A DNA stretch of 64,000 bases from Pseudodesulfovibrio sp. JC047 (GTDB taxonomy: Bacteria; Desulfobacterota; Desulfovibrionia; Desulfovibrionales; Desulfovibrionaceae), in contig NZ_WUEH01000010.1 of assembly GCF_010468615.1 (NCBI RefSeq), forward strand, positions 1-64,000. The letters run 5' to 3'. Every line of letters starts with the position of its first letter. Position 1 is the first letter of the stretch. The translations under genes and the position numbers were made by a program. The notes under the pieces are model-generated. The model was not told the DNA's origin and did no database searches. It saw only the letters and a program-made list of their open reading frames with translations. Of the stretch, positions 1-64,000 are shown piece by piece.

Positions 1-50
1 AAAAAGCGCGGGAGAGCTTTCCAATAAAAGAAAGTCTCCCGCGCTTTTTT
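1..50. terminator. Bidirectional intrinsic terminator
   Basis: An A-run and GCGCGGGAGA (6-15) pair with TCTCCCGCGC (35-44), followed by TTTTTT. The A-run on the left makes it work in both directions, so it can end the minus-strand lysR transcript as well as a gene lying left of the window. Confidence 0.85.
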
Positions 51-117
51 GTCGCGGACATTCCATGCCCTGACCTCACGTCATCGGGCACCCCTCGCCG
101 AGAGGCGACATGGGATT

Positions 118-177
118 CCAAAGGCCCTCGGCCTTTGGCAGGTCCAGGACAGCGTCCTGGTCTCTCCGAAGGAGACC
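118..177. repeat. Cluster of three consecutive perfect palindromes
   Basis: Three hairpins follow one another. CCAAAGGCC/GGCCTTTGG (118-138, loop 3), CCAGGAC/GTCCTGG (144-160, loop 3) and GGTCTC/GAGACC (159-177) occupy 60 bases just downstream of the lysR stop. No believable coding sequence lies in 1-234. The arrangement resembles dispersed palindromic intergenic units that I associate with Desulfovibrio genomes, but that link is from memory and cannot be tested within one window. Confidence 0.6.
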
Positions 178-234
178 GCCGGTAGGCACTCCCTCCCCAA
201 CCTTACACTTCCAACCAGTTCAACCGCCCCCGAC

Positions 235-1152
235 TCATATGGGATTTTCATCCTCGTCGGACTCGCTGCAAAACTCGAAAAGGACCTCCAAAAAACACTT
301 GAGAGCTGGGGATTTGTCGTTTTTGCGCCACACGAGTTTGAGGGGGGTATTGTGAACTTCGCCCTGAAAATCGAAAGGGACCATCCGAACGCCATGGGGA
401 AGCACCGCGCGCATCCGTTCCGGGACAAATCCGATTCCCATGCCTGCGGCAATGAGTGAAAGCTTGGTCTGATGCGTTTTGGCTTCTTGGACAATGCGGG
501 GCTGCACACCATATTTGTAATATCGGCCGATCGCCCGATCATACGCATCGGGATAATGCTCTCGGGAAAACATGATGAACGGTTCCTTGTCGATATCCTT
601 GTATCCCGCGAGGGATTTGGTTGCCAGAGGATGGTCGGAATGAACCGCAAGGAAATACCGATCCGCCATGAACGTCTTGGCCTTGAGATGGTAATGATTG
701 GCGTAACAATAATGAGAAAACCCGACATCGAGATCGCCGGCCCGCAAGGCGTTGTTCTGGTCAGAGGACTGCATCTCTCTGATATCCAACATGATACCGG
801 GATATTTCTTACGAAACGCAGTCACTCCCTTGAAAAAATCTGTGTGCAGACCGGAACTGAGAAATCCGACACGTAACTTGCCGATAAGCCCGTCGGCCAT
901 CATGTGCATTTTCTCGATTCCCCCTTCGAGGGTCGCAAGGGTATCGCGGGCAATGGCCAAAAACATGCTTCCTTCATCGGTCAAAGACACCTTGCGACTG
1001 GTCCGCTCAAGGAGCATGACCCCCAGCTCCTCTTCGAGCCGCTTTATCTGCTGAGAAAGCGGGGGCTGCGCAATGTGACACCGCTCGGCGGCCCGACCAA
1101 AATGCAATTCCTCTGCCACTGCGATAAAATACCTGAGTTGTCTGAGTTCCAT
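235..1152 (-). CDS. LysR-family transcriptional regulator
   Basis: A 305-residue protein of the usual LysR length. Residues 1-60 form the winged helix-turn-helix, with the typical LRQLRYFIAVAEELHFGRAA start and PPLSQQIKRLEEELGV recognition segment. Residues 90-290 form the two-lobed effector domain; AAGMGIGFVPE near residue 240 is the conserved part of the second lobe. The overall pattern is close to the BenM/CatM subgroup that senses aromatic or organic acids, but the ligand cannot be read from the sequence. It is divergent from the small exported protein at 1250, which is the natural target together with its own promoter. The 3' end lies beside the palindrome cluster and the terminator at 1-50. 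Confidence 0.9.
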   Translation of the reverse strand: MELRQLRYFIAVAEELHFGRAAERCHIAQPPLSQQIKRLEEELGVMLLERTSRKVSLTDEGSMFLAIARDTLATLEGGIEKMHMMADGLIGKLRVGFLSSGLHTDFFKGVTAFRKKYPGIMLDIREMQSSDQNNALRAGDLDVGFSHYCYANHYHLKAKTFMADRYFLAVHSDHPLATKSLAGYKDIDKEPFIMFSREHYPDAYDRAIGRYYKYGVQPRIVQEAKTHQTKLSLIAAGMGIGFVPERMRAVLPHGVRMVPFDFQGEVHNTPLKLVWRKNDKSPALKCFLEVLFEFCSESDEDENPI

Positions 1153-1169
1153 GATTAAGAGCTACAACA

Positions 1170-1208
1170 TATCAATCGTGGTGTAAATATATATTGGACA
1201 TATTGATA
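1170..1208. promoter_or_regulatory. Candidate LysR operator in divergent intergenic region
   Basis: TATCAAT (1170-1176) and ATTGATA (1202-1208) are perfect inverted arms around an AT-rich core, in the 97-bp gap between lysR and the gene at 1250. Interrupted dyads with a T-N11-A core are typical LysR sites. The position suggests that it controls both directions. Confidence 0.5.
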
Positions 1209-1249
1209 GCTCCTTTTTTATCGTTGAAACAAACTGAAGGGAGCATCCA

Positions 1250-1723
1250 ATGCACAGGAATTCAAAATTTGAACGGCGTCTTTTGTGGGGAATAATGATA
1301 GTTCTACTCAGTGCGGGGATCGGATCGGCAAATCAGACCACCGGGGACACAGCGGTACGCATATGTCCAAATGGAGCGTCTCCGATGGACATGGTGATGG
1401 ATAAGAAACACACCGTGTATACGGCCTGCGCTCAAACAGGTGAGATATTCTGTTCGACATTTGGCGGGAAGACCGTCCTGTATGCAACGGTGGACGAAAC
1501 CGCGACGGCACTGGCTGTGGATCATGAACGGATCGTGTATGTCGGAACGCAATCAGGACGAATATTCGCGGTGCGTTTGGATGGCCGGATAGACGAGGTA
1601 TATCGCGGCACACAACGTATTGTCGGGATAGGGATAGACAGGGATGCGGGTCTGCATATCGCAATGGAAGATGGCACACTGGTGCGGGTGCCCGCAAAAA
1701 AACGGCTGGACAGCCAACCGTAA
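1250..1723 (+). CDS. Small exported beta-propeller-like protein, function unknown
   Basis: 157 residues with a good ribosome site (GAAGGGAG) before the ATG. The N-terminus is basic, followed by a hydrophobic stretch (LLWGIMIVLLSAGIGSA) consistent with a signal peptide. The mature part consists of short repeated strands such as TVYTACAQTGEIFC, IVYVGTQSGRIFAV and GLHIAMEDGTLVRV. These look like three to four blades of an NHL or SMP-30-like propeller, too few for a closed ring. I do not recognise the family. It is divergent from lysR, and its stop codon directly abuts the convergent stop of the next gene, with no terminator between. Confidence 0.6.
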   Translation: MHRNSKFERRLLWGIMIVLLSAGIGSANQTTGDTAVRICPNGASPMDMVMDKKHTVYTACAQTGEIFCSTFGGKTVLYATVDETATALAVDHERIVYVGTQSGRIFAVRLDGRIDEVYRGTQRIVGIGIDRDAGLHIAMEDGTLVRVPAKKRLDSQP

Positions 1724-2581
1724 TCAGAAATTGAGGGTGTGGACCTTCTTGGCGGTTCGACCTTTGCCACCGGACTGTTTGGTGGAACTGAATATTTTTG
1801 GCTCGGCCATCTTCATGAGCTTCGCCGCTTCAGCGTTGAGTGGATTTCGATCCAATGCCGATTTGGCATTGTTGTAGACATCTCCCCATTCGCGTTGGGC
1901 AAGATGCAATTTGGCCAGCCTCAAATACAGACTTTCACTCGGCCCGAGCCAACGCATGGCGTCCTTGGTGGCGGCAATGGCCTTCATGGTCTCGTGCATT
2001 CCTTCATAACTCAGGATCAAGGCGTTGTGGGCACGGGCGTCGTTGTTCTGTGTCTCCAGGGCCTTGAGCAGATACGGCACGGCCTCGGAGAACATGCCGG
2101 ACATCGCCATCCTGTTGCCGATATCAGAATTGATACCGTCGATATCCTGAAAATATTCGGAAATCTTCGAATACAATTTGCGCGCTTCAAGCTGATGGCC
2201 GGACTGAGCCAGATTGGCGGCCTTGATGAGATTGTCATCCAAGACGCTCAATCGTTTCCGAATCTTGGCCACACGGGCCTTTTCCATGGCTTCCCCAAGC
2301 TTCTTATGAAGCCGCATCAACGTCTGATAAAAGGCTTTCTCCTTGCCTTTTTCATACTTCAGTCCTTTGGGGAAAAGCTTTTGCATCATCTTCATCTTGT
2401 TCAGATCACGCAGAGCCTCATCCAAATGGGCATGAATCTCGAACTTTTCCGCCCCAAAGACCTGACGGGTCATCAGTCCTCGTATCGCATTTGCCAAACA
2501 GCGAAGAGTCCGTAAATAATCACTTTTCTTGGCGTATGCACGGGCACGGGCAATGTCTTCCCGAATTTCCTTGGCAGTCAT
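1724..2581 (-). CDS. TPR-repeat protein, cytoplasmic
   Basis: 285 residues. I chose the ATG at 2581 (MTAKEIREDIARARAYAKKS) over the longer reading because AGGGGTG precedes it and the extra upstream residues look non-coding. The N-terminal half is strongly charged and helical. Residues 110-260 carry tetratricopeptide-like pairs (LIKAANLAQSGHQLEARKLY, AVPYLLKALETQNNDARAHN, SLYLRLAKLHLAQREWGDVY). There is no signal peptide or membrane segment, so it is probably a cytoplasmic scaffold. The C-terminus is Lys/Gly rich. No partner is suggested by the context, since the flanking genes are convergent and divergent. Confidence 0.75.
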   Translation of the reverse strand: MTAKEIREDIARARAYAKKSDYLRTLRCLANAIRGLMTRQVFGAEKFEIHAHLDEALRDLNKMKMMQKLFPKGLKYEKGKEKAFYQTLMRLHKKLGEAMEKARVAKIRKRLSVLDDNLIKAANLAQSGHQLEARKLYSKISEYFQDIDGINSDIGNRMAMSGMFSEAVPYLLKALETQNNDARAHNALILSYEGMHETMKAIAATKDAMRWLGPSESLYLRLAKLHLAQREWGDVYNNAKSALDRNPLNAEAAKLMKMAEPKIFSSTKQSGGKGRTAKKVHTLNF

Positions 2582-2790
2582 CTTCACCCCTGAAAAAAAC
2601 ATCGATTTCTCTATCAAATACACTGAGATTCTTACTGAAAGTACTACACGCTCCACATTTTATCAAGCAAGGCCGATGCGACCTTCTTTTTTTTACCGCA
2701 GCGTGCCTCCTCAAGGAGTTGACGCACCGTATACGCCCACGCTAGCCTCTTCCATTATATATCGTATCAAGAAGCCTTTCGGAGTTACTT

Positions 2791-4029
2791 GTGAACAGTT
2801 ATCTCGTTATTATCGTGGCGTCTCTCATCGTGGCATGGCTGCTCGGCATTCTTTCCAATACCATGAACACACGGGCGTTAACGCCTTCTCTGCCCGAAGA
2901 ATTCAGTGATGTTTTTGACGCGGAAAAATACCGCCAATCACAAGCGTATACCCGGGCCTCAATGCGCTTTGCCTCCTGGAACGACACATACACCACAGCC
3001 ATTGTGCTGCTCTTCATCTGGGGCGGAGGATTCCACCTGCTGGATCAGGCGGTCCGTGCGCTTGATCTCTCCGCATTGTCCACGGGTCTCGTGTATATCG
3101 GTGCCCTTGCCCTGGCCAGCGGCATCCTGAATCTCCCCTTTGAAACATACCACACTTTCGTGCTCGAAAAAACATTCGGCTTCAATACCACCTCATTGGG
3201 CACATTCGTGATGGACCGACTAAAAGGGCTGATCCTGACCGGTGTGATTGGTGGTGTGCTGGTGGCCGCGATTCTTCTCTTTTTCCAAAAAACCGGAAGT
3301 TACGGCTGGCTGTATTGTTGGGGATTCGCGGTCCTGTTCTCACTCGGACTCACCTATGTGGCCCCGACCTGGATTCTCCCCCTGTTCAATACCTTCACTC
3401 CGCTGAAAGCGGGAGAACTCCGGTCCGCACTGGAAGCGTATGCTGAGTCTGCGGGATTCGAACTGACTGGCATCTTTGTCATAGACGGTTCCAAACGCTC
3501 TACCAAAAGTAATGCGTTTTTCACGGGATTCGGCAAACGGCGACGCATTGCCCTCTTTGATACACTTATCAAGGAAATGACCACCGATGAAATCGTGGCT
3601 GTCCTGGCCCATGAAGTCGGACACGCCCAATTGGGGCATATCAAAAAACGCCTCTTCACCGGCATCGTCAAAACCGGGGCCGTCTTCTTTCTCATGTCCC
3701 TGTTTCTCGATTCGCACCCACTTTTTGACGCCTTTGGCATTAAACAGCCATCCATCTATGCCGGATTGGTCTTTTTCATGTTGCTCTACACGCCGATATC
3801 CCTGGTCATGGCCGTGATCTCAAATCGGATGTCACGGACGCACGAATACCAGGCGGACGCCTTTGCCGCGTCAAGTACGGGACACCCGGACAGCCTGATT
3901 TCAGCCCTGAAAAAGCTCTCGGCCACCAACCTGTCCAATCTGACCCCACACCCGTTCACGGTCTGGCTTGAATACAGTCACCCGCCGGTCATTGACCGAA
4001 TCAAGGCGTTGCACTCGCTTCGGCCATAG
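2791..4029 (+). CDS. M48 family (Ste24/CAAX-type) membrane zinc metalloprotease
   Basis: 412 residues starting at GTG, with GGAG seven bases upstream. Four to six hydrophobic segments occupy residues 1-200. The zinc site HEVGH is near residue 275, and the third ligand lies in HEYQADAFA near 350. The layout (N-terminal M48_N membrane region, then the protease domain) is that of Ste24-like integral membrane proteases, which in bacteria act on membrane or misfolded proteins. It stands alone: divergent from the TPR gene and closed by the terminator at 4041. This is one of two unrelated M48 proteins in the window (see 51110). Confidence 0.9.
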   Translation: MNSYLVIIVASLIVAWLLGILSNTMNTRALTPSLPEEFSDVFDAEKYRQSQAYTRASMRFASWNDTYTTAIVLLFIWGGGFHLLDQAVRALDLSALSTGLVYIGALALASGILNLPFETYHTFVLEKTFGFNTTSLGTFVMDRLKGLILTGVIGGVLVAAILLFFQKTGSYGWLYCWGFAVLFSLGLTYVAPTWILPLFNTFTPLKAGELRSALEAYAESAGFELTGIFVIDGSKRSTKSNAFFTGFGKRRRIALFDTLIKEMTTDEIVAVLAHEVGHAQLGHIKKRLFTGIVKTGAVFFLMSLFLDSHPLFDAFGIKQPSIYAGLVFFMLLYTPISLVMAVISNRMSRTHEYQADAFAASSTGHPDSLISALKKLSATNLSNLTPHPFTVWLEYSHPPVIDRIKALHSLRP

Positions 4030-4040
4030 AAAGTACTCCA

Positions 4041-4085
4041 CAAAAAACGGCGCGCCATGGGACTTCCATGACGCGCCGTCTTTTC
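4041..4085. terminator. Bidirectional intrinsic terminator
   Basis: The arms ACGGCGCG and CGCGCCGT, with inner CATGG/CCATG around GACTT, are flanked by AAAAAA on the left and CTTTTC on the right. It serves both the M48 gene and the convergent GGDEF-TPR gene. Confidence 0.85.
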
Positions 4086-4107
4086 GTCCAAAAAAACTGA
4101 GAGGCTT

Positions 4108-6495
4108 TTAGCCCGCAGCACGAGCCGCAACCTTGGCGGCCTCCTCTGCCTTGCCTTGCGCTTCAAGCGTTTCCACAAGCGTCTCCCAATAGGCATCGCT
4201 TCCCGGGGACAACGCAGCAGATTGTCGAGCCAGGACCTCGGCAATCTGTGGATCTTCTCCCTGATCGAGATAAAGCTTGGCGAGCATGTGCATGGCCTGA
4301 TGGTCATTATGATCCGCCTTCAGGGCAAGATGCAGATATTCGCGAGTCCCCTCAACCTCTCCCAACTTGTAGGAAACACGAGCCAACGAGCGATACACCA
4401 TGCGTTCACCGCCCGGCTGCACAATGGCCTTCTTGTACAACGCGGTCGCTGCGTCCAAACGCCCACCCTTTTCCTCGATCGAACCGAGCCGCACCAAGGA
4501 ATAGACATGTCCCGGTTCCGCCTTGAGACACTGATGATACGAGGTTGCCGCACGTTTGAGGTCGCCAAGACGATGGTTGGCCCACCCGAGATTGTACAGG
4601 GCGAGCACGTCGTTCTTGTCCAGCGACACCACACTCTCGAATTCGTGACGGGCCTCTTCAAAACGACCAAGTTGGCCATAACAAATGCCAAGGGAATTCC
4701 GGGCAAGCAAATTGTTCTCGTCAGCCAACAGGGCTTGTTTGAATTCCTCAATCGCCCCGTAAATATCGCCGTCCATGAATTTTCGATCCGCCGACAGATT
4801 CATGGAAATCGAATCAAAAACGGCCACGTGCGGTTCGGGCAACAAGAGCGCATGTTCCAGAGCCTTGCGGGAATTTTCAAGAATGTCAGCCCTGTCGAAA
4901 TTCAAGAAAGGATAATGACTGGCACCGATGGAAATCTTGATTCCCAAGCCGTCCTCAGCCTGTTTCTCTATTTCGAGACACCGTTCAAGCAGGGTCTCCC
5001 GGGCGATTCCCTCTTGAAAAAAGATCATACCATTCAGGCCATATCGGCCGCCGGTTGCCGTCTCGCCGAACGCCCCCTGAGCCAGTCTGGCCACATTCAT
5101 GGCCATCTGATCCATGCCGTCCTGATACCCGTCTGTCTGTTCGTCGGGTTGATCGAGAATGCGAATAAGGATTAATCCAAAGGTTTCAGGCGTCAATCGA
5201 GCCTCGGAAAACCAGGAAACAAAATCTGAATATCGGTAAAGTTTGGTGGCTGCATCCGTATTTGGCATACGCTCGTCCTTGACGTCCTCCATATCTGTGA
5301 ACAGGCTTTCCTCGCCCTCTATCAATTTGAGTCGATCAGACTCTTCAATCGTCCACGCCGCATCGCCAAGATGTAAAATTTCGGCAAATGCCACATCATC
5401 CCGAACCTCAACCAGAACAATCTCTCCCTTGAAAGGCGATGGAACCACTGTCTGTCCACCCTTGGGAGCACGCACGAGAAACCGTTGGCCGACCTTGGCC
5501 CCTGCTGCTTCGCCCAGAGAAACCATGAGTCTGTTCATGGGCAACACTTCAAGGATACGTCCACCCCGAGCCAGGATGTCAGCATAGCCAAACACCCGGT
5601 TCCGACCTTGAGCCTTGGCAACAGCCATGCCTTCACGAGCCTTGCGCACGATCATCCGCGCCTGCTCCGATCCGGTTCGCCGAAATTGCGCCCCTTCAAG
5701 CCCCTGCGGGTAACACACGTAGCCGAGACTGCCGGTCACGCGAAGGGTATCGCGGGTCATCTCATCAATGAAAGACAACTTGCTGATACCGGACCGGATG
5801 ACTTCGGAAAGCTGGAAACACGCACGCGGCTTGGCATCCGGCACCAAAATGGCGAACTTGTCGTTGGCAAAACGGGAGACAGTCGTATATTTGGGGCACA
5901 CCATATGGAGCAAATGGCCGATTTCCGCAAGGATATCATCGCCCTTCAAATACCCATACCGTTCGTTCACCGGCTGAAAGGTATCCAAATCAAGAAAAAG
6001 GACACCAAAGGTCCCGGAAAAGGAAAGATCTGTCGTTCGGGACTCAACCCCACTCCGGCAACTGCCGGCAGCCAGACATCCCTGAACCTGCTCTATGGCC
6101 TGTTCCAGTTCTCCAAAAAAGAAATTTCGCGAATACAGACCGGTCAACGGGTCCGTGATCGCCTTCTTGTACAGGGCGAGTTTCTCCAACACAGACCCGG
6201 CAAGGGCCATGATGTATTTGGGAGCCGTGGCCGGAGCCGTGAGCCGAACGCCCTTGGCAATAAAAAAGCACAGCATCTTGCCCTGAAACACCAACGGCAG
6301 AATCAGTTCCTTGTCCTCGGCCCGATATTCCGGTTCGGGAATGGTCGTGGCTTCCTCGCGGGGGAAAAACAGGCTGTAGGAAGTAAAAGGAAGGAATTCA
6401 GCGATACAATCCTTGATGGTATGCTCGAAATCGATCAACTCCTGAGGGGTGAACGAAATGGTCCCATCCGCAAAGATATCTTTTTTTGTCCTCAT
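4108..6495 (-). CDS. TPR protein with two degenerate GGDEF-like domains
   Basis: 795 residues, cytoplasmic. Residues 1-110 are a GAF-like sensory region. A first GGDEF fold spans about 112-265: it begins DPLTGLYSRNFF, but the catalytic loop reads SRFANDKFAIL where an active cyclase has GGDEF. A linker of about 150 residues follows. A second GGDEF-like fold spans about 425-560 (FGLILIRILDQ, then IKISIGASHYPF), also with no GGDEF signature. Residues 565-795 contain five to six TPRs (ARNSLGICYGQLGRFEEARH, ALYNLGWANHRLGDLKRAAT). Diguanylate cyclase activity is therefore unlikely; nucleotide sensing or scaffolding is the inference. No clear ribosome site precedes the ATG, so the start is uncertain. 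Confidence 0.85.
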   Translation of the reverse strand: MRTKKDIFADGTISFTPQELIDFEHTIKDCIAEFLPFTSYSLFFPREEATTIPEPEYRAEDKELILPLVFQGKMLCFFIAKGVRLTAPATAPKYIMALAGSVLEKLALYKKAITDPLTGLYSRNFFFGELEQAIEQVQGCLAAGSCRSGVESRTTDLSFSGTFGVLFLDLDTFQPVNERYGYLKGDDILAEIGHLLHMVCPKYTTVSRFANDKFAILVPDAKPRACFQLSEVIRSGISKLSFIDEMTRDTLRVTGSLGYVCYPQGLEGAQFRRTGSEQARMIVRKAREGMAVAKAQGRNRVFGYADILARGGRILEVLPMNRLMVSLGEAAGAKVGQRFLVRAPKGGQTVVPSPFKGEIVLVEVRDDVAFAEILHLGDAAWTIEESDRLKLIEGEESLFTDMEDVKDERMPNTDAATKLYRYSDFVSWFSEARLTPETFGLILIRILDQPDEQTDGYQDGMDQMAMNVARLAQGAFGETATGGRYGLNGMIFFQEGIARETLLERCLEIEKQAEDGLGIKISIGASHYPFLNFDRADILENSRKALEHALLLPEPHVAVFDSISMNLSADRKFMDGDIYGAIEEFKQALLADENNLLARNSLGICYGQLGRFEEARHEFESVVSLDKNDVLALYNLGWANHRLGDLKRAATSYHQCLKAEPGHVYSLVRLGSIEEKGGRLDAATALYKKAIVQPGGERMVYRSLARVSYKLGEVEGTREYLHLALKADHNDHQAMHMLAKLYLDQGEDPQIAEVLARQSAALSPGSDAYWETLVETLEAQGKAEEAAKVAARAAG

Positions 6496-6646
6496 AATAC
6501 GGGAGACTACAACGTGACCGTTTTTTTCTCAAACATTAAGTTGCCCCCACCCTCATGGGCTGATCGATATTGACAGGCACACGCCCCAAATCTACGCAAA
6601 CCGCTGCCGCCCAAGACTCCCCGCTCGACTTGGCGGCTGATTCAAC

Positions 6647-6670
6647 TATATCAATACATCTTGATATAAA
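6647..6670. promoter_or_regulatory. Operator-like palindrome overlapping extended -10 of panC-panD-metK
   Basis: TATATCAA (6647-6654) and TTGATATA (6661-6668) are perfect 8-bp inverted arms with a 6-bp spacer. TGATATAAA (6662-6670) matches an extended -10 (TGnTATAAT). A regulator bound here would block RNA polymerase. The arm and spacer geometry is typical of ArsR-family sites. Because metK is in the operon, a SAM- or SAH-sensing ArsR repressor is an attractive but unproven candidate. Confidence 0.55.
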
Positions 6671-6729
6671 CATTTTGTTTGACGCCACCCCGCAAATCTG
6701 TCAGGTGTTCATCATACTTCGAGAGAGCA

Positions 6730-7578
6730 ATGAAAATATTCACCGATCCAATAGAATTGCAAAAGCACTGCCTGTCATGGCGAAACCAGGGACTGACCAT
6801 TGGTCTGGTGCCGACAATGGGGTTCCTGCACGACGGGCACCTTTCACTGATCGACATGGCCCGGGCCTCCTGCGACAAGCTGGTTGTCACCCTGTTCGTC
6901 AACCCGACACAGTTTGGCGAAAACGAGGACCTCGGCAACTACCCCAGCGATTTCGACGGGGATTGTGCCAAGGCCAAGGCCCATGGCGCAGACCTGATTT
7001 TTGCTCCGGCACCGGATGCCATGTATGCCCCGGACCATGCCACATGGGTCACCGTGCCGAGCCTCGGCACCCATTTATGCGGCGCATCACGGCCCGTTCA
7101 TTTCCGTGGTGTCTGCACGGTCGTCACCAAATTGTTCCAGCTCGTTCAGCCCACCACCGCTGTTTTCGGACAAAAGGACTGGCAACAACTGGCCATTCTC
7201 CGACGCATGGTCCGCGACCTGAATATTCCAGTCGAAATCATCGGACATCCCATTGTCCGTGAAGCCGACGGACTGGCTCTCAGCTCCCGCAATGCGTACC
7301 TGACCGAATCGGAAAGAGCCGCTGCCCCAGCCATCCGCCAGGGACTGCTTCGCCTCGCCGAAAAAATCCGTGAAGGCGAACGCGACGGCCACAAGGCGAC
7401 GGAATTTCTCACCAACGAATATGCTTCCACGCTGCCCATGGGGACCGTGGATTATATAGAACTGGTCACACCGGATTCCATTGAACCCGTCACGACCATC
7501 ACCTCCCCGGTCCTGGCCGCAGTGGCTATCCACCTTGGCAAGGCCCGACTCATAGACAACATTTTGATAGAGGTATGA
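6730..7578 (+). CDS. panC: Pantothenate synthetase
   Basis: 282 residues. It joins pantoate and beta-alanine, using ATP, to make pantothenate on the way to coenzyme A. The nucleotide-binding HIGH-type motif is in PTMGFLHDGHLSLI (about residue 30). FVNPTQFG and the KMSKS-like loop GLALSSRNAYL (about 180) are present, and the length is standard. I start at ATG 6730 (MKIFTDPIELQ), preceded by GAGAG, rather than the longer in-frame reading. It leads the panC-panD-metK operon, with 4 bases before panD. Confidence 0.96.
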   Translation: MKIFTDPIELQKHCLSWRNQGLTIGLVPTMGFLHDGHLSLIDMARASCDKLVVTLFVNPTQFGENEDLGNYPSDFDGDCAKAKAHGADLIFAPAPDAMYAPDHATWVTVPSLGTHLCGASRPVHFRGVCTVVTKLFQLVQPTTAVFGQKDWQQLAILRRMVRDLNIPVEIIGHPIVREADGLALSSRNAYLTESERAAAPAIRQGLLRLAEKIREGERDGHKATEFLTNEYASTLPMGTVDYIELVTPDSIEPVTTITSPVLAAVAIHLGKARLIDNILIEV

Positions 7579-7582
7579 TCGA

Positions 7583-8008
7583 ATGGCTCAACGATGTTTT
7601 TTGAGTGCCAAGATCCATGGTGCCACCATTACGTGTGCCAATCTGGAATATAGAGGCAGCCTGTCCATCGATCCCATCCTGATGCAGGAAGTCGGCATTC
7701 TCCCCTATGAACAGATTGATGTGTACAACGTCAACAACGGCGAACGGTTGACCACCTACGCCATTTCCGGCGGTCCCGGTGAGATTTGTCTCAACGGAGC
7801 AGCCGCCCATAAGGGAAAAGTCGGCCAACGGGTCATCATCGCATCCTACATTTGGTTGGATGAAGACGAAATGAAAACCCGCAAACCACGCGTTATCATA
7901 GCTGATGAAAACAACGGCATCGACGAAATTCTCGAGTGCGATCTCACCCCGAATTCATCGACGCTTCTTACAGCAGTATCCTTAAAGGAGGACTCTGATG
8001 CAGATTGA
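7583..8008 (+). CDS. panD: Aspartate 1-decarboxylase precursor
   Basis: 141 residues. This pyruvoyl enzyme makes beta-alanine from aspartate, the substrate of the neighbouring PanC. The self-cleavage Gly-Ser is visible in EYRGSLSID (about residues 23-31); cleavage there creates the pyruvoyl group. [18 protein letters not shown] is the conserved active-site loop. It is about 15 residues longer than the typical 126, with an extra acidic tail ([20 protein letters not shown]) whose end overlaps metK by 11 bases. GAGG precedes the start. Confidence 0.95.
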
Positions 8009-9167
8009 AGGCAAGTACCTGTTCACTTCCGAATCCGTGACTGAAGGGCACCCCGACAAAGTCGCCGACCAGATTTCCGACGCCATTCTGGACGCCATTA
8101 TCGGCCAGGATTCCATGGCCCGCGTTGCCTGCGAAACATTGGTGACAACCGGCATGGCCTTCATTGCTGGTGAGATATCCACCACCGCATATGCAGATTT
8201 CCCCGAGATCGTCCGTGCCACCATCAAGGACATCGGATACAACTCCGCCGACACCATGGGATTCGACTGGCAGACCTGCGCTGTCATCTCTGCGGTTGAT
8301 AAGCAGTCCCCGGATATCGCCCAGGGCGTTGACCGCGCAAAGCCTGAAGAACAGGGAGCGGGTGACCAGGGCATGATGTTTGGCTATGCCACCAACGAAA
8401 CCCCGACCCTGATGCCGACCCCCATCTACTACGCACATCAGCTGTCCAAACGCCTGACCGACGTTCGCAAACAAGGCATCATCGACTATCTGCGCCCGGA
8501 CGGGAAAACCCAGGTCTGCGTTGAGTTCGACAACGGCAAACCCGTGCGCATCGACAACGTCGTGGTCTCCTCTCAGCACGCCGAGGGCATCGAATTGGCC
8601 GATCTTCAGGCCGCCATCAAGGAAGAGGTCATCATGAAGACCCTCCCTGAATCGCTCATCGACGAAAATCTCAAGACATATATCAATCCCACAGGCCGTT
8701 TCGTCATTGGTGGCCCAGTTGGTGACTGCGGCCTGACTGGACGCAAGATCATCAACGACACCTATGGTGGAGCCGGTGGTCACGGTGGTGGCGCATTCTC
8801 TGGTAAAGACCCGTCCAAGGTGGACCGCTCCGGTGCCTACATGGCTCGGTACGTCGCCAAGAACGTGGTCGCTTCCGGTCTGGCCGCCCAATGCGAAGTC
8901 CAGATCGCCTACGCCATCGGCGTCGCTGATCCCGTTTCCGTAGTCGTGTCCTCACGCGGCACCGGCCAGGTTTCCGACGAACAGTTGACCAAGGCCGTCA
9001 CCGAAGTCTTTGACATGCGTCCCTATTACATTCTGGAACGCCTGAACCTGCGCCGTCCCATTTTCCAAAAATCCACCAACTACGGTCACTTTGGCCGCGA
9101 GTTGCCTGAATTCACCTGGGAACAGACCGACGCTGTTGACGATCTCCGCACTGCCTGCAAGATCTAA
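7998..9167 (+). CDS. metK: S-adenosylmethionine synthetase
   Basis: 389 residues. It makes SAM from methionine and ATP in the cytoplasm. [20 protein letters not shown] at the N-terminus, [12 protein letters not shown] (about residue 115) and the P-loop-like [16 protein letters not shown] (about 255) are the family signatures. The start has a textbook AAAGGAGG and overlaps the panD tail, so translation may be coupled. Grouping SAM synthesis with pantothenate synthesis links two cofactor pathways under the operator at 6647. A strong terminator ends the operon. Confidence 0.97.
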
Positions 9168-9190
9168 GGACAAAACACATCAGATACACG

Positions 9191-9224
9191 CCCGGTCCGA
9201 CACTGTCGGACCGGGCTTTTTTTT
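9191..9224 (+). terminator. Intrinsic terminator after metK
   Basis: CCCGGTCCGA (9191-9200) pairs with TCGGACCGGG (9206-9215) over a 5-base loop, followed by C and eight T. Confidence 0.92.
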
Positions 9225-9323
9225 AGCGATACGTGTCACTGTGCGTCATGATTTGACCCACTTCATTCCTGCCAGCCTTTTTCCTCGACCACCATCTCAT
9301 ACAAAATCAAGCCCCCGCTCCAC

Positions 9324-9359
9324 ACAATTGTTGACATTGCAACAATTGTCCCCTAAAAA
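9324..9359 (+). promoter_or_regulatory. marR-MFS promoter with embedded operator palindrome
   Basis: ACAATTGTTG (9324-9333) and CAACAATTGT (9340-9349) form a perfect 10-bp dyad around ACATTG. The -35 TTGACA (9331-9336) lies inside it, and TAAAAA (9354-9359) follows at 17 bp as the -10. A MarR dimer binding here would occlude the promoter, the classic autorepression layout. A partial half-site, ACAATT, recurs near 9375. Confidence 0.8.
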
Positions 9360-9402
9360 CCATTTCTCACGAGAACAATTAACATGTCAACAAAAGGTTC
9401 AC

Positions 9403-9864
9403 ATGACCGATCACGACACACGCCGCAGCACAAGTCTGGGGTATAGAATCAGTCGTCTTTCCCGACTCAACAGTTGTCTTCTTGATGCCTGGCTTGAAAA
9501 ACACGGTCTGTGTTCCGGACAAATCCCCTACATCATCTCCACCGTGGAAAAAGAAGGGCAAACCCAAGAAACCCTCTCGACACTCATTAGCGTGTGTCCA
9601 GCCGCAACAGCCCGCATGTTGAAAAACATGGAGGCTTCGGAATTGGTCATACGAAAGGGAAATCCAAACAATCGGCGACAGAAACTGGTCTATCCCACAG
9701 AAAAGGCCAAAGAGTTGTACACTGTCCTGATCCCACTGCTCGACACCCACAACCACGTCATGTTCAACGGATTTTCCCACGCGGAAAGGGTCCAGGCACG
9801 CACAATGCTTGACCGCATTTATGACAATGTTCACAGCAAACTCAAGGAAGTGAAAAATACATGA
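9403..9864 (+). CDS. MarR-family transcriptional regulator
   Basis: 153 residues, winged helix-turn-helix. I start at ATG 9403 (MTDHDTRRSTSLGYRISRLS); longer in-frame readings run back through the metK terminator and the operator. TQETLSTLISVCPAATARML is the recognition region. NRRQKLVYPTEKAKEL is the wing and the following strand, as in MarR/SlyA proteins that respond to small aromatic ligands. Its stop overlaps the efflux gene start (ATGA), so the two are translationally coupled. The palindrome at 9324 is the expected binding site. Confidence 0.9.
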   Translation: MTDHDTRRSTSLGYRISRLSRLNSCLLDAWLEKHGLCSGQIPYIISTVEKEGQTQETLSTLISVCPAATARMLKNMEASELVIRKGNPNNRRQKLVYPTEKAKELYTVLIPLLDTHNHVMFNGFSHAERVQARTMLDRIYDNVHSKLKEVKNT

Positions 9865-11234
9865 TTTCGGAAAAAGAACGCACCGCAGGACTTTGGGCCA
9901 TTACCATTACCCAATTTTCGTTGGTGTTCATGCTTTCATCCGTTGCCGTGGCTGTCCCGTCACTTGGCAAGGAATTCGGCGCAACCGCCGCACAACTCGG
10001 ATTGGTCGAATCAGGATATATCGCGGCAGTGACCATGCTATTGTTCCCTGTGACCCGATTGGCCGACATGACGGGACGCGGATTCATCTTTGCCATGGGC
10101 ATGGCCGTATTCACCACCATCAGTCTGATCCTGCCCCTGTCCGAATCTATCGAGCAATTCATCCTGCTCCGCGTCTTTCAAGGGGCTGGCGGCGCAATGA
10201 TGGTCACCACAGGGCTGGCCATTCTTGCTGATCTTTTCACCGGCCAAAAACGGTCCATGGCCCTGGGCATTGCCTCGGCAGGTATCTATGTCGGCCTTTC
10301 CGCCGGGCCATGGCTCGGTGGCATTATCGCTTCAGCCATGGGCTGGCGAGCCATATTCTACATCAGTGCCATTCCGTGTTTTCTCTGCCTCGTCGTCACA
10401 ATTTTCGCGCTCCCGGTCAAACCGAAACGCACCCCCTGCCCTCCGTTTGACTGGGGTGGCGCGATCCTCATTGCCATCGGCATGGTCATGCTTTCCCAAG
10501 GTGGTTCACTTTTTGACACGACCGCAGGCAAAATAATGCTATCCGTGGGGATCATCGCCCTCATTGCCTTCGTGCTCTGGGAAAAGCATGTCAAGGCACC
10601 CCTGCTGGACATGACGCTCATTCAGACCAATCACTCATTTGCTTTGGGGAGCATGGTCCAGTTCATCAGCTATGCCTCGACCTTTGGGGTGACATTTCTG
10701 CTTTCGCTTTATCTTCAGATTGCCCAAGGCATGACGCCAGGCCAGGCCGGAACCATCCTCATGGCCCAGCCCCTCATGCAGACGCTCTTCTCGCCGATCA
10801 GTGGAAAATTATGTCAACGATGGGCAGCACATCATATCGCAACCGTAGGAATGCTTCTTGCGACAGCAGGACTAGGCGCAGCCATTTTCGTGGGAGATCA
10901 AGCGACATTGTGGCATATTCTCGCCATCCTCGGACTCTGCGGATCAGGCAGTGCCATTTTTGCGACGGCCAACACGGCGGTCATCATGGGTGCTGTTGAA
11001 AAGGAACATTACGGTATCGCCTCGGCCATGGTTGCCGGAATGCGGACCACCGGCATGACCATCAGTCTGGTCTTCATCAGCGCAGTTCTGGCCAGCATGG
11101 TCGGTCCCTCCGACCTGCATACGGAAAGTGCTCCCCTGTTCATCAAGGCCATGCATCTTTCCTTTATTGTCCTGACGAGTTTCAACGTCCTTGGCATCGT
11201 GTTATCAGCCCGGGCCAAACTCAAGCATCAATAA
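9861..11234 (+). CDS. MFS multidrug efflux transporter, DHA2 (EmrB/QacA-like)
   Basis: 457 residues with 13-14 hydrophobic segments, the topology of DHA2 proton-drug antiporters. Helix 1 contains FSLVFMLSSVAVAVPSLGKE. RLADMTGRG is a version of motif A after helix 2, and GAGGAMMVTTGLAILADLF is the helix-4 region. Co-transcribed with the MarR regulator through a 4-base overlap, it is most likely exported-drug or solvent protection induced when the regulator binds ligand. There is no adaptor or outer-membrane partner nearby, so the substrate would be released into the periplasm. The substrate is unknown. Confidence 0.9.
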   Translation: MISEKERTAGLWAITITQFSLVFMLSSVAVAVPSLGKEFGATAAQLGLVESGYIAAVTMLLFPVTRLADMTGRGFIFAMGMAVFTTISLILPLSESIEQFILLRVFQGAGGAMMVTTGLAILADLFTGQKRSMALGIASAGIYVGLSAGPWLGGIIASAMGWRAIFYISAIPCFLCLVVTIFALPVKPKRTPCPPFDWGGAILIAIGMVMLSQGGSLFDTTAGKIMLSVGIIALIAFVLWEKHVKAPLLDMTLIQTNHSFALGSMVQFISYASTFGVTFLLSLYLQIAQGMTPGQAGTILMAQPLMQTLFSPISGKLCQRWAAHHIATVGMLLATAGLGAAIFVGDQATLWHILAILGLCGSGSAIFATANTAVIMGAVEKEHYGIASAMVAGMRTTGMTISLVFISAVLASMVGPSDLHTESAPLFIKAMHLSFIVLTSFNVLGIVLSARAKLKHQ

Positions 11235-11271
11235 AAAAACCGCCGCCATCAACTGATGGCGGCGGTTTTTT
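11233..11271. terminator. Bidirectional intrinsic terminator
   Basis: CCGCCGCCATC (11240-11250) pairs with GATGGCGGCGG (11255-11265) over AACT, flanked by seven A and six T. It is shared by the MFS gene and the convergent solute-binding gene. Confidence 0.95.
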
Positions 11272-11272
11272 C

Positions 11273-12007
11273 TCATCGGCTCGGCCGCGTATCCCGTTCT
11301 TCTTGAATTCGCTGCATTTCCACTGAAAATCGTTCGGCAAGCTCCTTGCCTCTGCTCCCGAGCTTTTTGGCAAACACAAAATACATGGGCAGTTGAGGAA
11401 AGGGCAAGACGATTTTGACCTGCTTCCCTCCTGGCAACCGATCCAGATAATACGTCCCTAATTGCCTATATCCCAAACCAAGATCAAACCGACGCTCCAC
11501 AAGCATCTTGTATAAGGTCTCTCCATCCTTGACAAAATGAATATTCCCAGCCACGGAATCCAGAACACCTTCACCGTACCGATACCCTCGGATCACTCCG
11601 ATATTCAACCCTTTGGTCTCTGCCAAAGATGACACACAGACACCGCTGTTCACATGGGCAAACAAGGCCGGTCCATCAAAAAAATGTGCCAAAGTCGGAT
11701 AATGAAGATATTTTTCTCGTTCCTCAGTCTTCACGACACTCAAAATGCCATCGACACCCCGAAATGCCACTTCCTGAATAGCACGAACAAATGGTTGCTT
11801 GACGAAAATCGGCGTCACTCCCAAACGACGACCAGCCTCACGCACACGGTCGATAACGTCCCCGCGCGCCTCTCCGTTTTCCGTATAGTTCAATGGAGGG
11901 TATTCATCATACGCCACCACAACGTCTTCTGCCCAAACCGGACAGGCAGTAATCAGCATACACAAAATGCAATATAGAAAAACCCTGTAAACTACAGCTC
12001 TATACAT
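11273..12007 (-). CDS. Periplasmic solute-binding protein, SBP_bac_3-like
   Basis: 244 residues. A hydrophobic N-terminus (VFLYCILCMLITACPVWA) is followed by mature sequence VVVAYDEYPPLNYTENGEAR, the usual opening of family 3 amino-acid-binding domains. LNIGVIRGYRYGEGVLDS and FDLGLGYRQLGTYYLD are the hinge and second-lobe regions. ITAC could be a lipobox or just part of the signal sequence. No permease or ATPase is adjacent, so it may be an orphan receptor rather than a transporter component. No clear ribosome site precedes ATG 12007. Confidence 0.8.
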   Translation of the reverse strand: MYRAVVYRVFLYCILCMLITACPVWAEDVVVAYDEYPPLNYTENGEARGDVIDRVREAGRRLGVTPIFVKQPFVRAIQEVAFRGVDGILSVVKTEEREKYLHYPTLAHFFDGPALFAHVNSGVCVSSLAETKGLNIGVIRGYRYGEGVLDSVAGNIHFVKDGETLYKMLVERRFDLGLGYRQLGTYYLDRLPGGKQVKIVLPFPQLPMYFVFAKKLGSRGKELAERFSVEMQRIQEERDTRPSR

Positions 12008-12104
12008 ATATTAAGTATGCGGGAACATTCGCGATATGTCAAACATCGGTGACGCTGCCATTTGAGTATCATACGATGCTTTACGCGGATTAATTCCAAA
12101 AGAA

Positions 12105-12156
12105 TCGGCCTGTCCGGGGCACGACAGGAAAGATGTCATGAACCAAGACAGGCCGA
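12105..12156. repeat. Long-loop inverted repeat in intergenic gap
   Basis: TCGGCCTGTC (12105-12114) and GACAGGCCGA (12147-12156) are perfect 10-bp arms around 32 bases. A second weaker dyad, CCGGGA/TCCCGG, lies near 12206-12232, before the glnK 3' end. No T-run follows either. Otherwise nothing recognisable fills 12008-12251. Confidence 0.4.
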
Positions 12157-12251
12157 AGGGGTGGGGGTGGAGGTATGGCCTTTGTTCTCTCCCTCAAGAG
12201 AACCGGGAGTCAGGGAGCACCTTCTCCCGGCCATTCAAAGTGCCTCTCTCT

Positions 12252-12584
12252 TTACAAGATACCGTCCTCCCCTGTTCGAATGCGCAAGGCCTTGGACAGC
12301 TCCTGCACAAAAATCACACCATCGCCCTCGTTGCCGGTCTGTCCGGCTGACTGAATCGCCTCAATGGTCGAAACTTCAAAATCGTCATTCACCCCGATCT
12401 CCAGACGGACTTTTTTCAACAGATTCACTTCCATCTGCACCCCGCGATAGGTCTCGGTGAACCCTTTCTGTCGGCCCGATCCAAGGATATTGGTGACAGA
12501 CAGGGAATAGACTTCCCGGGCGTACAGTGCCTGCTTCACGACATTCAATCTTTCAGGTCTGATATAGGCTATAATAAGTTTCAT
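12252..12584 (-). CDS. glnK: Nitrogen regulatory protein PII (GlnK-type)
   Basis: 110 residues. I start at ATG 12584 (MKLIIAYIRPERLNVVKQAL), preceded by GAGGAG; the longer reading runs back into the gap below amtB. The T-loop carries the Tyr of the uridylylation site in FTETYRG. The C-terminal signature NEGDGVIFVQELSKALRIRT is intact. PII trimers sense ATP/ADP and 2-oxoglutarate, and GlnK plugs the AmtB channel, which fits its position 64 bases behind amtB on the same strand. Confidence 0.95.
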   Translation of the reverse strand: MKLIIAYIRPERLNVVKQALYAREVYSLSVTNILGSGRQKGFTETYRGVQMEVNLLKKVRLEIGVNDDFEVSTIEAIQSAGQTGNEGDGVIFVQELSKALRIRTGEDGIL

Positions 12585-12648
12585 TTCGTCTTCTCCTCGT
12601 AAAATATCCGATGTGGTGATTCCTTCTTTCTCATCATTGACTCGTTGG

Positions 12649-14007
12649 CTATTCGTTGGAAAAAAGCTGGAATCCATTATATGATTCAGAACCGTGTTCC
12701 GCGATATCCAATCCTTTCAATTCATCCGCCTTCCCGGCCCTGAGTCCGAAAATGGCCTTGATGCCCATCATGAGCAGCAACCCGCAGCCAAAGGCCCAGA
12801 CAAAGAACGTCCCGACACCGATCAACTGTACGCCAAGCTGTGCCACACCGCCGCCGAAGAACAGTCCTCCATCGACATTGAATAGGCCGCAGGCAATGGT
12901 TCCCCAGGCACCGCAGACACCGTGAACAGAGGTGGCCCCCACCGGGTCATCGATTTTGAGCACCGTGTCGATGAACTCGATGGACAGGACCACCAGCACA
13001 CCGGCAATCGCACCGATACACACGGATGAGACCGGAGAAACAGTGGCGCATCCCGCCGTGATACCGACCAGACCGGCCAATGCACCGTTAAAGGTCATGG
13101 AGATGTCGGGTTTTCCATATCTGAGATAGGACACGGCCATGGCTCCGAGCACACCAGCACAGGCAGCGAGTGACGTATTCATGGCAATCAGTCCGATGGT
13201 GTTATCAGCCGTGGTCGTGGACCCGGCATTGAAACCGAACCATCCAAACCAGAGCAGGAAAACACCCAGACCAGCCAACGGAATGTTATGTCCGGGAATA
13301 GCCCTGGTCGAGCCGTCTTCACCATACTTGCCGAGACGAGGGCCAAGAACGATAGCTCCAGCCAAGGCAATCCATCCACCCACGGAGTGAACCACGGAAG
13401 ACCCAGCGAAATCACAGAACCCGAGCCGTTCCAACCACCCGGCACCATCATCGCCCAACCACAGTGATCCCCACGCCCAATGACCGGAAATGGGATAAAT
13501 CACCCCGGTAATCACGATTGAGACCAGGATATAGCTCGAAAACTTCGTTCGTTCGGCCATCCCACCAGACACGATCGTCGCCGCAGTGGCCGCAAACACG
13601 GACTGGAAGAACCAGAAGGTATAGGTCCACATCATGTCACCGTCACCGACGCCAGTCAGGCCAAACCCGGAGGAACCGAACACCCCACCAACGTCAAGGC
13701 CGAACATGAGCGCAAAACCGAACAGGAAAAAGATGATCGATCCCACGGAAAAATCCAGGAAGTTTTTCATCATGATATTCCCGGCGGACTTGGCGCGGGT
13801 AAACCCGGCCTCCACACAACCGAACCCGGCCTGCATCAACATCACGAGACACGCTGCGATCAGCGTCCACAGAATGTTGGCATTTGACTGAGTGAGATAT
13901 TCCACCTCTTCCGCATGGGCAAAAGACGGGGCAAAAATCGCGGCCATGACAACCGCTCCGAGCACAAGCCGTCCAGTGACATGGGTCGGGGTCTTTTTCA
14001 AAAACAT
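12649..14007 (-). CDS. amtB: Ammonium transporter
   Basis: 452 residues from ATG 14007 (MFLKKTPTHVTGRLVLGAVV), with GAGGAG upstream. The longer in-frame start at 14049 would sit between the -12 element and the likely transcript start, so it is rejected. A signal peptide (to AHAEE) precedes eleven hydrophobic helices. FSVGSIIFFLFGFALMFG, the SGGMAERTKFSSYILV segment and GGWIALAGAIVLGPRLG are Amt hallmarks. A trimeric inner-membrane ammonium channel, it is co-transcribed with glnK. Confidence 0.96.
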   Translation of the reverse strand: MFLKKTPTHVTGRLVLGAVVMAAIFAPSFAHAEEVEYLTQSNANILWTLIAACLVMLMQAGFGCVEAGFTRAKSAGNIMMKNFLDFSVGSIIFFLFGFALMFGLDVGGVFGSSGFGLTGVGDGDMMWTYTFWFFQSVFAATAATIVSGGMAERTKFSSYILVSIVITGVIYPISGHWAWGSLWLGDDGAGWLERLGFCDFAGSSVVHSVGGWIALAGAIVLGPRLGKYGEDGSTRAIPGHNIPLAGLGVFLLWFGWFGFNAGSTTTADNTIGLIAMNTSLAACAGVLGAMAVSYLRYGKPDISMTFNGALAGLVGITAGCATVSPVSSVCIGAIAGVLVVLSIEFIDTVLKIDDPVGATSVHGVCGAWGTIACGLFNVDGGLFFGGGVAQLGVQLIGVGTFFVWAFGCGLLLMMGIKAIFGLRAGKADELKGLDIAEHGSESYNGFQLFSNE

Positions 14008-14054
14008 TGGGTACTCCTCGTTTCGTAAAAATCGTTGCTCACCAAGCACCCTCT

Positions 14055-14071
14055 ATCAAGACCTGTGCCAA
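14055..14071 (-). promoter_or_regulatory. Sigma-54-type (-24/-12) promoter of amtB-glnK
   Basis: On the minus strand TTGGCAC (14065-14071), then 5 bases, then TTGAT (14055-14059). The -24 element matches the consensus TTGGCAC exactly. The -12 has GA instead of GC. The start would be near 14043, 36 bases before the chosen ATG. RpoN with an NtrC-type activator is the usual control of amtB. Confidence 0.6.
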
Positions 14072-14248
14072 AGGTGATTTGTCTTGCTATTTATGTAAAA
14101 TTAGCTTTTTCCTCTTTAAATTTTATCGTCACATTTTACGTTTTCGTCATTTGACGCAGCCAGCTTCGCTCAAAAATGACATAAATGGTAAAACACGACT
14201 TGCTCCCTCAACCACATTCACCATGCTCCCAAAACCTACTTTTCCTGC

Positions 14249-14353
14249 ACGACCCATTACATATATATTCACTCCATGACGACCCATTGCAGGTCAACAC
14301 ACACCAGGTGCAACACCAGCCGAAAAACAGCCAAAAAAAGTGACCGCAGGTCA
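14249..14353. promoter_or_regulatory. Direct repeats and dyad upstream of the aromatic operon
   Basis: ACGACCCATT occurs at 14249-14258 and 14279-14288, exactly 30 bp apart (about three helical turns). GCAGGTCA occurs at 14289-14296 and 14346-14353, the second as half of the dyad TGACC-GCA-GGTCA (14341-14353). They sit between the divergent amtB and aromatic promoters and could serve either. The rest of 14072-14248 is AT-rich with no gene. Confidence 0.4.
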
Positions 14354-14359
14354 TCATTT

Positions 14360-14434
14360 TTGACTGTTTTCTTTTAAAATGCTGATATCATTGGGAATCT
14401 TTTTGTTGACAGATCGCCATTCGCTGTGTAGCTA
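14360..14434 (+). promoter_or_regulatory. Candidate promoters of the aromatic amino acid operon
   Basis: Two sigma-70-like pairs are visible: TTGACT (14360) - 17 bp - TGATAT (14383-14388), and TTGACA (14406-14411) - 17 bp - TAGCTA (14429-14434). The second has the better -35, but it would start transcription at the leader ATG, giving a leaderless message. The first leaves a 5' leader of about 47 bases. Confidence 0.5.
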
Positions 14435-14441
14435 ATAAGGC

Positions 14442-14537
14442 ATGAATTCCACAACTGTCTTTAACGCATCCTTTTCCAACTTTACCTTTTGGTATTGGTA
14501 TAGCCACGCTCGTGGTCTTGGGAGAGGTACGTTGTAG
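14442..14537 (+). CDS. Leader peptide of aromatic operon (Phe/Trp/Tyr-rich, attenuation)
   Basis: A 31-codon ORF, ATG 14442 to TAG 14535-14537. It has Phe at positions 7, 11, 14 and 16, Trp at 17 and 19, and Tyr at 18 and 20, so residues 14-20 read FTFWYWY. Such density of rare aromatic codons is the hallmark of ribosome-mediated attenuation leaders. It lies directly before a strong terminator and a twelve-gene operon making all three aromatic amino acids. Starvation for any one could stall the ribosome within 14487-14501. The ribosome site is weak: only AAGG one base before the ATG. The stop codon falls inside the upstream strand of the competing hairpin, as the classical model requires. Confidence 0.85.
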   Translation: MNSTTVFNASFSNFTFWYWYSHARGLGRGTL

Positions 14538-14575
14538 CCAGACGGTGGATACAAACTGAATACAACCTCTTCAAG
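14517..14575 (+). promoter_or_regulatory. Putative antiterminator helix of the aromatic attenuator
   Basis: CTTG (14517-14520), AGAGG (14523-14527) and TTGTA (14532-14536) can pair with CAAG (14572-14575), CCTCT (14566-14570) and TACAA (14561-14565), with a GG/T internal loop and a 4-base bulge. The helix takes the first bases of the terminator stem. A ribosome that reaches the stop codon (14535) covers its left strand; one stalled at FWYWY leaves it free. Confidence 0.6.
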
Positions 14576-14609
14576 GGCCGCGGGCATAAGCCGGCGGCCC
14601 TTGTTTTTT
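14572..14609 (+). terminator. Attenuator terminator of the aromatic operon
   Basis: CAAGGGCCGC (14572-14581) pairs with GCGGCCCTTG (14594-14603). The inner GGC/GCC pair closes an ATAA loop with one G-G mismatch. TTTTTT follows at 14604-14609. It lies 52 bases before the first structural gene. Confidence 0.93.
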
Positions 14610-14661
14610 GCTCGTCGGTGGAAAGCCCGCTCTGTGAAGGGACAACCGCAAGGAGAACGAA

Positions 14662-15459
14662 ATGCACATTGGTAAAGCCATCAGGCTGGAACGAATTTTC
14701 AATCGGAATACGGGTCGGACAATCGTCATCCCCATGGATCATGGCGTCACCGTCGGTCCCATCGACGGTCTGGTCAACATGCGTGATGCCGTAGGTAAAG
14801 TGGTTGATGGCGGAGCCAACGCGGTCATCGAACACAAAGGGCTGGTTCGCTGCGGTCACCGTGCCCAAGGCAGAGACATCGGCCTCATCGTCCACCTGTC
14901 CGCGTCCACGTCCCTGTCCCCCTTCCCCAATGCGAAAACCTTGGTTGCCAGTGTGGAAGACGCGGTTCGACTCGGTGCGGACGCGGTGTCGATCCACTGC
15001 AATTTAGGTGACGAGACCGAGGCTGCCATGCTCAACGACTTTGGCAAAATGGCCTCAGACGCCGCCAATTGGGGAATGCCGCTGCTGGCCATGGTCTACG
15101 CTCGCGGTCCCAAGATCCCGAATGAATTCGACGCGAATGTGGTCGCGCATTGTGCCCGGGTCGGAACCGAACTCGGTGCGGACGTGGTCAAGGTACCGTA
15201 CACCGGCGATATAGACACCTTTGCCCATGTGTGCGACTCTTGTTGCATTCCTGTTGTTATCGCAGGTGGACCGAAGCTCGACAACACCACGGACTTCCTC
15301 CAGATGGTCCACGACTCGATCAAGGCCGGTGGCGCAGGGTTGTCCGTCGGGCGCAACGTTTTCCAACACAAGAACCCGACACGTCTGGTCGAGGCATTGA
15401 ACATGATCGTTCACGAAGACAAAACAGTGGCAGCCGCCCTCACGCATCTTAACGGATAA
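14662..15459 (+). CDS. 2-amino-3,7-dideoxy-D-threo-hept-6-ulosonate (ADTH) synthase, class I aldolase family
   Basis: 265 residues of the DeoC/FbaB-like class I aldolase family. [17 protein letters not shown] at the N-terminus, HCNLGDETE and [14 protein letters not shown] are typical of the archaeal-type enzyme. It condenses aspartate semialdehyde with a 1-deoxyfructose phosphate and thereby replaces DAHP synthase. The Schiff-base Lys is probably in [10 protein letters not shown]. The assignment over fructose-bisphosphate aldolase rests on the next gene, DHQ synthase II, and on the operon. AGGAG precedes ATG 14662. It is the first structural gene after the attenuator. Confidence 0.9.
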
Positions 15460-15471
15460 CGGTACAAAACC

Positions 15472-16455
15472 ATGAAAAACGTCATTTTCAAATCAGTCCC
15501 CTTTGACAAGCATCTCGTTACGTTGGCTCTGGAATCAGGTGTGGACGCCGTGATGGTCGAAAAGGATCAGGTCAAGACCGTTCAGGCTCTTGGCCGCGTC
15601 ACGGTCATCACTCCCGAAGACATGCCCGTGGTCGAATTGACTGAAAAAGCCGATGAAGCGACCGCCATCAAGGGAATCCGGGATGGTCAAAACGTCGTGC
15701 TCAAAAAGGGATGGGAGATCATTCCGGTCGAAAACATTCTCGCACAGGTGGAAACTCTGGCCCTGGAATGCGAATCTCTGGACCGGGCCAGACTGGCCGC
15801 CGGAATTCTGGAACGCGGCTGTGACACCGTGGTCGTCCTGCCGGAAGGTGCGGCCGACCTCAAACAGATCGTCTCGGAACTCAAACTTTCGCAGGGAACC
15901 ATGGATCTTCAAACCGCCGAAATCACCGCCATCGAACCCACCGGGTTGGGCCATCGCGTCTGTGTGGACACCATTTCGATCTTGAAAAAGGGACAGGGAA
16001 TGCTCGTGGGCAACTCCTCGGCCTTCTCTTTTCTGGTCCATGCCGAGACTGAATCCAACCCCTATGTGGCGGCGCGGCCATTTCGCATCAATGCGGGGGC
16101 GGTCCATGCCTATACCCAAATGCCGAGCGACAAAACCACCTATCTGGATGAACTCAAGGCCGGTGACGAGGTCCTGATCGTCGGGGCCGATGGAGCAACG
16201 ACCATTTCCACGGTAGGCCGGGTCAAGGTAGAAGTCCGCCCCATGTTGCTCATCAAGGCAGCCATCACCACGGACACCGGCGTCACTGAAGGACAAGTTT
16301 TCCTCCAGAACGCCGAAACCATCCGGGTCGTGGCTGACACAGGTGAACCGATCTCGGTGGTCAATCTCGCAATTGGCGACAAAATCATGGTCAAAACCGA
16401 TGAAGCTGGCCGACACTTCGGTATGCGCATCACGGAAGAAATCAAGGAAGGCTAG
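15472..16455 (+). CDS. 3-dehydroquinate synthase II (archaeal type, AroB')
   Basis: 327 residues. It oxidatively deaminates and cyclises ADTH to 3-dehydroquinate with NAD. The C-terminal half shows the family blocks TGLGHRVCVDTISILKKGQG, MLVGNSSAFSFLVHAETE and PFRINAGAVHAYTQMP. It is unrelated to classical AroB. It starts 12 bases after the ADTH synthase stop with a weak ribosome site, suggesting coupled translation. Together the two genes form the alternative entry to the shikimate pathway known from archaea and from Desulfovibrio. Confidence 0.94.
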   Translation: MKNVIFKSVPFDKHLVTLALESGVDAVMVEKDQVKTVQALGRVTVITPEDMPVVELTEKADEATAIKGIRDGQNVVLKKGWEIIPVENILAQVETLALECESLDRARLAAGILERGCDTVVVLPEGAADLKQIVSELKLSQGTMDLQTAEITAIEPTGLGHRVCVDTISILKKGQGMLVGNSSAFSFLVHAETESNPYVAARPFRINAGAVHAYTQMPSDKTTYLDELKAGDEVLIVGADGATTISTVGRVKVEVRPMLLIKAAITTDTGVTEGQVFLQNAETIRVVADTGEPISVVNLAIGDKIMVKTDEAGRHFGMRITEEIKEG

Positions 16456-16556
16456 TCCTGTTTCGATAGGAAATGATCCCGCCTTCACCGGCTCGGATCA
16501 ACGAATCGGAAACAGACGCCCGGCCCCACTGGCCGGAGCTTCATCTGGAGAAAGAC

Positions 16557-17657
16557 ATGAAAGGCACAGACAACACGAATATCCCGGACCTCGGCGAACT
16601 ACGGCAATCAATCGATTCCGTAGATCGCCAGATCGTGGATCTCCTGAACCAACGGGCCGACCTGAGCCTTGGCGTGGGGCGATACAAGGCGTCCCGGGGC
16701 GAACCGATTTACAAGCCGTTCCGTGAACAGGAAGTCATGAACAAGATCGCAGGCTCCAGTCCCGGACCACTGCCGGACAAGCACCTGCGTACCATCTATC
16801 GTGAAATCATGAGTTCATCCCGCCACCTGCAACGCCCCGAGCGCGTGGTCTATCTTGGTCCAGAAGGCACGTTTTCCTATTTCGCAGCCATCGAACACAT
16901 GGGCAGTGCCGCTGCCTTGACCCCAAAAACGAATTTCGAGGATATTTTTCGGGCCGTTGCCGAAGAAGGCGCGGAACTCGGTGTCATTCCGCTGGAAAAC
17001 ACCATTGAAGGCACCATCGGTCAGGTGGTGGACCTGTTCATGAAATACAAGGTCTATATCCAGGCCGAAGTCTTCAGCCGAATCAGTCATTCCATCATGT
17101 CCAAAGTCGAATCACTCAATGACGTGGAGGTCATCTACTCGCACCCTCAACCGTTGGGACAATGCCGGGACTGGCTCCGCACCCATCTGCCCGAGGTACC
17201 GACCATCCCTATGGAATCCACCGCCGAAGCCGCCGAAGTCGTGGCAGGGAAACAGACCGCTGCGGTCATCGGTCATGCCAAGCTGGCGGATATGCACGCC
17301 ATGAACATTCTGGCCCAATCCATCGAGGACCAACCCGACAACTGGACCCGATTCCTGATTATCGGCGCGGCCCCTTCGCTGGAAGACCAACGCGACAAGA
17401 CCACCATTCTTTTCACGCTGCCGGACAAACCCGGCGCATTGGCCCGGGTCCTGACGACGCTGGCCCTACAGGGAATCAACATGACCAAGCTTGAATCCCG
17501 CCCGTTCAAGGGAGAAAAATGGAAATATGTCTTTTTCACCGATCTCGAATGTGATTTGAGCGGAGACAGACACCAAGACGTGCTCGAAGCAATTCGCCAG
17601 CAGTGCCATACACTGCGCGTCCTCGGCACATACCCCACCCAGGAGAACAGATCATGA
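16557..17657 (+). CDS. pheA: Bifunctional chorismate mutase / prephenate dehydratase
   Basis: 366 residues from ATG 16557 (preceded by GGAG), not the longer reading. Residues 10-95 are the AroQ-type mutase (LRQSIDSVDRQIVDLLNQRA; GRYKASRGEPIY). Residues 100-285 are the dehydratase, with YLGPEGTFSYFAA, IPLENTIEGTIGQVVD and the catalytic NWTRFLII. Residues 295-365 are an ACT domain with KLESRPFKG, the phenylalanine feedback site. It commits chorismate to phenylpyruvate. Its stop overlaps aroA by ATGA. Confidence 0.96.
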   Translation: MKGTDNTNIPDLGELRQSIDSVDRQIVDLLNQRADLSLGVGRYKASRGEPIYKPFREQEVMNKIAGSSPGPLPDKHLRTIYREIMSSSRHLQRPERVVYLGPEGTFSYFAAIEHMGSAAALTPKTNFEDIFRAVAEEGAELGVIPLENTIEGTIGQVVDLFMKYKVYIQAEVFSRISHSIMSKVESLNDVEVIYSHPQPLGQCRDWLRTHLPEVPTIPMESTAEAAEVVAGKQTAAVIGHAKLADMHAMNILAQSIEDQPDNWTRFLIIGAAPSLEDQRDKTTILFTLPDKPGALARVLTTLALQGINMTKLESRPFKGEKWKYVFFTDLECDLSGDRHQDVLEAIRQQCHTLRVLGTYPTQENRS

Positions 17658-18994
17658 GCAAGGAACCGATCATCATCAATGCCCCGGCCAGCAAATCACT
17701 CTCTCACCGAACTCTTATCGCGGCCGCATTGGCCAACCGGGTTTCGGAAATATCCTCTGTGCTCGACTCCGACGACATCACCCGCACGCGCGACTGCCTC
17801 ACGGCCTGCGGCGCGACCATCGCGGAAAAGGCGGGGAATCTCGTTGTCTCGGGCATGGAATCCGGTCCCAAGGGGGGCAATGCCGACCGCAAACACAAGA
17901 AAGACGCGCCGCACGAACTGTTCATGCACGAATCCGGGACCACCTGCCGTCTGATGACCGCCGTGGCTGCTGCCGGACACGGAACCTTCCTGGTTCATGG
18001 TGCCCCCCGTATGCACGAACGCCCCATGGCCGAACTGGTCAAGGCCCTCAAAAAGCTCGGTGCCTCCTTTGAATTCAAGGAAAAGGACGGTCACCTTCCC
18101 TTTGTCATGACCTGCAAGGGATACACCGGGAAAAAAGTCGAAATTTCACTGGAAGAAAGCAGTCAATATCTGTCCGGCCTACTTTTGGGCGCACCACTGG
18201 CCTCCCACGAAACCACCATTACCGTCACCGGCAAGAAAGCGGTTTCCTGGCCATATGTGGCCCTGACCCTTCGGATCATGGAAGATTTCAAGGCCGGGTT
18301 TGACGTCCAGATCAAGGACGGCAAACAGTGGGAGTCCGTCCCATGGCGGTCCGTCAAGGCCGTCACACCGGGCACCATCCGATTCATCGTCAAACCCACC
18401 GGGTATGATTCAACGGATTATCAGGTGGAAGGCGACTGGTCCAACGCCAGCTATTTCCTGGCCGCCGGGGCCATTGGCAGACGCCCTGTTCTCATCAAGG
18501 GGCTGGCGGCGGACTCATTGCAAGGTGACCGGGCCATCATGGACATTCTCAGTCAAATGGGCGCGTCCATCAAAGTCTCTTTTGACGGCATTCTCGTGGA
18601 ACCCGGTTCCCTGCACGGCATCACCGTGGACATGGGCCGCTGCCCGGACCTAGTGCCCACGGTTGCCACGGTCGCGGCGTTCGCGTCCACACCGACCACC
18701 ATCACCAATGTGGCCCATCTGCGACTCAAGGAAACCGATCGACTGAAGGCCTGCGCACTGGAAATATCCAGAACCCAGACCCAAACGGAAATAGTGGATG
18801 ATTCGCTCATCATTCGGCCCAGCCGGGTGCCAAACGGCCACTGCATCAATTTCGACACCTATGGGGATCATCGCATGGCCATGGCCATGTCCCTGTTCCA
18901 ACTGGGTGGCATTGACGTCATTCTGGACAACCCCGGCTGCGTCAACAAATCATTCCCCGGCTTCTGGGACGAATGGAAAAAGATCATCGGATAA
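17654..18994 (+). CDS. aroA: 3-phosphoshikimate 1-carboxyvinyltransferase (EPSP synthase)
   Basis: 446 residues. It adds enolpyruvate from PEP to shikimate 3-phosphate. NAPASKSLSHRTLIAAALA carries the substrate-binding Lys and Ser. ESGTTCRLMTAVAAAG replaces the usual NAGT loop in the manner of divergent delta-proteobacterial enzymes. LRLKETDRLKA and TYGDHRMAMAMSLF are the catalytic PEP-binding blocks. A charged insertion near residue 75 (KGGNADRKHKKDAPHE) is unusual. It is preceded by AGGAG and coupled to pheA by a 4-base overlap. The intermediate pathway genes (aroC, aroD, aroE, aroK) are not in this window. Confidence 0.94.
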   Translation: MSKEPIIINAPASKSLSHRTLIAAALANRVSEISSVLDSDDITRTRDCLTACGATIAEKAGNLVVSGMESGPKGGNADRKHKKDAPHELFMHESGTTCRLMTAVAAAGHGTFLVHGAPRMHERPMAELVKALKKLGASFEFKEKDGHLPFVMTCKGYTGKKVEISLEESSQYLSGLLLGAPLASHETTITVTGKKAVSWPYVALTLRIMEDFKAGFDVQIKDGKQWESVPWRSVKAVTPGTIRFIVKPTGYDSTDYQVEGDWSNASYFLAAGAIGRRPVLIKGLAADSLQGDRAIMDILSQMGASIKVSFDGILVEPGSLHGITVDMGRCPDLVPTVATVAAFASTPTTITNVAHLRLKETDRLKACALEISRTQTQTEIVDDSLIIRPSRVPNGHCINFDTYGDHRMAMAMSLFQLGGIDVILDNPGCVNKSFPGFWDEWKKIIG

Positions 18995-18998
18995 GGTC

Positions 18999-19769
18999 AT
19001 GACCGAACCAGCAATACAGACACTCGCCATCGTGGGCGCCAGCGGCCAGATGGGGCAGGTCTTTTCACAGGCTTTTACCGATCAGGGGTGCGACGTCGTG
19101 CCCCTTGATCGCCCCTTTTCCAAAGCTGCAATCCGCGAAGCACTGACCGATTGCGACATGCTGTTGCTCAGTGTGCCGGTCACGGCCATGGATTCCGTCT
19201 TGGACCACATGACACCACACCTGAATGGACGCACCATTCTCTGTGATGTCGGTTCGGTCAAAATCCATCCCATGAAAACCATGATCCGACGATATCAGGG
19301 ACCGGTTGTGGGGACACATCCACTGTTCGGACCGATTCTTCCGGATGAATTCACTCCCAGAATCGCCATTGCCCCGGGCCGAGAAACTGACCGCGACGCT
19401 GCCTCCGCAGTCTCCCGGCTCATGCAATCCTGCGGCTATGAATGTTTTTCGACAACAGCCGAAGAACACGACCGGGCCATGGCCTTTGTCCAGGGATTGA
19501 ACTTCACGTCAACCGTGGCCTTTCTGGCCGCAGCCCGAGACGTGGACGGCATCGATAATTTCATCACCCCCTCGTTCAAACGTCGCCTCGACTCGGCGCA
19601 CAAGATGCTCACGCAGGATACGGAACTTTTTGAAACCATTTCGGAATCCAATCCGTTCCTTCAGGAAGTCAACCGCAAATTCATGGCGTATCTCAGCCTG
19701 GCCGCCGGTGGCGATCTCGATCTGCTCGCAGACCGGGCACAGTGGTGGTGGCATCACGAAACACCATAA
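18999..19769 (+). CDS. tyrA: Prephenate dehydrogenase
   Basis: 256 residues starting at ATG 18999 with AAGG just upstream, 4 bases after aroA. The Rossmann fold begins LAIVGASGQMGQVFSQAF. The catalytic region is GTHPLFGP (about residue 105), and ISESNPFLQEVNRKFM is the C-terminal helical signature. It makes 4-hydroxyphenylpyruvate (or arogenate-derived tyrosine) from prephenate. It lacks both the fused chorismate mutase of enteric TyrA and an ACT domain, so no feedback site for tyrosine is visible. A 190-base gap with a hairpin follows before trpE. Confidence 0.93.
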   Translation: MTEPAIQTLAIVGASGQMGQVFSQAFTDQGCDVVPLDRPFSKAAIREALTDCDMLLLSVPVTAMDSVLDHMTPHLNGRTILCDVGSVKIHPMKTMIRRYQGPVVGTHPLFGPILPDEFTPRIAIAPGRETDRDAASAVSRLMQSCGYECFSTTAEEHDRAMAFVQGLNFTSTVAFLAAARDVDGIDNFITPSFKRRLDSAHKMLTQDTELFETISESNPFLQEVNRKFMAYLSLAAGGDLDLLADRAQWWWHHETP

Positions 19770-19809
19770 ATGGTGCGGCTTTTGCCGTAACTTGGAATCG
19801 AACAACACC

Positions 19810-19841
19810 AAGGCCGCACCCACACAGGGGACGGCCTTTTT
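19810..19841 (+). terminator. Internal hairpin with short T-run between tyrA and trpE
   Basis: AAGGCCG (19810-19816) pairs with CGGCCTT (19832-19838) across a 15-base loop, ending in five T (19837-19841). It is weaker than the upstream attenuator and could give partial termination, lowering trp relative to tyr/phe expression. Confidence 0.5.
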
Positions 19842-19857
19842 CATAAAGGAGCACACA

Positions 19858-19872
19858 ATGAACAAGACGTGA
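19858..19872 (+). other. Micro-ORF of four codons with strong ribosome site
   Basis: ATG AAC AAG ACG TGA, preceded at ideal distance by AAGGAG (19846-19851). It follows the internal hairpin and lies 88 bases before trpE. It could be the relic of a lost gene or a translation-entry element. It holds no aromatic codons. Confidence 0.35.
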
Positions 19873-19879
19873 AAGACAT

Positions 19880-19963
19880 ATGAAAACCGTAAGAAGATCA
19901 AGGGATGGGATGTCATTCCCCGCCCGTTACATTAACGGCATCATACCCAACAAGGAAACATGA
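19880..19963 (+). other. Possible 27-residue ORF overlapping the trpE start
   Basis: The ATG at 19880 opens a 27-codon frame whose TGA (19961-19963) overlaps the trpE ATG at 19960, a coupling geometry used elsewhere in this operon. The ribosome site is weak (GAAAG) and the peptide (MKTVRRSRDGMSFPARYING...) has one Phe, one Tyr and no Trp, so it does not look like an attenuation leader. Confidence 0.25.
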
Positions 19964-21432
19964 TGAATACAATTTCACTGACGCAGTACGGGAAATGGCT
20001 CCCGGCTGACGTCCAGACCACCATCTCCCTCTACATGGGACTGGTAGGTGACCAACCCGGTATTCTGCTGGAATCAGCAGAGGTGGATGGTCGCCTTGGT
20101 CGATACAGTCTGCTCGCCTGGGACTATCGGCTCATGCTCTTTCCCGTGGACGGCAAACTCGTGGTCGAAACCACCGACGACCGGCTCGCTCCACTCAAGG
20201 AACTCAGCGGCATGGACTACCTGTCCGGCCTCAAAAAAGCCGTCCAATACCTCTCAATCACGCAGGAGACCTCGGGCGATACATCCACGGCTATCGGACG
20301 GGATGGACTCCCCGGGTTGACTCGTGGGCTGTACGGCTATTTCGGCTACGGTGTGGCCGGAATGTTCGAACGCAAACTCACGCAGTGTTGCAAGCCCGAA
20401 GACGCCGAAGCCTGTCTGGTCCTCCCCGGTCAGATGGTCCTGTTCGACCACCTGCGCCACTCCTGCTGCTATCTGAGCCTCGACAAAGGCGCGACCCCCA
20501 TGCCCGCTCCGGTTCAATGGGGTGCGGACTTGACCGCTCCCGAGGTCGGGATGCCCACGGTTCACCCGGGCAAGGACGCATATCTGCGGAGCGTCAACCA
20601 CTGCAAGGACCTCATCGCGCAGGGCGAATGCATTCAGGTGGTGTTGTCCACCCGGTTCACCGTGCCGTTACCGGATGAACCCTTCAAAATATATCGCCGT
20701 CTCAGACAGGCCAATCCCTCACCGTTCATGTTCTACATGAAATTCCCGGACTCCCTGTCCATGGGAAAAACACGCGGGACCACCCTGCTGGGATCATCGC
20801 CCGAATTGCTGGTCCGAAGCACGGCAGGACAACTCGAAGTCCGCCCCATTGCCGGAACACGCCACAGAGGCGAAACCGAAAAGGAAGACCGCCGACTGGA
20901 AAAGGAACTGCTGGCCGATCCCAAGGAACGGGCCGAACACGTCATGCTCGTCGATCTGGGCCGCAACGACCTTGGACGCATTGCCAAACCCGGCACGGTG
21001 TCTGTCGAAAAATTCATGAATGTCGAACGGTTCTCCCATGTCATGCACCTCACATCCTATGTGGAAGGAACGCTCAAAGACGGACTGGACGGCGTGGATG
21101 TCCTCCAATCCACCTTCCCTGCCGGAACTTTGTCCGGTGCCCCGAAAATCCGTGCCATGGAAATCATCGCCGACCTCGAACCGCAAGAACGCGGGCCATA
21201 CGGCGGCTGCATCGGCTGGATGGGATTGGACGACGGCGAAGTGTCACTGGATACCGGCATCACCATTCGCTCCATGTGGATTCGAGACGGTCTGTGCCAT
21301 TGGCAAGCCGGAGCCGGTATCGTCCATGATTCCGACCCGGAATCAGAATGGATTGAATGTCACAACAAGGCGCGTGTGATGCTGGAAGTCATTTCCGGCA
21401 AGGGAGGCACCGATGTTTTTGCTGATCGATAA
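19960..21432 (+). CDS. trpE: Anthranilate synthase component I
   Basis: 490 residues. With TrpG it converts chorismate and glutamine to anthranilate. ILLESAEVDGRLGRYSLLAW holds the LLES motif of the tryptophan feedback site. The C-terminal catalytic region has PIAGTRHRGETEKEDR, HVMLVDLGRNDLGRIAKPG and FPAGTLSGAPKIRAMEIIADLE. AAGGA precedes a double ATG (19960, 19963). It overlaps trpG by 20 bases, so the two subunits are likely made in equal amounts. It is the first gene of the trp part of the operon. Confidence 0.96.
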   Translation: MMNTISLTQYGKWLPADVQTTISLYMGLVGDQPGILLESAEVDGRLGRYSLLAWDYRLMLFPVDGKLVVETTDDRLAPLKELSGMDYLSGLKKAVQYLSITQETSGDTSTAIGRDGLPGLTRGLYGYFGYGVAGMFERKLTQCCKPEDAEACLVLPGQMVLFDHLRHSCCYLSLDKGATPMPAPVQWGADLTAPEVGMPTVHPGKDAYLRSVNHCKDLIAQGECIQVVLSTRFTVPLPDEPFKIYRRLRQANPSPFMFYMKFPDSLSMGKTRGTTLLGSSPELLVRSTAGQLEVRPIAGTRHRGETEKEDRRLEKELLADPKERAEHVMLVDLGRNDLGRIAKPGTVSVEKFMNVERFSHVMHLTSYVEGTLKDGLDGVDVLQSTFPAGTLSGAPKIRAMEIIADLEPQERGPYGGCIGWMGLDDGEVSLDTGITIRSMWIRDGLCHWQAGAGIVHDSDPESEWIECHNKARVMLEVISGKGGTDVFADR

Positions 21433-21985
21433 TTTCGATTCCTTCACCTTCAATCTGGTGCAGGCCTTCCAGCAGCTCGGGGCCGACCCCACGGTCATTC
21501 GCAATGACCGGGACGAAATACTCGATCTGGCCACCAGCGGCACGCTTGAACGCGTCTGTCTGTCGCCCGGTCCCAGCACGCCGGAAAACGCAGGATTCTG
21601 TCTGGAATTTCTGGCCCGACTGCCCAAAACAGTGCCGGTCTTCGGCGTCTGCCTCGGACACCAGACCCTCGGTCATTTTGCCGGAGCACCCGTTCAACGA
21701 GCAGCCCGTATCATGCACGGCAAGACCTCGCAGGTCGTCCATGACGGCCAAGGCGTCTTCGCCGGGCTGGACTCGCCGTTCGAGGTCTGTCGATACCATT
21801 CGCTCGTGGTCCCGGCAGAAAAGGCCCCGGACATGCTTACCGTTACGGCCCGAACCCGCCAAGGGGAAATCATGGGACTCCAATACACGGACCGTCCATG
21901 GCACGGCGTCCAGTTTCACCCGGAATCCATTCTCACCCCGGACGGCCCGAAATTGCTCCAGAACTTTCTGAATATACAAGGATAA
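21413..21985 (+). CDS. trpG: Anthranilate synthase component II (glutamine amidotransferase)
   Basis: 190 residues, class I amidotransferase that feeds ammonia to TrpE. LLIDNFDSFTFNLVQAFQQL opens the protein. The nucleophile Cys is in FGVCLGHQTLGHFAG, and the His and Glu of the triad are in HGVQFHPESILTPDG. GGGAGG precedes the ATG inside trpE. It is a stand-alone TrpG, not fused to TrpD as in enterics. Four bases separate it from trpD. It might also serve para-aminobenzoate synthesis, but no pabB is present here. Confidence 0.95.
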   Translation: MFLLIDNFDSFTFNLVQAFQQLGADPTVIRNDRDEILDLATSGTLERVCLSPGPSTPENAGFCLEFLARLPKTVPVFGVCLGHQTLGHFAGAPVQRAARIMHGKTSQVVHDGQGVFAGLDSPFEVCRYHSLVVPAEKAPDMLTVTARTRQGEIMGLQYTDRPWHGVQFHPESILTPDGPKLLQNFLNIQG

Positions 21986-21989
21986 CGAT

Positions 21990-22997
21990 ATGACCATTCC
22001 TGAAATACTCGAAATCATCGCCCAACGAAAACCGCTGACCGATGCCCAGGCCGACTTCATGTTTACCGCACTGATGTCAGGCTCCATGACCGAGGCCCAA
22101 ACCGGTGCCTTTCTGATGGGGCTGCGCGTCAAGGGCGAAGACTCCACAGATCTGGCAGCCGGAGTGCGTGCCGGTGTGGCCCATGCCATCAAGATTCCCG
22201 GTTTTGACGGCACCCGCGAAGAGCCCGTGATGGATACCTGTGGCACAGGCGGCGACGGACAATGCAGTTTCAACAACTCCACGGCAGTGTCATTATTTCT
22301 GGCGGATATGGGATACACGGTCGCCAAACACGGCAACCGCGCCCTGTCGTCCTCCTGTGGCTCTGCCGATGCGCTCGAAGCCCTCGGCATTCCACTGGGC
22401 CTGACCCCGGAGCAGGCTGCTGAAGGCATGGAGAAACACCACTTCGCCTTCCTGTTCGCCCCGGCCTATCACCCGGCTTTCAAACACGTCATGCCCGTGC
22501 GCCAACAACTCGGCATCCGGACCCTGTTCAACTTCATGGGACCGTTGCTCAATCCGGCCCGTCCCTCACATCAACTCATGGGCGTTGGCGATCCTGAACG
22601 ATTGCGACTCATGGGTGAAACCCTGCTGCTGACCGGCGTGAACAGGGCACTGCTCTTTTCCGGGGCCGGGGGATTTGACGAGCTGACCACCTGGGGCGTC
22701 AACCGAGGGTACATCATCCACGACGGCGTGATGGAAAAGACCTCGGTCAACGCGCAACAGCTCGGCTTCAAACCCCATGATCCCAGAGACGTGGTGGTCA
22801 CCAGCAAGGAAGACGCAGTGGTCAAAATCAAGGAGATACTCGCGGGAGATGGTCCCCCTGCCATGATGGACATGGTCGCCCTGAATCTGGCAGGGTGCTT
22901 GCACCTACTGGACAAGGGGACCATGGCCGAATGTGCCGAACTGGCCCGAGACACCGTATACACCGGACTCACAAAAGGAATTCCGTATGTTGAATAA
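21990..22997 (+). CDS. trpD: Anthranilate phosphoribosyltransferase
   Basis: 335 residues. It transfers phosphoribosyl from PRPP to anthranilate. MDTCGTGGDGQCSFNNSTAV is the PRPP-binding GTGGD loop. AKHGNRALSSSCGSADALEALG and FLFAPAYHPAFKHVMPVR complete the active site. AAGGA precedes the start. The last 11 bases overlap trpC. It belongs to the non-fused class. Confidence 0.96.
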   Translation: MTIPEILEIIAQRKPLTDAQADFMFTALMSGSMTEAQTGAFLMGLRVKGEDSTDLAAGVRAGVAHAIKIPGFDGTREEPVMDTCGTGGDGQCSFNNSTAVSLFLADMGYTVAKHGNRALSSSCGSADALEALGIPLGLTPEQAAEGMEKHHFAFLFAPAYHPAFKHVMPVRQQLGIRTLFNFMGPLLNPARPSHQLMGVGDPERLRLMGETLLLTGVNRALLFSGAGGFDELTTWGVNRGYIIHDGVMEKTSVNAQQLGFKPHDPRDVVVTSKEDAVVKIKEILAGDGPPAMMDMVALNLAGCLHLLDKGTMAECAELARDTVYTGLTKGIPYVE

Positions 22998-23757
22998 ATT
23001 CAGAGAAGCAAAGCAACTTGAAATCGAATCCCTCCGCAAGGACTTCATGGAAGGCCGTGTGCCTGCCGTCTATCAGGGCGATCGTCCGTCTTTTGTGGAC
23101 GCCATCACAGCCAAGGGTCCCGGGGCGATCATCGCCGAATTCAAACCGGCCAGCCCCAGCAAAGGTGTCTTACGTGAAAATGCCAACCCACTGGATTTCG
23201 CAGATATCTACGCGGACAACGGTGCGGCGGCCATCTCCGTCCTCACGGAACCCCACTACTTCGGCGGCACCCCGGACTATCTGTTCATGATGAGCCAACC
23301 CGGTATCCCCTTGTTGCGCAAGGATTTCATCTTTGATCCGCTCCAGGTGGCCATGACCGCGTCCAGCCCGGCCTCTGCCGTGCTGCTCATCGCCCGCATG
23401 TGCGAAGACGCCACCCACCTGACGCAATTGGTGGAACTGGCACGGATGCCCGGCCTGAGTCCCGTGGTCGAAATATTCGACCAGGCGGACCTCGACATGG
23501 CCCGTGCAGCCGGTGCCGACATCATCCAAGTCAACAACCGCAATCTGGACACCCTCGAAACTTCGCTGGACCAAAGCCGGAACTTCATCACGCAAAAACG
23601 TGATGGTGAACACTGGATTTGTGCCAGCGGCGTGTCGAAACGGGCACAGGTCGAGGAAATGGCCGAACTCGGTTTCGACGCCATCCTCATCGGCACCTGT
23701 CTCATGGAAGCGGACAATCCTGGCGAAACCCTCGCCGAGTTGACTGGAGCACGCTAG
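22987..23757 (+). CDS. trpC: Indole-3-glycerol-phosphate synthase
   Basis: 256 residues, TIM barrel. It closes the indole ring from CdRP. IIAEFKPASPSKGVLRE contains the first catalytic Lys, ISVLTEPHYFGGTPDYL follows, PLLRKDFIFDPLQV contains the second, and IQVNNRNLDTLE is conserved. The start at ATG 22987 (MLNKFREAKQ) lies inside the end of trpD; the longer reading only extends into trpD. It is separate from TrpF, unlike the fused E. coli protein. One base is shared with the trpF GTG start. Confidence 0.95.
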   Translation: MLNKFREAKQLEIESLRKDFMEGRVPAVYQGDRPSFVDAITAKGPGAIIAEFKPASPSKGVLRENANPLDFADIYADNGAAAISVLTEPHYFGGTPDYLFMMSQPGIPLLRKDFIFDPLQVAMTASSPASAVLLIARMCEDATHLTQLVELARMPGLSPVVEIFDQADLDMARAAGADIIQVNNRNLDTLETSLDQSRNFITQKRDGEHWICASGVSKRAQVEEMAELGFDAILIGTCLMEADNPGETLAELTGAR

Positions 23758-24386
23758 TGTCACGCCCCCTGGTCAAAGTCTGCGGCATGACCCGCATGGA
23801 GGATGTCGAGCTCTGCGTCGATCTCGGCGTGGACCTGCTCGGATTCATCTTCCATCCCAAAAGCCCTCGACAGGCCGATCCCGATTTCGTGGCCTCGGTC
23901 AAAACGGGCAAGGTCACCAAGGTCGGTGTTTTCGTTGACCAAACAGCAGACGAAATCATCGAGACCATGGATCGCTGCGGTCTCCATGCAGCCCAACTGC
24001 ATGGCGGACACGACATGGACGCGTGCTGGAAAATCGGACCGGACCGGGTCATTCGGGTCTTTTGGCCCGAGGCCTACGCCTCATCCGACGATCTGCTCCG
24101 CGCGTTGGACCGATACGCAGAAGTCTGCGGCCATTTCCTTTTGGACGCAGGCAGAACAGGCCAGGGTGGCACCGGCACGACTATTGATTTTAAGACTCTG
24201 CAAGATATTGAAATACATACACCTTGGTTCCTTGCTGGCGGACTTGCACCGCACAATATCAAGGAGGCCCTGACCCTCAATTCTCCCGGAGTGGACATCA
24301 ACTCCGGCGTGGAGAGCCGTCCGGGTATCAAGGACGCATCAAAACTGCGAGAAATCCTGACGATTCTCGCTGAGGACACAGAATGA
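23757..24386 (+). CDS. trpF: Phosphoribosylanthranilate isomerase
   Basis: 209 residues, TIM barrel. It converts PRA to CdRP. LVKVCGMTRMEDVELC has the catalytic Cys. GVFVDQTADEIIETM, AAQLHGGHD and FLLDAGRTGQGGTGTTIDF (catalytic Asp) follow, and WFLAGGLAPHNIKEAL is the phosphate site. The start is GTG at 23757, sharing a base with the trpC stop, with TGGAG upstream. It overlaps trpB by ATGA. Confidence 0.94.
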   Translation: MSRPLVKVCGMTRMEDVELCVDLGVDLLGFIFHPKSPRQADPDFVASVKTGKVTKVGVFVDQTADEIIETMDRCGLHAAQLHGGHDMDACWKIGPDRVIRVFWPEAYASSDDLLRALDRYAEVCGHFLLDAGRTGQGGTGTTIDFKTLQDIEIHTPWFLAGGLAPHNIKEALTLNSPGVDINSGVESRPGIKDASKLREILTILAEDTE

Positions 24387-25546
24387 AAAAAGGATATTTT
24401 GGCGATTTTGGCGGACAGTTCATCCCGGAACTGCTCATGCCACCGCTCATAGAACTGGAAGAAGCCATGCAGACCATCCTCCCTTCCGAGGAATTCCAGA
24501 CACGGTTCATCCAGATGCTCAAGGAAAACGTTGGCCGCCCCTCGGCCCTGACATATTGCCGTCACATGTCAGAAGACCTCGGTCTGGACCTGTGGCTCAA
24601 ACGCGAGGATCTGAATCATTCGGGCGCGCACAAGATCAATAATACCCTCGGACAGGGATTGCTCGCCAAAATGATGGGCAAAGAAGTCCTGCTGGCAGAG
24701 ACCGGCGCGGGAATGCACGGCGTGGCGACCACTGTGGCCGCAGCCATGCTCGACATGAAAGCCGTCATCTACATGGGCGCGGAAGATGTCGTGCGCCAAG
24801 CCCCCAATGTCAACCGGATGCGACTCATGGGCGCGGAAATCGTGGCCGTTGAATCCGGCACCCGGACCCTCAAGGATGCCATCAACGAGGCCATGCGCCG
24901 CTGGTTGGCCGACCAGGAAAACACCCATTACTGTTTTGGCACGGCCGCCGGTCCCCATCCCTTCCCGGAACTGGTCCGCGAATTCCAGCAGGTCATTTCC
25001 AAAGAAGCCCGTCAGCAATTCATGGACCGCACCGACGGCGCACTGCCAGACGTGGTCGTGGCCTGTGTGGGCGGCGGGTCCAACGCCATCGGCATGTTCC
25101 ACCATTTCGTGCCGGATGCCTCTGTCAAACTGATCGGCGTGGAAGCCGCTGGAACCGGCGAACCCGGGTGTGACAACTCCGCGCCGCTCAATCTCGGTTC
25201 AAGCGGCGTATTGCACGGCATGAAAACCAAGTTGTTGCAGACGGACGCAGGACAGATCATGCCCTCACATTCCGTGGCCCCGGGGCTGGATTATCCCGGC
25301 GTCGGCCCGGAACACGCCCATTTGCAGGACATTGGTCGCGCCCAATACGTCACGATCAACGACAATCAGGCCCTGAATGCGTTCGTGACCCTGTCCCGCC
25401 GTGAAGGCATCATTCCGGCGTTGGAATCCTCCCACGCCGTGGCCTATGCCATCGAGAACAAGGACGCCCTCAAAGGCCAATCCGTGCTCGTAAATCTGTC
25501 AGGACGTGGCGACAAGGATCTCGGTATCCTCGACCGCATTTTATAA
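24383..25546 (+). CDS. trpB: Tryptophan synthase beta chain
   Basis: 387 residues. This PLP enzyme condenses indole with serine. The PLP Lys lies in LNHSGAHKINNTLGQGLLAK, and the phosphate-binding loop is VACVGGGSNAIGMFHHF. GRPSALTYCRHMSEDLG and GAGMHGVATTVAAAM mark the canonical TrpB1 class that channels indole from TrpA. Its start overlaps trpF by 4 bases. A 114-base gap with a small hairpin separates it from trpA, the largest spacing within the trp part after trpE. Confidence 0.97.
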   Translation: MKKGYFGDFGGQFIPELLMPPLIELEEAMQTILPSEEFQTRFIQMLKENVGRPSALTYCRHMSEDLGLDLWLKREDLNHSGAHKINNTLGQGLLAKMMGKEVLLAETGAGMHGVATTVAAAMLDMKAVIYMGAEDVVRQAPNVNRMRLMGAEIVAVESGTRTLKDAINEAMRRWLADQENTHYCFGTAAGPHPFPELVREFQQVISKEARQQFMDRTDGALPDVVVACVGGGSNAIGMFHHFVPDASVKLIGVEAAGTGEPGCDNSAPLNLGSSGVLHGMKTKLLQTDAGQIMPSHSVAPGLDYPGVGPEHAHLQDIGRAQYVTINDNQALNAFVTLSRREGIIPALESSHAVAYAIENKDALKGQSVLVNLSGRGDKDLGILDRIL

Positions 25547-25660
25547 AAATACGGGCAGCCCGGCCTCCCGCTCAGCGACGGGACAACGGCACCCCTTCGA
25601 ACTTTTTCTGGCACACGACGGCTTCATGAGCCGCGTGCAGCCTGTGAATGGAGCAAGAAT

Positions 25661-26422
25661 ATGAATCATATGCACATGAAAATAAACGATGCAACCCAAC
25701 ACGGCAAAGTCGGACTCATCCCCTTCCTTCCCGCCGGATTTCCGAACCGGGAACAATTCTGGAAGGAACTGGAGGCACTGGACAAGGCCGGAGCCGCCGT
25801 CATTGAAATCGGGATGCCCTTTTCCGATCCAGTAGCCGACGGTCCGGTGGTGGAAAAGGCCTCGCTTCGCAGCTTGGCTGACGGCATCGATCTCAACTGG
25901 ATTTTTACGGAACTCAAGGCGCGCAAAGGACAATTCAATGCCGCGCTCCTGCTCATGGGCTATCTGAACCCGGTCTATCAATACGGACTGGAGGCCTTTG
26001 GTGCGGACTGTGAAGCCGCCGGAATATCTGGATTGATTCTCGCCGATATCCCGCACGAGGAGTCCCAATTCGTCAAGGACGCCATCGAACCGCACGGTGT
26101 GGCCCTGGTGCCCCTGATCGGACTGAACACGAGCCGGGAACGGATGCAACTCTACGCCGAAAACGCCTCGGGATTCTGCTATTTCGTCTCCGTCCTCGGC
26201 ACCACGGGCCAGCAGAAGGCCCTGCCCGACCGTATCAAAGAAAAACTCGCAGAAGCCAAAGCGGTCTTCGACATCCCGATCGCCCTTGGCTTCGGCATTG
26301 AAAATCCCGCCCAACTCGCCCGATTTGACGGACTGATGGACGCCGCCGTGTTCGGTTCCGCCCTCATCAGTCACATCGAATCCGGCAAATCAAGTGCTGA
26401 ATTCATGCAGCCCTGGGCATAA
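25661..26422 (+). CDS. trpA: Tryptophan synthase alpha chain
   Basis: 253 residues, TIM barrel. It cleaves indole-glycerol phosphate to indole, which passes to TrpB. The catalytic Glu and Asp are in VIEIGMPFSDPVADGPVVEK. LMGYLNPVYQYGLEAF, FCYFVSVLGTTGQQK and IALGFGIENPAQLARFDGLM (phosphate site) are present. The start is ATG 25661 after GGAG; alternative in-frame ATGs lie 9 and 15 bases later. It is the last gene of the aromatic operon, closed by the terminator at 26442. Confidence 0.96.
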   Translation: MNHMHMKINDATQHGKVGLIPFLPAGFPNREQFWKELEALDKAGAAVIEIGMPFSDPVADGPVVEKASLRSLADGIDLNWIFTELKARKGQFNAALLLMGYLNPVYQYGLEAFGADCEAAGISGLILADIPHEESQFVKDAIEPHGVALVPLIGLNTSRERMQLYAENASGFCYFVSVLGTTGQQKALPDRIKEKLAEAKAVFDIPIALGFGIENPAQLARFDGLMDAAVFGSALISHIESGKSSAEFMQPWA

Positions 26423-26441
26423 AAACCGTTACACATCCAGT

Positions 26442-26474
26442 GGGGGAAATCTCTGCACAGAGGTTTCCCCCTTG
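26442..26474 (+). terminator. Terminator of the aromatic amino acid operon
   Basis: GGGGGAAA (26442-26449) with CTCT pairs with AGAG and TTTCCCCC (26464-26471) around GCAC, followed by TTG and a weak T-run. Confidence 0.75.
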
Positions 26475-26620
26475 TTCTGTCCTCACCACACCGTTTCCCG
26501 TCACAAACAAAGAATGTTCTTCCAAAGCCCCCAAGAGAAACCGCCACTCAAAGCAAAGCCCGGGGCCAAACGGGTTCGGCCTTGCCAACTGCCCTTCATT
26601 TATTATACCTCATCAGCACA

Positions 26621-28204
26621 ATGAATTCGCCCCACAATACATATACACCCACGCGTGACGTCCTTGCCCTGATGATCATCGTCATCTCCTTTGCCGTCCG
26701 CTACTGGTTTGTCGATTCCGGTCAACTGAATCTGGTTCAGGACGAAGCCCAATACTGGGATTGGATCAGACGCCCGCAGTTGTCCTATTATTCAAAAGGA
26801 CCGCTCATCGCCTGGATGATCGCGACCTGGACCAATGTCTTCGGCAATACGGAACTGGGGGTGCGCTTCGGTTCCATCCTCGGCATGGCCGGTATTCAGG
26901 CCGCCCTGTACATTGGCGTTTCACGGGTCTGGAAAGAATATTCCATGGCCATCTTTGTCCTGCTCGTGGCCTCGACCATGCCGTTGCTCAACGGACTGGG
27001 CATCCTCGCCACCACGGACAATCCCCTGATTTTCTGCTGGACCGTGGCCTTTTTCGCACTGGCCGCAGCCACGCGCAACGCCCCGGACCGCACACCGTCA
27101 CACTGGCCATTCCTCATTCTGGGACTGTGCATGGCCGTGGGCATCCTCGCCAAATACATGATGCTCACCTTTCTGGCGTTGGCGGTGATCTATGCCCTGA
27201 TTCTTCAGATGCGCGGTCAAATGCCGTCGCGATTCTGGGGACGCTTTTTCCTGGCATCCCTTGTGGGAACCGTGATCGGACTGACACCCATCATCCTCTG
27301 GAACCTGCACAACGACTGGGTGGCATACAAACACGTTGCCAAACTCTCTTCCGGCGTGGGCCGGGAGTTCGCATTCCGCTTCATGCCATTTCTGGAAATG
27401 CTCGGCGCACAGATCGGCCTGCTGGCTCCATGGTGGTTTGTCTTCATCCTCATGGGCAGTGGAAGCGCGCTGGCGAAATCCTGTGTCGGTCCCATTGGCG
27501 CATTCGATGCGGACTACCGCCGCGACTTGCAATCCGTGCTCTTTTTCTGGCCGCTCTGGGCGATCATCACCGGCAAGGCCCTGTTCTCGAAAGTCGAAGC
27601 CAACTGGACCGCCGTGGCCTTCATGGCCGGGGCCCTGCTCGCAGGCATGGCACTGGATACTTGGTGGCACGCGCCTCGTCGCAAAACCCGAGGCCGACTC
27701 ATCCTCAGCCTGACCGCCATTGGCTTGACCGCCCTGATCTATATCACCCCGGTCCTGCCAATACCGGACAGCCTGAATCCCACCCACCGACTCAAAGGGT
27801 GGAATGATCTCGGGACACATATCGCACAGTTGACCCAAACTGAATTCGACGATCCCGAAAAAGTCTTTGCCATGAGTGACAACTACGGTTTCACCTCGGA
27901 ACTCGCATTCTACATTCCGGGCCAACCGATCACCTATTGTCCGTGGACCGATTCCCGACGCATGAATCAATACGACCTCTGGCCCGATCCAGCGACCAAT
28001 GGTCAACTGGGATGGGATGCCATCATGGTCCGTAAACGCTTCCGTTCAGGGGCCGTTCCCGAACTCAAAAACATGTTCGATTCTGTCAGTGAACCCATTT
28101 TCTATCAGTCCCGATTCAACGGCCAGCCAGCCCGAAAATTCACCATTCTCATCTGCAAGGGGTTCAATGGCTATTGGCCACAAAACGGACTCGGCGAATA
28201 TTAA
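26621..28204 (+). CDS. Integral membrane glycosyltransferase, GT39/PMT (ArnT-like) family
   Basis: 527 residues with about 12 hydrophobic segments. LNLVQDEAQYWDWIRRPQLS carries the acidic DE pair of lipid-phosphate-sugar transferases in the first periplasmic loop. SYYSKGPLIAWMIATW and ILATTDNPLIFCW follow the PMT_2 pattern. These enzymes move a sugar from polyprenyl phosphate to lipid A, protein or glycan on the periplasmic side. No arn genes flank it, so the acceptor is unknown. ATG 26621 lacks a clear ribosome site; a TTG at 26582 is an alternative. It has its own terminator. Confidence 0.82.
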   Translation: MNSPHNTYTPTRDVLALMIIVISFAVRYWFVDSGQLNLVQDEAQYWDWIRRPQLSYYSKGPLIAWMIATWTNVFGNTELGVRFGSILGMAGIQAALYIGVSRVWKEYSMAIFVLLVASTMPLLNGLGILATTDNPLIFCWTVAFFALAAATRNAPDRTPSHWPFLILGLCMAVGILAKYMMLTFLALAVIYALILQMRGQMPSRFWGRFFLASLVGTVIGLTPIILWNLHNDWVAYKHVAKLSSGVGREFAFRFMPFLEMLGAQIGLLAPWWFVFILMGSGSALAKSCVGPIGAFDADYRRDLQSVLFFWPLWAIITGKALFSKVEANWTAVAFMAGALLAGMALDTWWHAPRRKTRGRLILSLTAIGLTALIYITPVLPIPDSLNPTHRLKGWNDLGTHIAQLTQTEFDDPEKVFAMSDNYGFTSELAFYIPGQPITYCPWTDSRRMNQYDLWPDPATNGQLGWDAIMVRKRFRSGAVPELKNMFDSVSEPIFYQSRFNGQPARKFTILICKGFNGYWPQNGLGEY

Positions 28205-28220
28205 AGCCCCATCAAAATCA

Positions 28221-28268
28221 CAAAAAACCAGGCTGTGCCTTTTCTTTTAAAGGCACAGCCTGGTTTTT
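28221..28268. terminator. Bidirectional intrinsic terminator
   Basis: AACCAGGCTGTGCCT (28226-28240) pairs with AGGCACAGCCTGGTT (28251-28265) around a T-rich loop, flanked by A and T runs. It is shared by the glycosyltransferase and the convergent outer-membrane gene. Confidence 0.93.
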
Positions 28269-28381
28269 ATACAGAACTTCTTCCACCACGTATTCAACCG
28301 CAAGGCACCATTTCCTCCTTGTCAAATTTCTGAAAAAACGGTGCCTCAAAAAAAAAATTCCCAAAAGACACACCTCTTCCA

Positions 28382-29386
28382 CTAGAATCGATACATGAAT
28401 TGTCCCGTCAAGCTGGTACGGCCACCATAACTCACTTCGACCAAAGCCTGTGTTTTCTCGGAAAACTCCCACATGCCACCTACAAGAACAGAATACGCTT
28501 CCTTGGTGGTAAAAATCAAATCATAGTCAAAACTCCGAGTCCCAGGACCGGGTAGAATAGAGGTTTCAATCGAGCCATGCAGCCGTTCTTCCAAGTTGAG
28601 ATACATGACTCCGGCCCAGACGTTGCCTTTGCCATACTGTTCTGAATCCACCAGTATCCCCACTCGCGGGGTCACGGTATATGTTTCTATTTCCCCGTCG
28701 AGAAAATCGAGTTGTGTCCGGGCCATGTTCATATCGACCGAGCCGAAATACTGTTTGTACCCACCGGCAAACGTCACCCCAATACCGCCGGTATATCCAG
28801 TATAATCACTCTCGATATTCAACTGAAAATCGTCCACGGCAACACCACCGAGCGTAAACCCGTTCACGTTGATATCAAGATCGGCATGACCGGCAATCAC
28901 CCCACCAAAACCATAGACATTCATGAAGGGAAACAGCCAGACATCCGCCCTGGCCAACATGGTCGCACTGATGACTTCAGAACCGTCAAGAGTGATTCCC
29001 GGCCTGGCTGAAGGAGTACCAAATCCGAACTTCAAATCCGTAATTTTCGGTTCTTGTCGTTGCACCAAACTGGTCAGACTCAACCCAAACGGCAACGGAA
29101 GCGTATACCCCTGTGCTCGAGCTTCCTCTCCCCATAAAGGCAACACCCGCGTCGAGGGTTCAACAGAAACTCTCTCTTTGTCTTCAGGATTTTCGAGAAT
29201 AAAATACTCTGGTTCCTTGGATGGGTTCGCAGCAGCAAACAACTTCACCTGATTTTCTTCGGAAACAGCACGGCCTTCGGTCCAGTCCCATTCCTCCAAC
29301 ACAGAAGGACCCGCAGCAAAAACAGGCTGTATCCCTAACAGACTTCCTGTCACAAGACACACCCAAAAAACGATCAAACGGTTCAT
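28382..29386 (-). CDS. Outer-membrane beta-barrel protein, function unknown
   Basis: 334 residues from ATG 29386, inside the stop of the prepilin peptidase gene (ATGA). A signal peptide (MNRLIVFWVCLVTGSLLGIQ to FAAG) precedes alternating hydrophobic strands such as ADVWLFPFMNVYGFGGVIAG and NVWAGVMYLNLEERLHGSIE. It ends in Phe (MYRF), the usual outer-membrane insertion signal. EEWDWTEGRAVSEENQVKLF near the N-terminus may be a periplasmic plug. I do not recognise a specific family. Coupling to a prepilin peptidase gene suggests a surface role, but nothing else supports it. Confidence 0.78.
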   Translation of the reverse strand: MNRLIVFWVCLVTGSLLGIQPVFAAGPSVLEEWDWTEGRAVSEENQVKLFAAANPSKEPEYFILENPEDKERVSVEPSTRVLPLWGEEARAQGYTLPLPFGLSLTSLVQRQEPKITDLKFGFGTPSARPGITLDGSEVISATMLARADVWLFPFMNVYGFGGVIAGHADLDINVNGFTLGGVAVDDFQLNIESDYTGYTGGIGVTFAGGYKQYFGSVDMNMARTQLDFLDGEIETYTVTPRVGILVDSEQYGKGNVWAGVMYLNLEERLHGSIETSILPGPGTRSFDYDLIFTTKEAYSVLVGGMWEFSEKTQALVEVSYGGRTSLTGQFMYRF

Positions 29387-30165
29387 ACTTTCCACCAGGC
29401 CATGATGTCCGAACCGTACAGCACAGTTACCATACATCCGAGACTGAGAAACGGCCCATACGGCACTTTGCCATGAATGCCGTCCTTTCCAGAAGAAAAG
29501 GTATAGAAAAGACTGGCGATAGCTCCGGTGAATGAGCCAACAAACAGGGTCAGGGGCAAGCCGCCCACACCGACCATGGCACCAATCATGGCCATCAGCT
29601 TGATGTCTCCGGTTCCCAATCCCTCCTGACCACGCATCAGCCGGTACCCCTGCTGCAACACCCAAAAGAGACCAGCCCCCATGGCCGCGCCAAGAAATGC
29701 ACGCTGCCAATCCACTCCGTTCTCCAGAAAGAAACTGGCCACCAACGCCAGACAGGTCCCACCAAGCGTCACCCGATCCGGGAGCAAAAAAGTTTCGATA
29801 TCAATGAGGCTCCCGACAATGAGCATGACGCCGAGCACCAAATACACGCCCCATTCAGGCGATAAGCCGAACCGATACGCCACGGCAATGGACCAGGCCA
29901 TACAGGCAAGCTCGACCAGCAGGTATTGAGCACCGATGGCGGCATTGCAATGACGACACCGGCCCTTGAGCCACAAGAAACTCACTAGCGGAATGGTTTC
30001 CGTCAGGCCGAGTTTGTGCAGGCAGGACGGACACCGAGACCGTCCCGGTTTGAGAATCGGAACTTCATCGATCCATCGTTGGATGAAAATCGAGGCGATT
30101 CCGCCCAGTTCCAAACCAAGGATTCCAGCGGCCACAAAGAAAAACCAGTGAGGGATTACATCCAT
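29383..30165 (-). CDS. Prepilin peptidase (type IV leader peptidase, A24)
   Basis: 260 residues with about seven membrane helices. Two CxxC pairs (RCPSCLHKLG, RCRHCNAAIG) form the zinc-binding N-methyltransferase loop. The two catalytic aspartates are in SLIDIETFLLPD and GLGTGDIKLMAMIG (the GxGD motif). It cleaves prepilin leaders at the inner face of the membrane. The helix-1 motif GLELGGIASIFIQRW departs from the usual VGSFLN form. No pilin genes are adjacent. The downstream barrel gene is translationally coupled to it. Confidence 0.92.
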   Translation of the reverse strand: MDVIPHWFFFVAAGILGLELGGIASIFIQRWIDEVPILKPGRSRCPSCLHKLGLTETIPLVSFLWLKGRCRHCNAAIGAQYLLVELACMAWSIAVAYRFGLSPEWGVYLVLGVMLIVGSLIDIETFLLPDRVTLGGTCLALVASFFLENGVDWQRAFLGAAMGAGLFWVLQQGYRLMRGQEGLGTGDIKLMAMIGAMVGVGGLPLTLFVGSFTGAIASLFYTFSSGKDGIHGKVPYGPFLSLGCMVTVLYGSDIMAWWKV

Positions 30166-30295
30166 ATACGCCCTTCGGCACTTGAAGAGTTGCCATTTTT
30201 ACTGCATGAATACTGCGTAAGCAGCATTTCGAGGACTACCGAATTTTGCAGTCCGACACAAGGAATGCCCGACGAACGCATCAAGGGAGCCACCA

Positions 30296-31585
30296 ATGGA
30301 CCATCGTTTCATTCCGAACCTGACAGAAGAAGAGATTGCCGACATTCAAAGCAAAGGCTTGCAATGGACAACGGCCCACACCTATAAGAACAGCCCTTTT
30401 TACCGCGCCCAATTCGATAAGATTGGCCTGGAACCAGGCGATATCACATCGCTGGACGATCTCCAGAAACTCCCGTTCACCACAGCGGATGACCTGAAAG
30501 ACGGATATCCCCTGCCCCTGCTTTCGGTCCCCGAATCAGATGTCGTGCGTATCCACGGCTCCAGCGGCACCACGGGCAAACGCAAGATTCTCGCCTATAC
30601 CCAAAACGACATCGACCTGTGGCAGGACATGTTTGCCCGTTGCTATGAACTGGCAGGCCTGACCACCGAAGATCGTGTCCAAATCTGTGTCGGCTATGGA
30701 TTATGGACAGCGGGAGCCGGGTTCCAGCACGGCTGTGAACGGTTCGGCGCAATGACCCTGCCCGTTGGTCCGGGATTGTTGGAAATCCAACTCCAGATGC
30801 TGACCGACCTGAAATCCACCTGCCTGTGTTCCACGGCATCCATGGCGTTGCTCATGGGTGAAGAAGTCCAGAAGCAGGGACTTTTCGAACAAATCGCCCT
30901 GAAAAAAGCGATCTTCGGAGCCGAAGCCCACACCCCGAAAATGCGTCGCCAATTCGAAGACGCGCTCGGACTGGAAGACAGTTTCGACATCATCGGCATG
31001 ACCGAACTCTACGGTCCGGGAGCGGGGCTGGAATGTCAGGCTCATGATGGCATCCATTATTGGGCGGACCGATTCATTCTGGAAATCTTGGACCCGGAAA
31101 CCCTCAAACCCGTTGCACCGGGCGAAGTGGGAGAAATGGTCGTCACCTCATTACAAAAAGAAGCGGCTCCGCTCATCCGATACCGGACCCACGACCTGAC
31201 CCGCAGTCTTCCCGGTCAATGCGCCTGTGGCGTAACCATGCCGCGTATCGACAAGATCATGGGCCGCTCCGACGACATGTTCATCTTCCGGGGCGTCAAC
31301 ATCTATCCAGGTCAGATCGGTGCTGTCCTCGAAGAGTTCAACGACCTGTCTGCCGAATACAAGATTTCCCTGACACGCCGTGACGGATTGGATCACATGG
31401 CCGTTGACGTGGAACGCACGCCCGAAGCACGGGTTGCCGATTCCGACTCCCTCGCCAAACGGTTGGCCTCGGAAATCCGCAAGCACATTCTGGTCCGCAG
31501 CGAAGTCCGTATCCTCAATCCGGGCGAATTGCCGCGCAGTTTTGCCAAGGCCAAACGAGTGCAGGACGAACGCGGCGAGGCATAG
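30296..31585 (+). CDS. paaK: Phenylacetate-CoA ligase family protein
   Basis: 429 residues, adenylate-forming superfamily. VRIHGSSGTTGKRKILAYT is the P-loop-like A3 motif. GMTELYGPGAGLECQAHDG is the A5 region, and RYRTHDLTRSLPGQCACG and SDDMFIFRGVNIYPGQI are the A7/A8 region typical of PaaK. It activates phenylacetate or another aryl acid to its CoA thioester. In anaerobes it often serves phenylpyruvate or aryl-acid fermentation. AAGGGAG precedes the start. It is six bases from the sialidase-fold gene, so the two are likely co-transcribed. Substrate specificity is not proven. Confidence 0.88.
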   Translation: MDHRFIPNLTEEEIADIQSKGLQWTTAHTYKNSPFYRAQFDKIGLEPGDITSLDDLQKLPFTTADDLKDGYPLPLLSVPESDVVRIHGSSGTTGKRKILAYTQNDIDLWQDMFARCYELAGLTTEDRVQICVGYGLWTAGAGFQHGCERFGAMTLPVGPGLLEIQLQMLTDLKSTCLCSTASMALLMGEEVQKQGLFEQIALKKAIFGAEAHTPKMRRQFEDALGLEDSFDIIGMTELYGPGAGLECQAHDGIHYWADRFILEILDPETLKPVAPGEVGEMVVTSLQKEAAPLIRYRTHDLTRSLPGQCACGVTMPRIDKIMGRSDDMFIFRGVNIYPGQIGAVLEEFNDLSAEYKISLTRRDGLDHMAVDVERTPEARVADSDSLAKRLASEIRKHILVRSEVRILNPGELPRSFAKAKRVQDERGEA

Positions 31586-31591
31586 GGTATC

Positions 31592-33127
31592 ATGGCCAGT
31601 CTGTCAGACGATCCGACCCGGCATGTGGTCATCGACCGCAGATCAGACCGGTATCTCGCCTTCCCGGATGTCATCCGAACGCCAGACAATACCCTGGTCG
31701 TGGCATACAACGAAGCGGACAAGCATGTCCGGCCCACCAGCCGGATTCTCGTAGTCAGAACGAGCCGGGACAACGGATTGACGTGGTCGGAACCGATATA
31801 TCCGGAAACCACGTCAAGCCATTGTCCCCGAATAGTCATGACACCGAGCAGGGACCTCATCATATCGGACAGCTCGCGGGTCTATCATCGCAGTCGGGAC
31901 AACGGCCAGTCATGGGAGCCGATACACACGCACGGCCTGAGCCATGATATGCACGACCGGCTCATGGCCCTCGGTGACACCGGATATTTGACGACCGGCC
32001 ATTGTCATATCGGCTCCACCGAGCACCCGGCCATCCGCCAGCGACCGACACAGCAAAAGGTCTTTCGGTCCACGGACAACGGACAGACCTGGGGACCATG
32101 GTCCATTCTCGCCCAACACCGCAATCTTGTCCTGTGCGAGGCGTCCATGACCCGATTGCCGAACGGATGCATCCTCGCCCTCATGCGGGAAAACAGTTTC
32201 GTCTTTGAACCCATGTATTGCGTTCTCAGCACAGACAATGGGATTTCGTGGTCCGCTCCCACAGCCACCCCGCTCATCGGCCATCGCCCGACGCTCGGCA
32301 CCCTGCCGGACGGCCAATTGCTCGTGACATACCGAAACGTCGGCCCGGATCAGGGAACCTGCGCCTGGATCGGCTCGGTGGAGGAACTCATGTCCGGCTT
32401 CCGGGTCCACGGACTGACCACGAATCCAGCCAATCCCACATTGACCGACGCAGGGTTGCGCATCCGAACGACACCAGGGACAAAATCCGTGGTTCGATAC
32501 GCACTACGTCCCATGACAGATCCTCGCACGGCCACGGCCACACTTGAAACCGATATCACCGTTCACGCGGCAGATGCCAACGGATGCGGCATCCGACTGG
32601 GCACATGGTGGAAATTGACAACGACCCATATTACGCCAGACGGATACGACGCACAGGCCCTGCCCTTGCGAAAAGGGACCGTCAATCATATTCAATTGCA
32701 CTATGCGAATGGATTCGTGACCGCGCGAGTCAATCACGACACAACAACCACGATTGCCATCGATCCGGATCATGCGGAGACCCGCCCCATCATGATCGGC
32801 GCGCCCTCCCCTTTTGAAGACAATGGCGTTGACTGTTGCTGGCATCGCATCAGCCTGCACGTCACCGAGCCGGCTTTTGACCGGGAAGAGCGATGGCACT
32901 GGACACCAAGACAGGGACTGCCGGACCAGTGGGTTCGAGATTCCGTGCTCGAACTCCGCAATGACCGTCATGCAGCCACACCGGATTTCGGGTATTCAGG
33001 ATGGACACGGCTGGCGGATGGGACTTTTTTCTGTGCGTATCATCACGGCGGGGGCACGGAACCGGGATATGAGCCACTCCATTCCAGTCATATTGCGGGA
33101 ACACGGTTCTCGCTGGAGGATTTTTAA
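31592..33127 (+). CDS. Cytoplasmic sialidase-fold (BNR/Asp-box) protein
   Basis: 511 residues with no signal peptide or membrane segment. Four Asp-boxes are visible: SRDNGLTW, SRDNGQSW, STDNGQTW and STDNGISW, spaced 50-70 residues as in six-bladed sialidase propellers (residues 1-270). LAFPDVIRTPDNTLVVAYNE is the first strand, but the sialidase FRIP motif reads YLAFP. Residues 290-430 look like a jelly-roll or lectin-type beta domain, and the last part returns to a propeller blade (SGWTRLADGTFFCAYHH). The substrate is unknown; a cytosolic glycosidase or non-catalytic binding protein is possible. It sits directly behind paaK. Confidence 0.75.
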   Translation: MASLSDDPTRHVVIDRRSDRYLAFPDVIRTPDNTLVVAYNEADKHVRPTSRILVVRTSRDNGLTWSEPIYPETTSSHCPRIVMTPSRDLIISDSSRVYHRSRDNGQSWEPIHTHGLSHDMHDRLMALGDTGYLTTGHCHIGSTEHPAIRQRPTQQKVFRSTDNGQTWGPWSILAQHRNLVLCEASMTRLPNGCILALMRENSFVFEPMYCVLSTDNGISWSAPTATPLIGHRPTLGTLPDGQLLVTYRNVGPDQGTCAWIGSVEELMSGFRVHGLTTNPANPTLTDAGLRIRTTPGTKSVVRYALRPMTDPRTATATLETDITVHAADANGCGIRLGTWWKLTTTHITPDGYDAQALPLRKGTVNHIQLHYANGFVTARVNHDTTTTIAIDPDHAETRPIMIGAPSPFEDNGVDCCWHRISLHVTEPAFDREERWHWTPRQGLPDQWVRDSVLELRNDRHAATPDFGYSGWTRLADGTFFCAYHHGGGTEPGYEPLHSSHIAGTRFSLEDF

Positions 33128-33150
33128 CCCCAGACGACCGGAGGTATTTC

Positions 33151-33450
33151 ATGGATCAGAAAAATATTCGTCGTATTTTTGAAGCCTACTTCGAAAAATA
33201 TAAGAAAACCGAAGGTGACAAAAAAGCGTGGTCCGCTTTCTGGACAGAAATTACCCCCGACGGCACCCTTGAAATCAACCTGACCAAATGTCCCAAAGGC
33301 ACTACATTCAAAATTTTCGTCAACAAGAAAAAAGTGGCCGAAGTGCTTGAATGGGTGAACTTTTTCACAACCATGGAGACAGTTGCAAACCGATATCCGG
33401 GACTGTATGACGCAGAAAAAATATTCAACGACATGGAATTCATGATCTAA
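33151..33450 (+). CDS. Conserved-looking small protein, function unknown
   Basis: 99 residues, preceded by CGGAGG at good distance, 23 bases after the sialidase-fold gene. It is lysine- and aromatic-rich and predicted mixed alpha/beta (IRRIFEAYFEKYKKTEGDKK; TLEINLTKCPKGTTFKIFVN). There is no signal peptide or known motif. Coding is supported by the ribosome site and codon use. Confidence 0.65.
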   Translation: MDQKNIRRIFEAYFEKYKKTEGDKKAWSAFWTEITPDGTLEINLTKCPKGTTFKIFVNKKKVAEVLEWVNFFTTMETVANRYPGLYDAEKIFNDMEFMI

Positions 33451-33467
33451 ATCCAAAGAAAAGAGCC

Positions 33468-33499
33468 AGCCGTCTCTGCTATTTTTTTTCTTGACGGCT
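33468..33499 (+). other. Hairpin with T-run in its loop
   Basis: AGCCGTC (33468-33474) and GACGGCT (33493-33499) enclose a loop holding eight T. There is no trailing T-run, so it is an atypical end for the upstream gene rather than a standard terminator. Confidence 0.35.
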
Positions 33500-33563
33500 C
33501 AGACCACCCCGCGTATGCACCTTTACTACAGGGGTCGGTGGCATTCATGGGGATGCAGCCGGT

Positions 33564-33666
33564 ATTTCACCGGATTTCACTGACAATTGGTGAAATGATT
33601 ATTGGTTGTGAAGGGCTCGCGCACTTTAATTTCCTCAACGCTTATTTCACCGGGCGAAAATTCGCC
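33564..33666 (+). promoter_or_regulatory. Structured leader upstream of the RRM gene
   Basis: ATTTCACC (33564-33571) pairs with GGTGAAAT (33589-33596). ATTTCAC is repeated at 33574 and 33644. GGCGAA-AA-TTCGCC (33653-33666) is a further hairpin 37 bases before the ATG. The repeats and stems suggest a 5'-UTR or operator controlling the RNA-binding protein; an autoregulatory or temperature-sensitive element is the inference. Confidence 0.45.
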
Positions 33667-33703
33667 AAGTCTATATTTTTATTTTTTTGGAGTTTAATAC
33701 GTA

Positions 33704-33967
33704 ATGGCTAAGAACATTTATGTGGGCAATCTGCCCTGGAGTTCCACGGAAGAGGATGTACGCGCAGCATTTGAAGCATACGGTGAAGTAATTTCCGTAA
33801 AACTCATCAATGACCGCGAGACAGGCCGCCCCAGAGGTTTCGGTTTCGTGGAAATGGAAGATCACGGCGCGCTCGAAGCAATTGAGAACCTGGACGGCAC
33901 CGATTTTGGTGGTCGCAATCTCAAAGTCAATGAAGCCCGCCCCCGCCCCGAACGTCCCCGCTGGTAA
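33704..33967 (+). CDS. RRM-domain RNA-binding protein
   Basis: 87 residues made of a single RNA-recognition motif plus a short basic tail (ARPRPERPRW). RNP2 is NIYVGNLPW (residues 4-12), and RNP1 is RGFGFVEME (about 45-53). Such small RRM proteins are typical of cyanobacteria and delta-proteobacteria and are often cold-induced. TTTGGAG precedes the ATG. Its neighbours infA and a DEAD-box helicase fit a cold or translation role. Confidence 0.93.
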   Translation: MAKNIYVGNLPWSSTEEDVRAAFEAYGEVISVKLINDRETGRPRGFGFVEMEDHGALEAIENLDGTDFGGRNLKVNEARPRPERPRW

Positions 33968-33999
33968 ACGTTGACACTCACGTCGATTTACGACACAAC

Positions 34000-34034
34000 A
34001 AGCCCGCCCTGTCCAAAAAAGGGCGGGCTTTTCC
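34000..34034 (+). terminator. Intrinsic terminator after RRM gene
   Basis: AAGCCCGCCC (34000-34009) pairs with GGGCGGGCTT (34021-34030), followed by TT and C. It lies between the RRM gene and infA. Confidence 0.85.
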
Positions 34035-34063
34035 CGTCTCCAACAAACAAGAGGAAGCACTCG

Positions 34064-34282
34064 ATGGCAAAAGAAGAAGGAATCGTCGTTCAAGGCACAG
34101 TTGAAGAAGCCTTGCCCAACGCCATGTTCCGCGTCGAACTTGAAAACGGTCACACGGTCCTGGCACATATCTCTGGTAAAATGCGTAAATTCCGCATCCG
34201 TGTCATGCCCGGCGATACCGTCACCGTGGAACTTTCCCCATACGATCTCACCCGAGGTAGAATCACCTTCCGTCCCCGGTAG
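34064..34282 (+). CDS. infA: Translation initiation factor IF-1
   Basis: 72 residues, the exact family length, from ATG 34064 with AGAGGAAG upstream. It is an S1/OB-fold: [40 protein letters not shown], then [19 protein letters not shown]. It binds the ribosomal A site during initiation. It lies between an RNA-binding protein and an RNA helicase, all plus strand. Confidence 0.97.
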
Positions 34283-34298
34283 TCATTTCGGCGGTTGG

Positions 34299-34353
34299 GG
34301 AAAGAGGAGAGAAGAAGAACTCGCAGAACGGGTTCCATATTCTCCTCTCCCCC
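34299..34353 (+). repeat. Long inverted repeat in the 5' region of the DEAD-box gene
   Basis: GGGGAAAGAGGAGA (about 34299-34312) is nearly complementary to TCTCCTCTCCCCCC (about 34340-34353). It may end the infA message or be part of a long leader of the helicase gene, as in cold-shock mRNAs. Confidence 0.45.
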
Positions 34354-34483
34354 CAAGCCATTCATCTTTTCCCGCCTTCCTCAAGCCTATCTGAATGCGC
34401 ATACGCGCGTCTGTGCGTTTGCGGATATCTGTGCTAACGTCCCATTAGCGGATTTCATCGTATATTTTTTAAAAGGAATTTTT

Positions 34484-36166
34484 ATGTCCAGTTTCAAGGA
34501 ACTCGGGTTGTCGGCCGCGACGCTGACCGCTCTGGAGTCCAAGGGGTTTTCGGACCCCACCCCAATTCAGGCACTGACCATCCCCAAACTTCTCAACGGC
34601 TCCGTCGATATTGTCGGCCAGGCCCAGACAGGAACAGGCAAGACCGCGGCCTTTGGCCTGCCGGTCATTGAAGCGGCTGAAGAAAAAGTGCGCCACGTCC
34701 AATCGCTCATTCTGGCCCCCACTCGCGAACTGGCTATCCAGGTCGCCGAGGAAATCAACTCGCTCAAGGGCCGCAAACGAATTCGCATTCTCCCCGTATA
34801 CGGTGGACAGGCCATTCACATGCAGCTCAAGGCGTTGCGACAAGGCGTTGACGTAGTTGTCGGCACACCAGGCCGTATCATGGACCATCTCAAACGTGGC
34901 TCGTTGCAGATCGACAATCTCGATTTCTTCATCCTTGATGAAGCGGATGAGATGTGCAACATGGGTTTTGTCGATGATGTTCGTGAGATTCTGGCCTCGG
35001 CCAACGACGACCGACGCACCCTGCTTTTCTCGGCAACCATGCCCCGCGAGGTCATGCGTATTGCCAAGGAATTCATGGGCGATTTCGAAGTCGTTTCGGT
35101 CAAACCGGAAAAAAGCGACATTCCGCTCACCCGTCAGATTTTTCATGAAATGGCTGATTCAGACCGATTTGAAGCCCTGTGCCGGGTCATTGATGCCCAG
35201 CCGGACTTCTATGGTCTGGTCTTCACCCGAACCCGCGCCGACGCGGACCGGGTCGCTGCACGACTCACCCAACGTGGATATCCTTCCGAACCGATCCACG
35301 GCGATCTGTCACAGGGACAACGCGAAAAGATTCTGGCAAGTTTCCGCAAAAAGAGAGCGACCATTCTGGTGGCCACCGATGTGGCAGCTCGCGGCATCGA
35401 TGTGCCGGACCTGACGCATGTGGTCAACTTTGCCTTGCCGCAGGACCCGCAGACCTTTGTTCACAGAACAGGCCGCACAGGCCGCGCCGGAAAACAGGGC
35501 GTTGCCATCACCTTGATAGCGCCCAATGAATTCCGCCGCCTCATGTACATTTCCAAAACATCCGGCATTGAAATCAAGAAAGAAAAACTGCCGCGTATTG
35601 AAGATGTCATCTACTCCAAGAAAAGCCGGGTGGTCGAAGAACTGAAGACCATCATGGAATCTGCTGGCCACAGCAATTACCTGGCCATGGCCAAAGAACT
35701 TCTGGAAGAACACGAACCGACTGAAGTCGTGGCAGCCCTGCTCAAAAATAGCTTCGGCAATGAGCTGGATGCTTCAAGCTATCGTGAAATCGACATCACC
35801 CGTCACAGTGCCAACGCGCAATCTGGCGGACATGGCCGCACCGATCTGGTCTGCGCCCTTGGACGTGCCCATGGCATGTCTCCCAAGGAATTCGTCGATT
35901 TCGTTTCCCAGGCAGCTCATATCAAACCCTGGTCTATTCAACATGTCCGGGTCCAAGGCAACAAGACCACGTTCACCGTCCCCGCCCACGAATCGGAAAA
36001 GGTCATGAACAAGGTCAACAGCCGCGACGGCAAACCGCTTATTTCCATTGGTGAATATAAGAAAAAGCCCTCGTATCGCCGCGACTTTCACAAAAAGGGT
36101 GGCCAACGCCCAGGCAAACGGCCTTACATGAACCGGGGCAAGAAAAGGGACTCTTCGTCCTCATAG
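34484..36166 (+). CDS. deaD: DEAD-box ATP-dependent RNA helicase (CsdA/DeaD type)
   Basis: 560 residues from ATG 34484, after AAAAGGA. Motifs in order: Q motif FSDPTPIQALTIP, AQTGTGKT (I), APTRELAIQV, TPGRIMDHL, LDEADEM (II), SATMP (III), ARGIDVP, and HRTGRTGRAG (VI). Residues 470-545 form a DbpA/CsdA RNA-binding domain (LVCALGRAHGMSPKEFVDFV), followed by a basic tail. It unwinds RNA in ribosome assembly or the cold response. The long upstream leader (34283-34483) fits regulation at the RNA level. Confidence 0.95.
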   Translation: MSSFKELGLSAATLTALESKGFSDPTPIQALTIPKLLNGSVDIVGQAQTGTGKTAAFGLPVIEAAEEKVRHVQSLILAPTRELAIQVAEEINSLKGRKRIRILPVYGGQAIHMQLKALRQGVDVVVGTPGRIMDHLKRGSLQIDNLDFFILDEADEMCNMGFVDDVREILASANDDRRTLLFSATMPREVMRIAKEFMGDFEVVSVKPEKSDIPLTRQIFHEMADSDRFEALCRVIDAQPDFYGLVFTRTRADADRVAARLTQRGYPSEPIHGDLSQGQREKILASFRKKRATILVATDVAARGIDVPDLTHVVNFALPQDPQTFVHRTGRTGRAGKQGVAITLIAPNEFRRLMYISKTSGIEIKKEKLPRIEDVIYSKKSRVVEELKTIMESAGHSNYLAMAKELLEEHEPTEVVAALLKNSFGNELDASSYREIDITRHSANAQSGGHGRTDLVCALGRAHGMSPKEFVDFVSQAAHIKPWSIQHVRVQGNKTTFTVPAHESEKVMNKVNSRDGKPLISIGEYKKKPSYRRDFHKKGGQRPGKRPYMNRGKKRDSSSS

Positions 36167-36213
36167 TCCAAATCATGGACTCGCCCGGATTCATCCAACA
36201 CAAATCCACAATT

Positions 36214-36249
36214 AAAGCCGACGAATGCATCAGCATTCGCCGGCTTTTG
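36214..36249 (+). terminator. Intrinsic terminator after deaD
   Basis: AAAGCCG with CGAATGC pairs with GCATTCG and CGGCTTT around ATCA (one A/C mismatch), ending TTTT. Confidence 0.88.
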
Positions 36250-36359
36250 TCTATTCTCAGCCTCAATTTGCGTCCATTGCCTTCCGACTCTGACCGAATA
36301 AACTCTTTCTGATTGCCGACCTTGATTTCTTTTTGCTAAAGTTTGCCGGTGAGGCAGTA

Positions 36360-39287
36360 ATGAAAAACGATTATGACACTCCCAAAGAAGAACTCATCGC
36401 GGAACTCGACAGGCTCCGTGCCCTTCTTGCGACTTCGGAAGACGACAAATATCGCAAGATTGTCGAGGGACTTCCTCAATTCATCTTTGAACTCGATACG
36501 ACCGGTACTCTACGATATGCCAACGAGTATGCCCTCAGCAGCTACGGGTATTCACGAGAAGACATCAAAAACGGGCTGCACCTTTCCGATATTATCCATC
36601 CCGATTCATACGCACATGCTCGTGAATCAATTCAGGCCATCCTTGCCGGAGAACCAGTCATGGGCAGGGAATACAGTGCCCTGCGCAAAGACCGCACCAG
36701 CTTTCCGGTCAAAGTGTACTCCCAACCGATCATCGAAAACGGGCAACAGACGGGTATACGGGGCATTGTCGTCAACATCTCGGACATCAAACAGGTGGAA
36801 AAGGCCCTTTCCAAAAGCAAAAACTACTACCGTACCCTATTTGAAAATACCGGTACGGCCATGACAATCGTCACGGCTGACAGTGTCATCCTCACCTGCA
36901 ATTCTCAATATGAACGACTTTCCGGCTACTCTTGCAAAGAGGTTGAAGGGAAAATGTATTGGTGGGATTTTGTCCCCCCCGAAGAATTGGACCGCATGAA
37001 GGCCTACCATGCCACCCGGACTCTCTCGACCAATGGGGCACCCGACAACTACGAATTCACATTTTTGACTCGCACGGGAACCCACAAACGAGTCCACGTT
37101 TTTGTCGGTGTCATTGCCGACACCGAAGACCGGGTCTGTTCATTGATCGACGTCACGGAACGGGACCAGGCCCTGCACGCTCTCCGGGCAAGTGATGAAC
37201 GATATGAACTGATGGTCCGAGGTGCCAATGACGGCCTATGGGATTGGGATCTGCATTCAGGTGCCGTCTATTATTCACCACGATACAAGGAGATTCTCGG
37301 CTATACCGACGCCACTTTCCCCAATCATGTCGATTCATGGCACAACAAGGTTCACCCGGATGACCTTGAACGTTGTATCAAGGCCAACCGCCGATGTGCC
37401 GAAGGCAAGCAGGATCAATTTCAAGTGGAATTTCGCATGTTCCACAAGGATGGCTCCATCCGATGGATACTCGGACGCGGAGGCAACACCAAGGATGAAA
37501 CCGGCACCCCCTATCGCATTTCCGGCACCCATACGGACATCACAAAACGCAAGCAGGCCGAACACGCCCTCCGAAAAAGCGAAGAACAATACCGAGCCAT
37601 TTTCGAAAACGCCACGGACGGCATCTATCAATGTACGCCCGGTGGGCGGTTCCTCACCATGAATACCGCATTGGCCCACTGTCTTGGCTATGAAAGTCCT
37701 GAGCACACCATGGAAACAATCACTGATATTCGTGAACAGCTCTGGGTCAACCCCGAAGATCGAGATGTTTTCCTTGAGGAGCTGGCTCAAAAAGGCACAC
37801 TCCAAAACTACGAACACCATATCAAACGCAAAGACGGGTCCAGGATATGGATATCCGAAAACGCCCGCGCCATCTATGACGATGCAGGCCAGCTCGAATA
37901 TTATGAAGGTTTTCTCCAAGATATCACGACCAGAAAATTCAATGAGAGCACCACCAAGGCCCTGTATGCCATCTCGGCCGCCATCACCATGACACATGAT
38001 CTCTCGGAATTATACCGAGCCATTCATGCCATTATCAAAGGAGTTGTCCACACCCAAAATTTCTTCATCGCCGAAGTCAACAAGAAACTCGATAGAATGC
38101 AATTCGTCTATTTCAGAGATGAAAAGGACGACTACTTCGATATCACCGGCATCAGCGATTCGACCATGAACAGCCTGTCCATTCATGTCTACCGGACAGG
38201 CGCACCCCTCCGATTTTCCGCAGCCCGGCCCAAAGACGTGGCCCTGGCCCAGGATGTTGGCATCATCGGGACAACGCCGGCAGCATGGCTCGGCGTCCCG
38301 CTCAAACTCAACGGTGAAATCATGGGCGTCATGGCAGTTCAGGACTATGCCAATCCGCTGCAATATGGAGAAATAGATGTCTCCTTCATGACCGCAGTTT
38401 CCGAACAGGTGGCCATGGCCATCGAACGAAAGGCCAACGAAGAATCCCTGACCCGGCTGAACGAAAAGCTGGAGTCAAAAGTCGATCAACGGACTGCGGA
38501 ACTCAAAAAACAAACCGCAGAACTTGAAAACGCCAATAAACGACTTCGCAAACTGGATGAAATCAAATCGACCCTGGTCTCCTCCGTCTCCCATGAGCTA
38601 CGCACCCCCCTCACGTCCATCCGAGGATTTGCCAAACTCTGCGCCAAAGACTTTGCCCGTTATTTTCATCCATTGACAGAGAACATGCTCCTCAAGGATA
38701 AAGGATGTCGTATCCAAAACAACCTCGCCATCATCGACACCGAGGGAGAGCGGCTCACCCGGCTCATCAACGATTTTCTGGACATCAACCGGATCGAATC
38801 AGGCAAGGCAGCGTGGCATGACACCACCCTTGATCCATGCGCTGTCATCACCAAAGCCACGACCACCGCTTTTGGCAGTTTTGCCGCCAAGTCCGGGGTT
38901 CAGCTCATTTCAGACATTCCCGCATCGGCCCGTCCCATCCATGCTGATCCTGATAAAATACATCAGATCCTTATCAACCTGCTCAACAACGCGTACAAAT
39001 TTACCACCCGAGGCAGCGTGACCGTCTCGTTTCAGGAAAGAGGCGGAAGCACCATCTTCTCTGTCAAGGATACCGGCCCGGGAATCCACCAGGAAGAACT
39101 CCCTCACCTGTTTGAGAAATTTCACAAGGCCCCCTTGGGAGACACACTCCACGTTTCAGACACAGGAACCGGCCTGGGGCTGGCCATCTGCAAAGAAATC
39201 GTGGAACATTATGGCGGGTCCATCTGGGTGGAATCATCGATTGGCACAGGCAGTATCTTTTCCTTTTCCATCCCGTGTGTTCCATAA
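36360..39287 (+). CDS. Cytoplasmic multi-PAS/GAF sensor histidine kinase
   Basis: 975 residues from ATG 36360, after GGTGAGG. No membrane segment. Four PAS domains span about residues 35-535; the third opens GANDGLWDWDLHSGAVYYSP, and each ends with a DIT-type PAC motif. A GAF domain follows (540-700), then a coiled coil (LTRLNEKLESKVDQRTAELK). HisKA has its phospho-His in SSVSHELRTPLTSIRGF. The ATPase has the N box QILINLLNNAYKFT, the G1 box VKDTGPGI and the G2 box GTGLGLAICKEIVEHYGG. No receiver domain or regulator is adjacent, so it is an orphan kinase. The signal is unknown; a redox or small-molecule ligand in a PAS domain is possible. Confidence 0.93.
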   Translation: MKNDYDTPKEELIAELDRLRALLATSEDDKYRKIVEGLPQFIFELDTTGTLRYANEYALSSYGYSREDIKNGLHLSDIIHPDSYAHARESIQAILAGEPVMGREYSALRKDRTSFPVKVYSQPIIENGQQTGIRGIVVNISDIKQVEKALSKSKNYYRTLFENTGTAMTIVTADSVILTCNSQYERLSGYSCKEVEGKMYWWDFVPPEELDRMKAYHATRTLSTNGAPDNYEFTFLTRTGTHKRVHVFVGVIADTEDRVCSLIDVTERDQALHALRASDERYELMVRGANDGLWDWDLHSGAVYYSPRYKEILGYTDATFPNHVDSWHNKVHPDDLERCIKANRRCAEGKQDQFQVEFRMFHKDGSIRWILGRGGNTKDETGTPYRISGTHTDITKRKQAEHALRKSEEQYRAIFENATDGIYQCTPGGRFLTMNTALAHCLGYESPEHTMETITDIREQLWVNPEDRDVFLEELAQKGTLQNYEHHIKRKDGSRIWISENARAIYDDAGQLEYYEGFLQDITTRKFNESTTKALYAISAAITMTHDLSELYRAIHAIIKGVVHTQNFFIAEVNKKLDRMQFVYFRDEKDDYFDITGISDSTMNSLSIHVYRTGAPLRFSAARPKDVALAQDVGIIGTTPAAWLGVPLKLNGEIMGVMAVQDYANPLQYGEIDVSFMTAVSEQVAMAIERKANEESLTRLNEKLESKVDQRTAELKKQTAELENANKRLRKLDEIKSTLVSSVSHELRTPLTSIRGFAKLCAKDFARYFHPLTENMLLKDKGCRIQNNLAIIDTEGERLTRLINDFLDINRIESGKAAWHDTTLDPCAVITKATTTAFGSFAAKSGVQLISDIPASARPIHADPDKIHQILINLLNNAYKFTTRGSVTVSFQERGGSTIFSVKDTGPGIHQEELPHLFEKFHKAPLGDTLHVSDTGTGLGLAICKEIVEHYGGSIWVESSIGTGSIFSFSIPCVP

Positions 39288-39321
39288 CATACCGGTAAAA
39301 CAACGGCGCAGGGCACACGGT

Positions 39322-39614
39322 TCATACGCCAGCCCCATACCGTCCCAGCATGGAAAGACGAACCGTCACGGTGGTCCCTTCGTCCTCAGTGGAACGCATG
39401 GAGATACAATGATGTTCCATCTCCAATCGAAGCCAACAACACCGCCAGTGTATACCTCATACAACGCATGAACACGGCGAAACGCCATGGCAAAGATGCC
39501 CGCAGCCAAAAATATCCAGGCCAGACTCCGCCCCGTGTCAATGATCAGCCGAAGGGCCATGATTCCGGCAGCGAATTGAAACACCATAGATATGAAAATG
39601 ACAACAAGGCTCAT
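39322..39614 (-). pseudogene. Remnant of a deleted membrane histidine kinase
   Basis: The minus-strand frame from ATG 39614 encodes two hydrophobic helices (VVIFISMVFQFAAGIMALRL and SLAWIFLAAGIFAMAFRRVH), the style of N-terminal anchor seen on kinases. It then runs out of register and stops at 39366. A shifted frame, open from about 39456 to the TGA at 39322-39324, reads ISMRSTEDEGTTVTVRLS. This matches the final strand of a histidine-kinase ATPase domain (the xGEGTTFTVRLP block). The simplest reading is an internal deletion that joined the membrane anchor to the last residues of the catalytic domain out of frame. GGAG precedes the ATG. Confidence 0.55.
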
Positions 39615-39766
39615 TCCCTGCTCCACACAATGCTTGCGACAAACAAAAGATAGCGTTTAAAATACGCACAAAGAGGCTTCATGCCATCAATAATCGCGGA
39701 GGGATATTCGATCGACAATCAGACATTTCGTAAAGACCATTTTCCACCTGAATATATGAGGAAATG

Positions 39767-39795
39767 TTGACGACCCGGTATGGATGCCCTATAAA
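39767..39795 (+). promoter_or_regulatory. Sigma-70-type promoter ahead of the chemoreceptor
   Basis: TTGACG (39767-39772), 17 bp, TATAAA (39790-39795). The start would be near 39802, leaving a leader of about 280 bases to the chemoreceptor ATG. The rest of 39627-40079 has only very short ORFs. Confidence 0.6.
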
Positions 39796-39887
39796 TTCAG
39801 TCCGTTCATGAAAATTGAATTCGGAAAATAGGTTCACCATGACGTCTCTCATGATTTTTCGAGCAGACTCACCTTCAAAAGGACTTC

Positions 39888-40016
39888 ATGAAAATGACTG
39901 AATATCGACACTCCCGTTATCGATTCCCGGTCGCTTCACAAATAACTGGCAGGGATTCGGGGTTGTTCAGGTGGCCACCATCGCTTCTCATCGCATCCGG
40001 CGAACGCCTATTTTAG
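39888..40016 (+). other. Possible 42-residue small ORF in the chemoreceptor leader
   Basis: The ATG at 39888 has AAAAGGA at good spacing and opens 42 codons to the TAG at 40014-40016. The peptide begins MKMTEYRHSRYRFPVAS and has no recognisable motif. It lies inside the transcript predicted from 39802, so it may be a leader ORF or chance. Confidence 0.3.
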
Positions 40017-40079
40017 ACCACCTCGCCCAGTCGTCCCCTGTTGCACCCCATTCACCGTACAACACCTCACGAGTCTCTC

Positions 40080-41759
40080 ATGAAAAAAAACGCACTTCGG
40101 TTGGCCATTGCCTTTGCCGTCTACATTCTTGGCGTGTGCCTCATCTCAGGGTTTGAATACGTTTCCACCAAGAACCAAATTCTGACATCGACAAATGAAC
40201 AGCTAAAAAACGCCGCGCATGTCGTTCCCGCGATTCTCGGAAAAACATATCATGTCGGCATAGCCAAAAAACGACCGACCAACGCAACATATACCACGGC
40301 ACTCATCAATCTGAACGATGCCATCAAAAATACGAAAATCGCCAACCTGTATTCCATGATATACCGGGATGGTCAGGTGCTTTTCACCAGTGCCAACGCA
40401 TCACGGGACGCCATTGCATCGCAGACCTATATCCAATGCATGACCCCGTATGACGAAGCCACAAATACATTGAAAAAGGCATTCAATACCTCAAAACCGA
40501 CCTTTGACGACTTTGAAGATGCCACAGGCCACTTCCATTCCATCCTGGTCCCCTTTACGGCACCGGACGGCACTCGATACATTGTCGGAGCCGACATCCG
40601 AATGGATGCCATCAACGCCATGCTCTTTTCCCACCTGCTCAGCACAATCGGCAAGGGGGCCGGACTGCTTGTCCTGCTCATTCCCATCCTCTGGGCATCA
40701 TGGCGGAACGCGAAGGACGAAAAGGCCTTCCTCCATGCTGAAATTGATAAAGGCACCGAAGAAATCAACGCCCTGAATGAGAACCTGATTGAACAGATCA
40801 AAACCGCCCAAGCTCATGAGAAGCAGGCCCAAAAAGCCAAAGAAATAGCTATCGAAGCCAGGACACACGCGATACAGGCTGGCGACGACGCCAAACACGA
40901 AGCCGCAATCACACTGGAAGAATCCTCACACCGCCTTTCCATTGCAAGTGAGCAACTCGCCGCTCAAGTCCAGCAGGTGGCCAACGGAGCTGAAACACAA
41001 AAACTTCGGGCGATTGAGACCGGCGCAGCGATTGAAGAAATGAACGCGACCGTGCTTGAAGTCGCCTCCAATGCTGCCAACGCCGCTGAAAAGACAGAGA
41101 ATGCCAGACAGGTGGCAGAATCCGGCCTGACCGTCGTTGAAGAGGTTATCTCGGCCATCGAAACAGTCTCGAACAAGACCGAAACCATGCGAGAAAGCCT
41201 GCATTCGTTGGGTGACAGAGCACTAGGTATCGGCGAAATCATCAATGTCATCAATGACATCGCTGACCAAACCAACCTACTGGCACTCAACGCCGCTATT
41301 GAGGCAGCCCGTGCAGGAGAGGCCGGAAGAGGATTCTCGGTCGTTGCAGACGAAGTGAGAAAACTGGCGGAAAAGACCATGTCAGCCACCAAGGAAGTGG
41401 AAAGCACCATCGGCTCGATTCAAAAATTGACTGAAAGCAATATTGACCACATGAACGAAACCAATGAAGTCGTCAACAAGACCACTGGGCTTGCTGAAAA
41501 AGCGGGACAAGAACTTCAGGATATCGTCAGTCTGGTCAATGACAGTTCCGACCGGGTCCGGTCGATCGCCACGGCAAGTGAAGAACAATCTGCGGCCAGC
41601 GAACAAATCAATCAAGCAGCTACTGAAATAAACACCATCTGCTCCGAAACGGCAGAAGGAATGGGACAGGCCACGGAAGCCATCATGGATCTGGCCTCGC
41701 AGTCAGTCCAACTCAAAACATTGATCAATTCTCTCAAAAACGATCAGAAAGACATCTAG
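40080..41759 (+). CDS. Methyl-accepting chemotaxis protein
   Basis: 559 residues from ATG 40080. One membrane helix is at 7-25, a periplasmic Cache-type sensor covers about 26-195, and a second helix is near 200-220 ([17 protein letters not shown]). A coiled-coil signalling domain follows. The highly conserved hairpin tip is [20 protein letters not shown] with [25 protein letters not shown] domain is not obvious: the region after helix 2 is a long Ala/Lys/Glu coiled coil. No C-terminal CheR pentapeptide is seen. No clear ribosome site precedes the ATG, despite the good promoter at 39767. The ligand is unknown. Confidence 0.92.
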
Positions 41760-41765
41760 AAATAT

Positions 41766-41797
41766 ATCCTCACGTCGGAAAAGCCCGGCGTGAGGAT
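41766..41797. terminator. Hairpin between convergent chemoreceptor and deaminase genes
   Basis: ATCCTCACG (41766-41774) pairs with CGTGAGGAT (41789-41797). The flanking T-run is poor on both sides, so terminator strength is uncertain. Confidence 0.55.
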
Positions 41798-41808
41798 CTC
41801 GTTTACCC

Positions 41809-42411
41809 TTATTTTCCCTGTCGCGCGTTATACACCGTTTTTTGTAAGGCGGTGAATTCCCGATAGGCGGCGATGGCTTCATTTTTCAAAACATTGTCGG
41901 TCAACGAAATTCCACGCCGTTCCAACTCCGTCCGCCACTGCTCACTGACAGGCCCTTCATCAAATCCGGTAATATCTTCCAATTCTGGACCGGACCCCGC
42001 AATGACAAGGGAACGCACCCCGGACCAAAGGACCGCACCCAAACACATGGCACACGGTCGCCAGTTCACCACCAACTCATGGGCGGGCACCCCTTCGGCT
42101 CCGAGATCGTAGGTCCCGAGCATCTTCTGCGCCAGAGACAGGGCCATGATTTCGGCATGGGCCGACGAACAATTGAACGGCATGACCCGGTTCACTCCGA
42201 TAACGACCAACCGCCCGGAATCGCGTTCAAAAACACCGGCGGCAAACGGCCCACCCGTGTTGCGTAAAAAGTTTTGCCGAGAAAACTCAATCACGGCTGC
42301 CATACGCGCTTCCGGCGTGGGCAAATGAGATGGGAGCGCACCCAGCGCATCCGCAGCCCATTCAGGCATATCAAGAGAAAATGAAAGGTCGGAAAAGGTC
42401 GAATTTTTCAT
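41809..42411 (-). CDS. Nucleoside/cytosine deaminase family protein (guanine deaminase-like)
   Basis: 200 residues from ATG 42411, with GGAG eight bases upstream; the longer reading has no support. The zinc site is AHAEIMALSLAQ (catalytic Glu) and RPCAMCLGAVLWSGV (PCxxC). FLRNTGGPFAAGVFERDSGR is the substrate loop of the GuaD/TadA superfamily. At 200 residues it is longer than TadA (about 150-170) and lacks the tRNA-binding tail, so a base or nucleoside substrate is more likely than tRNA. It stands alone, divergent from the acetyltransferase gene. Confidence 0.85.
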   Translation of the reverse strand: MKNSTFSDLSFSLDMPEWAADALGALPSHLPTPEARMAAVIEFSRQNFLRNTGGPFAAGVFERDSGRLVVIGVNRVMPFNCSSAHAEIMALSLAQKMLGTYDLGAEGVPAHELVVNWRPCAMCLGAVLWSGVRSLVIAGSGPELEDITGFDEGPVSEQWRTELERRGISLTDNVLKNEAIAAYREFTALQKTVYNARQGK

Positions 42412-42597
42412 GCAATAACTCCACAATGATTTGGTTGGCGAAGCTCTATCGTCATGCCGAACAGAAGGCAAGCCCAGTACAACCGACAGACCGGAATCCA
42501 CTTTGGTCCATGAAAATTGACACCGCTTATGCCACGGCATACATTCAATGCATGCGAAAGACACGGTATCATACAATCCTTCCTTTTCATGCAGTGA

Positions 42598-42716
42598 GAC
42601 GCGTTCCGCGTCGGATCAAGACTGCGGTCTGACCGTTTCTCCTCCTCCCCCACTTGTCAATCGTTCACACCATATGAACGAGCACCCCATTTTGGACCGA
42701 ACAAATTCGGTCTTTT
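42598..42716 (+). promoter_or_regulatory. Hairpins in the leader of the acetyltransferase gene
   Basis: GACGCG/CGCGTC (42598-42612) and GACCGAA/TTCGGTC (42695-42712, loop CAAA) are followed, in the latter case, by TTTT (42713-42716). The second lies only 27 bases before the acetyltransferase ATG and could act as an attenuator. The rest of 42412-42742 shows no gene; CGTTCA/TGAACG near 42662 is a further small dyad. Confidence 0.4.
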
Positions 42717-42742
42717 CGCTGATCACCCACAGGAGAAGAACA

Positions 42743-43357
42743 ATGAAAAACACGCCATTTGAATCACCATTCGAAGGGTATGAAATACGCCATCATATCA
42801 CGAACAAGAATATCCAGGTCGGACAACACAGCTATTATTCCGGCTATTATCATGGACATCACTTTGAAGAAAACGTGCGATATCTGCATCCCGAACGGGA
42901 CGATGTTGACCGCCTTGTCATTGGCAAATACTGCTCCATCGGTTCTGGAGCCATATTTCTCATGGCAGGCAATCAGGGCCACCGGCATGACTGGATTTCC
43001 ACATACCCATTCCATTACAGACCGGAATTTGCCGAAGCCGCAGATGGGTACACGCCCAAAGGGGATACCGTCATCGGCAATGATGTCTGGATCGGCACCG
43101 AAGCCATGATCCTGCCCGGCATTTCCATCGGCAACGGAGCAATCATCGCAGCCCGGGCGGTGGTGACGCGAAACGTGCCGGACTACACGGTCGTGGGAGG
43201 CAATCCGGCAAAGATCATCCGACAACGATTCAGCGATGACGACATTGACAGGCTGTTGCGACTCCGATGGTGGGATTGGCCTGAAGAGAAGGTGAAACGA
43301 CACCTTGATGCGCTCTGTAGTCACGACATCGACCGACTGTGCGCCGCAGGGGAATAG
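42743..43357 (+). CDS. catB: CatB-type (xenobiotic) O-acetyltransferase
   Basis: 204 residues from ATG 42743, after AGGAG. It is a left-handed parallel beta-helix of hexapeptide repeats. The N-terminus [20 protein letters not shown], the segment [36 protein letters not shown] (catalytic His) and [20 protein letters not shown] follow type B chloramphenicol acetyltransferases closely. [20 protein letters not shown] is the C-terminal signature. It would acetylate chloramphenicol or a related hydroxyl compound using acetyl-CoA. Chromosomal homologues often have other substrates, so a resistance role is not established. It is monocistronic. Confidence 0.88.
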
Positions 43358-43367
43358 CCCTCAACGA

Positions 43368-43400
43368 CAAAAGGCTTCAGGGATTTCCCTGAAGCCTTTC
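43368..43400. terminator. Bidirectional intrinsic terminator
   Basis: AAAGGCTTCAGGG (43370-43382) pairs with CCCTGAAGCCTTT (43387-43399) around ATTT. It is shared by catB and the minus-strand tRNA-Arg. Confidence 0.85.
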
Positions 43401-43406
43401 AAAATA

Positions 43407-43483
43407 TGGTGCCCCCAGCAAGATTCGAACTTGCGGCACCAGGATTAGGAATCCTGTGCTCTATCCACCTGAGCTATGGGGGC
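43407..43483 (-). tRNA. tRNA-Arg (CCT anticodon)
   Basis: 77 bases including the encoded CCA. The minus strand gives acceptor GCCCCCA/TGGGGGC. Anticodon stem CAGGA/TCCTG holds loop TTCCTAA, so the anticodon is CCT. The T-loop TTCGAAT is present. Confidence 0.96.
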
Positions 43484-43583
43484 ACGGGGAATTTCTCCTA
43501 TCCGACCGGGGATGAAAAGGCAAGTGTTTCATCGCCAAACCTGTGCAATGCACATTTTCTTGCGTGCAAATTCATTCACACTG

Positions 43584-43611
43584 TTTACAACCGAAAAAAA
43601 AGGCCTATAGT
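43584..43611 (+). promoter_or_regulatory. Promoter of degP
   Basis: TTTACA (43584-43589), 16 bp, TATAGT (43606-43611). The predicted start is near 43618, about 53 bases before the ATG. Confidence 0.6.
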
Positions 43612-43670
43612 TCCCGAATGCGGCTGTATGCCGCCATCCTGTTTCCTCAAGAATCCATAACGGAGCCATT

Positions 43671-45086
43671 ATGATTCGCAAACTTAAAACATTGATTCTC
43701 GCACTTGCCGTTGTCATGGCCGTCCCTCTGGCGGCTCACGCCAATGGACTTCCCGTTTTCACGGAATTAGCTGCCAAGGCGGGAAAGGCCGTTGTTTTTA
43801 TCTCAACAGAAAAAACCGCCGCGCCTGGGCATAGGCAACAATTCAAGCAACAAGTTCCCGAAGGACACCCGTTCCGCGAATTTTTTGACCGGTTCGATCA
43901 ATTTTTTGGACAGCAACAGGGCCAACCCCGCAAACAGTTGGGACAGGGGTCCGGCTTCGTCATCTCCACCGATGGCCTGATCGTGACCAATAATCACGTC
44001 ATCGAAGGGGCTGACAAAGTGACTGTCCGCTTCCAGGACAACAAAAAAATATACGAAGCCACCGTGGTCGGCGCGGATCGCGAAACTGATCTGGCAGTCA
44101 TCAAAATCAAAGCGGACAAACCACTCCCGATACTGCCGCTCGGCAATTCCGACACCATCCAGGTCGGTGAATGGGTCCTTGCCATCGGCAATCCGTTCGG
44201 CCTCGACAACACGGTCACCGCAGGCATCATCTCCGCCAAGCACCGCATCATCGGTGCCGGACCGTTTGACAATTTCCTCCAGACCGACGCGTCCATCAAC
44301 CCCGGTAACTCCGGCGGTCCGCTGCTCAACATGCGCGGCGAAGTGATCGGCATCAATACCGCCATCAATGCCGCAGCCGACAACATCGGTTTTGCCATCC
44401 CCAGCACACAGGCTGAAAAAATCATCCGCCAGCTCAAACAGGGCAAAACCGTCCAACGCGGCTGGCTCGGTGTCACCATTCAACGTGTTGGCGAAACCCA
44501 GGCAAAGGCGCTCGGTCTGTCCGAACCCACCGGCGCATTGGTCGCCTCGGTCGGGAAGAATTCCCCGGCTGCCAAGGGCGGACTCAAGCAAGGGGATGTC
44601 ATCCTCGGCGTCAACGGCCATAAGGTCGAAGACAACAACGACCTGCTCAAAAAGATCGCGGATCTCTCTCCCAACGAAAAAGTCCGCCTCAACCTCTGGC
44701 GAAATGGCAAGACAGTGACTAAAACAGTCACGTTGGGCGAACGCAGTGAAAAAACGTTGGCCGCCATGAGTCCCAATAAACAAGGCCCAACCCAAACCAG
44801 TGCGGTCCTGGGTATGCAGTTGAAATCCGTGACCGATCAGGAAGCGCAGGCCCTCGGGTTGGAGACGACACAGGGATTGCTTGTGGTCACTGTTGATCGC
44901 AACACCCCGGCCGGAGAGGAAGGCATTCGCCAAGGCGATGTTATCATCCAGGCCAACCAGAAGGACGTGAACACCGTGGTCGAACTACAAAAAGTCATCG
45001 AACGCGACAAGGATCGCGGCGCGGTCATGCTCCTCATCAAACGACAGGGCCAGAACAGCTTCATCGCACTGCCGCTCGACAAATAA
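43671..45086 (+). CDS. degP: Periplasmic serine protease/chaperone, DegP/HtrA family
   Basis: 471 residues from ATG 43671, after GGAG. Signal peptide to about residue 25 (LALAVVMAVPLAAHANG). The catalytic triad: His in VTNNHVIEGADKV, Asp in DRETDLAVIKIKA and Ser in NPGNSGGPLLNMRGE. Two PDZ domains follow (RGWLGVTIQRVGETQAKALG and the C-terminal one ending near residue 465). It degrades or refolds damaged envelope proteins. It has its own promoter and terminator. A Gln-rich LA loop (FGQQQGQPRKQLGQ) precedes the protease domain. Confidence 0.96.
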   Translation: MIRKLKTLILALAVVMAVPLAAHANGLPVFTELAAKAGKAVVFISTEKTAAPGHRQQFKQQVPEGHPFREFFDRFDQFFGQQQGQPRKQLGQGSGFVISTDGLIVTNNHVIEGADKVTVRFQDNKKIYEATVVGADRETDLAVIKIKADKPLPILPLGNSDTIQVGEWVLAIGNPFGLDNTVTAGIISAKHRIIGAGPFDNFLQTDASINPGNSGGPLLNMRGEVIGINTAINAAADNIGFAIPSTQAEKIIRQLKQGKTVQRGWLGVTIQRVGETQAKALGLSEPTGALVASVGKNSPAAKGGLKQGDVILGVNGHKVEDNNDLLKKIADLSPNEKVRLNLWRNGKTVTKTVTLGERSEKTLAAMSPNKQGPTQTSAVLGMQLKSVTDQEAQALGLETTQGLLVVTVDRNTPAGEEGIRQGDVIIQANQKDVNTVVELQKVIERDKDRGAVMLLIKRQGQNSFIALPLDK

Positions 45087-45092
45087 CACATC

Positions 45093-45121
45093 AAAGGGGC
45101 TTCAAACGAAGCCCCTTTTTT
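45093..45121 (+). terminator. Intrinsic terminator after degP
   Basis: AAAGGGGCTTC (45093-45103) pairs with GAAGCCCCTTT (45108-45118) around AAAC, then TTT. It lies just 12 bases before the ispE GTG, next to its ribosome site (AAGGA). Confidence 0.9.
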
Positions 45122-45133
45122 CAAGGATATCCA

Positions 45134-46000
45134 GTGAATTCAGCAACACTCATCGCCCCTGCCAAAATCAATCTTCATCTCGAAATACGCGGGAGACGCC
45201 CTGACGGCTATCACGAACTTCGCACGCTCTTCTTCCCTGTGGACATGCCCTGTGATCTCATCAAGATCGAACCGGGACATGACGAACATTTCTATATCCG
45301 CTGTCCAGAAAAACCAGCCTTGGAAACAACCGACAATATTCTGTATACAACCTGGAAAAAATTCGGGCAGACCACTGGCTTTCAGCCTGGAATATTCGTC
45401 ACCCTGACAAAAAACATCCCTATGGGTGGCGGACTTGGCGGTGGCAGTTCCGATGCCGCGACCATGCTCAAATGGCTCAATTCCGAAGCAGGTGACGCGG
45501 CCCTGTCTCCTGAAAAGCTGCTTGAATTAGCGGCCTCTTTGGGAGCCGATGTCCCCTTCTTTTTCATGGATGGCCCGGCCTGGGCCGAAGGCATTGGAGA
45601 AAAACTCGAACCGGCGTCGGTCAACCTTTCGGAAATGACGCTACTCATAGCATCCCCGGACATTGAAGTCTCCACCCCATGGGCCTTCGCTGCCTGGGAT
45701 GAAAAAAATCCCGATGCAAAGCAACGAGAATCCTTGACAACCAGCAAATCTGGTACTAAGACTCCATCTCCCGTTTCAGCCAAAGAAATGACGAACGATT
45801 TTGAACCCATTGTCTTTGATAAATATCCAAGACTTCGGGAAATAAAAGAAAAGATCATCACTCTGGGAGCTGAGACAGCCGCCATGAGCGGTTCGGGAGC
45901 CTCCATTTTTGGACTTTTTCAAAAACGGACTACGGCAGCACTGGCCGCCACGGCTCTCGAAAATGAGGGAATTGAAATTTTCATGATGGAATGTCATTAA
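45134..46000 (+). CDS. ispE: 4-diphosphocytidyl-2-C-methyl-D-erythritol kinase
   Basis: 288 residues starting at GTG 45134, with AAGGA upstream. GHMP kinase of the non-mevalonate isoprenoid pathway. PAKINLHLEIRGRRPDGYHE is the substrate loop, NIPMGGGLGGGSSDAATML is the ATP-binding glycine loop, GADVPFFFMDGPAWAEGIGE carries the catalytic Asp, and AAMSGSGASIFGLF is motif 3. An insertion near residue 200 (KQRESLTTSKSGTKTPSP) is low-complexity. The tRNA-Gln and prs follow, as is common in delta-proteobacteria. Confidence 0.94.
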   Translation: MNSATLIAPAKINLHLEIRGRRPDGYHELRTLFFPVDMPCDLIKIEPGHDEHFYIRCPEKPALETTDNILYTTWKKFGQTTGFQPGIFVTLTKNIPMGGGLGGGSSDAATMLKWLNSEAGDAALSPEKLLELAASLGADVPFFFMDGPAWAEGIGEKLEPASVNLSEMTLLIASPDIEVSTPWAFAAWDEKNPDAKQRESLTTSKSGTKTPSPVSAKEMTNDFEPIVFDKYPRLREIKEKIITLGAETAAMSGSGASIFGLFQKRTTAALAATALENEGIEIFMMECH

Positions 46001-46207
46001 GTAGATCCATCAACGAAACGGTTGTATCGCGTGCTTCTTCGAAACACTGATGTCAGCGGCTTGAAAAACAGCAACTGATAACCAAACAGAGTTCGCCAAA
46101 AGAGCACACGCGACAGAAAGACACGGACAGTGTGCGGGTATATCCTTACCGTATCACACCATACCGTGGACGAAACGCGGATATCAACCGGGCACGGCAC
46201 ATTTTGC

Positions 46208-46282
46208 TGGGGCGTCGTCAAGTGGTAAGACACCAGGTTTTGGTCCTGATATTCGGGGGTTCGAATCCTCCCGCCCCAGCCA
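46208..46282 (+). tRNA. tRNA-Gln (TTG anticodon)
   Basis: 75 bases including CCA. Acceptor TGGGGCG/CGCCCCA with the U1-A72 pair typical of tRNA-Gln; anticodon loop TTTTGGT gives TTG; T-loop TTCGAAT. The outermost anticodon-stem pair (27-43) reads C-A rather than C-G. Confidence 0.95.
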
Positions 46283-46312
46283 CTTATTTACAACCTCGAG
46301 GTAATAGTCATC

Positions 46313-47254
46313 ATGCATGGTGAACTGAAGATCATCAGTGGATCTGCAAGTCCGAAATTGGCCGACGCCATTTGTGAACACCTGGGGACCAAAGCGTCCC
46401 CGGTTTTGCGTGAACGGTTCTCCGATGGAGAAATTCGCATTGAAATTGGTGAAAATGTCCGTGGTGACGATGTCTTTGTCGTTCAGCCCACCTGCTCACC
46501 GGTCAACTTCCACCTCATGGAACTCTGTCTGATGCTGGACGCACTCAAACGCGCCAGCGCATCCCGCGTGACAGCGGTCGTTCCGTATTTCGGCTACGCC
46601 CGTCAGGACCGCAAAGTCGTTCCTCGCGCCCCTATTTCCGCCAAAATGGTCGCTGACCTGCTCTCAACCGCAGGGATGCAACGTCTGGTCACCATCGACT
46701 TGCACGCCGGCCAGATTCAGGGCTTCTTCAACTGTCCCGTTGACAACCTCTTTGCTGCTCCGGCCCTGCTGGAACACCTGCGGGAACGGAACGAAGAAGA
46801 TTTCGTCATCATTTCACCGGATGCCGGTGGCGTTGAACGCGCTCGGGCCTACGCCAAGCGCCTCGGTGCCACACTGGCCATTGTCGATAAGCGTCGGGAT
46901 GCCCCGAACCAGGCAAAGGCCATGCACATCATTGGTGATGTCAAAGACAAGGTCGCCGTGGTTATCGACGACATGATCGACACCGCCGGTACCATGTGTG
47001 CCGCCGCCAATGTCATCATGGAAAACGGTGCCAAAGACGTCCTGGCCTGTGCGACTCACCCGGTCTTGTCCGGTCCGGCCATCAAACGCCTTGAAGAATC
47101 CGCATTTTCCGAAGTGGTTGTCACTGACACCATCCCGCTCAACGAAGCGGCTCAGGCCTGTTCGAAAATCAAACAGCGCTCTGTCGCTTCCTTGTTGGCG
47201 AAAGCAATCAATAATGTCCACACGGAATCGTCCGTGTCCGTACTTTTCGTTTAA
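46313..47254 (+). CDS. prs: Ribose-phosphate pyrophosphokinase
   Basis: 313 residues. It makes PRPP from ribose 5-phosphate and ATP for nucleotides, histidine and tryptophan (TrpD in this window uses it). [42 protein letters not shown] (flexible loop), [13 protein letters not shown] and [13 protein letters not shown] (PRPP-binding loop) are intact. GAGGTAA precedes ATG 46313, 30 bases after the tRNA-Gln, so it may be read from the tRNA promoter. Confidence 0.97.
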
Positions 47255-47331
47255 GGGAATTATCCCACAGACCATTTAAAGCGTGAGCGTCCGTTTATAG
47301 TGAACGGCCAGAGCGTAACAGGAGAAACATT

Positions 47332-47973
47332 ATGGCAGAACTGCTGAAACTCAACATTCAGGAACGCAGTGAAAGAGGCAAAGGCCCCAACCGTCGTCTC
47401 CGTGCTACAGGCATGGTCCCCGGCATCTACTACGATTCCGAAGGTGTAAACATCCCCGTCAAGGTGGAAATGGTCCCTTTGCAGAAAGCCTATGCTTCTC
47501 TGGGTAACGCACAGGTCTTTGAACTGGTCCTGGAAAAAGACGGCAAGACCGAAACCAAGCCGTCCCTGCTGTGGCGCGTCCGCAACGAGCCTGTCAAAGG
47601 CGTCCCCGAACACGTGGACTTCTTTGGCGTCGATCTGCACAAGGAGATCAAGGTTCACGTTCATTTCGAAATCGTTGGAGACTCCAAGGGCGTCAAGCTC
47701 GGCGGTATCATGGAACTCTTCCGTGAATCCATCGAGGTCATTTGTAAGCCGCTTGAAATTCCGAGCTCCATCGTTATCGACATCACTGAATTGGACATCA
47801 TGGACTCCATCCATATTGCCAACGTCCAGTTCCCAGAAGGTGTCTCTCCGGTCTTCGATGAAAACTACGCTGTTGTCGGTATCCAGCCCGCACGCGAAGA
47901 AGAAGAACTCGACGCCGATACCGATGAACCTGAAACCGTTGTCGAAACAGCTGACGAGGCTCAGGCCGAGTAA
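47332..47973 (+). CDS. rplY: 50S ribosomal protein L25/general stress protein Ctc
   Basis: 213 residues. The N-terminal L25 domain binds 5S rRNA (RGKGPNRRLRATGMVPGIYY). The C-terminal TL5 domain has the acidic tail usual for the long Ctc form (EEEELDADTDEPETVVETAD). AGGAG precedes ATG 47332. It lies between prs and pth, the order found in many bacteria. A terminator follows at 48000, yet pth begins only 74 bases later. Confidence 0.95.
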   Translation: MAELLKLNIQERSERGKGPNRRLRATGMVPGIYYDSEGVNIPVKVEMVPLQKAYASLGNAQVFELVLEKDGKTETKPSLLWRVRNEPVKGVPEHVDFFGVDLHKEIKVHVHFEIVGDSKGVKLGGIMELFRESIEVICKPLEIPSSIVIDITELDIMDSIHIANVQFPEGVSPVFDENYAVVGIQPAREEEELDADTDEPETVVETADEAQAE

Positions 47974-47999
47974 TTCAGCTCCGTACAATATGAATCCTT

Positions 48000-48034
48000 C
48001 CCGGAGTGTGATTTCGCACTCCGGGATTCTTTTT
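48000..48034 (+). terminator. Intrinsic terminator between rplY and pth
   Basis: CCCGGAGTG (48000-48008) pairs with CACTCCGGG (48017-48025), followed by ATTCTTTTT. Confidence 0.85.
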
Positions 48035-48107
48035 GCCTCGACGCACAGAGGCTGCTATCCTGCTCCCTGCCGAGCCACCTGAAACTCTCACACAATACAT
48101 CCTGATT

Positions 48108-48716
48108 ATGGAGTACAAAAGCGCAATTATTGGTCTGGGCAACCCCGGACCCAAGTACGAACAAACCCGACATAATATCGGGTTCATGCTCGTGGATCAT
48201 TTGTTGCGTCTGGGAGCCGACCGTAAATCCATGCGACTGGAACGGATCGACGAATCAGGGGACTACGAATTGTGGCGCATGAAATTCGCCGGGGCCTATC
48301 GCCTGCTCGCCAAGCCCATGACCTACATGAATCTGAGCGGCAAGGCGGTGTCAAAGATTTGTGGCCGTCACGGCATTCGACCCGACGATGTGCTCGTTGT
48401 TCATGATGAACTTGATCTGCCAGTTGGCCGAATGAAATTGAAAAAGGGCGGCGGAAATAACGGACACAACGGATTGGCGTCGATTCAGGAACGACTCGGT
48501 ACCCCCGGATTCTATCGGCTTCGACTCGGAGTCGGTCGTCCGGTTGATACATACAAACCGATCAGTGATTGGGTTCTGGAACCGTTTGAAACGAAAAATG
48601 TCGAACATCTTTCCGAAATCATCACGCACGCATCCAAGGGATTAGATATTTTCTACCGCCGCGGCATGGGGTTTGCGACCCAGCACATCAACTCTTTTTC
48701 CCTGGATGAAGAGTAA
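48108..48716 (+). CDS. pth: Peptidyl-tRNA hydrolase
   Basis: 202 residues. It releases peptides from stalled peptidyl-tRNA. AIIGLGNPGPKYEQTRHNIG contains the catalytic His, LLAKPMTYMNLSGKAV the substrate Asn, VVHDELDLPVGRMKLKKGGG the Asp, and NNGHNGLASI follows. I chose ATG 48108 (MEYKSAIIGLGNPG). The ribosome site is weak (no clear AGGAG), and TTG 48033 gives a longer reading that would start inside the terminator. Confidence 0.95.
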   Translation: MEYKSAIIGLGNPGPKYEQTRHNIGFMLVDHLLRLGADRKSMRLERIDESGDYELWRMKFAGAYRLLAKPMTYMNLSGKAVSKICGRHGIRPDDVLVVHDELDLPVGRMKLKKGGGNNGHNGLASIQERLGTPGFYRLRLGVGRPVDTYKPISDWVLEPFETKNVEHLSEIITHASKGLDIFYRRGMGFATQHINSFSLDEE

Positions 48717-48806
48717 ATATAGTAACCGTGGACTCCTCCACGTATTTTCGGTATGATGTTCTTCTGCCGTGTGTAATAAAGCATTTTTCAAGGAGCTTAG
48801 GTCCAA

Positions 48807-49322
48807 GTGTTCAAGGTTAATGAATTGGTTGTGTACCCGTCTCAGGGAGTCGGTCGCGTCGAGCGTATAGAATCTCAGGAGATCGGCGGTGTTAAAGCCG
48901 ACTTTTACATAGTCCGCATCTTGAGCAACAACGTGACCCTTATGGTTCCCGTGGCGAATGCGGAAAATGTCGGACTCCGGTCCGTGTGCAGCAAGCGTCT
49001 GGGACAGGAAATTTTCGAATCCCTCAATGATCGGGCCGGTTTCACCGGGTATACCGGACAGAACTGGAACCGACGGTATCGTGAATACTCCGAAAAACTG
49101 AAAAGTGGCGATCTTGCTGACGTGGCGTATGTCCTGAAAGAACTCTTTCTGATCGGTCGCGACAAGGAACTCTCTTTTGGTGAACGGCGTCTGCTTGAAC
49201 AGGCAATGGGATTGGTCTCCATGGAACTGGCATACTCTGTTGGCCGCGATCAGGAAGCCATCAAAGAAGACATCAATGAGATGTTTGCCGACGTCATTGC
49301 AGCACAGGAGAAAGACGAGTAA
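48807..49322 (+). CDS. carD: CarD/CdnL-family RNA polymerase-binding regulator
   Basis: 171 residues starting at GTG 48807, with AAGGAG about eleven bases upstream. The N-terminal Tudor-like domain (FKVNELVVYPSQGVGRVERI) contacts RNA polymerase beta. The C-terminal helical domain (YVLKELFLIGRDKELSFGER and the following helices) touches promoter DNA. It stabilises open complexes at rRNA and other promoters. It is located directly before rho, with a 279-base gap. Confidence 0.94.
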   Translation: MFKVNELVVYPSQGVGRVERIESQEIGGVKADFYIVRILSNNVTLMVPVANAENVGLRSVCSKRLGQEIFESLNDRAGFTGYTGQNWNRRYREYSEKLKSGDLADVAYVLKELFLIGRDKELSFGERRLLEQAMGLVSMELAYSVGRDQEAIKEDINEMFADVIAAQEKDE

Positions 49323-49601
49323 CAGGGCTTGTCAAGGCCCGCTCTTTCATGTACATCCTATTCAAGATGCCGCGTCGCGGTGTAGTTATTTTCCCACTAT
49401 CATAGATTTTCTGTAAAAGACTTCAAAGACTGTGAGCACAACTTCAACGAGAGGTATGCTTTATAGTATTACCCTGTGAACCGACCATAGAGGACGGTTC
49501 TGTCTCACTCGTATACACACCCCTTTTTTCGAACAGCTCAAATACGTCTACTGAATACTTGTTTATAATACTTTTTCAACCTCAACACCCATTTTTCGAT
49601 T

Positions 49602-50981
49602 ATGGCCAATAAAAAACCTGGCAAAGACGTCAAAGGCAAAGGTCCCGCCCCTAAAAGACCCCCACGAGGCAAAAAAGTCGCCCCAAAACCCTCTGGTACT
49701 AAAAACGGGAACGGCAATGGCAACGGCGGCAGCCTGAACCTCACCGAATTAAAACTCAAGTCCATGCAGGACCTCACTGAATTGTCCATGGAATTCGGTG
49801 TTGAAAACCCAAGCACCATGCGGAAACAGGAGCTGATTTTCTCCCTGTTGCAGGAATGTGCATCCCAGGACGGACAAATCTTCGGCGAAGGTGTTCTGGA
49901 AATTCTGCCCGATGGATTCGGGTTCCTCCGCTCCCCCATGTACAGTTATATGGCCGGACCGGATGATATTTATGTCTCGCCATCCCAAATTCGTCGCTTC
50001 GGACTTCGCAAGGGGGATGTGGTTTCCGGCCAGATTCGCCCACCCAAGGAAGGAGAACGATATTTCGCTCTACTCCGCGTCTCTGAAATCGGTTTTGAAG
50101 ATCCGAAACACTCAAAAAATCTCGTCCTTTTCGACAATCTGACCCCCCTCTACCCCGAAGAACAGTTCAAACTGGAAAATGGGGACAAGAATTACTCCTC
50201 CCGCATCATCGACTTATTGGCTCCCATCGGCAAGGGACAACGTGGCGTTATCGTGGCCCCACCCCGAACCGGCAAGACCATCATGCTCCAGACCATCGCC
50301 AACTCCATCAATGCCAACCACCCTGAGGTGGACCTCATTGTCCTGCTCATTGACGAGCGACCTGAGGAAGTGACGGACATGCAGCGCACGGTCAAGGCAG
50401 AAGTCGTCAGCTCCACCTTTGATGAACCTCCGCAGCGCCACGTTCAGGTTGCGGACATGGTCATCGAAAAGGCCAAACGGCTGGTGGAACGGAAACGGGA
50501 TGTGGTCATCCTGCTGGATTCCATCACCCGACTCGGTCGTGCGTACAACGCCGTCACCCCGTCGAGTGGTCGCGTGTTGTCCGGTGGTATTGACGCCAAC
50601 GCACTCCAACGCCCCAAACGGTTCTTCGGCGCAGCCCGAAATATCGAAGAAGGCGGATCATTGACCATCATCTCCACCGCACTCATCGACACCGGCTCCC
50701 GCATGGACGAAGTCATCTTCGAAGAATTCAAGGGCACCGGCAACATGGAACTCTATCTGGACCGTCATCTGTCCGACAAACGTGTGTACCCTGCCATTGA
50801 TATCAATCGCTCCGGCACCCGCAAGGAAGAATTGTTGTTGGAACCGGATGTACTCAACCGTGTCTGGATCCTCAGAAAGTTGCTCTCGCCCATGAATTCC
50901 ATCGATTCCATGGAATTCTTGCGTGGCAAGATGAAAAACACGAAAACCAATCGAGATTTCCTGGATTCCATGGCCAGATAA
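49602..50981 (+). CDS. rho: Transcription termination factor Rho
   Basis: 459 residues. The N-terminal 45 residues are a basic, Gly/Asn/Pro-rich extension ([20 protein letters not shown]) not found in E. coli Rho. The Rho N and cold-shock-like RNA domain covers about 50-165 ([20 protein letters not shown]). The Walker A is [16 protein letters not shown] (about residue 225), and the Walker B is [20 protein letters not shown]. No clear ribosome site precedes the ATG. A TATAAT at 49564-49569 and a hairpin GAACCG/CGGTTC (49478-49500) lie in its 279-base leader, consistent with autoregulation. Confidence 0.97.
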
Positions 50982-51004
50982 TTCTCTTTTACAGGTCTCT
51001 CATT

Positions 51005-51035
51005 GGCGCGATCACCTGTGGTCGCGCCTTTTTTT
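51005..51035 (+). terminator. Intrinsic terminator after rho
   Basis: GGCGCGA (51005-51011) pairs with TCGCGCC (51022-51028), with inner CAC/GTG, then seven T. Confidence 0.9.
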
Positions 51036-51109
51036 CGGCAACCGGGTGCACATGGTTGCCTTGCCCGTTCAAATGATTCATTGTGAAACATGCACGACAT
51101 GGAAGGACT

Positions 51110-52552
51110 ATGACACACCGGATTTGCACACTACTGCCCGCATTCTTTGCGGCCCTCCTTTTGACCTTTACCCCCATGGTCAATGCACAGGCCAACCCCT
51201 TACTGGGCGAAAAGTTGACACTCCGCGATGAGAATAAACTTGGTCGGGAGTTCGATCAGGTCATCCGAAGCCAAATGGGCATGGTGGGTGATACGTATAT
51301 TACTGATTTCGTCACCGATGTTGTCAATCGCATCGTGGACGGTAAACGCCCCATGCCCTACACGGTCAAAAGCGCGGTCATCGCCAACCCGATCATGAAC
51401 GCTTTCGCCATTCCCGGCGGATTCATCTACATTTTTACCGGCCTTATTCAAGAAGTCACCACGGAAGCACAGTTGGCCGGCGTTATTTCTCACGAATTGG
51501 CACACGTTTCCCAACGCCATGTGGTTCACCGTATCGAAAAACAGAAAAAAATCGGCCTGCTTTCAACCGTTGGTGTCTTGACCGGATTGCTCCTTGGCAT
51601 CGCGTCCGGAAGCGGCGATGCAGGAAAAATTGGCACTGCCATTGCCATGGGCAGCTCTGGTGCAGCGACCCAAGCCATGCTCAATTATTCTCGCGAGGAT
51701 GAAAACGAAGCGGACCACGTGGGTCTCAACGCACTGGTCAAGGCGGGATACAATCCTCAGGGTATGCCCCAGATGTTCGAAATCATGCAAAAAAATAAAT
51801 GGTTTGATTCCGGTTCGCACATGCCGGCATATCTTTCCACTCACCCAGGCACCGATGACCGTATTACCTATCTCAATGATCGAATTGCCCGAATGCCCAA
51901 AGAATTTTCTCAACGCACGGATGACAACACTCGATTGCACCGGGTACAGGTGCTCGTTCGTGGGCACATGTCCCCCCCTAAAAGTGCGTTGGCATATTGG
52001 AATGATAAAATGGCCACCGGCCTGACGCCCATGGAACATGCTGGTCGAGGCATTACTCTTTCCCGACTCAAAAAAATGGATGAGGCCCAAAAGGCCTTTG
52101 AAACCGCACTCGCGCAAGACAGCAACGATCCATTAATCTCCCGCGAGGCAGGCATATTCTATTTCAAGACAGGCCAGGCGGACAAGGCGTTCCCCTTGCT
52201 GCAAAAGGCCACCATCCAAAACTCCAGGGATGCCATCGGTCTGTTTTATCTTGCCCGGTTGCAAAGTGAAGCCAAACAATACCGGCAGGCGATCGCCAAC
52301 ATGCAAAAAGTCGAAAAACTGGTCCCGGAAGACTGGGAAGTCCATCATCATCTGGGGATGATACTTGGCGAATCCGGCGACACCTTTGGCGGCAATGTCC
52401 ACCTTGCCTATGGCGGTCTTTACTCCATGAACATGCGCAAGGCAAAATTGCACGCCCAAAAGGCCACGGCACTGGCACAGACCGATGCCCAAAAAGAAAC
52501 GGTCAAACAACTCGAAGAACGTATCAAGGAAAGAGCCGAACTCACAAAATAG
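51110..52552 (+). CDS. Periplasmic M48 metalloprotease with TPR repeats (BepA/YfgC-like)
   Basis: 480 residues from ATG 51110, after GGAAGGA. Signal peptide to about residue 27. Zinc motif HELAH (in VISHELAHVSQRHVVH, about residue 130), third ligand in NEADHVG, and the loop GGFIYIFTGLI. The C-terminal 220 residues are TPR-like helices (RGITLSRLKKMDEAQKAFET; GIFYFKTGQADKAFPLLQKA). In E. coli BepA assists and degrades LptD during outer-membrane assembly; a similar envelope quality-control role is inferred. It ends with a hairpin and long T-run. Confidence 0.92.
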   Translation: MTHRICTLLPAFFAALLLTFTPMVNAQANPLLGEKLTLRDENKLGREFDQVIRSQMGMVGDTYITDFVTDVVNRIVDGKRPMPYTVKSAVIANPIMNAFAIPGGFIYIFTGLIQEVTTEAQLAGVISHELAHVSQRHVVHRIEKQKKIGLLSTVGVLTGLLLGIASGSGDAGKIGTAIAMGSSGAATQAMLNYSREDENEADHVGLNALVKAGYNPQGMPQMFEIMQKNKWFDSGSHMPAYLSTHPGTDDRITYLNDRIARMPKEFSQRTDDNTRLHRVQVLVRGHMSPPKSALAYWNDKMATGLTPMEHAGRGITLSRLKKMDEAQKAFETALAQDSNDPLISREAGIFYFKTGQADKAFPLLQKATIQNSRDAIGLFYLARLQSEAKQYRQAIANMQKVEKLVPEDWEVHHHLGMILGESGDTFGGNVHLAYGGLYSMNMRKAKLHAQKATALAQTDAQKETVKQLEERIKERAELTK

Positions 52553-52554
52553 GC

Positions 52555-52599
52555 CAACCTTGTGAACCGCGCCTTTTTGGCGTAGGTTGCTTTTTTTTT
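52555..52599 (+). terminator. Intrinsic terminator after the M48-TPR gene
   Basis: CAACCT (52555-52560) pairs with AGGTTG (52584-52589), with inner CGCC/GGCG, followed by nine T. Confidence 0.85.
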
Positions 52600-52620
52600 C
52601 AAACAGGGACACAGACTATC

Positions 52621-53598
52621 ATGATCGTCGCAAGGACTATAGCGGAACTTCAGGACGTGGTCGGTGCGTCATGCGTGACCATCGGCAACTTTGACGGCGT
52701 CCACAAAGGACATCAGAAACTCATTGAACTGGCGTGCTCACGTGCCAAATCACAGGACCTCACCAGTGTGGTTGTCACCTTTGAGCCACACCCGCTCCGA
52801 GTTCTCCGCAATGACAAGACACCGCCGTTCATTACCCTGACCGACCAAAAAATCGATCTCATTTCCCAATACGGTCCCCAGGCCTGTCTCCTGTTGAATT
52901 TCACCATGGATATGGCCAGGCTCTCGCCCGAGGAATTCGTCAAGAAATACCTCGTGGACGGTTTGGGGATGAAAGAAATGATCATAGGGTACGACTATCA
53001 TTTGGGAAAAGCTCGGGTCGGAGACTTTGAGACACTGACCCAACTCGGTGAAAAACATGGCTTTTCCGTCGATCGTCTGGACCCTGTTTCCATTGACAAC
53101 GCCATTGTCAGCTCCACCCGTATCCGCGATCTCGTCCAGGCCGGAAAGGTCTGGGCTGTCCGTTCGCTGCTCGGTCGATTCTATCAAGTCAAAGGCGAAG
53201 TCGTTCATGGTATGAATCGGGGCGGCAAACTGCTCGGATTTCCCACGGCCAACCTCAAACTGGTGGATGAACTCTTTCCCAAACCCGGCGTCTATGCCGT
53301 CTGGGTCGAGGTGGATAATGTCATTCACAAGGGTGTAGCCAACATCGGCAAGAACCCGACGTTCGGTAACGATGCCCTGTCCGTGGAACCGCATATTCTC
53401 GATTTTACCGGCGATATTTATGGCGAAGATATTCAGGTCCACTTTGTCCAACGCATCCGCGATGAGAAGAAATTCAACGGACTCGACGAACTCAAGGACC
53501 GCATTGCCAAGGATATCGAGCTGGGACGCCAATTATTGTCTCAACCCGAAGCATCCATCAAACTGACGCACCCCGACGTGGGCCGCTCTGACGGATAG
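52621..53598 (+). CDS. ribF: Bifunctional riboflavin kinase / FAD synthetase
   Basis: 325 residues. The N-terminal adenylyltransferase has TIGNFDGVHKGHQKLI (HxGH-type) and SSTRIRDLVQAGKV. The C-terminal kinase (from about residue 180) has GGKLLGFPTANLKL and YAVWVEVDNVIHKGVANIGK. It makes FMN and FAD from riboflavin. AGGGA precedes the ATG. Four bases separate it from the ClC gene, so they are probably co-transcribed, although no functional link is known. Confidence 0.95.
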   Translation: MIVARTIAELQDVVGASCVTIGNFDGVHKGHQKLIELACSRAKSQDLTSVVVTFEPHPLRVLRNDKTPPFITLTDQKIDLISQYGPQACLLLNFTMDMARLSPEEFVKKYLVDGLGMKEMIIGYDYHLGKARVGDFETLTQLGEKHGFSVDRLDPVSIDNAIVSSTRIRDLVQAGKVWAVRSLLGRFYQVKGEVVHGMNRGGKLLGFPTANLKLVDELFPKPGVYAVWVEVDNVIHKGVANIGKNPTFGNDALSVEPHILDFTGDIYGEDIQVHFVQRIRDEKKFNGLDELKDRIAKDIELGRQLLSQPEASIKLTHPDVGRSDG

Positions 53599-53602
53599 CC
53601 CG

Positions 53603-55465
53603 ATGCCCCTGCAAGTCATTTCCAAGCTCATCAATTACTGGGGGGACTTCGTCAAGTCCTACCGCATGGTCACCTCATTCCGGTGGTTGACCATCGGCGT
53701 TCTGGTCGGCGTCATGTCCGGTCTGGTCGCGGTCGGTTTTTTCTGGCTCGTCGAACTCGGCAAATTCATCATCCAGAACAATCTGGCTGGTATTGCTGCC
53801 GTGGAACCAGCTGGTGAAGGGATTTTTCACGGTCCCACCGGCGAATTCCGCCCATGGATCATCCCTGTCTTCACCACTGGTACTGCCCTGCTCACTGGCT
53901 GGCTGGTCCAACGATTCATCCCGGAAACCATGAACGGCGGAACAGACGGAACCGATGCCACCATCAACGCATTTCACAATAATGGCGGCATCATCAAGGC
54001 ACGAGTCGCTATCATCAAAGGACTCTGCTCTGTCCTGACCATCGCCTCCGGTGGTTCTGCTGGTCGAGAAGGACCGATCACCCAAATGGGAGCCGGCGTT
54101 GGCGCATGGCTTGCCAAGATCTTCAATTTTTCAGCCAAGGAACGCCGTCTGCTCCTGCTGTCCGGCGCGGCTGGCGGACTGGGAGCGATTTTCCGCGCTC
54201 CGTTGGGTGGCGCGCTCACAGCCGTGGAAGTCATCTACCGCGAGGACTTCGAGGCCGAAGCCATTCTGCCCGCAGTCATGAGTTCCGTAGTGTCCTATTC
54301 CATATTCACCTTTTTCTTTGGCACCGAACCGATCTTTGGCATCCCCCGATTTTCGTTCCATGACCCCCGTGAATTGATTTTCTATGCCCTGCTCGCCTTT
54401 GTCTGCGCTGCTGTTGGCTGGATGTATATCAAGACATTCTACGTCATCAAATATCACATTTTTTTCCCGCTTCGCGAAAAAATAGGCATCATCTGGTCCA
54501 TGGGACTTGGTGGACTCGCCATGGGCATTCTGGGTATTGCGTATCCCTACACCGCGACCGACGGTCTGGTCACGGGCGGCATCCTGTCCGGTGGATATGG
54601 CTGGCTCGAACTGGCTATTCTCGGTCAGATTCCCGCACTCGGCATGTGTTATATCATCATCGGCAAAACCGTTGCCACATCCATCACCATCGGTTCCGGC
54701 ATGTCTGGCGGCATGTTTGCTCCAGCCCTGTTCGTGGGCGGCATGTCCGGTGGATTGGTCGGCAAAGCCGGTCATCATTTCTTCCCGGATATCGTCACCC
54801 AACCCGGCGCATATATCCTTGTGGGTATGGCCGCATTTTTCGCTGGCGTTGCCAACGCTCCCATCGGCCCGCTCATCATGGTCACCGAACTGACCCAGGG
54901 CTATGGCCTGCTCGCGCCGCTCATGCTCGCTTCAGCCATGTGCATTGTCCTTGGCCGCAACTATTCGTTGTATGAACATCAGGTGGAAAACAAATTCGAC
55001 TCTCCGGCCCATACCGAAGACGCGACCATCAACGTGTTGGAACAGATGCACGTCTCCGATTTCTATGATCCGGACGATGTGATCGTGTTGGAAGAAGGGA
55101 CCACACTCAAGGCCCTGACTGACATTCTCGCCAACTCGGACCAACTGTACTTCCCGGTACGACGGGCGGAAAACGGCGAATATTGCGGCATGATTTCGAT
55201 CCACAATGTCCGCAACTGGATGTTCGAGGAAGAGCTGCACGATCTGGTGGTGGTCCGAGACCTCATGTCCCGCCCGGTCTATGTCCGCCCGGACTACGAT
55301 CTGTATCAGGCCCTACTCAGATTCGTGAACACGGACTACGGACAGATTCCAGTCGTCTCCAAAACAGACACCAATGAAATTGTTGGTCTCATCAACCGGG
55401 ACAACGTGTTCAAGGCCTATGCCGAAGCTATAGCTGACGTCAAACGAGATGCGGAAAACGATTAG
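53603..55465 (+). CDS. ClC-family chloride channel/antiporter with CBS domains
   Basis: 620 residues. About ten hydrophobic helices occupy 25-435. The ion-selectivity segments are ASGGSAGREGPITQMG (with the gating Glu of GREGP) and GSGMSGGMFAPALFVGG. Two C-terminal CBS domains (from about residue 485: DVIVLEEGTTLKALTDILAN and DLMSRPVYVRPDYDLYQALL) may bind adenosine nucleotides. The family moves chloride or fluoride, some members as proton antiporters. The stop (55463-55465) overlaps the convergent kinase stop by 3 bases. Confidence 0.93.
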   Translation: MPLQVISKLINYWGDFVKSYRMVTSFRWLTIGVLVGVMSGLVAVGFFWLVELGKFIIQNNLAGIAAVEPAGEGIFHGPTGEFRPWIIPVFTTGTALLTGWLVQRFIPETMNGGTDGTDATINAFHNNGGIIKARVAIIKGLCSVLTIASGGSAGREGPITQMGAGVGAWLAKIFNFSAKERRLLLLSGAAGGLGAIFRAPLGGALTAVEVIYREDFEAEAILPAVMSSVVSYSIFTFFFGTEPIFGIPRFSFHDPRELIFYALLAFVCAAVGWMYIKTFYVIKYHIFFPLREKIGIIWSMGLGGLAMGILGIAYPYTATDGLVTGGILSGGYGWLELAILGQIPALGMCYIIIGKTVATSITIGSGMSGGMFAPALFVGGMSGGLVGKAGHHFFPDIVTQPGAYILVGMAAFFAGVANAPIGPLIMVTELTQGYGLLAPLMLASAMCIVLGRNYSLYEHQVENKFDSPAHTEDATINVLEQMHVSDFYDPDDVIVLEEGTTLKALTDILANSDQLYFPVRRAENGEYCGMISIHNVRNWMFEEELHDLVVVRDLMSRPVYVRPDYDLYQALLRFVNTDYGQIPVVSKTDTNEIVGLINRDNVFKAYAEAIADVKRDAEND

Positions 55466-56643
55466 TCCGACGTTGAATACAGCACAAAATGCAGCGTGAT
55501 TGACGCTCCCATATTTGGCGGTGACTCCACACAGAGTTCGCCGCCAAATTCTTCGTGCATGAGCCGTTTGACTCGTGTCAGCCCAAGGCCCACCCCTGAC
55601 GCCTTGGTCGTGAAAAATGGATCGGTCACAAAAGTCAGATGCTCTTCCGAAATTCCCGGCCCGGCATCGGTTATCCGTAAACCATACCGACTTTCCGGTG
55701 CGTAAAACTGCTCGGAGGCCGTCATGGAATTCGCGCAGACACCCAGCCCACCCACAATCTTCACCGTCACTGCCTCGTCTTCACAAAATTCAATCGCATT
55801 GCGAAGCACTTCCGTGATCGCCACCACGGCCAGTTCCGCATCGACCTCCAATTCACCATCGGCCACCATAACCGAGCAATCCAACCGTTTCCCCAAAACG
55901 TCCGCAATATCGCGCGCCACGTTCACAGCGTTGTCAACCAGCGTCCCCACAGCCACAATCTGCCGTTCTCCAACGGTCAAAGACACATATTCACTGATAA
56001 CACCGACAAGATGTTCCAAGCGCAAACTGTTTTCGCGAACAGCCTGGGCATAGTCACACAAGGGGCTGTTTGGCGACACCTTCTTAAGCAACAGTCGCGA
56101 CATACCGCCCAACGTCATGATGGGATTACGAATCTGATGGGCCATGGCATTGGCAAAATTATGCAATCCTTGAACACGATCCGCCTGCGCCTGAACCACT
56201 TGGGCGGTCCGCCGATTGACCCGCTGTTCAAGGATATCATTCTGTTGCAGCAAAACCTGACGTGCCTGAATGAGTTGCAGATGCGCCCTGACACGGGCAG
56301 CCACCACCGGAGGACTGATCGGTTTGGTGGTATAATCGACCGCCCCTAACTCAAGCCCCTTGGCTTCTTTCTCGGGATCATCCAATGCCGTGACAAAGAT
56401 GATCGGAATATCCCGGGTCCCCGGGTCGGCTTTCAAACGACGACAGACTTCATATCCATCCATCCCCGGCATCATCACATCCAAAAGGATGAGATCAGGG
56501 GGAGTAACGCCCCTGGCCCGTTCCAACGCCGTTGGTCCATCCGTCGCCACCATGAGATCATAGGTCGATTGCAGGACTTCGACCATGACATCAATATTTT
56601 CCGGCAGATCATCGACAATCAATATTTTTTCGCGAGGAGCCAT
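55462..56643 (-). CDS. Hybrid response regulator-histidine kinase (receiver first)
   Basis: 393 residues from ATG 56643 (MAPREKILIVDD). An N-terminal receiver with its phospho-Asp in LILLDVMMPGMDG (about residue 54) is followed by a coiled linker and a HisKA with its His in ANAMAHQIRNPIMTLGG. The ATPase has the N box ITEVLRNAIEFCEDE, the G1 box ITDAGPGISEEHL and the G2 box GVGLGLTRVKRLMHEEFGG. No sensor or membrane segment is present, so the receiver may be the input, phosphorylated by another kinase such as the orphan at 36360. The ribosome site is weak, and a longer N-terminus is possible. Convergent with the ClC gene. Confidence 0.9.
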   Translation of the reverse strand: MAPREKILIVDDLPENIDVMVEVLQSTYDLMVATDGPTALERARGVTPPDLILLDVMMPGMDGYEVCRRLKADPGTRDIPIIFVTALDDPEKEAKGLELGAVDYTTKPISPPVVAARVRAHLQLIQARQVLLQQNDILEQRVNRRTAQVVQAQADRVQGLHNFANAMAHQIRNPIMTLGGMSRLLLKKVSPNSPLCDYAQAVRENSLRLEHLVGVISEYVSLTVGERQIVAVGTLVDNAVNVARDIADVLGKRLDCSVMVADGELEVDAELAVVAITEVLRNAIEFCEDEAVTVKIVGGLGVCANSMTASEQFYAPESRYGLRITDAGPGISEEHLTFVTDPFFTTKASGVGLGLTRVKRLMHEEFGGELCVESPPNMGASITLHFVLYSTSD

Positions 56644-56774
56644 GCCGGACAGCGTATCACGCCCTTGCCAAAGGTGAAAGCAATTCAAAAACAGAAGCCC
56701 ATCACACCAAATACGACGCAATCCACGCCAAAAGACTTGCCTTTGCCGCTGGGGGTCTTATCTTTCGACTTATC

Positions 56775-57320
56775 ATGCAGACCTGGACCGTTTCCGCCGG
56801 GCGACTCACAATTCGCCAGGGCGACATCACACCACTCGCCGTCGATGCGCTTGTCAATGCGGCCAACTCCCAATTGGCTGGTGGAGGCGGTGTGGATGGT
56901 GCCATTCACGAAGCCGCTGGTACATCCGCTCTTCAAGCAGCCTGCCAGGACATCATCGCCACTATCGGGCACCTGCCTCCCGGAGAAGCCGTCATAACCC
57001 CCGGATTCGATCTACCTGCTCAACACATAATACACACCGTCGGTCCCATCTGGCACGGCGGACATAATAACGAACCCGCGACGCTCGGCAACGCCTACCG
57101 GCACTGCCTGAAGCTCGCACACGCACACGATCTCGGAACCATCGCGTTCCCGGCCATTTCCTGCGGCGTCTATGGCTACCCAGTCAAAGACGCCGCACGC
57201 ATTGCGCTGACCACGCTCAAACACGGGCTGGAAACACACATGGTCACGGAAGCAATCATGGTCCTCCATGGACGCTCCGCGTATGAAACATGGATCGCAA
57301 TCGCCCAAGACGTGGTGTAA
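56775..57320 (+). CDS. Macrodomain protein (O-acetyl-ADP-ribose deacetylase type)
   Basis: 181 residues. The ADP-ribose-binding loop is VNAANSQLAGGGGVDGAIHE (about residues 27-46), and the second loop is FPAISCGVYGYPVKDAAR. This MacroD-like pattern removes acetyl or ADP-ribose groups. The ATG at 56775 has no strong ribosome site. It lies 27 bases before hslV, possibly co-transcribed with the protease genes, but a functional link is only inference. Confidence 0.9.
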   Translation: MQTWTVSAGRLTIRQGDITPLAVDALVNAANSQLAGGGGVDGAIHEAAGTSALQAACQDIIATIGHLPPGEAVITPGFDLPAQHIIHTVGPIWHGGHNNEPATLGNAYRHCLKLAHAHDLGTIAFPAISCGVYGYPVKDAARIALTTLKHGLETHMVTEAIMVLHGRSAYETWIAIAQDVV

Positions 57321-57347
57321 CGCCTGATACAGGCAAGGAGTAAACAA

Positions 57348-57887
57348 GTGGAACTCAGAGGAACAACCATCGTTGCAGTCAAGGACGACAAAGGCACGGC
57401 TGTCGCCGGTGACGGACAAGTCACCCTGGGCAAGTCCATTGCCATGAAACACACGGCCCGCAAGGTACGACGCATCTTCAAAGACAAGGTGACTGTCGGC
57501 TTTGCCGGAGCCACTGCGGACGCATTCACGCTGTCCGAACGCTTTGAAACCAAATTGGAAACCTACTCCGGCAACCTGCTCAGAGCCGCCGTGGAACTGG
57601 CCAAGGACTGGCGCACCGACAAATACCTGCGTAAGCTCGAAGCCATGTTGCTGGCCGCCGACGGTGAACACATCCTGATCATCTCCGGCACCGGGGATGT
57701 CATCGAGCCGGACGACGGTGTCGCCGCCATCGGTTCCGGTGGACCATATGCCCTGTCCGCAGCCCGCGCTCTTCAACAAAACACGGATCTGCCTGCCAGC
57801 GACATCGCCCGCAAGGCCATAGAAATCGCATCCGACATATGCGTGTACACCAACAATCACATCACATTGGAAGCACAGGACAAGTAA
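57348..57887 (+). CDS. hslV: ATP-dependent protease proteolytic subunit HslV
   Basis: 179 residues starting at GTG 57348, after CAAGGAG. The proteasome-like active Thr lies in [11 protein letters not shown], so a 5-residue propeptide must be removed to expose it; enteric HslV has Thr directly after Met. [20 protein letters not shown] and [20 protein letters not shown] are conserved. It forms a dodecamer with HslU, which starts on the next base after its stop. Confidence 0.96.
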
Positions 57888-59276
57888 ATGAGCAACCTCA
57901 CCCCCAGAGAAATCGTCTCGGAACTCGATAGATATATCATCGGCCAGAATGACGCCAAGAGAATGGTTGCCATCGCCATGCGCAACCGCTGGCGCAGGCA
58001 GCAGATCGACCCGGAACTCCGGGATGAAATCGCGCCCAAGAACATCATTCTCATGGGACCAACCGGCGTCGGCAAGACCGAAATTGCCCGCCGCCTTGCC
58101 CGGTTGACCAACTGCCCGTTTTTCAAGGTCGAAGCGACCAAATTCACCGAAGTAGGCTATGTGGGCCGCGATGTTGAATCCATGATCCGCGACCTCATGG
58201 AAATTGGTATCTCCATGGTCCGCAAGGAAGAAACCGCCAAGGTCCGCATCAAAGCGGAAAAGAACGCGGAAGAACGCCTTCTGGACCTATTGTTGCCCGG
58301 CAAGAAACCGCAAAAACAGGAACCCATGGGCTTTTTCGCAGCCAATCAGGACGGTGCGGTCGAACCGGTTGAAACCCCAAAAAAGGACGACGGCACGCGC
58401 GAAAAATTCCGGACCATGTTCCGTCAGGGGCAACTCGACGAACGCGAAGTGGAAATGGAAGTCACGATCCAGTCCGGTGCCCAGGTGGAAATCATGGCGA
58501 TTCCCGGCATGGAAGACATGGGGTCCAATCTGCAAAACGCCTTTTCAAACATGTTCCCCGGCAAGCGGAAAACCCGCAAGATGAAGATCAAGGATGCGTA
58601 TCAGGCCCTCATCGACGAAGAAGCGGACAAGCTCATCGACCCGGATGCAGTCAATGAACTCGCTCGTGAACGCGTCGAGCAACAGGGAATTCTCTTTGTT
58701 GACGAAATGGATAAAATCGCGACCCGCCACGATCAATCCGGGAGCGGCTCTGCGGATGTCTCCCGCGAAGGCGTGCAGCGGGACCTGCTGCCCATCGTAG
58801 AAGGCAGCGTGGTCAACACCAAGTATGGCATGGTCAAAACAGATCACATCCTTTTCATTGCCGCCGGAGCGTTCCATTTCGCCAAACCTTCGGACCTGAT
58901 CCCCGAACTTCAGGGACGATTCCCCCTGCGCGAAGAACTCTCTTCCCTGCACAAGGAAGAATTCTACCGAATCCTGACAGAGCCGAAAAACGCGCTCACC
59001 GTCCAATACAAGGCCCTTCTCAAAACCGAAGGTGTCACCGTGGACTACACCCAGGAAGCCCTGGAAGAAATCTCGGCCATGGCGGAAAAGATCAACGAAG
59101 AAACAGAGAATATCGGCGCACGCCGTCTCTACACCATCATGGAAAAGATTCTGGCCACCCTCTCGTTCGAAGCCCCGGACAAATCTGGTCAGAAAGTCGT
59201 CATTGACCGCGACTATGTCACGGAACAGCTCGACCATGTGGTGGAAGATCGCGACCTGTCGCGCTACATTCTGTAA
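57888..59276 (+). CDS. hslU: ATP-dependent protease ATPase subunit HslU
   Basis: 462 residues. AAA+ unfoldase of the HslUV protease. [20 protein letters not shown] is the Walker A, and [16 protein letters not shown] the Walker [21 protein letters not shown] is the pore region. The I-domain (about residues 115-235) is acidic and variable ([19 protein letters not shown]). The C-terminus ends in SRYIL, the tail that inserts into HslV. No gap separates it from hslV, implying coupled translation. A terminator follows. Confidence 0.97.
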
Positions 59277-59310
59277 AAACTCTCGGACACACCGTCCGAT
59301 CATGCTCAAA

Positions 59311-59357
59311 AAAACGGCCTGTGCCGGTGTTATGACAACACCGACACAGGCCGTTTT
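59311..59357 (+). terminator. Intrinsic terminator after hslU
   Basis: ACGGCCTGTG with CGGTGTT pairs with AACACCG and CACAGGCCGT around ATGAC, ending TTTT. Confidence 0.85.
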
Positions 59358-59505
59358 CATTGACAGCTTCGAAACAGTCTTCCCCTTCCCCGCAAACGCT
59401 TTGCCACCCACCAGCCATCTGCTATGGTCAGCCCATCTTGCCACACACGGTCATGTGCACCGCCACATGACACGACCTCGTAAATGCAAACAAGGAGAAG
59501 CCTCC

Positions 59506-59721
59506 ATGCCATTCGTCAATATTCGAATCACCAAGGAAGGAGCGACTGCGGCCCAAAAAAAACAGCTCATCAGCGGAGTCACCGACCTGCTGTTCACTGT
59601 CTTGGGGAAAAATCCAAAAACCACTTTTGTCATCATTGACGAAGTGGATACCGACAATTGGGGGATCGGTGGCGAAGCGGTGACGGCCCTGCGAAAAGGA
59701 CAGACAGAACCAAACGCCTGA
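59506..59721 (+). CDS. 4-oxalocrotonate tautomerase family protein
   Basis: 71 residues from ATG 59506, preceded by AAGGAG. After Met removal the catalytic Pro-1 is exposed (PFVNIRITKEG). TTFVIIDEVDTDNWGIGG is the family C-terminal signature. Small tautomerases form hexamers, and the substrate cannot be read from the sequence. It stands alone between hslU and the convergent synthetase gene. A hairpin CCCCCGGT/ACCGGGGG (59734-59761) follows, without a T-run. Confidence 0.9.
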   Translation: MPFVNIRITKEGATAAQKKQLISGVTDLLFTVLGKNPKTTFVIIDEVDTDNWGIGGEAVTALRKGQTEPNA

Positions 59722-59772
59722 ATGTCCTCGTCTCCCCCGGTTTCTTAAAAAGTACCGGGGGGATAGGCGCCG

Positions 59773-61887
59773 TTAGCAATCCTGGAGTCGGATGGTCATG
59801 CGCACATCTGCGACCATGGCTCTTTCGTGGTTCACGAGAACAGGATTAAATTCCGCTTCCCACACCTCCGGGAGATCCAACGACATTTGCGACATGGCCA
59901 TGATGATGTGTTCAAGTGCCGCAAAGTTCACGGCCTGTCCGCCTTTCAATCCCTTGAGCAACATGTAGGATTTGATCTCCCGCACGATGTCAAAAGCATC
60001 CTGCCGAGAAAGTGGTGCGAGTTTGAATGAAATATCCTTCAAAATCTCGACATAAATACCGCCCAGACCAAACATCAACATCGGCCCGAATTCTTCGTCC
60101 CGCTTGAAGCCGATAATCACTTCCTGCACGCCAGCAGGGGCCATTTCCTGAACAAGACACCCCGCAAGATACGCGTCCCGACGCATCCGCTGCGCCCTGG
60201 CCGTCATGGTCTTGAAACTCTTCAGGACTTCCTTGGCATTCCACAAATTGATCTCGACCCCGCCCACATCGGATTTATGCGAAATATCCGGCGAGGCGAT
60301 CTTAAGAACCACGGGGTATCCCATGGCATCGGCTGCGGCCACGGCTTCGTCAGAGGAGCGTGCCAACACGGTTTTCGGGGTCGGCAGTCCATAGGCCTTG
60401 AGAACCTGTTGGGCTTCGAATTCGACAATCTCAGCCTGATTCCGTCGGATGTGCGCACGGACCACTTCTCGGGCCTGCTCCACATCCCGCTCAATCTGCA
60501 CAAATTCGGGCGTTGAACGATTTTTCCAGAGATAATAGTCGTACATAGCCTCAATGGAATGGACGGCAGGCTCAGGGAACGCGTAACAGGGAATTCCGGC
60601 ATCCATGAGCTTTTTCCGAGCAGAAGCCACCCGGGTCTTTCCCATGAAACACGCAAACACCGGCTTTCCGCATTTCCGGGCCATGTGAATCACGGCATCG
60701 GCGGTCTGGTCGATCTCGACCGACGCGGTTGGAGTCAACAAAACCAGAATGGAATGAACCATCGGATCTTCGGAAACCACGTCCAATGTCTGCCGGTATC
60801 GTGCGGCATTCGCATCACCGACGATGTCCACCGGATTATAAAAGGCCGCGTAGCTGGGCAAAAACTCCTGAAGGCGCTGAATAGTCTTTTGCGACAATGC
60901 GGCCATGCTCAGCGACGAACGATCTGCGGCATCCGCCGTGAGGATTCCCGGACCACCTGAATTGGTCACGACCGCCAGGTTCGGTCCCTTGGGTAACGGC
61001 TGGCAGGAAAAGGCCTGCGCCAAGTTGAACAATGACGCCACATCGTTCACCCGAATCACGCCGGATTGCTGAAATGCTGCCGAATAGGACTGGTCGGACC
61101 CGGCAATGGCCCCGGTATGGGAAGATGCGGCCTTGGCTCCGGCCGCCGTGGTCCCGGATTTGATCATGATAACCGGCTTGTTCAAACTGGTCGCATACGC
61201 GGCCTTGAGAAAGGACTCGCCATGTTCCACGTTCTCGATATAACCGAGAATGACTTTTGTTTCTTCGTCCTTGTTGAGAAAATAAAGCATGTCCGCTTCA
61301 TCGAGAACCGCTTTGTTTCCCAAGGAAATAAATTTGGAAAATCCGACATTCGCACCCAACGCCCAATCCAGAATCGCCACGCACAACGCACCGGACTGGG
61401 AAAAAAATGCAATGGATCCCGGATTCGGATGACCGGACCCGAAAGACGCATTCACCCCATGAGCGGCATTCATCATGCCAAGGCAGTTCGGTCCGAGCAG
61501 AGCCATGTCATATTTTTCGCACAAGGCACGGATTTCCTGCTCCAGCACATGCCCGTCCTTGCCCGCTTCCTTGAATCCAGCGGTGATAACGATTGCGGAT
61601 TTGGCCCCGCGTTCGCCAAGGGCTTCAATTGCAGGGACCACGAAATGCGGCGGCACGGAAATCACGGCCAAATCAAGCCCGCGAGGCAGATCGGCAATAT
61701 CGGTTGTCACGGGCAATCCTTCGATCTCCCCGCCTTTGGGGTTCACCGGCAGCAACGTGCCGTGAAATCCCGCTCCAATCATATTGGTGACAATGGTATG
61801 CCCCACCTTTCCAGGCGTAGCAGACGCCCCGATCACGGCCACGGTCTCAGGGTAAAAAAACGAATGCAGATGCGTCTCACTGGTCAA
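59773..61887 (-). CDS. Acyl-CoA synthetase (ADP-forming), fused alpha-beta
   Basis: 704 residues from a TTG at 61887 (MTSETHLHSFFYPETVAV), with AGGATC upstream; the 731-residue reading would overlap the small ORF. The N-terminal CoA-binding domain is VAVIGASATPGKVGHTIV. The catalytic phospho-His lies in KAASSHTGAIAGSDQSYSAA. The C-terminal ATP-grasp is YGLPTPKTVLARSSDEAVAA. It interconverts acetyl- or acyl-CoA with ADP and phosphate to ATP and free acid, typical of anaerobic energy conservation. Regulation is unknown. It is downstream of mscS and of the candidate 54-residue protein. Confidence 0.88.
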   Translation of the reverse strand: MTSETHLHSFFYPETVAVIGASATPGKVGHTIVTNMIGAGFHGTLLPVNPKGGEIEGLPVTTDIADLPRGLDLAVISVPPHFVVPAIEALGERGAKSAIVITAGFKEAGKDGHVLEQEIRALCEKYDMALLGPNCLGMMNAAHGVNASFGSGHPNPGSIAFFSQSGALCVAILDWALGANVGFSKFISLGNKAVLDEADMLYFLNKDEETKVILGYIENVEHGESFLKAAYATSLNKPVIMIKSGTTAAGAKAASSHTGAIAGSDQSYSAAFQQSGVIRVNDVASLFNLAQAFSCQPLPKGPNLAVVTNSGGPGILTADAADRSSLSMAALSQKTIQRLQEFLPSYAAFYNPVDIVGDANAARYRQTLDVVSEDPMVHSILVLLTPTASVEIDQTADAVIHMARKCGKPVFACFMGKTRVASARKKLMDAGIPCYAFPEPAVHSIEAMYDYYLWKNRSTPEFVQIERDVEQAREVVRAHIRRNQAEIVEFEAQQVLKAYGLPTPKTVLARSSDEAVAAADAMGYPVVLKIASPDISHKSDVGGVEINLWNAKEVLKSFKTMTARAQRMRRDAYLAGCLVQEMAPAGVQEVIIGFKRDEEFGPMLMFGLGGIYVEILKDISFKLAPLSRQDAFDIVREIKSYMLLKGLKGGQAVNFAALEHIIMAMSQMSLDLPEVWEAEFNPVLVNHERAMVADVRMTIRLQDC

Positions 61888-62041
61888 ATGACAGATCCTC
61901 GGCGTATGGGTTGAACAACTGGAGAAACTCGTACCCCGAACTGCCGTCAGGGACAAGGGACAAAACACTCGACCCCGTCAGACAATCCTCTCGCCGAATC
62001 TGACGGTCAACACACGACAACCACTGTCCGTCATCCGGCAA
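61877..62041 (-). CDS. Candidate 54-residue protein between mscS and acyl-CoA synthetase
   Basis: The TTG at 62041, with GGGAG four bases before it, opens 54 codons to the TGA at 61877-61879. It overlaps the synthetase start by 11 bases, the coupled geometry of a real gene. The sequence (LSLVPDGSSGYEFLQLFNPY) has protein-like composition, unlike the arginine/proline shadow frame further upstream. No motif is recognised. The start codon is not certain. Confidence 0.4.
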   Translation of the reverse strand: MPDDGQWLSCVDRQIRREDCLTGSSVLSLVPDGSSGYEFLQLFNPYAEDLSFDQ

Positions 62042-62066
62042 AATGCTCCCGAGGTGGACCTGCCCT

Positions 62067-64000
62067 CTACTTTTTCTTTTTCTTGGCAGCGGCCTTTGCT
62101 TTCTCTTTTGCATCAATGGTCTGAGATGCAGCCGCCGCGACCTGGGCGCGCTCTTCATCAGACAGTTCAACACCGTCGGGAATCTGCACCGATACACGGG
62201 GACGCGCGAACTCGATACCGGCTTCCGCAAAGTGCTTGCGCATCTTGGCCAAGACCAATTTCCGCAAGGTAAATTGCCCACCGGGCTTGGTCATGAACTT
62301 GACCCGCATCCGCATCCCGTATTCTTCCATGGCCTTGACGCCCTGGCTCTTGATATCTCCAAGCATCACTTTGTTCAATTCCGGGACCGCACGAACTTCC
62401 TTGTTGATCTTCTTGATAATTTTTTTGACCTGCTGAATATCCGTGTCAAAAGGCACCAGATATTGCAATTTCATGACTGCCCAATCTCTGGTGTTGTTCT
62501 TGACGAGCTTCATGGAACCAAACGGAATGGTATACAAAAATCCGAGATGATGGCGCAATTTCAATGAGCGTACCGAGATTTCCTCGACCGTTCCCATGGC
62601 ACCGCTGGTCTCGATGTAGTCACCGACTCGAAACGCATCGTCGGTCAAGAAGAATATCCCGGAAATGATATCCTTGACCAACGTCTGCGCGCCAAAACCA
62701 ATGGCAATACCAAAGACCGACGCCCCGGCGATCAGCGGCCCGATGTCCACGCCCAATGACGACAGGATAATCAGCACCGTGATGACCAACAAGGCTCCAA
62801 AAATAAATTTCTTCAACAACTGCAACAAGGTCGCAAAACGATCTCCACCGGGACCGCCGCCTTCATGACCGCCTCCAGCACCCTGATCCGCGGCCTTTGC
62901 TGTGAGCTTGCGCTCGATCGTTCGACTGATGAAAACCCAGACAATATAGGCAAGGACCAACGTGATAAGTGTATTGAACGAGGCCCGGACAGTGGCTCGA
63001 CCAAAATCGAAATCGATACCCCACACATGAAGTAATCCAAAAACAAATCCGGCCAGCAGAATGAAGCGGAATCCCTTGCTCAAGAAAGTCTGAAATCGAG
63101 TGGCATGTTTTTCAATCAACCCGACGGGTTCACCGGCATCGGCCGCGTCTTCAACGCCATCCTCCGCCTGATCGGGAATGGCCGGTCCTGCAATGTCTGC
63201 GGCAAACGAAACCAATCGCTGCGTGGCCCAATCAAAAATAAGATAAAGAGGCACCGCGAGCAATGTCATGATACCGGGCACCATGGCCTTGGTCCCGAAA
63301 ATCATCAGCCCCAAAACCCAAAACACCCAAAAGCCCAACACATAGGCGATGGCCGCCACATGCCAGAACCCGGCAAACTGATATCCCAACGACCCGGGCG
63401 TATTTCGCGCTTGAAGGGCTAGGGCAACAGGCCGACTGTTCCACAAAATGAGCAGAACCAAGACAAAGACAACCGTCAACCCACACAATGTGGACACGAG
63501 CAGAAGCAGGGCCTCGCTGCCCCCTTCAAGCCGAAGAAGCGTGGTCAAAAGCAGACCGAGGGCGATAATCCGTCCGATCCAGAGAATCCATTTATAGAGA
63601 TACTGCGCAGTCTGATCGGTGAGGGGCAGATATCTGAGCGCGGGGGCCTTGGGAGCGAGAATGAATCGGGCCACCAGTTTGACCATTTCCAAAAAGACAA
63701 TGGCAGCGAGCCATGCGATCACCACCGGCTTGCTGGCCGCCCCTTCGCTGAAAAGGATCAGATATCCGGCAAAAACCACGGCCAGAATCAATATGATTCC
63801 GAACGCATCCAACAAGGCGCGCATGAACAGCCGTCCCATGCAGGTATACCACAACGCATCCGGCGGAGTGATCTCAAAACTTTCCCGAATCTTCACGGTT
63901 TTCTTGCGAAAAATAAACATGGCCACGAGCCAGAGACCCGTCAAAACGAGCAGGGCCAGCAGCAGTTTTCCCACGGTCAAGGAATCATCCCCGCCGAGAA
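62067..64000 (-). CDS. MscS-family mechanosensitive channel (partial, runs off the right edge)
   Basis: At least 637 residues. Ten or so hydrophobic segments (VVFAGYLILFSEGAASKPVV and more) precede the MscS core near residue 390. The pore region is IGPLIAGASVFGIAIGFGAQ, followed by LVKDIISGIFFLTDDAFRVG, the beta domain LKLRHHLGFLYTIPFGSMKL and an RRM-like C-domain. The end is lysine-rich (AAKKKKK). A TTG at 63980 is one possible start, but the frame stays open to 64000, so the N-terminus is probably beyond the window. It gates ions during osmotic downshock. Confidence 0.9.
   Translation of the reverse strand, partial: LGGDDSLTVGKLLLALLVLTGLWLVAMFIFRKKTVKIRESFEITPPDALWYTCMGRLFMRALLDAFGIILILAVVFAGYLILFSEGAASKPVVIAWLAAIVFLEMVKLVARFILAPKAPALRYLPLTDQTAQYLYKWILWIGRIIALGLLLTTLLRLEGGSEALLLLVSTLCGLTVVFVLVLLILWNSRPVALALQARNTPGSLGYQFAGFWHVAAIAYVLGFWVFWVLGLMIFGTKAMVPGIMTLLAVPLYLIFDWATQRLVSFAADIAGPAIPDQAEDGVEDAADAGEPVGLIEKHATRFQTFLSKGFRFILLAGFVFGLLHVWGIDFDFGRATVRASFNTLITLVLAYIVWVFISRTIERKLTAKAADQGAGGGHEGGGPGGDRFATLLQLLKKFIFGALLVITVLIILSSLGVDIGPLIAGASVFGIAIGFGAQTLVKDIISGIFFLTDDAFRVGDYIETSGAMGTVEEISVRSLKLRHHLGFLYTIPFGSMKLVKNNTRDWAVMKLQYLVPFDTDIQQVKKIIKKINKEVRAVPELNKVMLGDIKSQGVKAMEEYGMRMRVKFMTKPGGQFTLRKLVLAKMRKHFAEAGIEFARPRVSVQIPDGVELSDEERAQVAAAASQTIDAKEKAKAAAKKKKK

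Follow-up and report, generated by a model that had tools for sequence, protein, structure and literature searches.

Introduction

The E. coli pheA, pheST, and trp leaders are ribosome-mediated attenuators with control codons for one amino acid each. The ilvGMEDA, ilvBN, and thrABC leaders carry codons of several end products and provide multi-input attenuation for branched-chain and Thr/Ile operons. Attenuation of ilvGMEDA and ilvBN is named in the excerpted text of PMC1183508, and the S. aureus ilv leader has Ile and Leu codons (PMC5794164, excerpt); in 2013 a survey put the Rfam amino acid attenuators of that time at His, Leu, Thr, and Trp (PMC3766115, excerpt). Closer to the aromatic pathway, a putative attenuator from Merino's database was placed in 2005 before the D. 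vulgaris aroA'-aroB'-aroQ.pheA-aroF-tyrA-[trp] supraoperon (PMC1173090, Table 7, excerpt). The uORFC-13-1 motif, found before aroF, joins a uORF with at least one Phe codon to a terminator (PMC8632094, excerpt), and the leader transcript of Sinorhizobium meliloti trpL has its 5' end at the leader ORF's ATG (PMC7298713, excerpt).

The leader described here lies in a 64,000-nucleotide stretch of DNA from Pseudodesulfovibrio sp. JC047, which is called the window. Like the E. coli pheA, pheST, and trp leaders, it combines a short control-codon ORF, a mutually exclusive antiterminator and terminator, and related genes downstream; unlike them, it interleaves three codon sets and is probably leaderless. 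It shares codons for several products with the ilvGMEDA, ilvBN, and thrABC leaders, whose products are branched-chain amino acids or Thr/Ile, not aromatics. The D. vulgaris attenuator precedes the same operon in a relative, but the excerpted text of PMC1173090 gives neither a leader peptide nor a sensed amino acid, and the word "leader" is absent from it. Like the window leader, uORFC-13-1 precedes the first common-pathway gene with a uORF and a terminator; it differs in that a DAHP synthase gene lies downstream, and several amino-acid inputs are not described in the excerpted text of PMC8632094. S. meliloti trpL shares the transcript start at the ATG, which is predicted in the window, and differs as a 14-residue trp leader of an alphaproteobacterium. 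A three-input aromatic attenuator was not found in the literature searched, most subscription papers lying outside that search, and the excerpts of PMC545781, PMC1262725, PMC2965389, PMC3766115, PMC5343134, and PMC5764234 contain nothing on the window leader. What is new in the system proposed here is attenuation by three aromatic amino acids together, the rewriting of the control codons as gene content changes, and the leaderless form.

The leader ORF and its operon

The features of the locus, with the evidence for each, are as follows.

14406–14434, forward strand: predicted sigma-70 promoter, TTGACA (14406–14411), 17-nt spacer, TAGCTA (14429–14434), read by eye
14442–14537, forward strand: leader peptide ORF, MNSTTVFNASFSNFTFWYWYSHARGLGRGTL (ORF reading, relatives, frame bias of aromatic codons)
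14481–14501, forward strand: control codons F-T-F-W-Y-W-Y, codons 14–20 (reading, conservation, folding model)
14508–14528, forward strand: antiterminator 5' strand (GCTCGTGGTCTT, one unpaired G, GGAGAGGT), also encoding ARGLGRG (fold, core helix in 62 sequences)
14565–14585, forward strand: antiterminator 3' strand, overlapping the terminator 5' arm (folding, core helix count)
14572–14609, forward strand: intrinsic terminator, hairpin 14572–14603 and T-run 14604–14609 of six T (folding, -28.2 kcal/mol; pair changes)
14662–15459, forward strand: first operon gene, ADH synthase (aroA'-type aldolase; NCBIfam TIGR01949 above cut-off)
15472–16455, forward strand: 3-dehydroquinate synthase II (aroB'; profile search)
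16473–19769, forward strand: pheA (chorismate mutase/prephenate dehydratase), aroA, tyrA (profile search, ORF coordinates)
19960–26422, forward strand: trpE, trpG, trpD, trpC, trpF, trpB, trpA (trpE and trpB by profile, the rest by order and similarity)

The leader ORF runs from the ATG at 14442 to the TAG at 14535–14537 and comprises 31 codons, with Phe at codons 7, 11, 14, and 16, Trp at 17 and 19, and Tyr at 18 and 20. Re-reading the ORF gave exactly the counts of a preliminary description made from the letters alone, which had reported four Phe, two Trp, and two Tyr codons within the first 20; the same description sited the ORF before a terminator and an operon for all three aromatic amino acids, and the hairpin and the gene profiles agree with it. 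ADH synthase denotes 2-amino-3,7-dideoxy-D-threo-hept-6-ulosonate synthase and DHQS II denotes 3-dehydroquinate synthase II. The profile search covered seven downstream genes, and trpG, trpD, trpC, trpF, and trpA were named from order and similarity. For prephenate dehydrogenase and trpE the best NCBIfam matches lay below cut-off; Pfam PDH_N was above cut-off for prephenate dehydrogenase.

When the 450-nt stretch ahead of the aldolase gene was dinucleotide-shuffled 2000 times, a single shuffle contained an ATG ORF with an aromatic density at least that of the leader ORF (six F/W/Y in eight codons). A census of the window, in which nested starts were counted separately, found 1002 ATG ORFs of 12–50 codons, and three of these reach six aromatic codons in eight, namely the leader ORF and two nested starts of a single minus-strand ORF at 14357. 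The leader ORF is real, and a chance origin is improbable. Covariance searches of the window against Rfam returned two tRNAs and nothing else at threshold; the leader reached the gathering threshold of none of the leader families (Trp, His, Leu, Thr, and others), nor that of the T-box model. The minus-strand small ORF at 14357 (MMTCGHFFWLFFGWCC...), aromatic-dense and 5' of the minus-strand gene 12649–14049, likely owes its aromatic density to chance. Gene 12649–14049 itself looks ammonium-transporter-like by eye.

Conservation in relatives

An alignment of the second operon gene served as query and brought up 152 relatives. The best 80 were retained; most are titled Desulfovibrionales, and some just Deltaproteobacteria, Proteobacteria, or Pseudomonadota MAGs. 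Leaders could be read at 78 of these 80 loci. Seventy-six were curated in full; two more (L055 and L097) are partial at contig ends, still visible, and stand outside the 76, and L077 and L109 were not assessable. Because leader ORFs and starts were partly curated by hand, and because several scripts ordered ORFs by their aromatic or Trp content, the weight rests on the shuffle controls: an ATG ORF with at least six aromatic codons in eight was present in 72/76 relatives, versus 3/1520 shuffles and 1/1156 real control segments. Across the last eight run codons of 68 distinct peptides, the window's included, 446 of 544 codons are aromatic in frame, as compared with 96 and 106 in the other two frames, and this bias is evidence that the leader ORFs are translated.

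With run positions numbered backwards from the last aromatic codon (-1), positions -6 to -1 are 74–97% aromatic (84–97% at -5 to -1), and F, Y, and W each occur at every one of them; positions -23 to -11 are 3–18% aromatic. Replacement of F, Y, and W by one another within a run that remains aromatic favors codon sensing. The preliminary description had expected aromatic codons to be kept while flanking codons drift, and had named a loss of the aromatic codons in close relatives as evidence against it. The run is conserved and the upstream codons do drift; the post-run codons (SHARGLGRG) do not, because they are held by RNA pairing. All three aromatic residues are held by 66 of the 76 curated leaders, and the remaining 10 hold F and Y. 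Within the window's genus, leader model R1 matches 21/21 genomes, and the main leader holds F, Y, and W in all 21 (the L235 stretch ends before its first gene).

Terminator and antiterminator

Folding of the RNA from 14504 to 14590, without the terminator 3' arm, gives an antiterminator of 12 + 8 pairs at -39.0 kcal/mol. It pairs 14508–14528 with 14565–14585 and thereby consumes the terminator 5' arm, so the two structures are mutually exclusive. A terminator is present in 77/77 leaders folded (median -25 kcal/mol), and the antiterminator reaches z < -2 in 75 of the 77. In an RNA alignment (A2) of 62 of the 70 distinct regions, 96.3% of cells in the ten-pair antiterminator core are paired, versus 34.5–42.8% when the strands are slid by 1–3 columns.

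Compensatory change is seen in both structures. Seven of the 11 terminator pairs have changes on both sides among the 62 sequences; in the antiterminator core this holds for only one pair of ten, between columns 46 and 123 (window positions 14511 and 14582), the others being invariant or changed on one side. This pair is U-A in 37 sequences, C-G in 18, U-G in four, and A-U in one, with two gaps. Since column 123 is unpaired in the terminator, its covariation with column 46 supports the antiterminator by itself, and it accounts for the peptide reading ARG in some species versus ACG in others. Of three independent pairs on the tree, a mean of 2.8 show the two columns changing in the same direction, and none shows them changing in opposite directions. 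A protector hairpin at 14504–14515 was considered as a general part and rejected, since just 66.1% of its cells are paired.

We then placed a model ribosome codon by codon, assuming that the first free base lies 13 nt beyond the first A-site nucleotide. The median modeled probability of the antiterminator in the 62 sequences stays at 1.00 as long as the A site is at least two codons short of the last aromatic codon; it is 0.89 one codon short, 0.60 on that codon, 0.05 one codon past it, and 0 further on. In this model the switch point is at the last aromatic codon, and the aromatic run ends where stalling would stop being useful. A modeled ribosome at the control codons allows the antiterminator and one at the stop codon blocks it. 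Modeled stalls as far as 12 codons upstream still let the antiterminator form; the folding model gave no support to the view that a Trp codon distant from the run end would be idle. The locus thus holds the parts of an attenuator: an aromatic-codon ORF, whose translation is indicated by frame bias, a terminator, and an exclusive antiterminator that overlaps the ORF.

Promoter spacing and the leader start

From the position of the predicted promoter, transcription would be expected to start at about 14441–14442, that is, at the leader ATG. A consensus promoter scan did not list the 14406–14434 site, and TAGCTA is without the final T; conserved spacing backs the reading by eye: 49 of 76 relatives have a TTGAC box 29–34 nt ahead of the leader ATG. 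The window leader, with 30 nt between its TTGACA-type box and the ATG, belongs to this group, in which a Shine-Dalgarno-like word is absent from all 49 relatives. Of the other 27 relatives, 25 have a distance of 45–80 nt and in two a box was not found; a Shine-Dalgarno-like word is present in 15 of the 27. A single change on the tree separates the loci with 29–34 nt (leaderless-type) from the rest.

Based on this box spacing, the window leader ORF is probably leaderless. The leaderless state looks derived because leaders from outside the family keep 41–68 nt between box and ATG (23 of 25 leaders, those where a box was found) and Shine-Dalgarno-like words (18/25). Seven Phe-run leaders of the kind described below were also measured and have 30–31 nt and no Shine-Dalgarno-like word (L132 being measured from the first ATG). 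The single split between leadered and leaderless loci offers a clean setting for comparative work on leaderless initiation in attenuators.

Control codons and trp genes

To relate codon content to gene content, the 76 curated leaders were divided into 40 whose operons include trp genes, 23 taken as without them, and 13 that could not be assigned and do not enter the trp counts. All 40 leaders with trp genes in the operon have a Trp codon, versus 13/23 without. F, Y, and W occur together within the last five run codons in 36/40 versus 3/23, within the last six in 39/40 versus 5/23, and within the last seven in 39/40 versus 11/23, these window lengths having been chosen after the data were looked at. 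One of the 23 (L071) was counted as trp-less by its likeness to L069, its contig ending before the trpE position; without it the counts are 12/22 for a Trp codon and 5/22 for all three residues in the last six. Four others (L098, L101, L105, and L107) were assigned on at most 6.1 kb after DHQS, trpE being elsewhere or not found, and removing these as well as L071 leaves 10/18 and 4/18. In the DHQS protein tree the trp state changes just three times, so the large counts come mostly from one clade and represent far fewer than 63 independent cases, and the paired comparison of Trp codons with trp genes, which has three pairs, cannot reach significance.

We sought trpE in 19 genomes of the 23 trp-less loci (all except those of L071, L086, L094, and L110). 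Fifteen gave strong scores, one a weak score (L112), and three none (L061, L083, and L105). In the 300 nt before trpE of these split-off trp operons, an ORF with WW is present at 15/15 loci versus 21/1500 shuffles, and one with WWW at 9/15 loci versus 0/1500; T-tailed inverted repeats are visible there by eye. The leaders of the three loci with no trpE match, whose assemblies may be incomplete, have no Trp codon. The leader of L112 keeps one, and that of L084 keeps FYFWYF although its trp genes sit elsewhere under a WW leader. Since the antiterminator is modeled to form for upstream stalls, the 13 of 23 trp-less leaders with a Trp codon may still sense Trp.

Outside the family, DHQS II was found in 75/247 genomes of the phylum. 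From 36 stretches of genomes labeled only "same phylum", 25 leaders were taken forward; those left out had no clear leader (L185, L189, L194, L199, L203, L207, L208, L210, and L214), lay at a contig edge (L201), or gave a weak candidate (L212). Among further genomes, L170 has a leader reading FFYGFYFF, and no clear leader was seen in L160, L169, and L171. The 25 leaders are rich in Phe and Tyr, e.g., NYYFYFWYYWF and YFYFYYFF, and all 25 are followed by a T-tailed hairpin (-18.4 to -27.9 kcal/mol). Of the 24 without trp genes in their stretch, 15 have a Trp codon, which in three of them stands only ahead of the run; L215, the single leader with trp genes in its stretch, has one too. Trp codons are therefore not strictly tied to trp genes. 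A strict rule under which Trp codons would require downstream trp genes was discarded, since it fails outside the family (15/24) and in part inside (13/23 keep one). Judged from these counts, the codon set of the leader tends to follow gene content, imperfectly; an operon feeding the common pathway may well sense Trp regardless of trp genes.

Proposed mechanism and alternatives

From the computed parts, their conservation, the exclusive structures, and the codon–gene tendency, we infer stalling, termination, leaderless initiation, and a response to each amino acid, and we consider it highly probable that the leader is a ribosome-mediated transcription attenuator with three inputs (Phe, Tyr, and Trp). 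Transcription would begin on or beside the ATG; a ribosome would load on the leaderless end and trail RNA polymerase. A shortage of Phe-, Tyr-, or Trp-tRNA would stall it within F-T-F-W-Y-W-Y, leaving the ARGLGRG codons free to pair with the terminator 5' arm; the resulting antiterminator would permit read-through into the operon. With all three plentiful, the ribosome would reach the stop codon and cover the antiterminator strand, and the terminator would form. The logic would be that of an OR gate, in which any single aromatic shortage suffices. The preliminary description had proposed one stall site integrating all three aromatic pools; the attenuation anatomy and a codon set that tends to follow the genes support this, and read-through on limitation of each pool would be its expected consequence. 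One element would then tune an operon that runs from the common pathway to all three products.

The best-surviving alternative is that one amino acid is mainly sensed, e.g., Trp through WYW, or Phe, with the other aromatic codons as bystanders. The window leader has just two Trp and two Tyr codons, and two Trp codons are enough in the E. coli trp leader. On the other hand, all three residues recur in the last six codons of 39/40 trp-bearing operons with their order and identity reshuffled, and one-residue runs do evolve where one input is expected: W before split-off trpE, and F before an aldolase paralog and symporter genes (see below). We regard sensing of mainly one amino acid as improbable. 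Still less likely is nascent-peptide arrest, in which the peptide would stall the ribosome on binding a free aromatic amino acid. A short aromatic-rich peptide would suit it, and TnaC is a Trp-responsive precedent; arrest peptides, however, are known to need fixed residues, and residue identity is not conserved here, F, Y, and W being exchanged for one another at positions -6 to -1. RNA pairing explains the more conserved residues after the run (A-R/C-G), and with them the Arg/Cys swap linked to column 123. That an ordinary terminator follows a chance ORF, with the operon controlled otherwise, e.g., by a repressor (which could also act in addition to attenuation), is scarcely credible against the shuffle result for the window, leaders at 78 relatives, frame-specific codons, and antiterminator covariation, and the neighboring gene 12649–14049 reads the opposite way, so the terminator at 14572–14609 does not serve that gene.

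Leaders at duplicated and paralogous genes

Attenuation with three inputs in the window may be one state of a broader system. We lean slightly toward a phylum-wide aromatic OR gate that can be rewritten, its control codons changing as genes leave, join, or duplicate, with a leaderless form in one branch. The series would comprise F+Y+W with trp genes, F+Y in many leaders without them, W-runs at split-off trp operons, and F-runs at the aldolase paralog and symporter; it also takes in the two differing leaders on the two aldolase copies of Mailhella-type operons. Such a series would be natural material on the selection of control codons, and in the leaderless branch initiation and attenuation would share the first nucleotides of the transcript.

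Four of the 23 trp-less loci (L096, L104, L107, and L110, Mailhella by title) have two aldolase copies before DHQS. The counted Phe/Tyr leader lies between the copies, and the first copy has its own Trp-bearing leader, FGCWCYAYYF or SFGWWYP, read at three of these loci, with L119 standing in for L107. The trp operon adjoins in opposite orientation and carries a WWW leader of its own. These four are among the 10 trp-less loci whose counted leader has no Trp codon, and without them a Trp codon is present in 13/19 and all three residues in the last six codons in 5/19. The Mailhella loci weaken the Trp-codon count but add a case of rewriting, in which the leaders of one enzyme's two copies differ.

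The window's genome has two further aldolase copies. On contig C7 (71471–71581, minus strand; L002, L132, L173), a Phe-run leader ending RFFCAFIFRNACGHGVR, with a terminator, precedes a lone ADH synthase paralog; the third ADH synthase paralog of this genome (L003, L133) has no such leader. Phe-run leaders, several of which include one or two Tyr codons, stand in 10 of 20 paralog stretches taken from the window's genome and related ones; none was found in the other 10 (L133–L137, L143–L146, and L151).

Searched with model R1, the window's genome gave a third strong copy, at 57.5 bits, on contig C8 (77920–78044; L174). This leader, MNTSKNRLRFFFFMDFRFFSGAYGLGVSV (Phe-run RFFFFMDFRFF), precedes genes for a symporter small accessory protein and a sodium:solute symporter. 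Elsewhere in the genus, comparable leaders stand before genes of this kind (L233, L236, L237, L239, L241, L242, and L243); for L238 the automatic reading returned none. Phe-run leaders in this position lead to the prediction that the sodium:solute symporter is tied to phenylalanine supply, and suggest that the symporter behind the contig C8 leader is a Phe-regulated transporter. If the OR-gate code holds, leader codons would predict the inputs of unassigned genes, this Phe-linked sodium symporter being one example, and may point to the inputs or substrates of transporters and isoenzymes.

Two-leader operons of the Mailhella type were also seen at L115, L118, and L119. At L053 and L064, tandem ADH synthase copies lie ~40–50 nt apart, with a mixed leader before the first.
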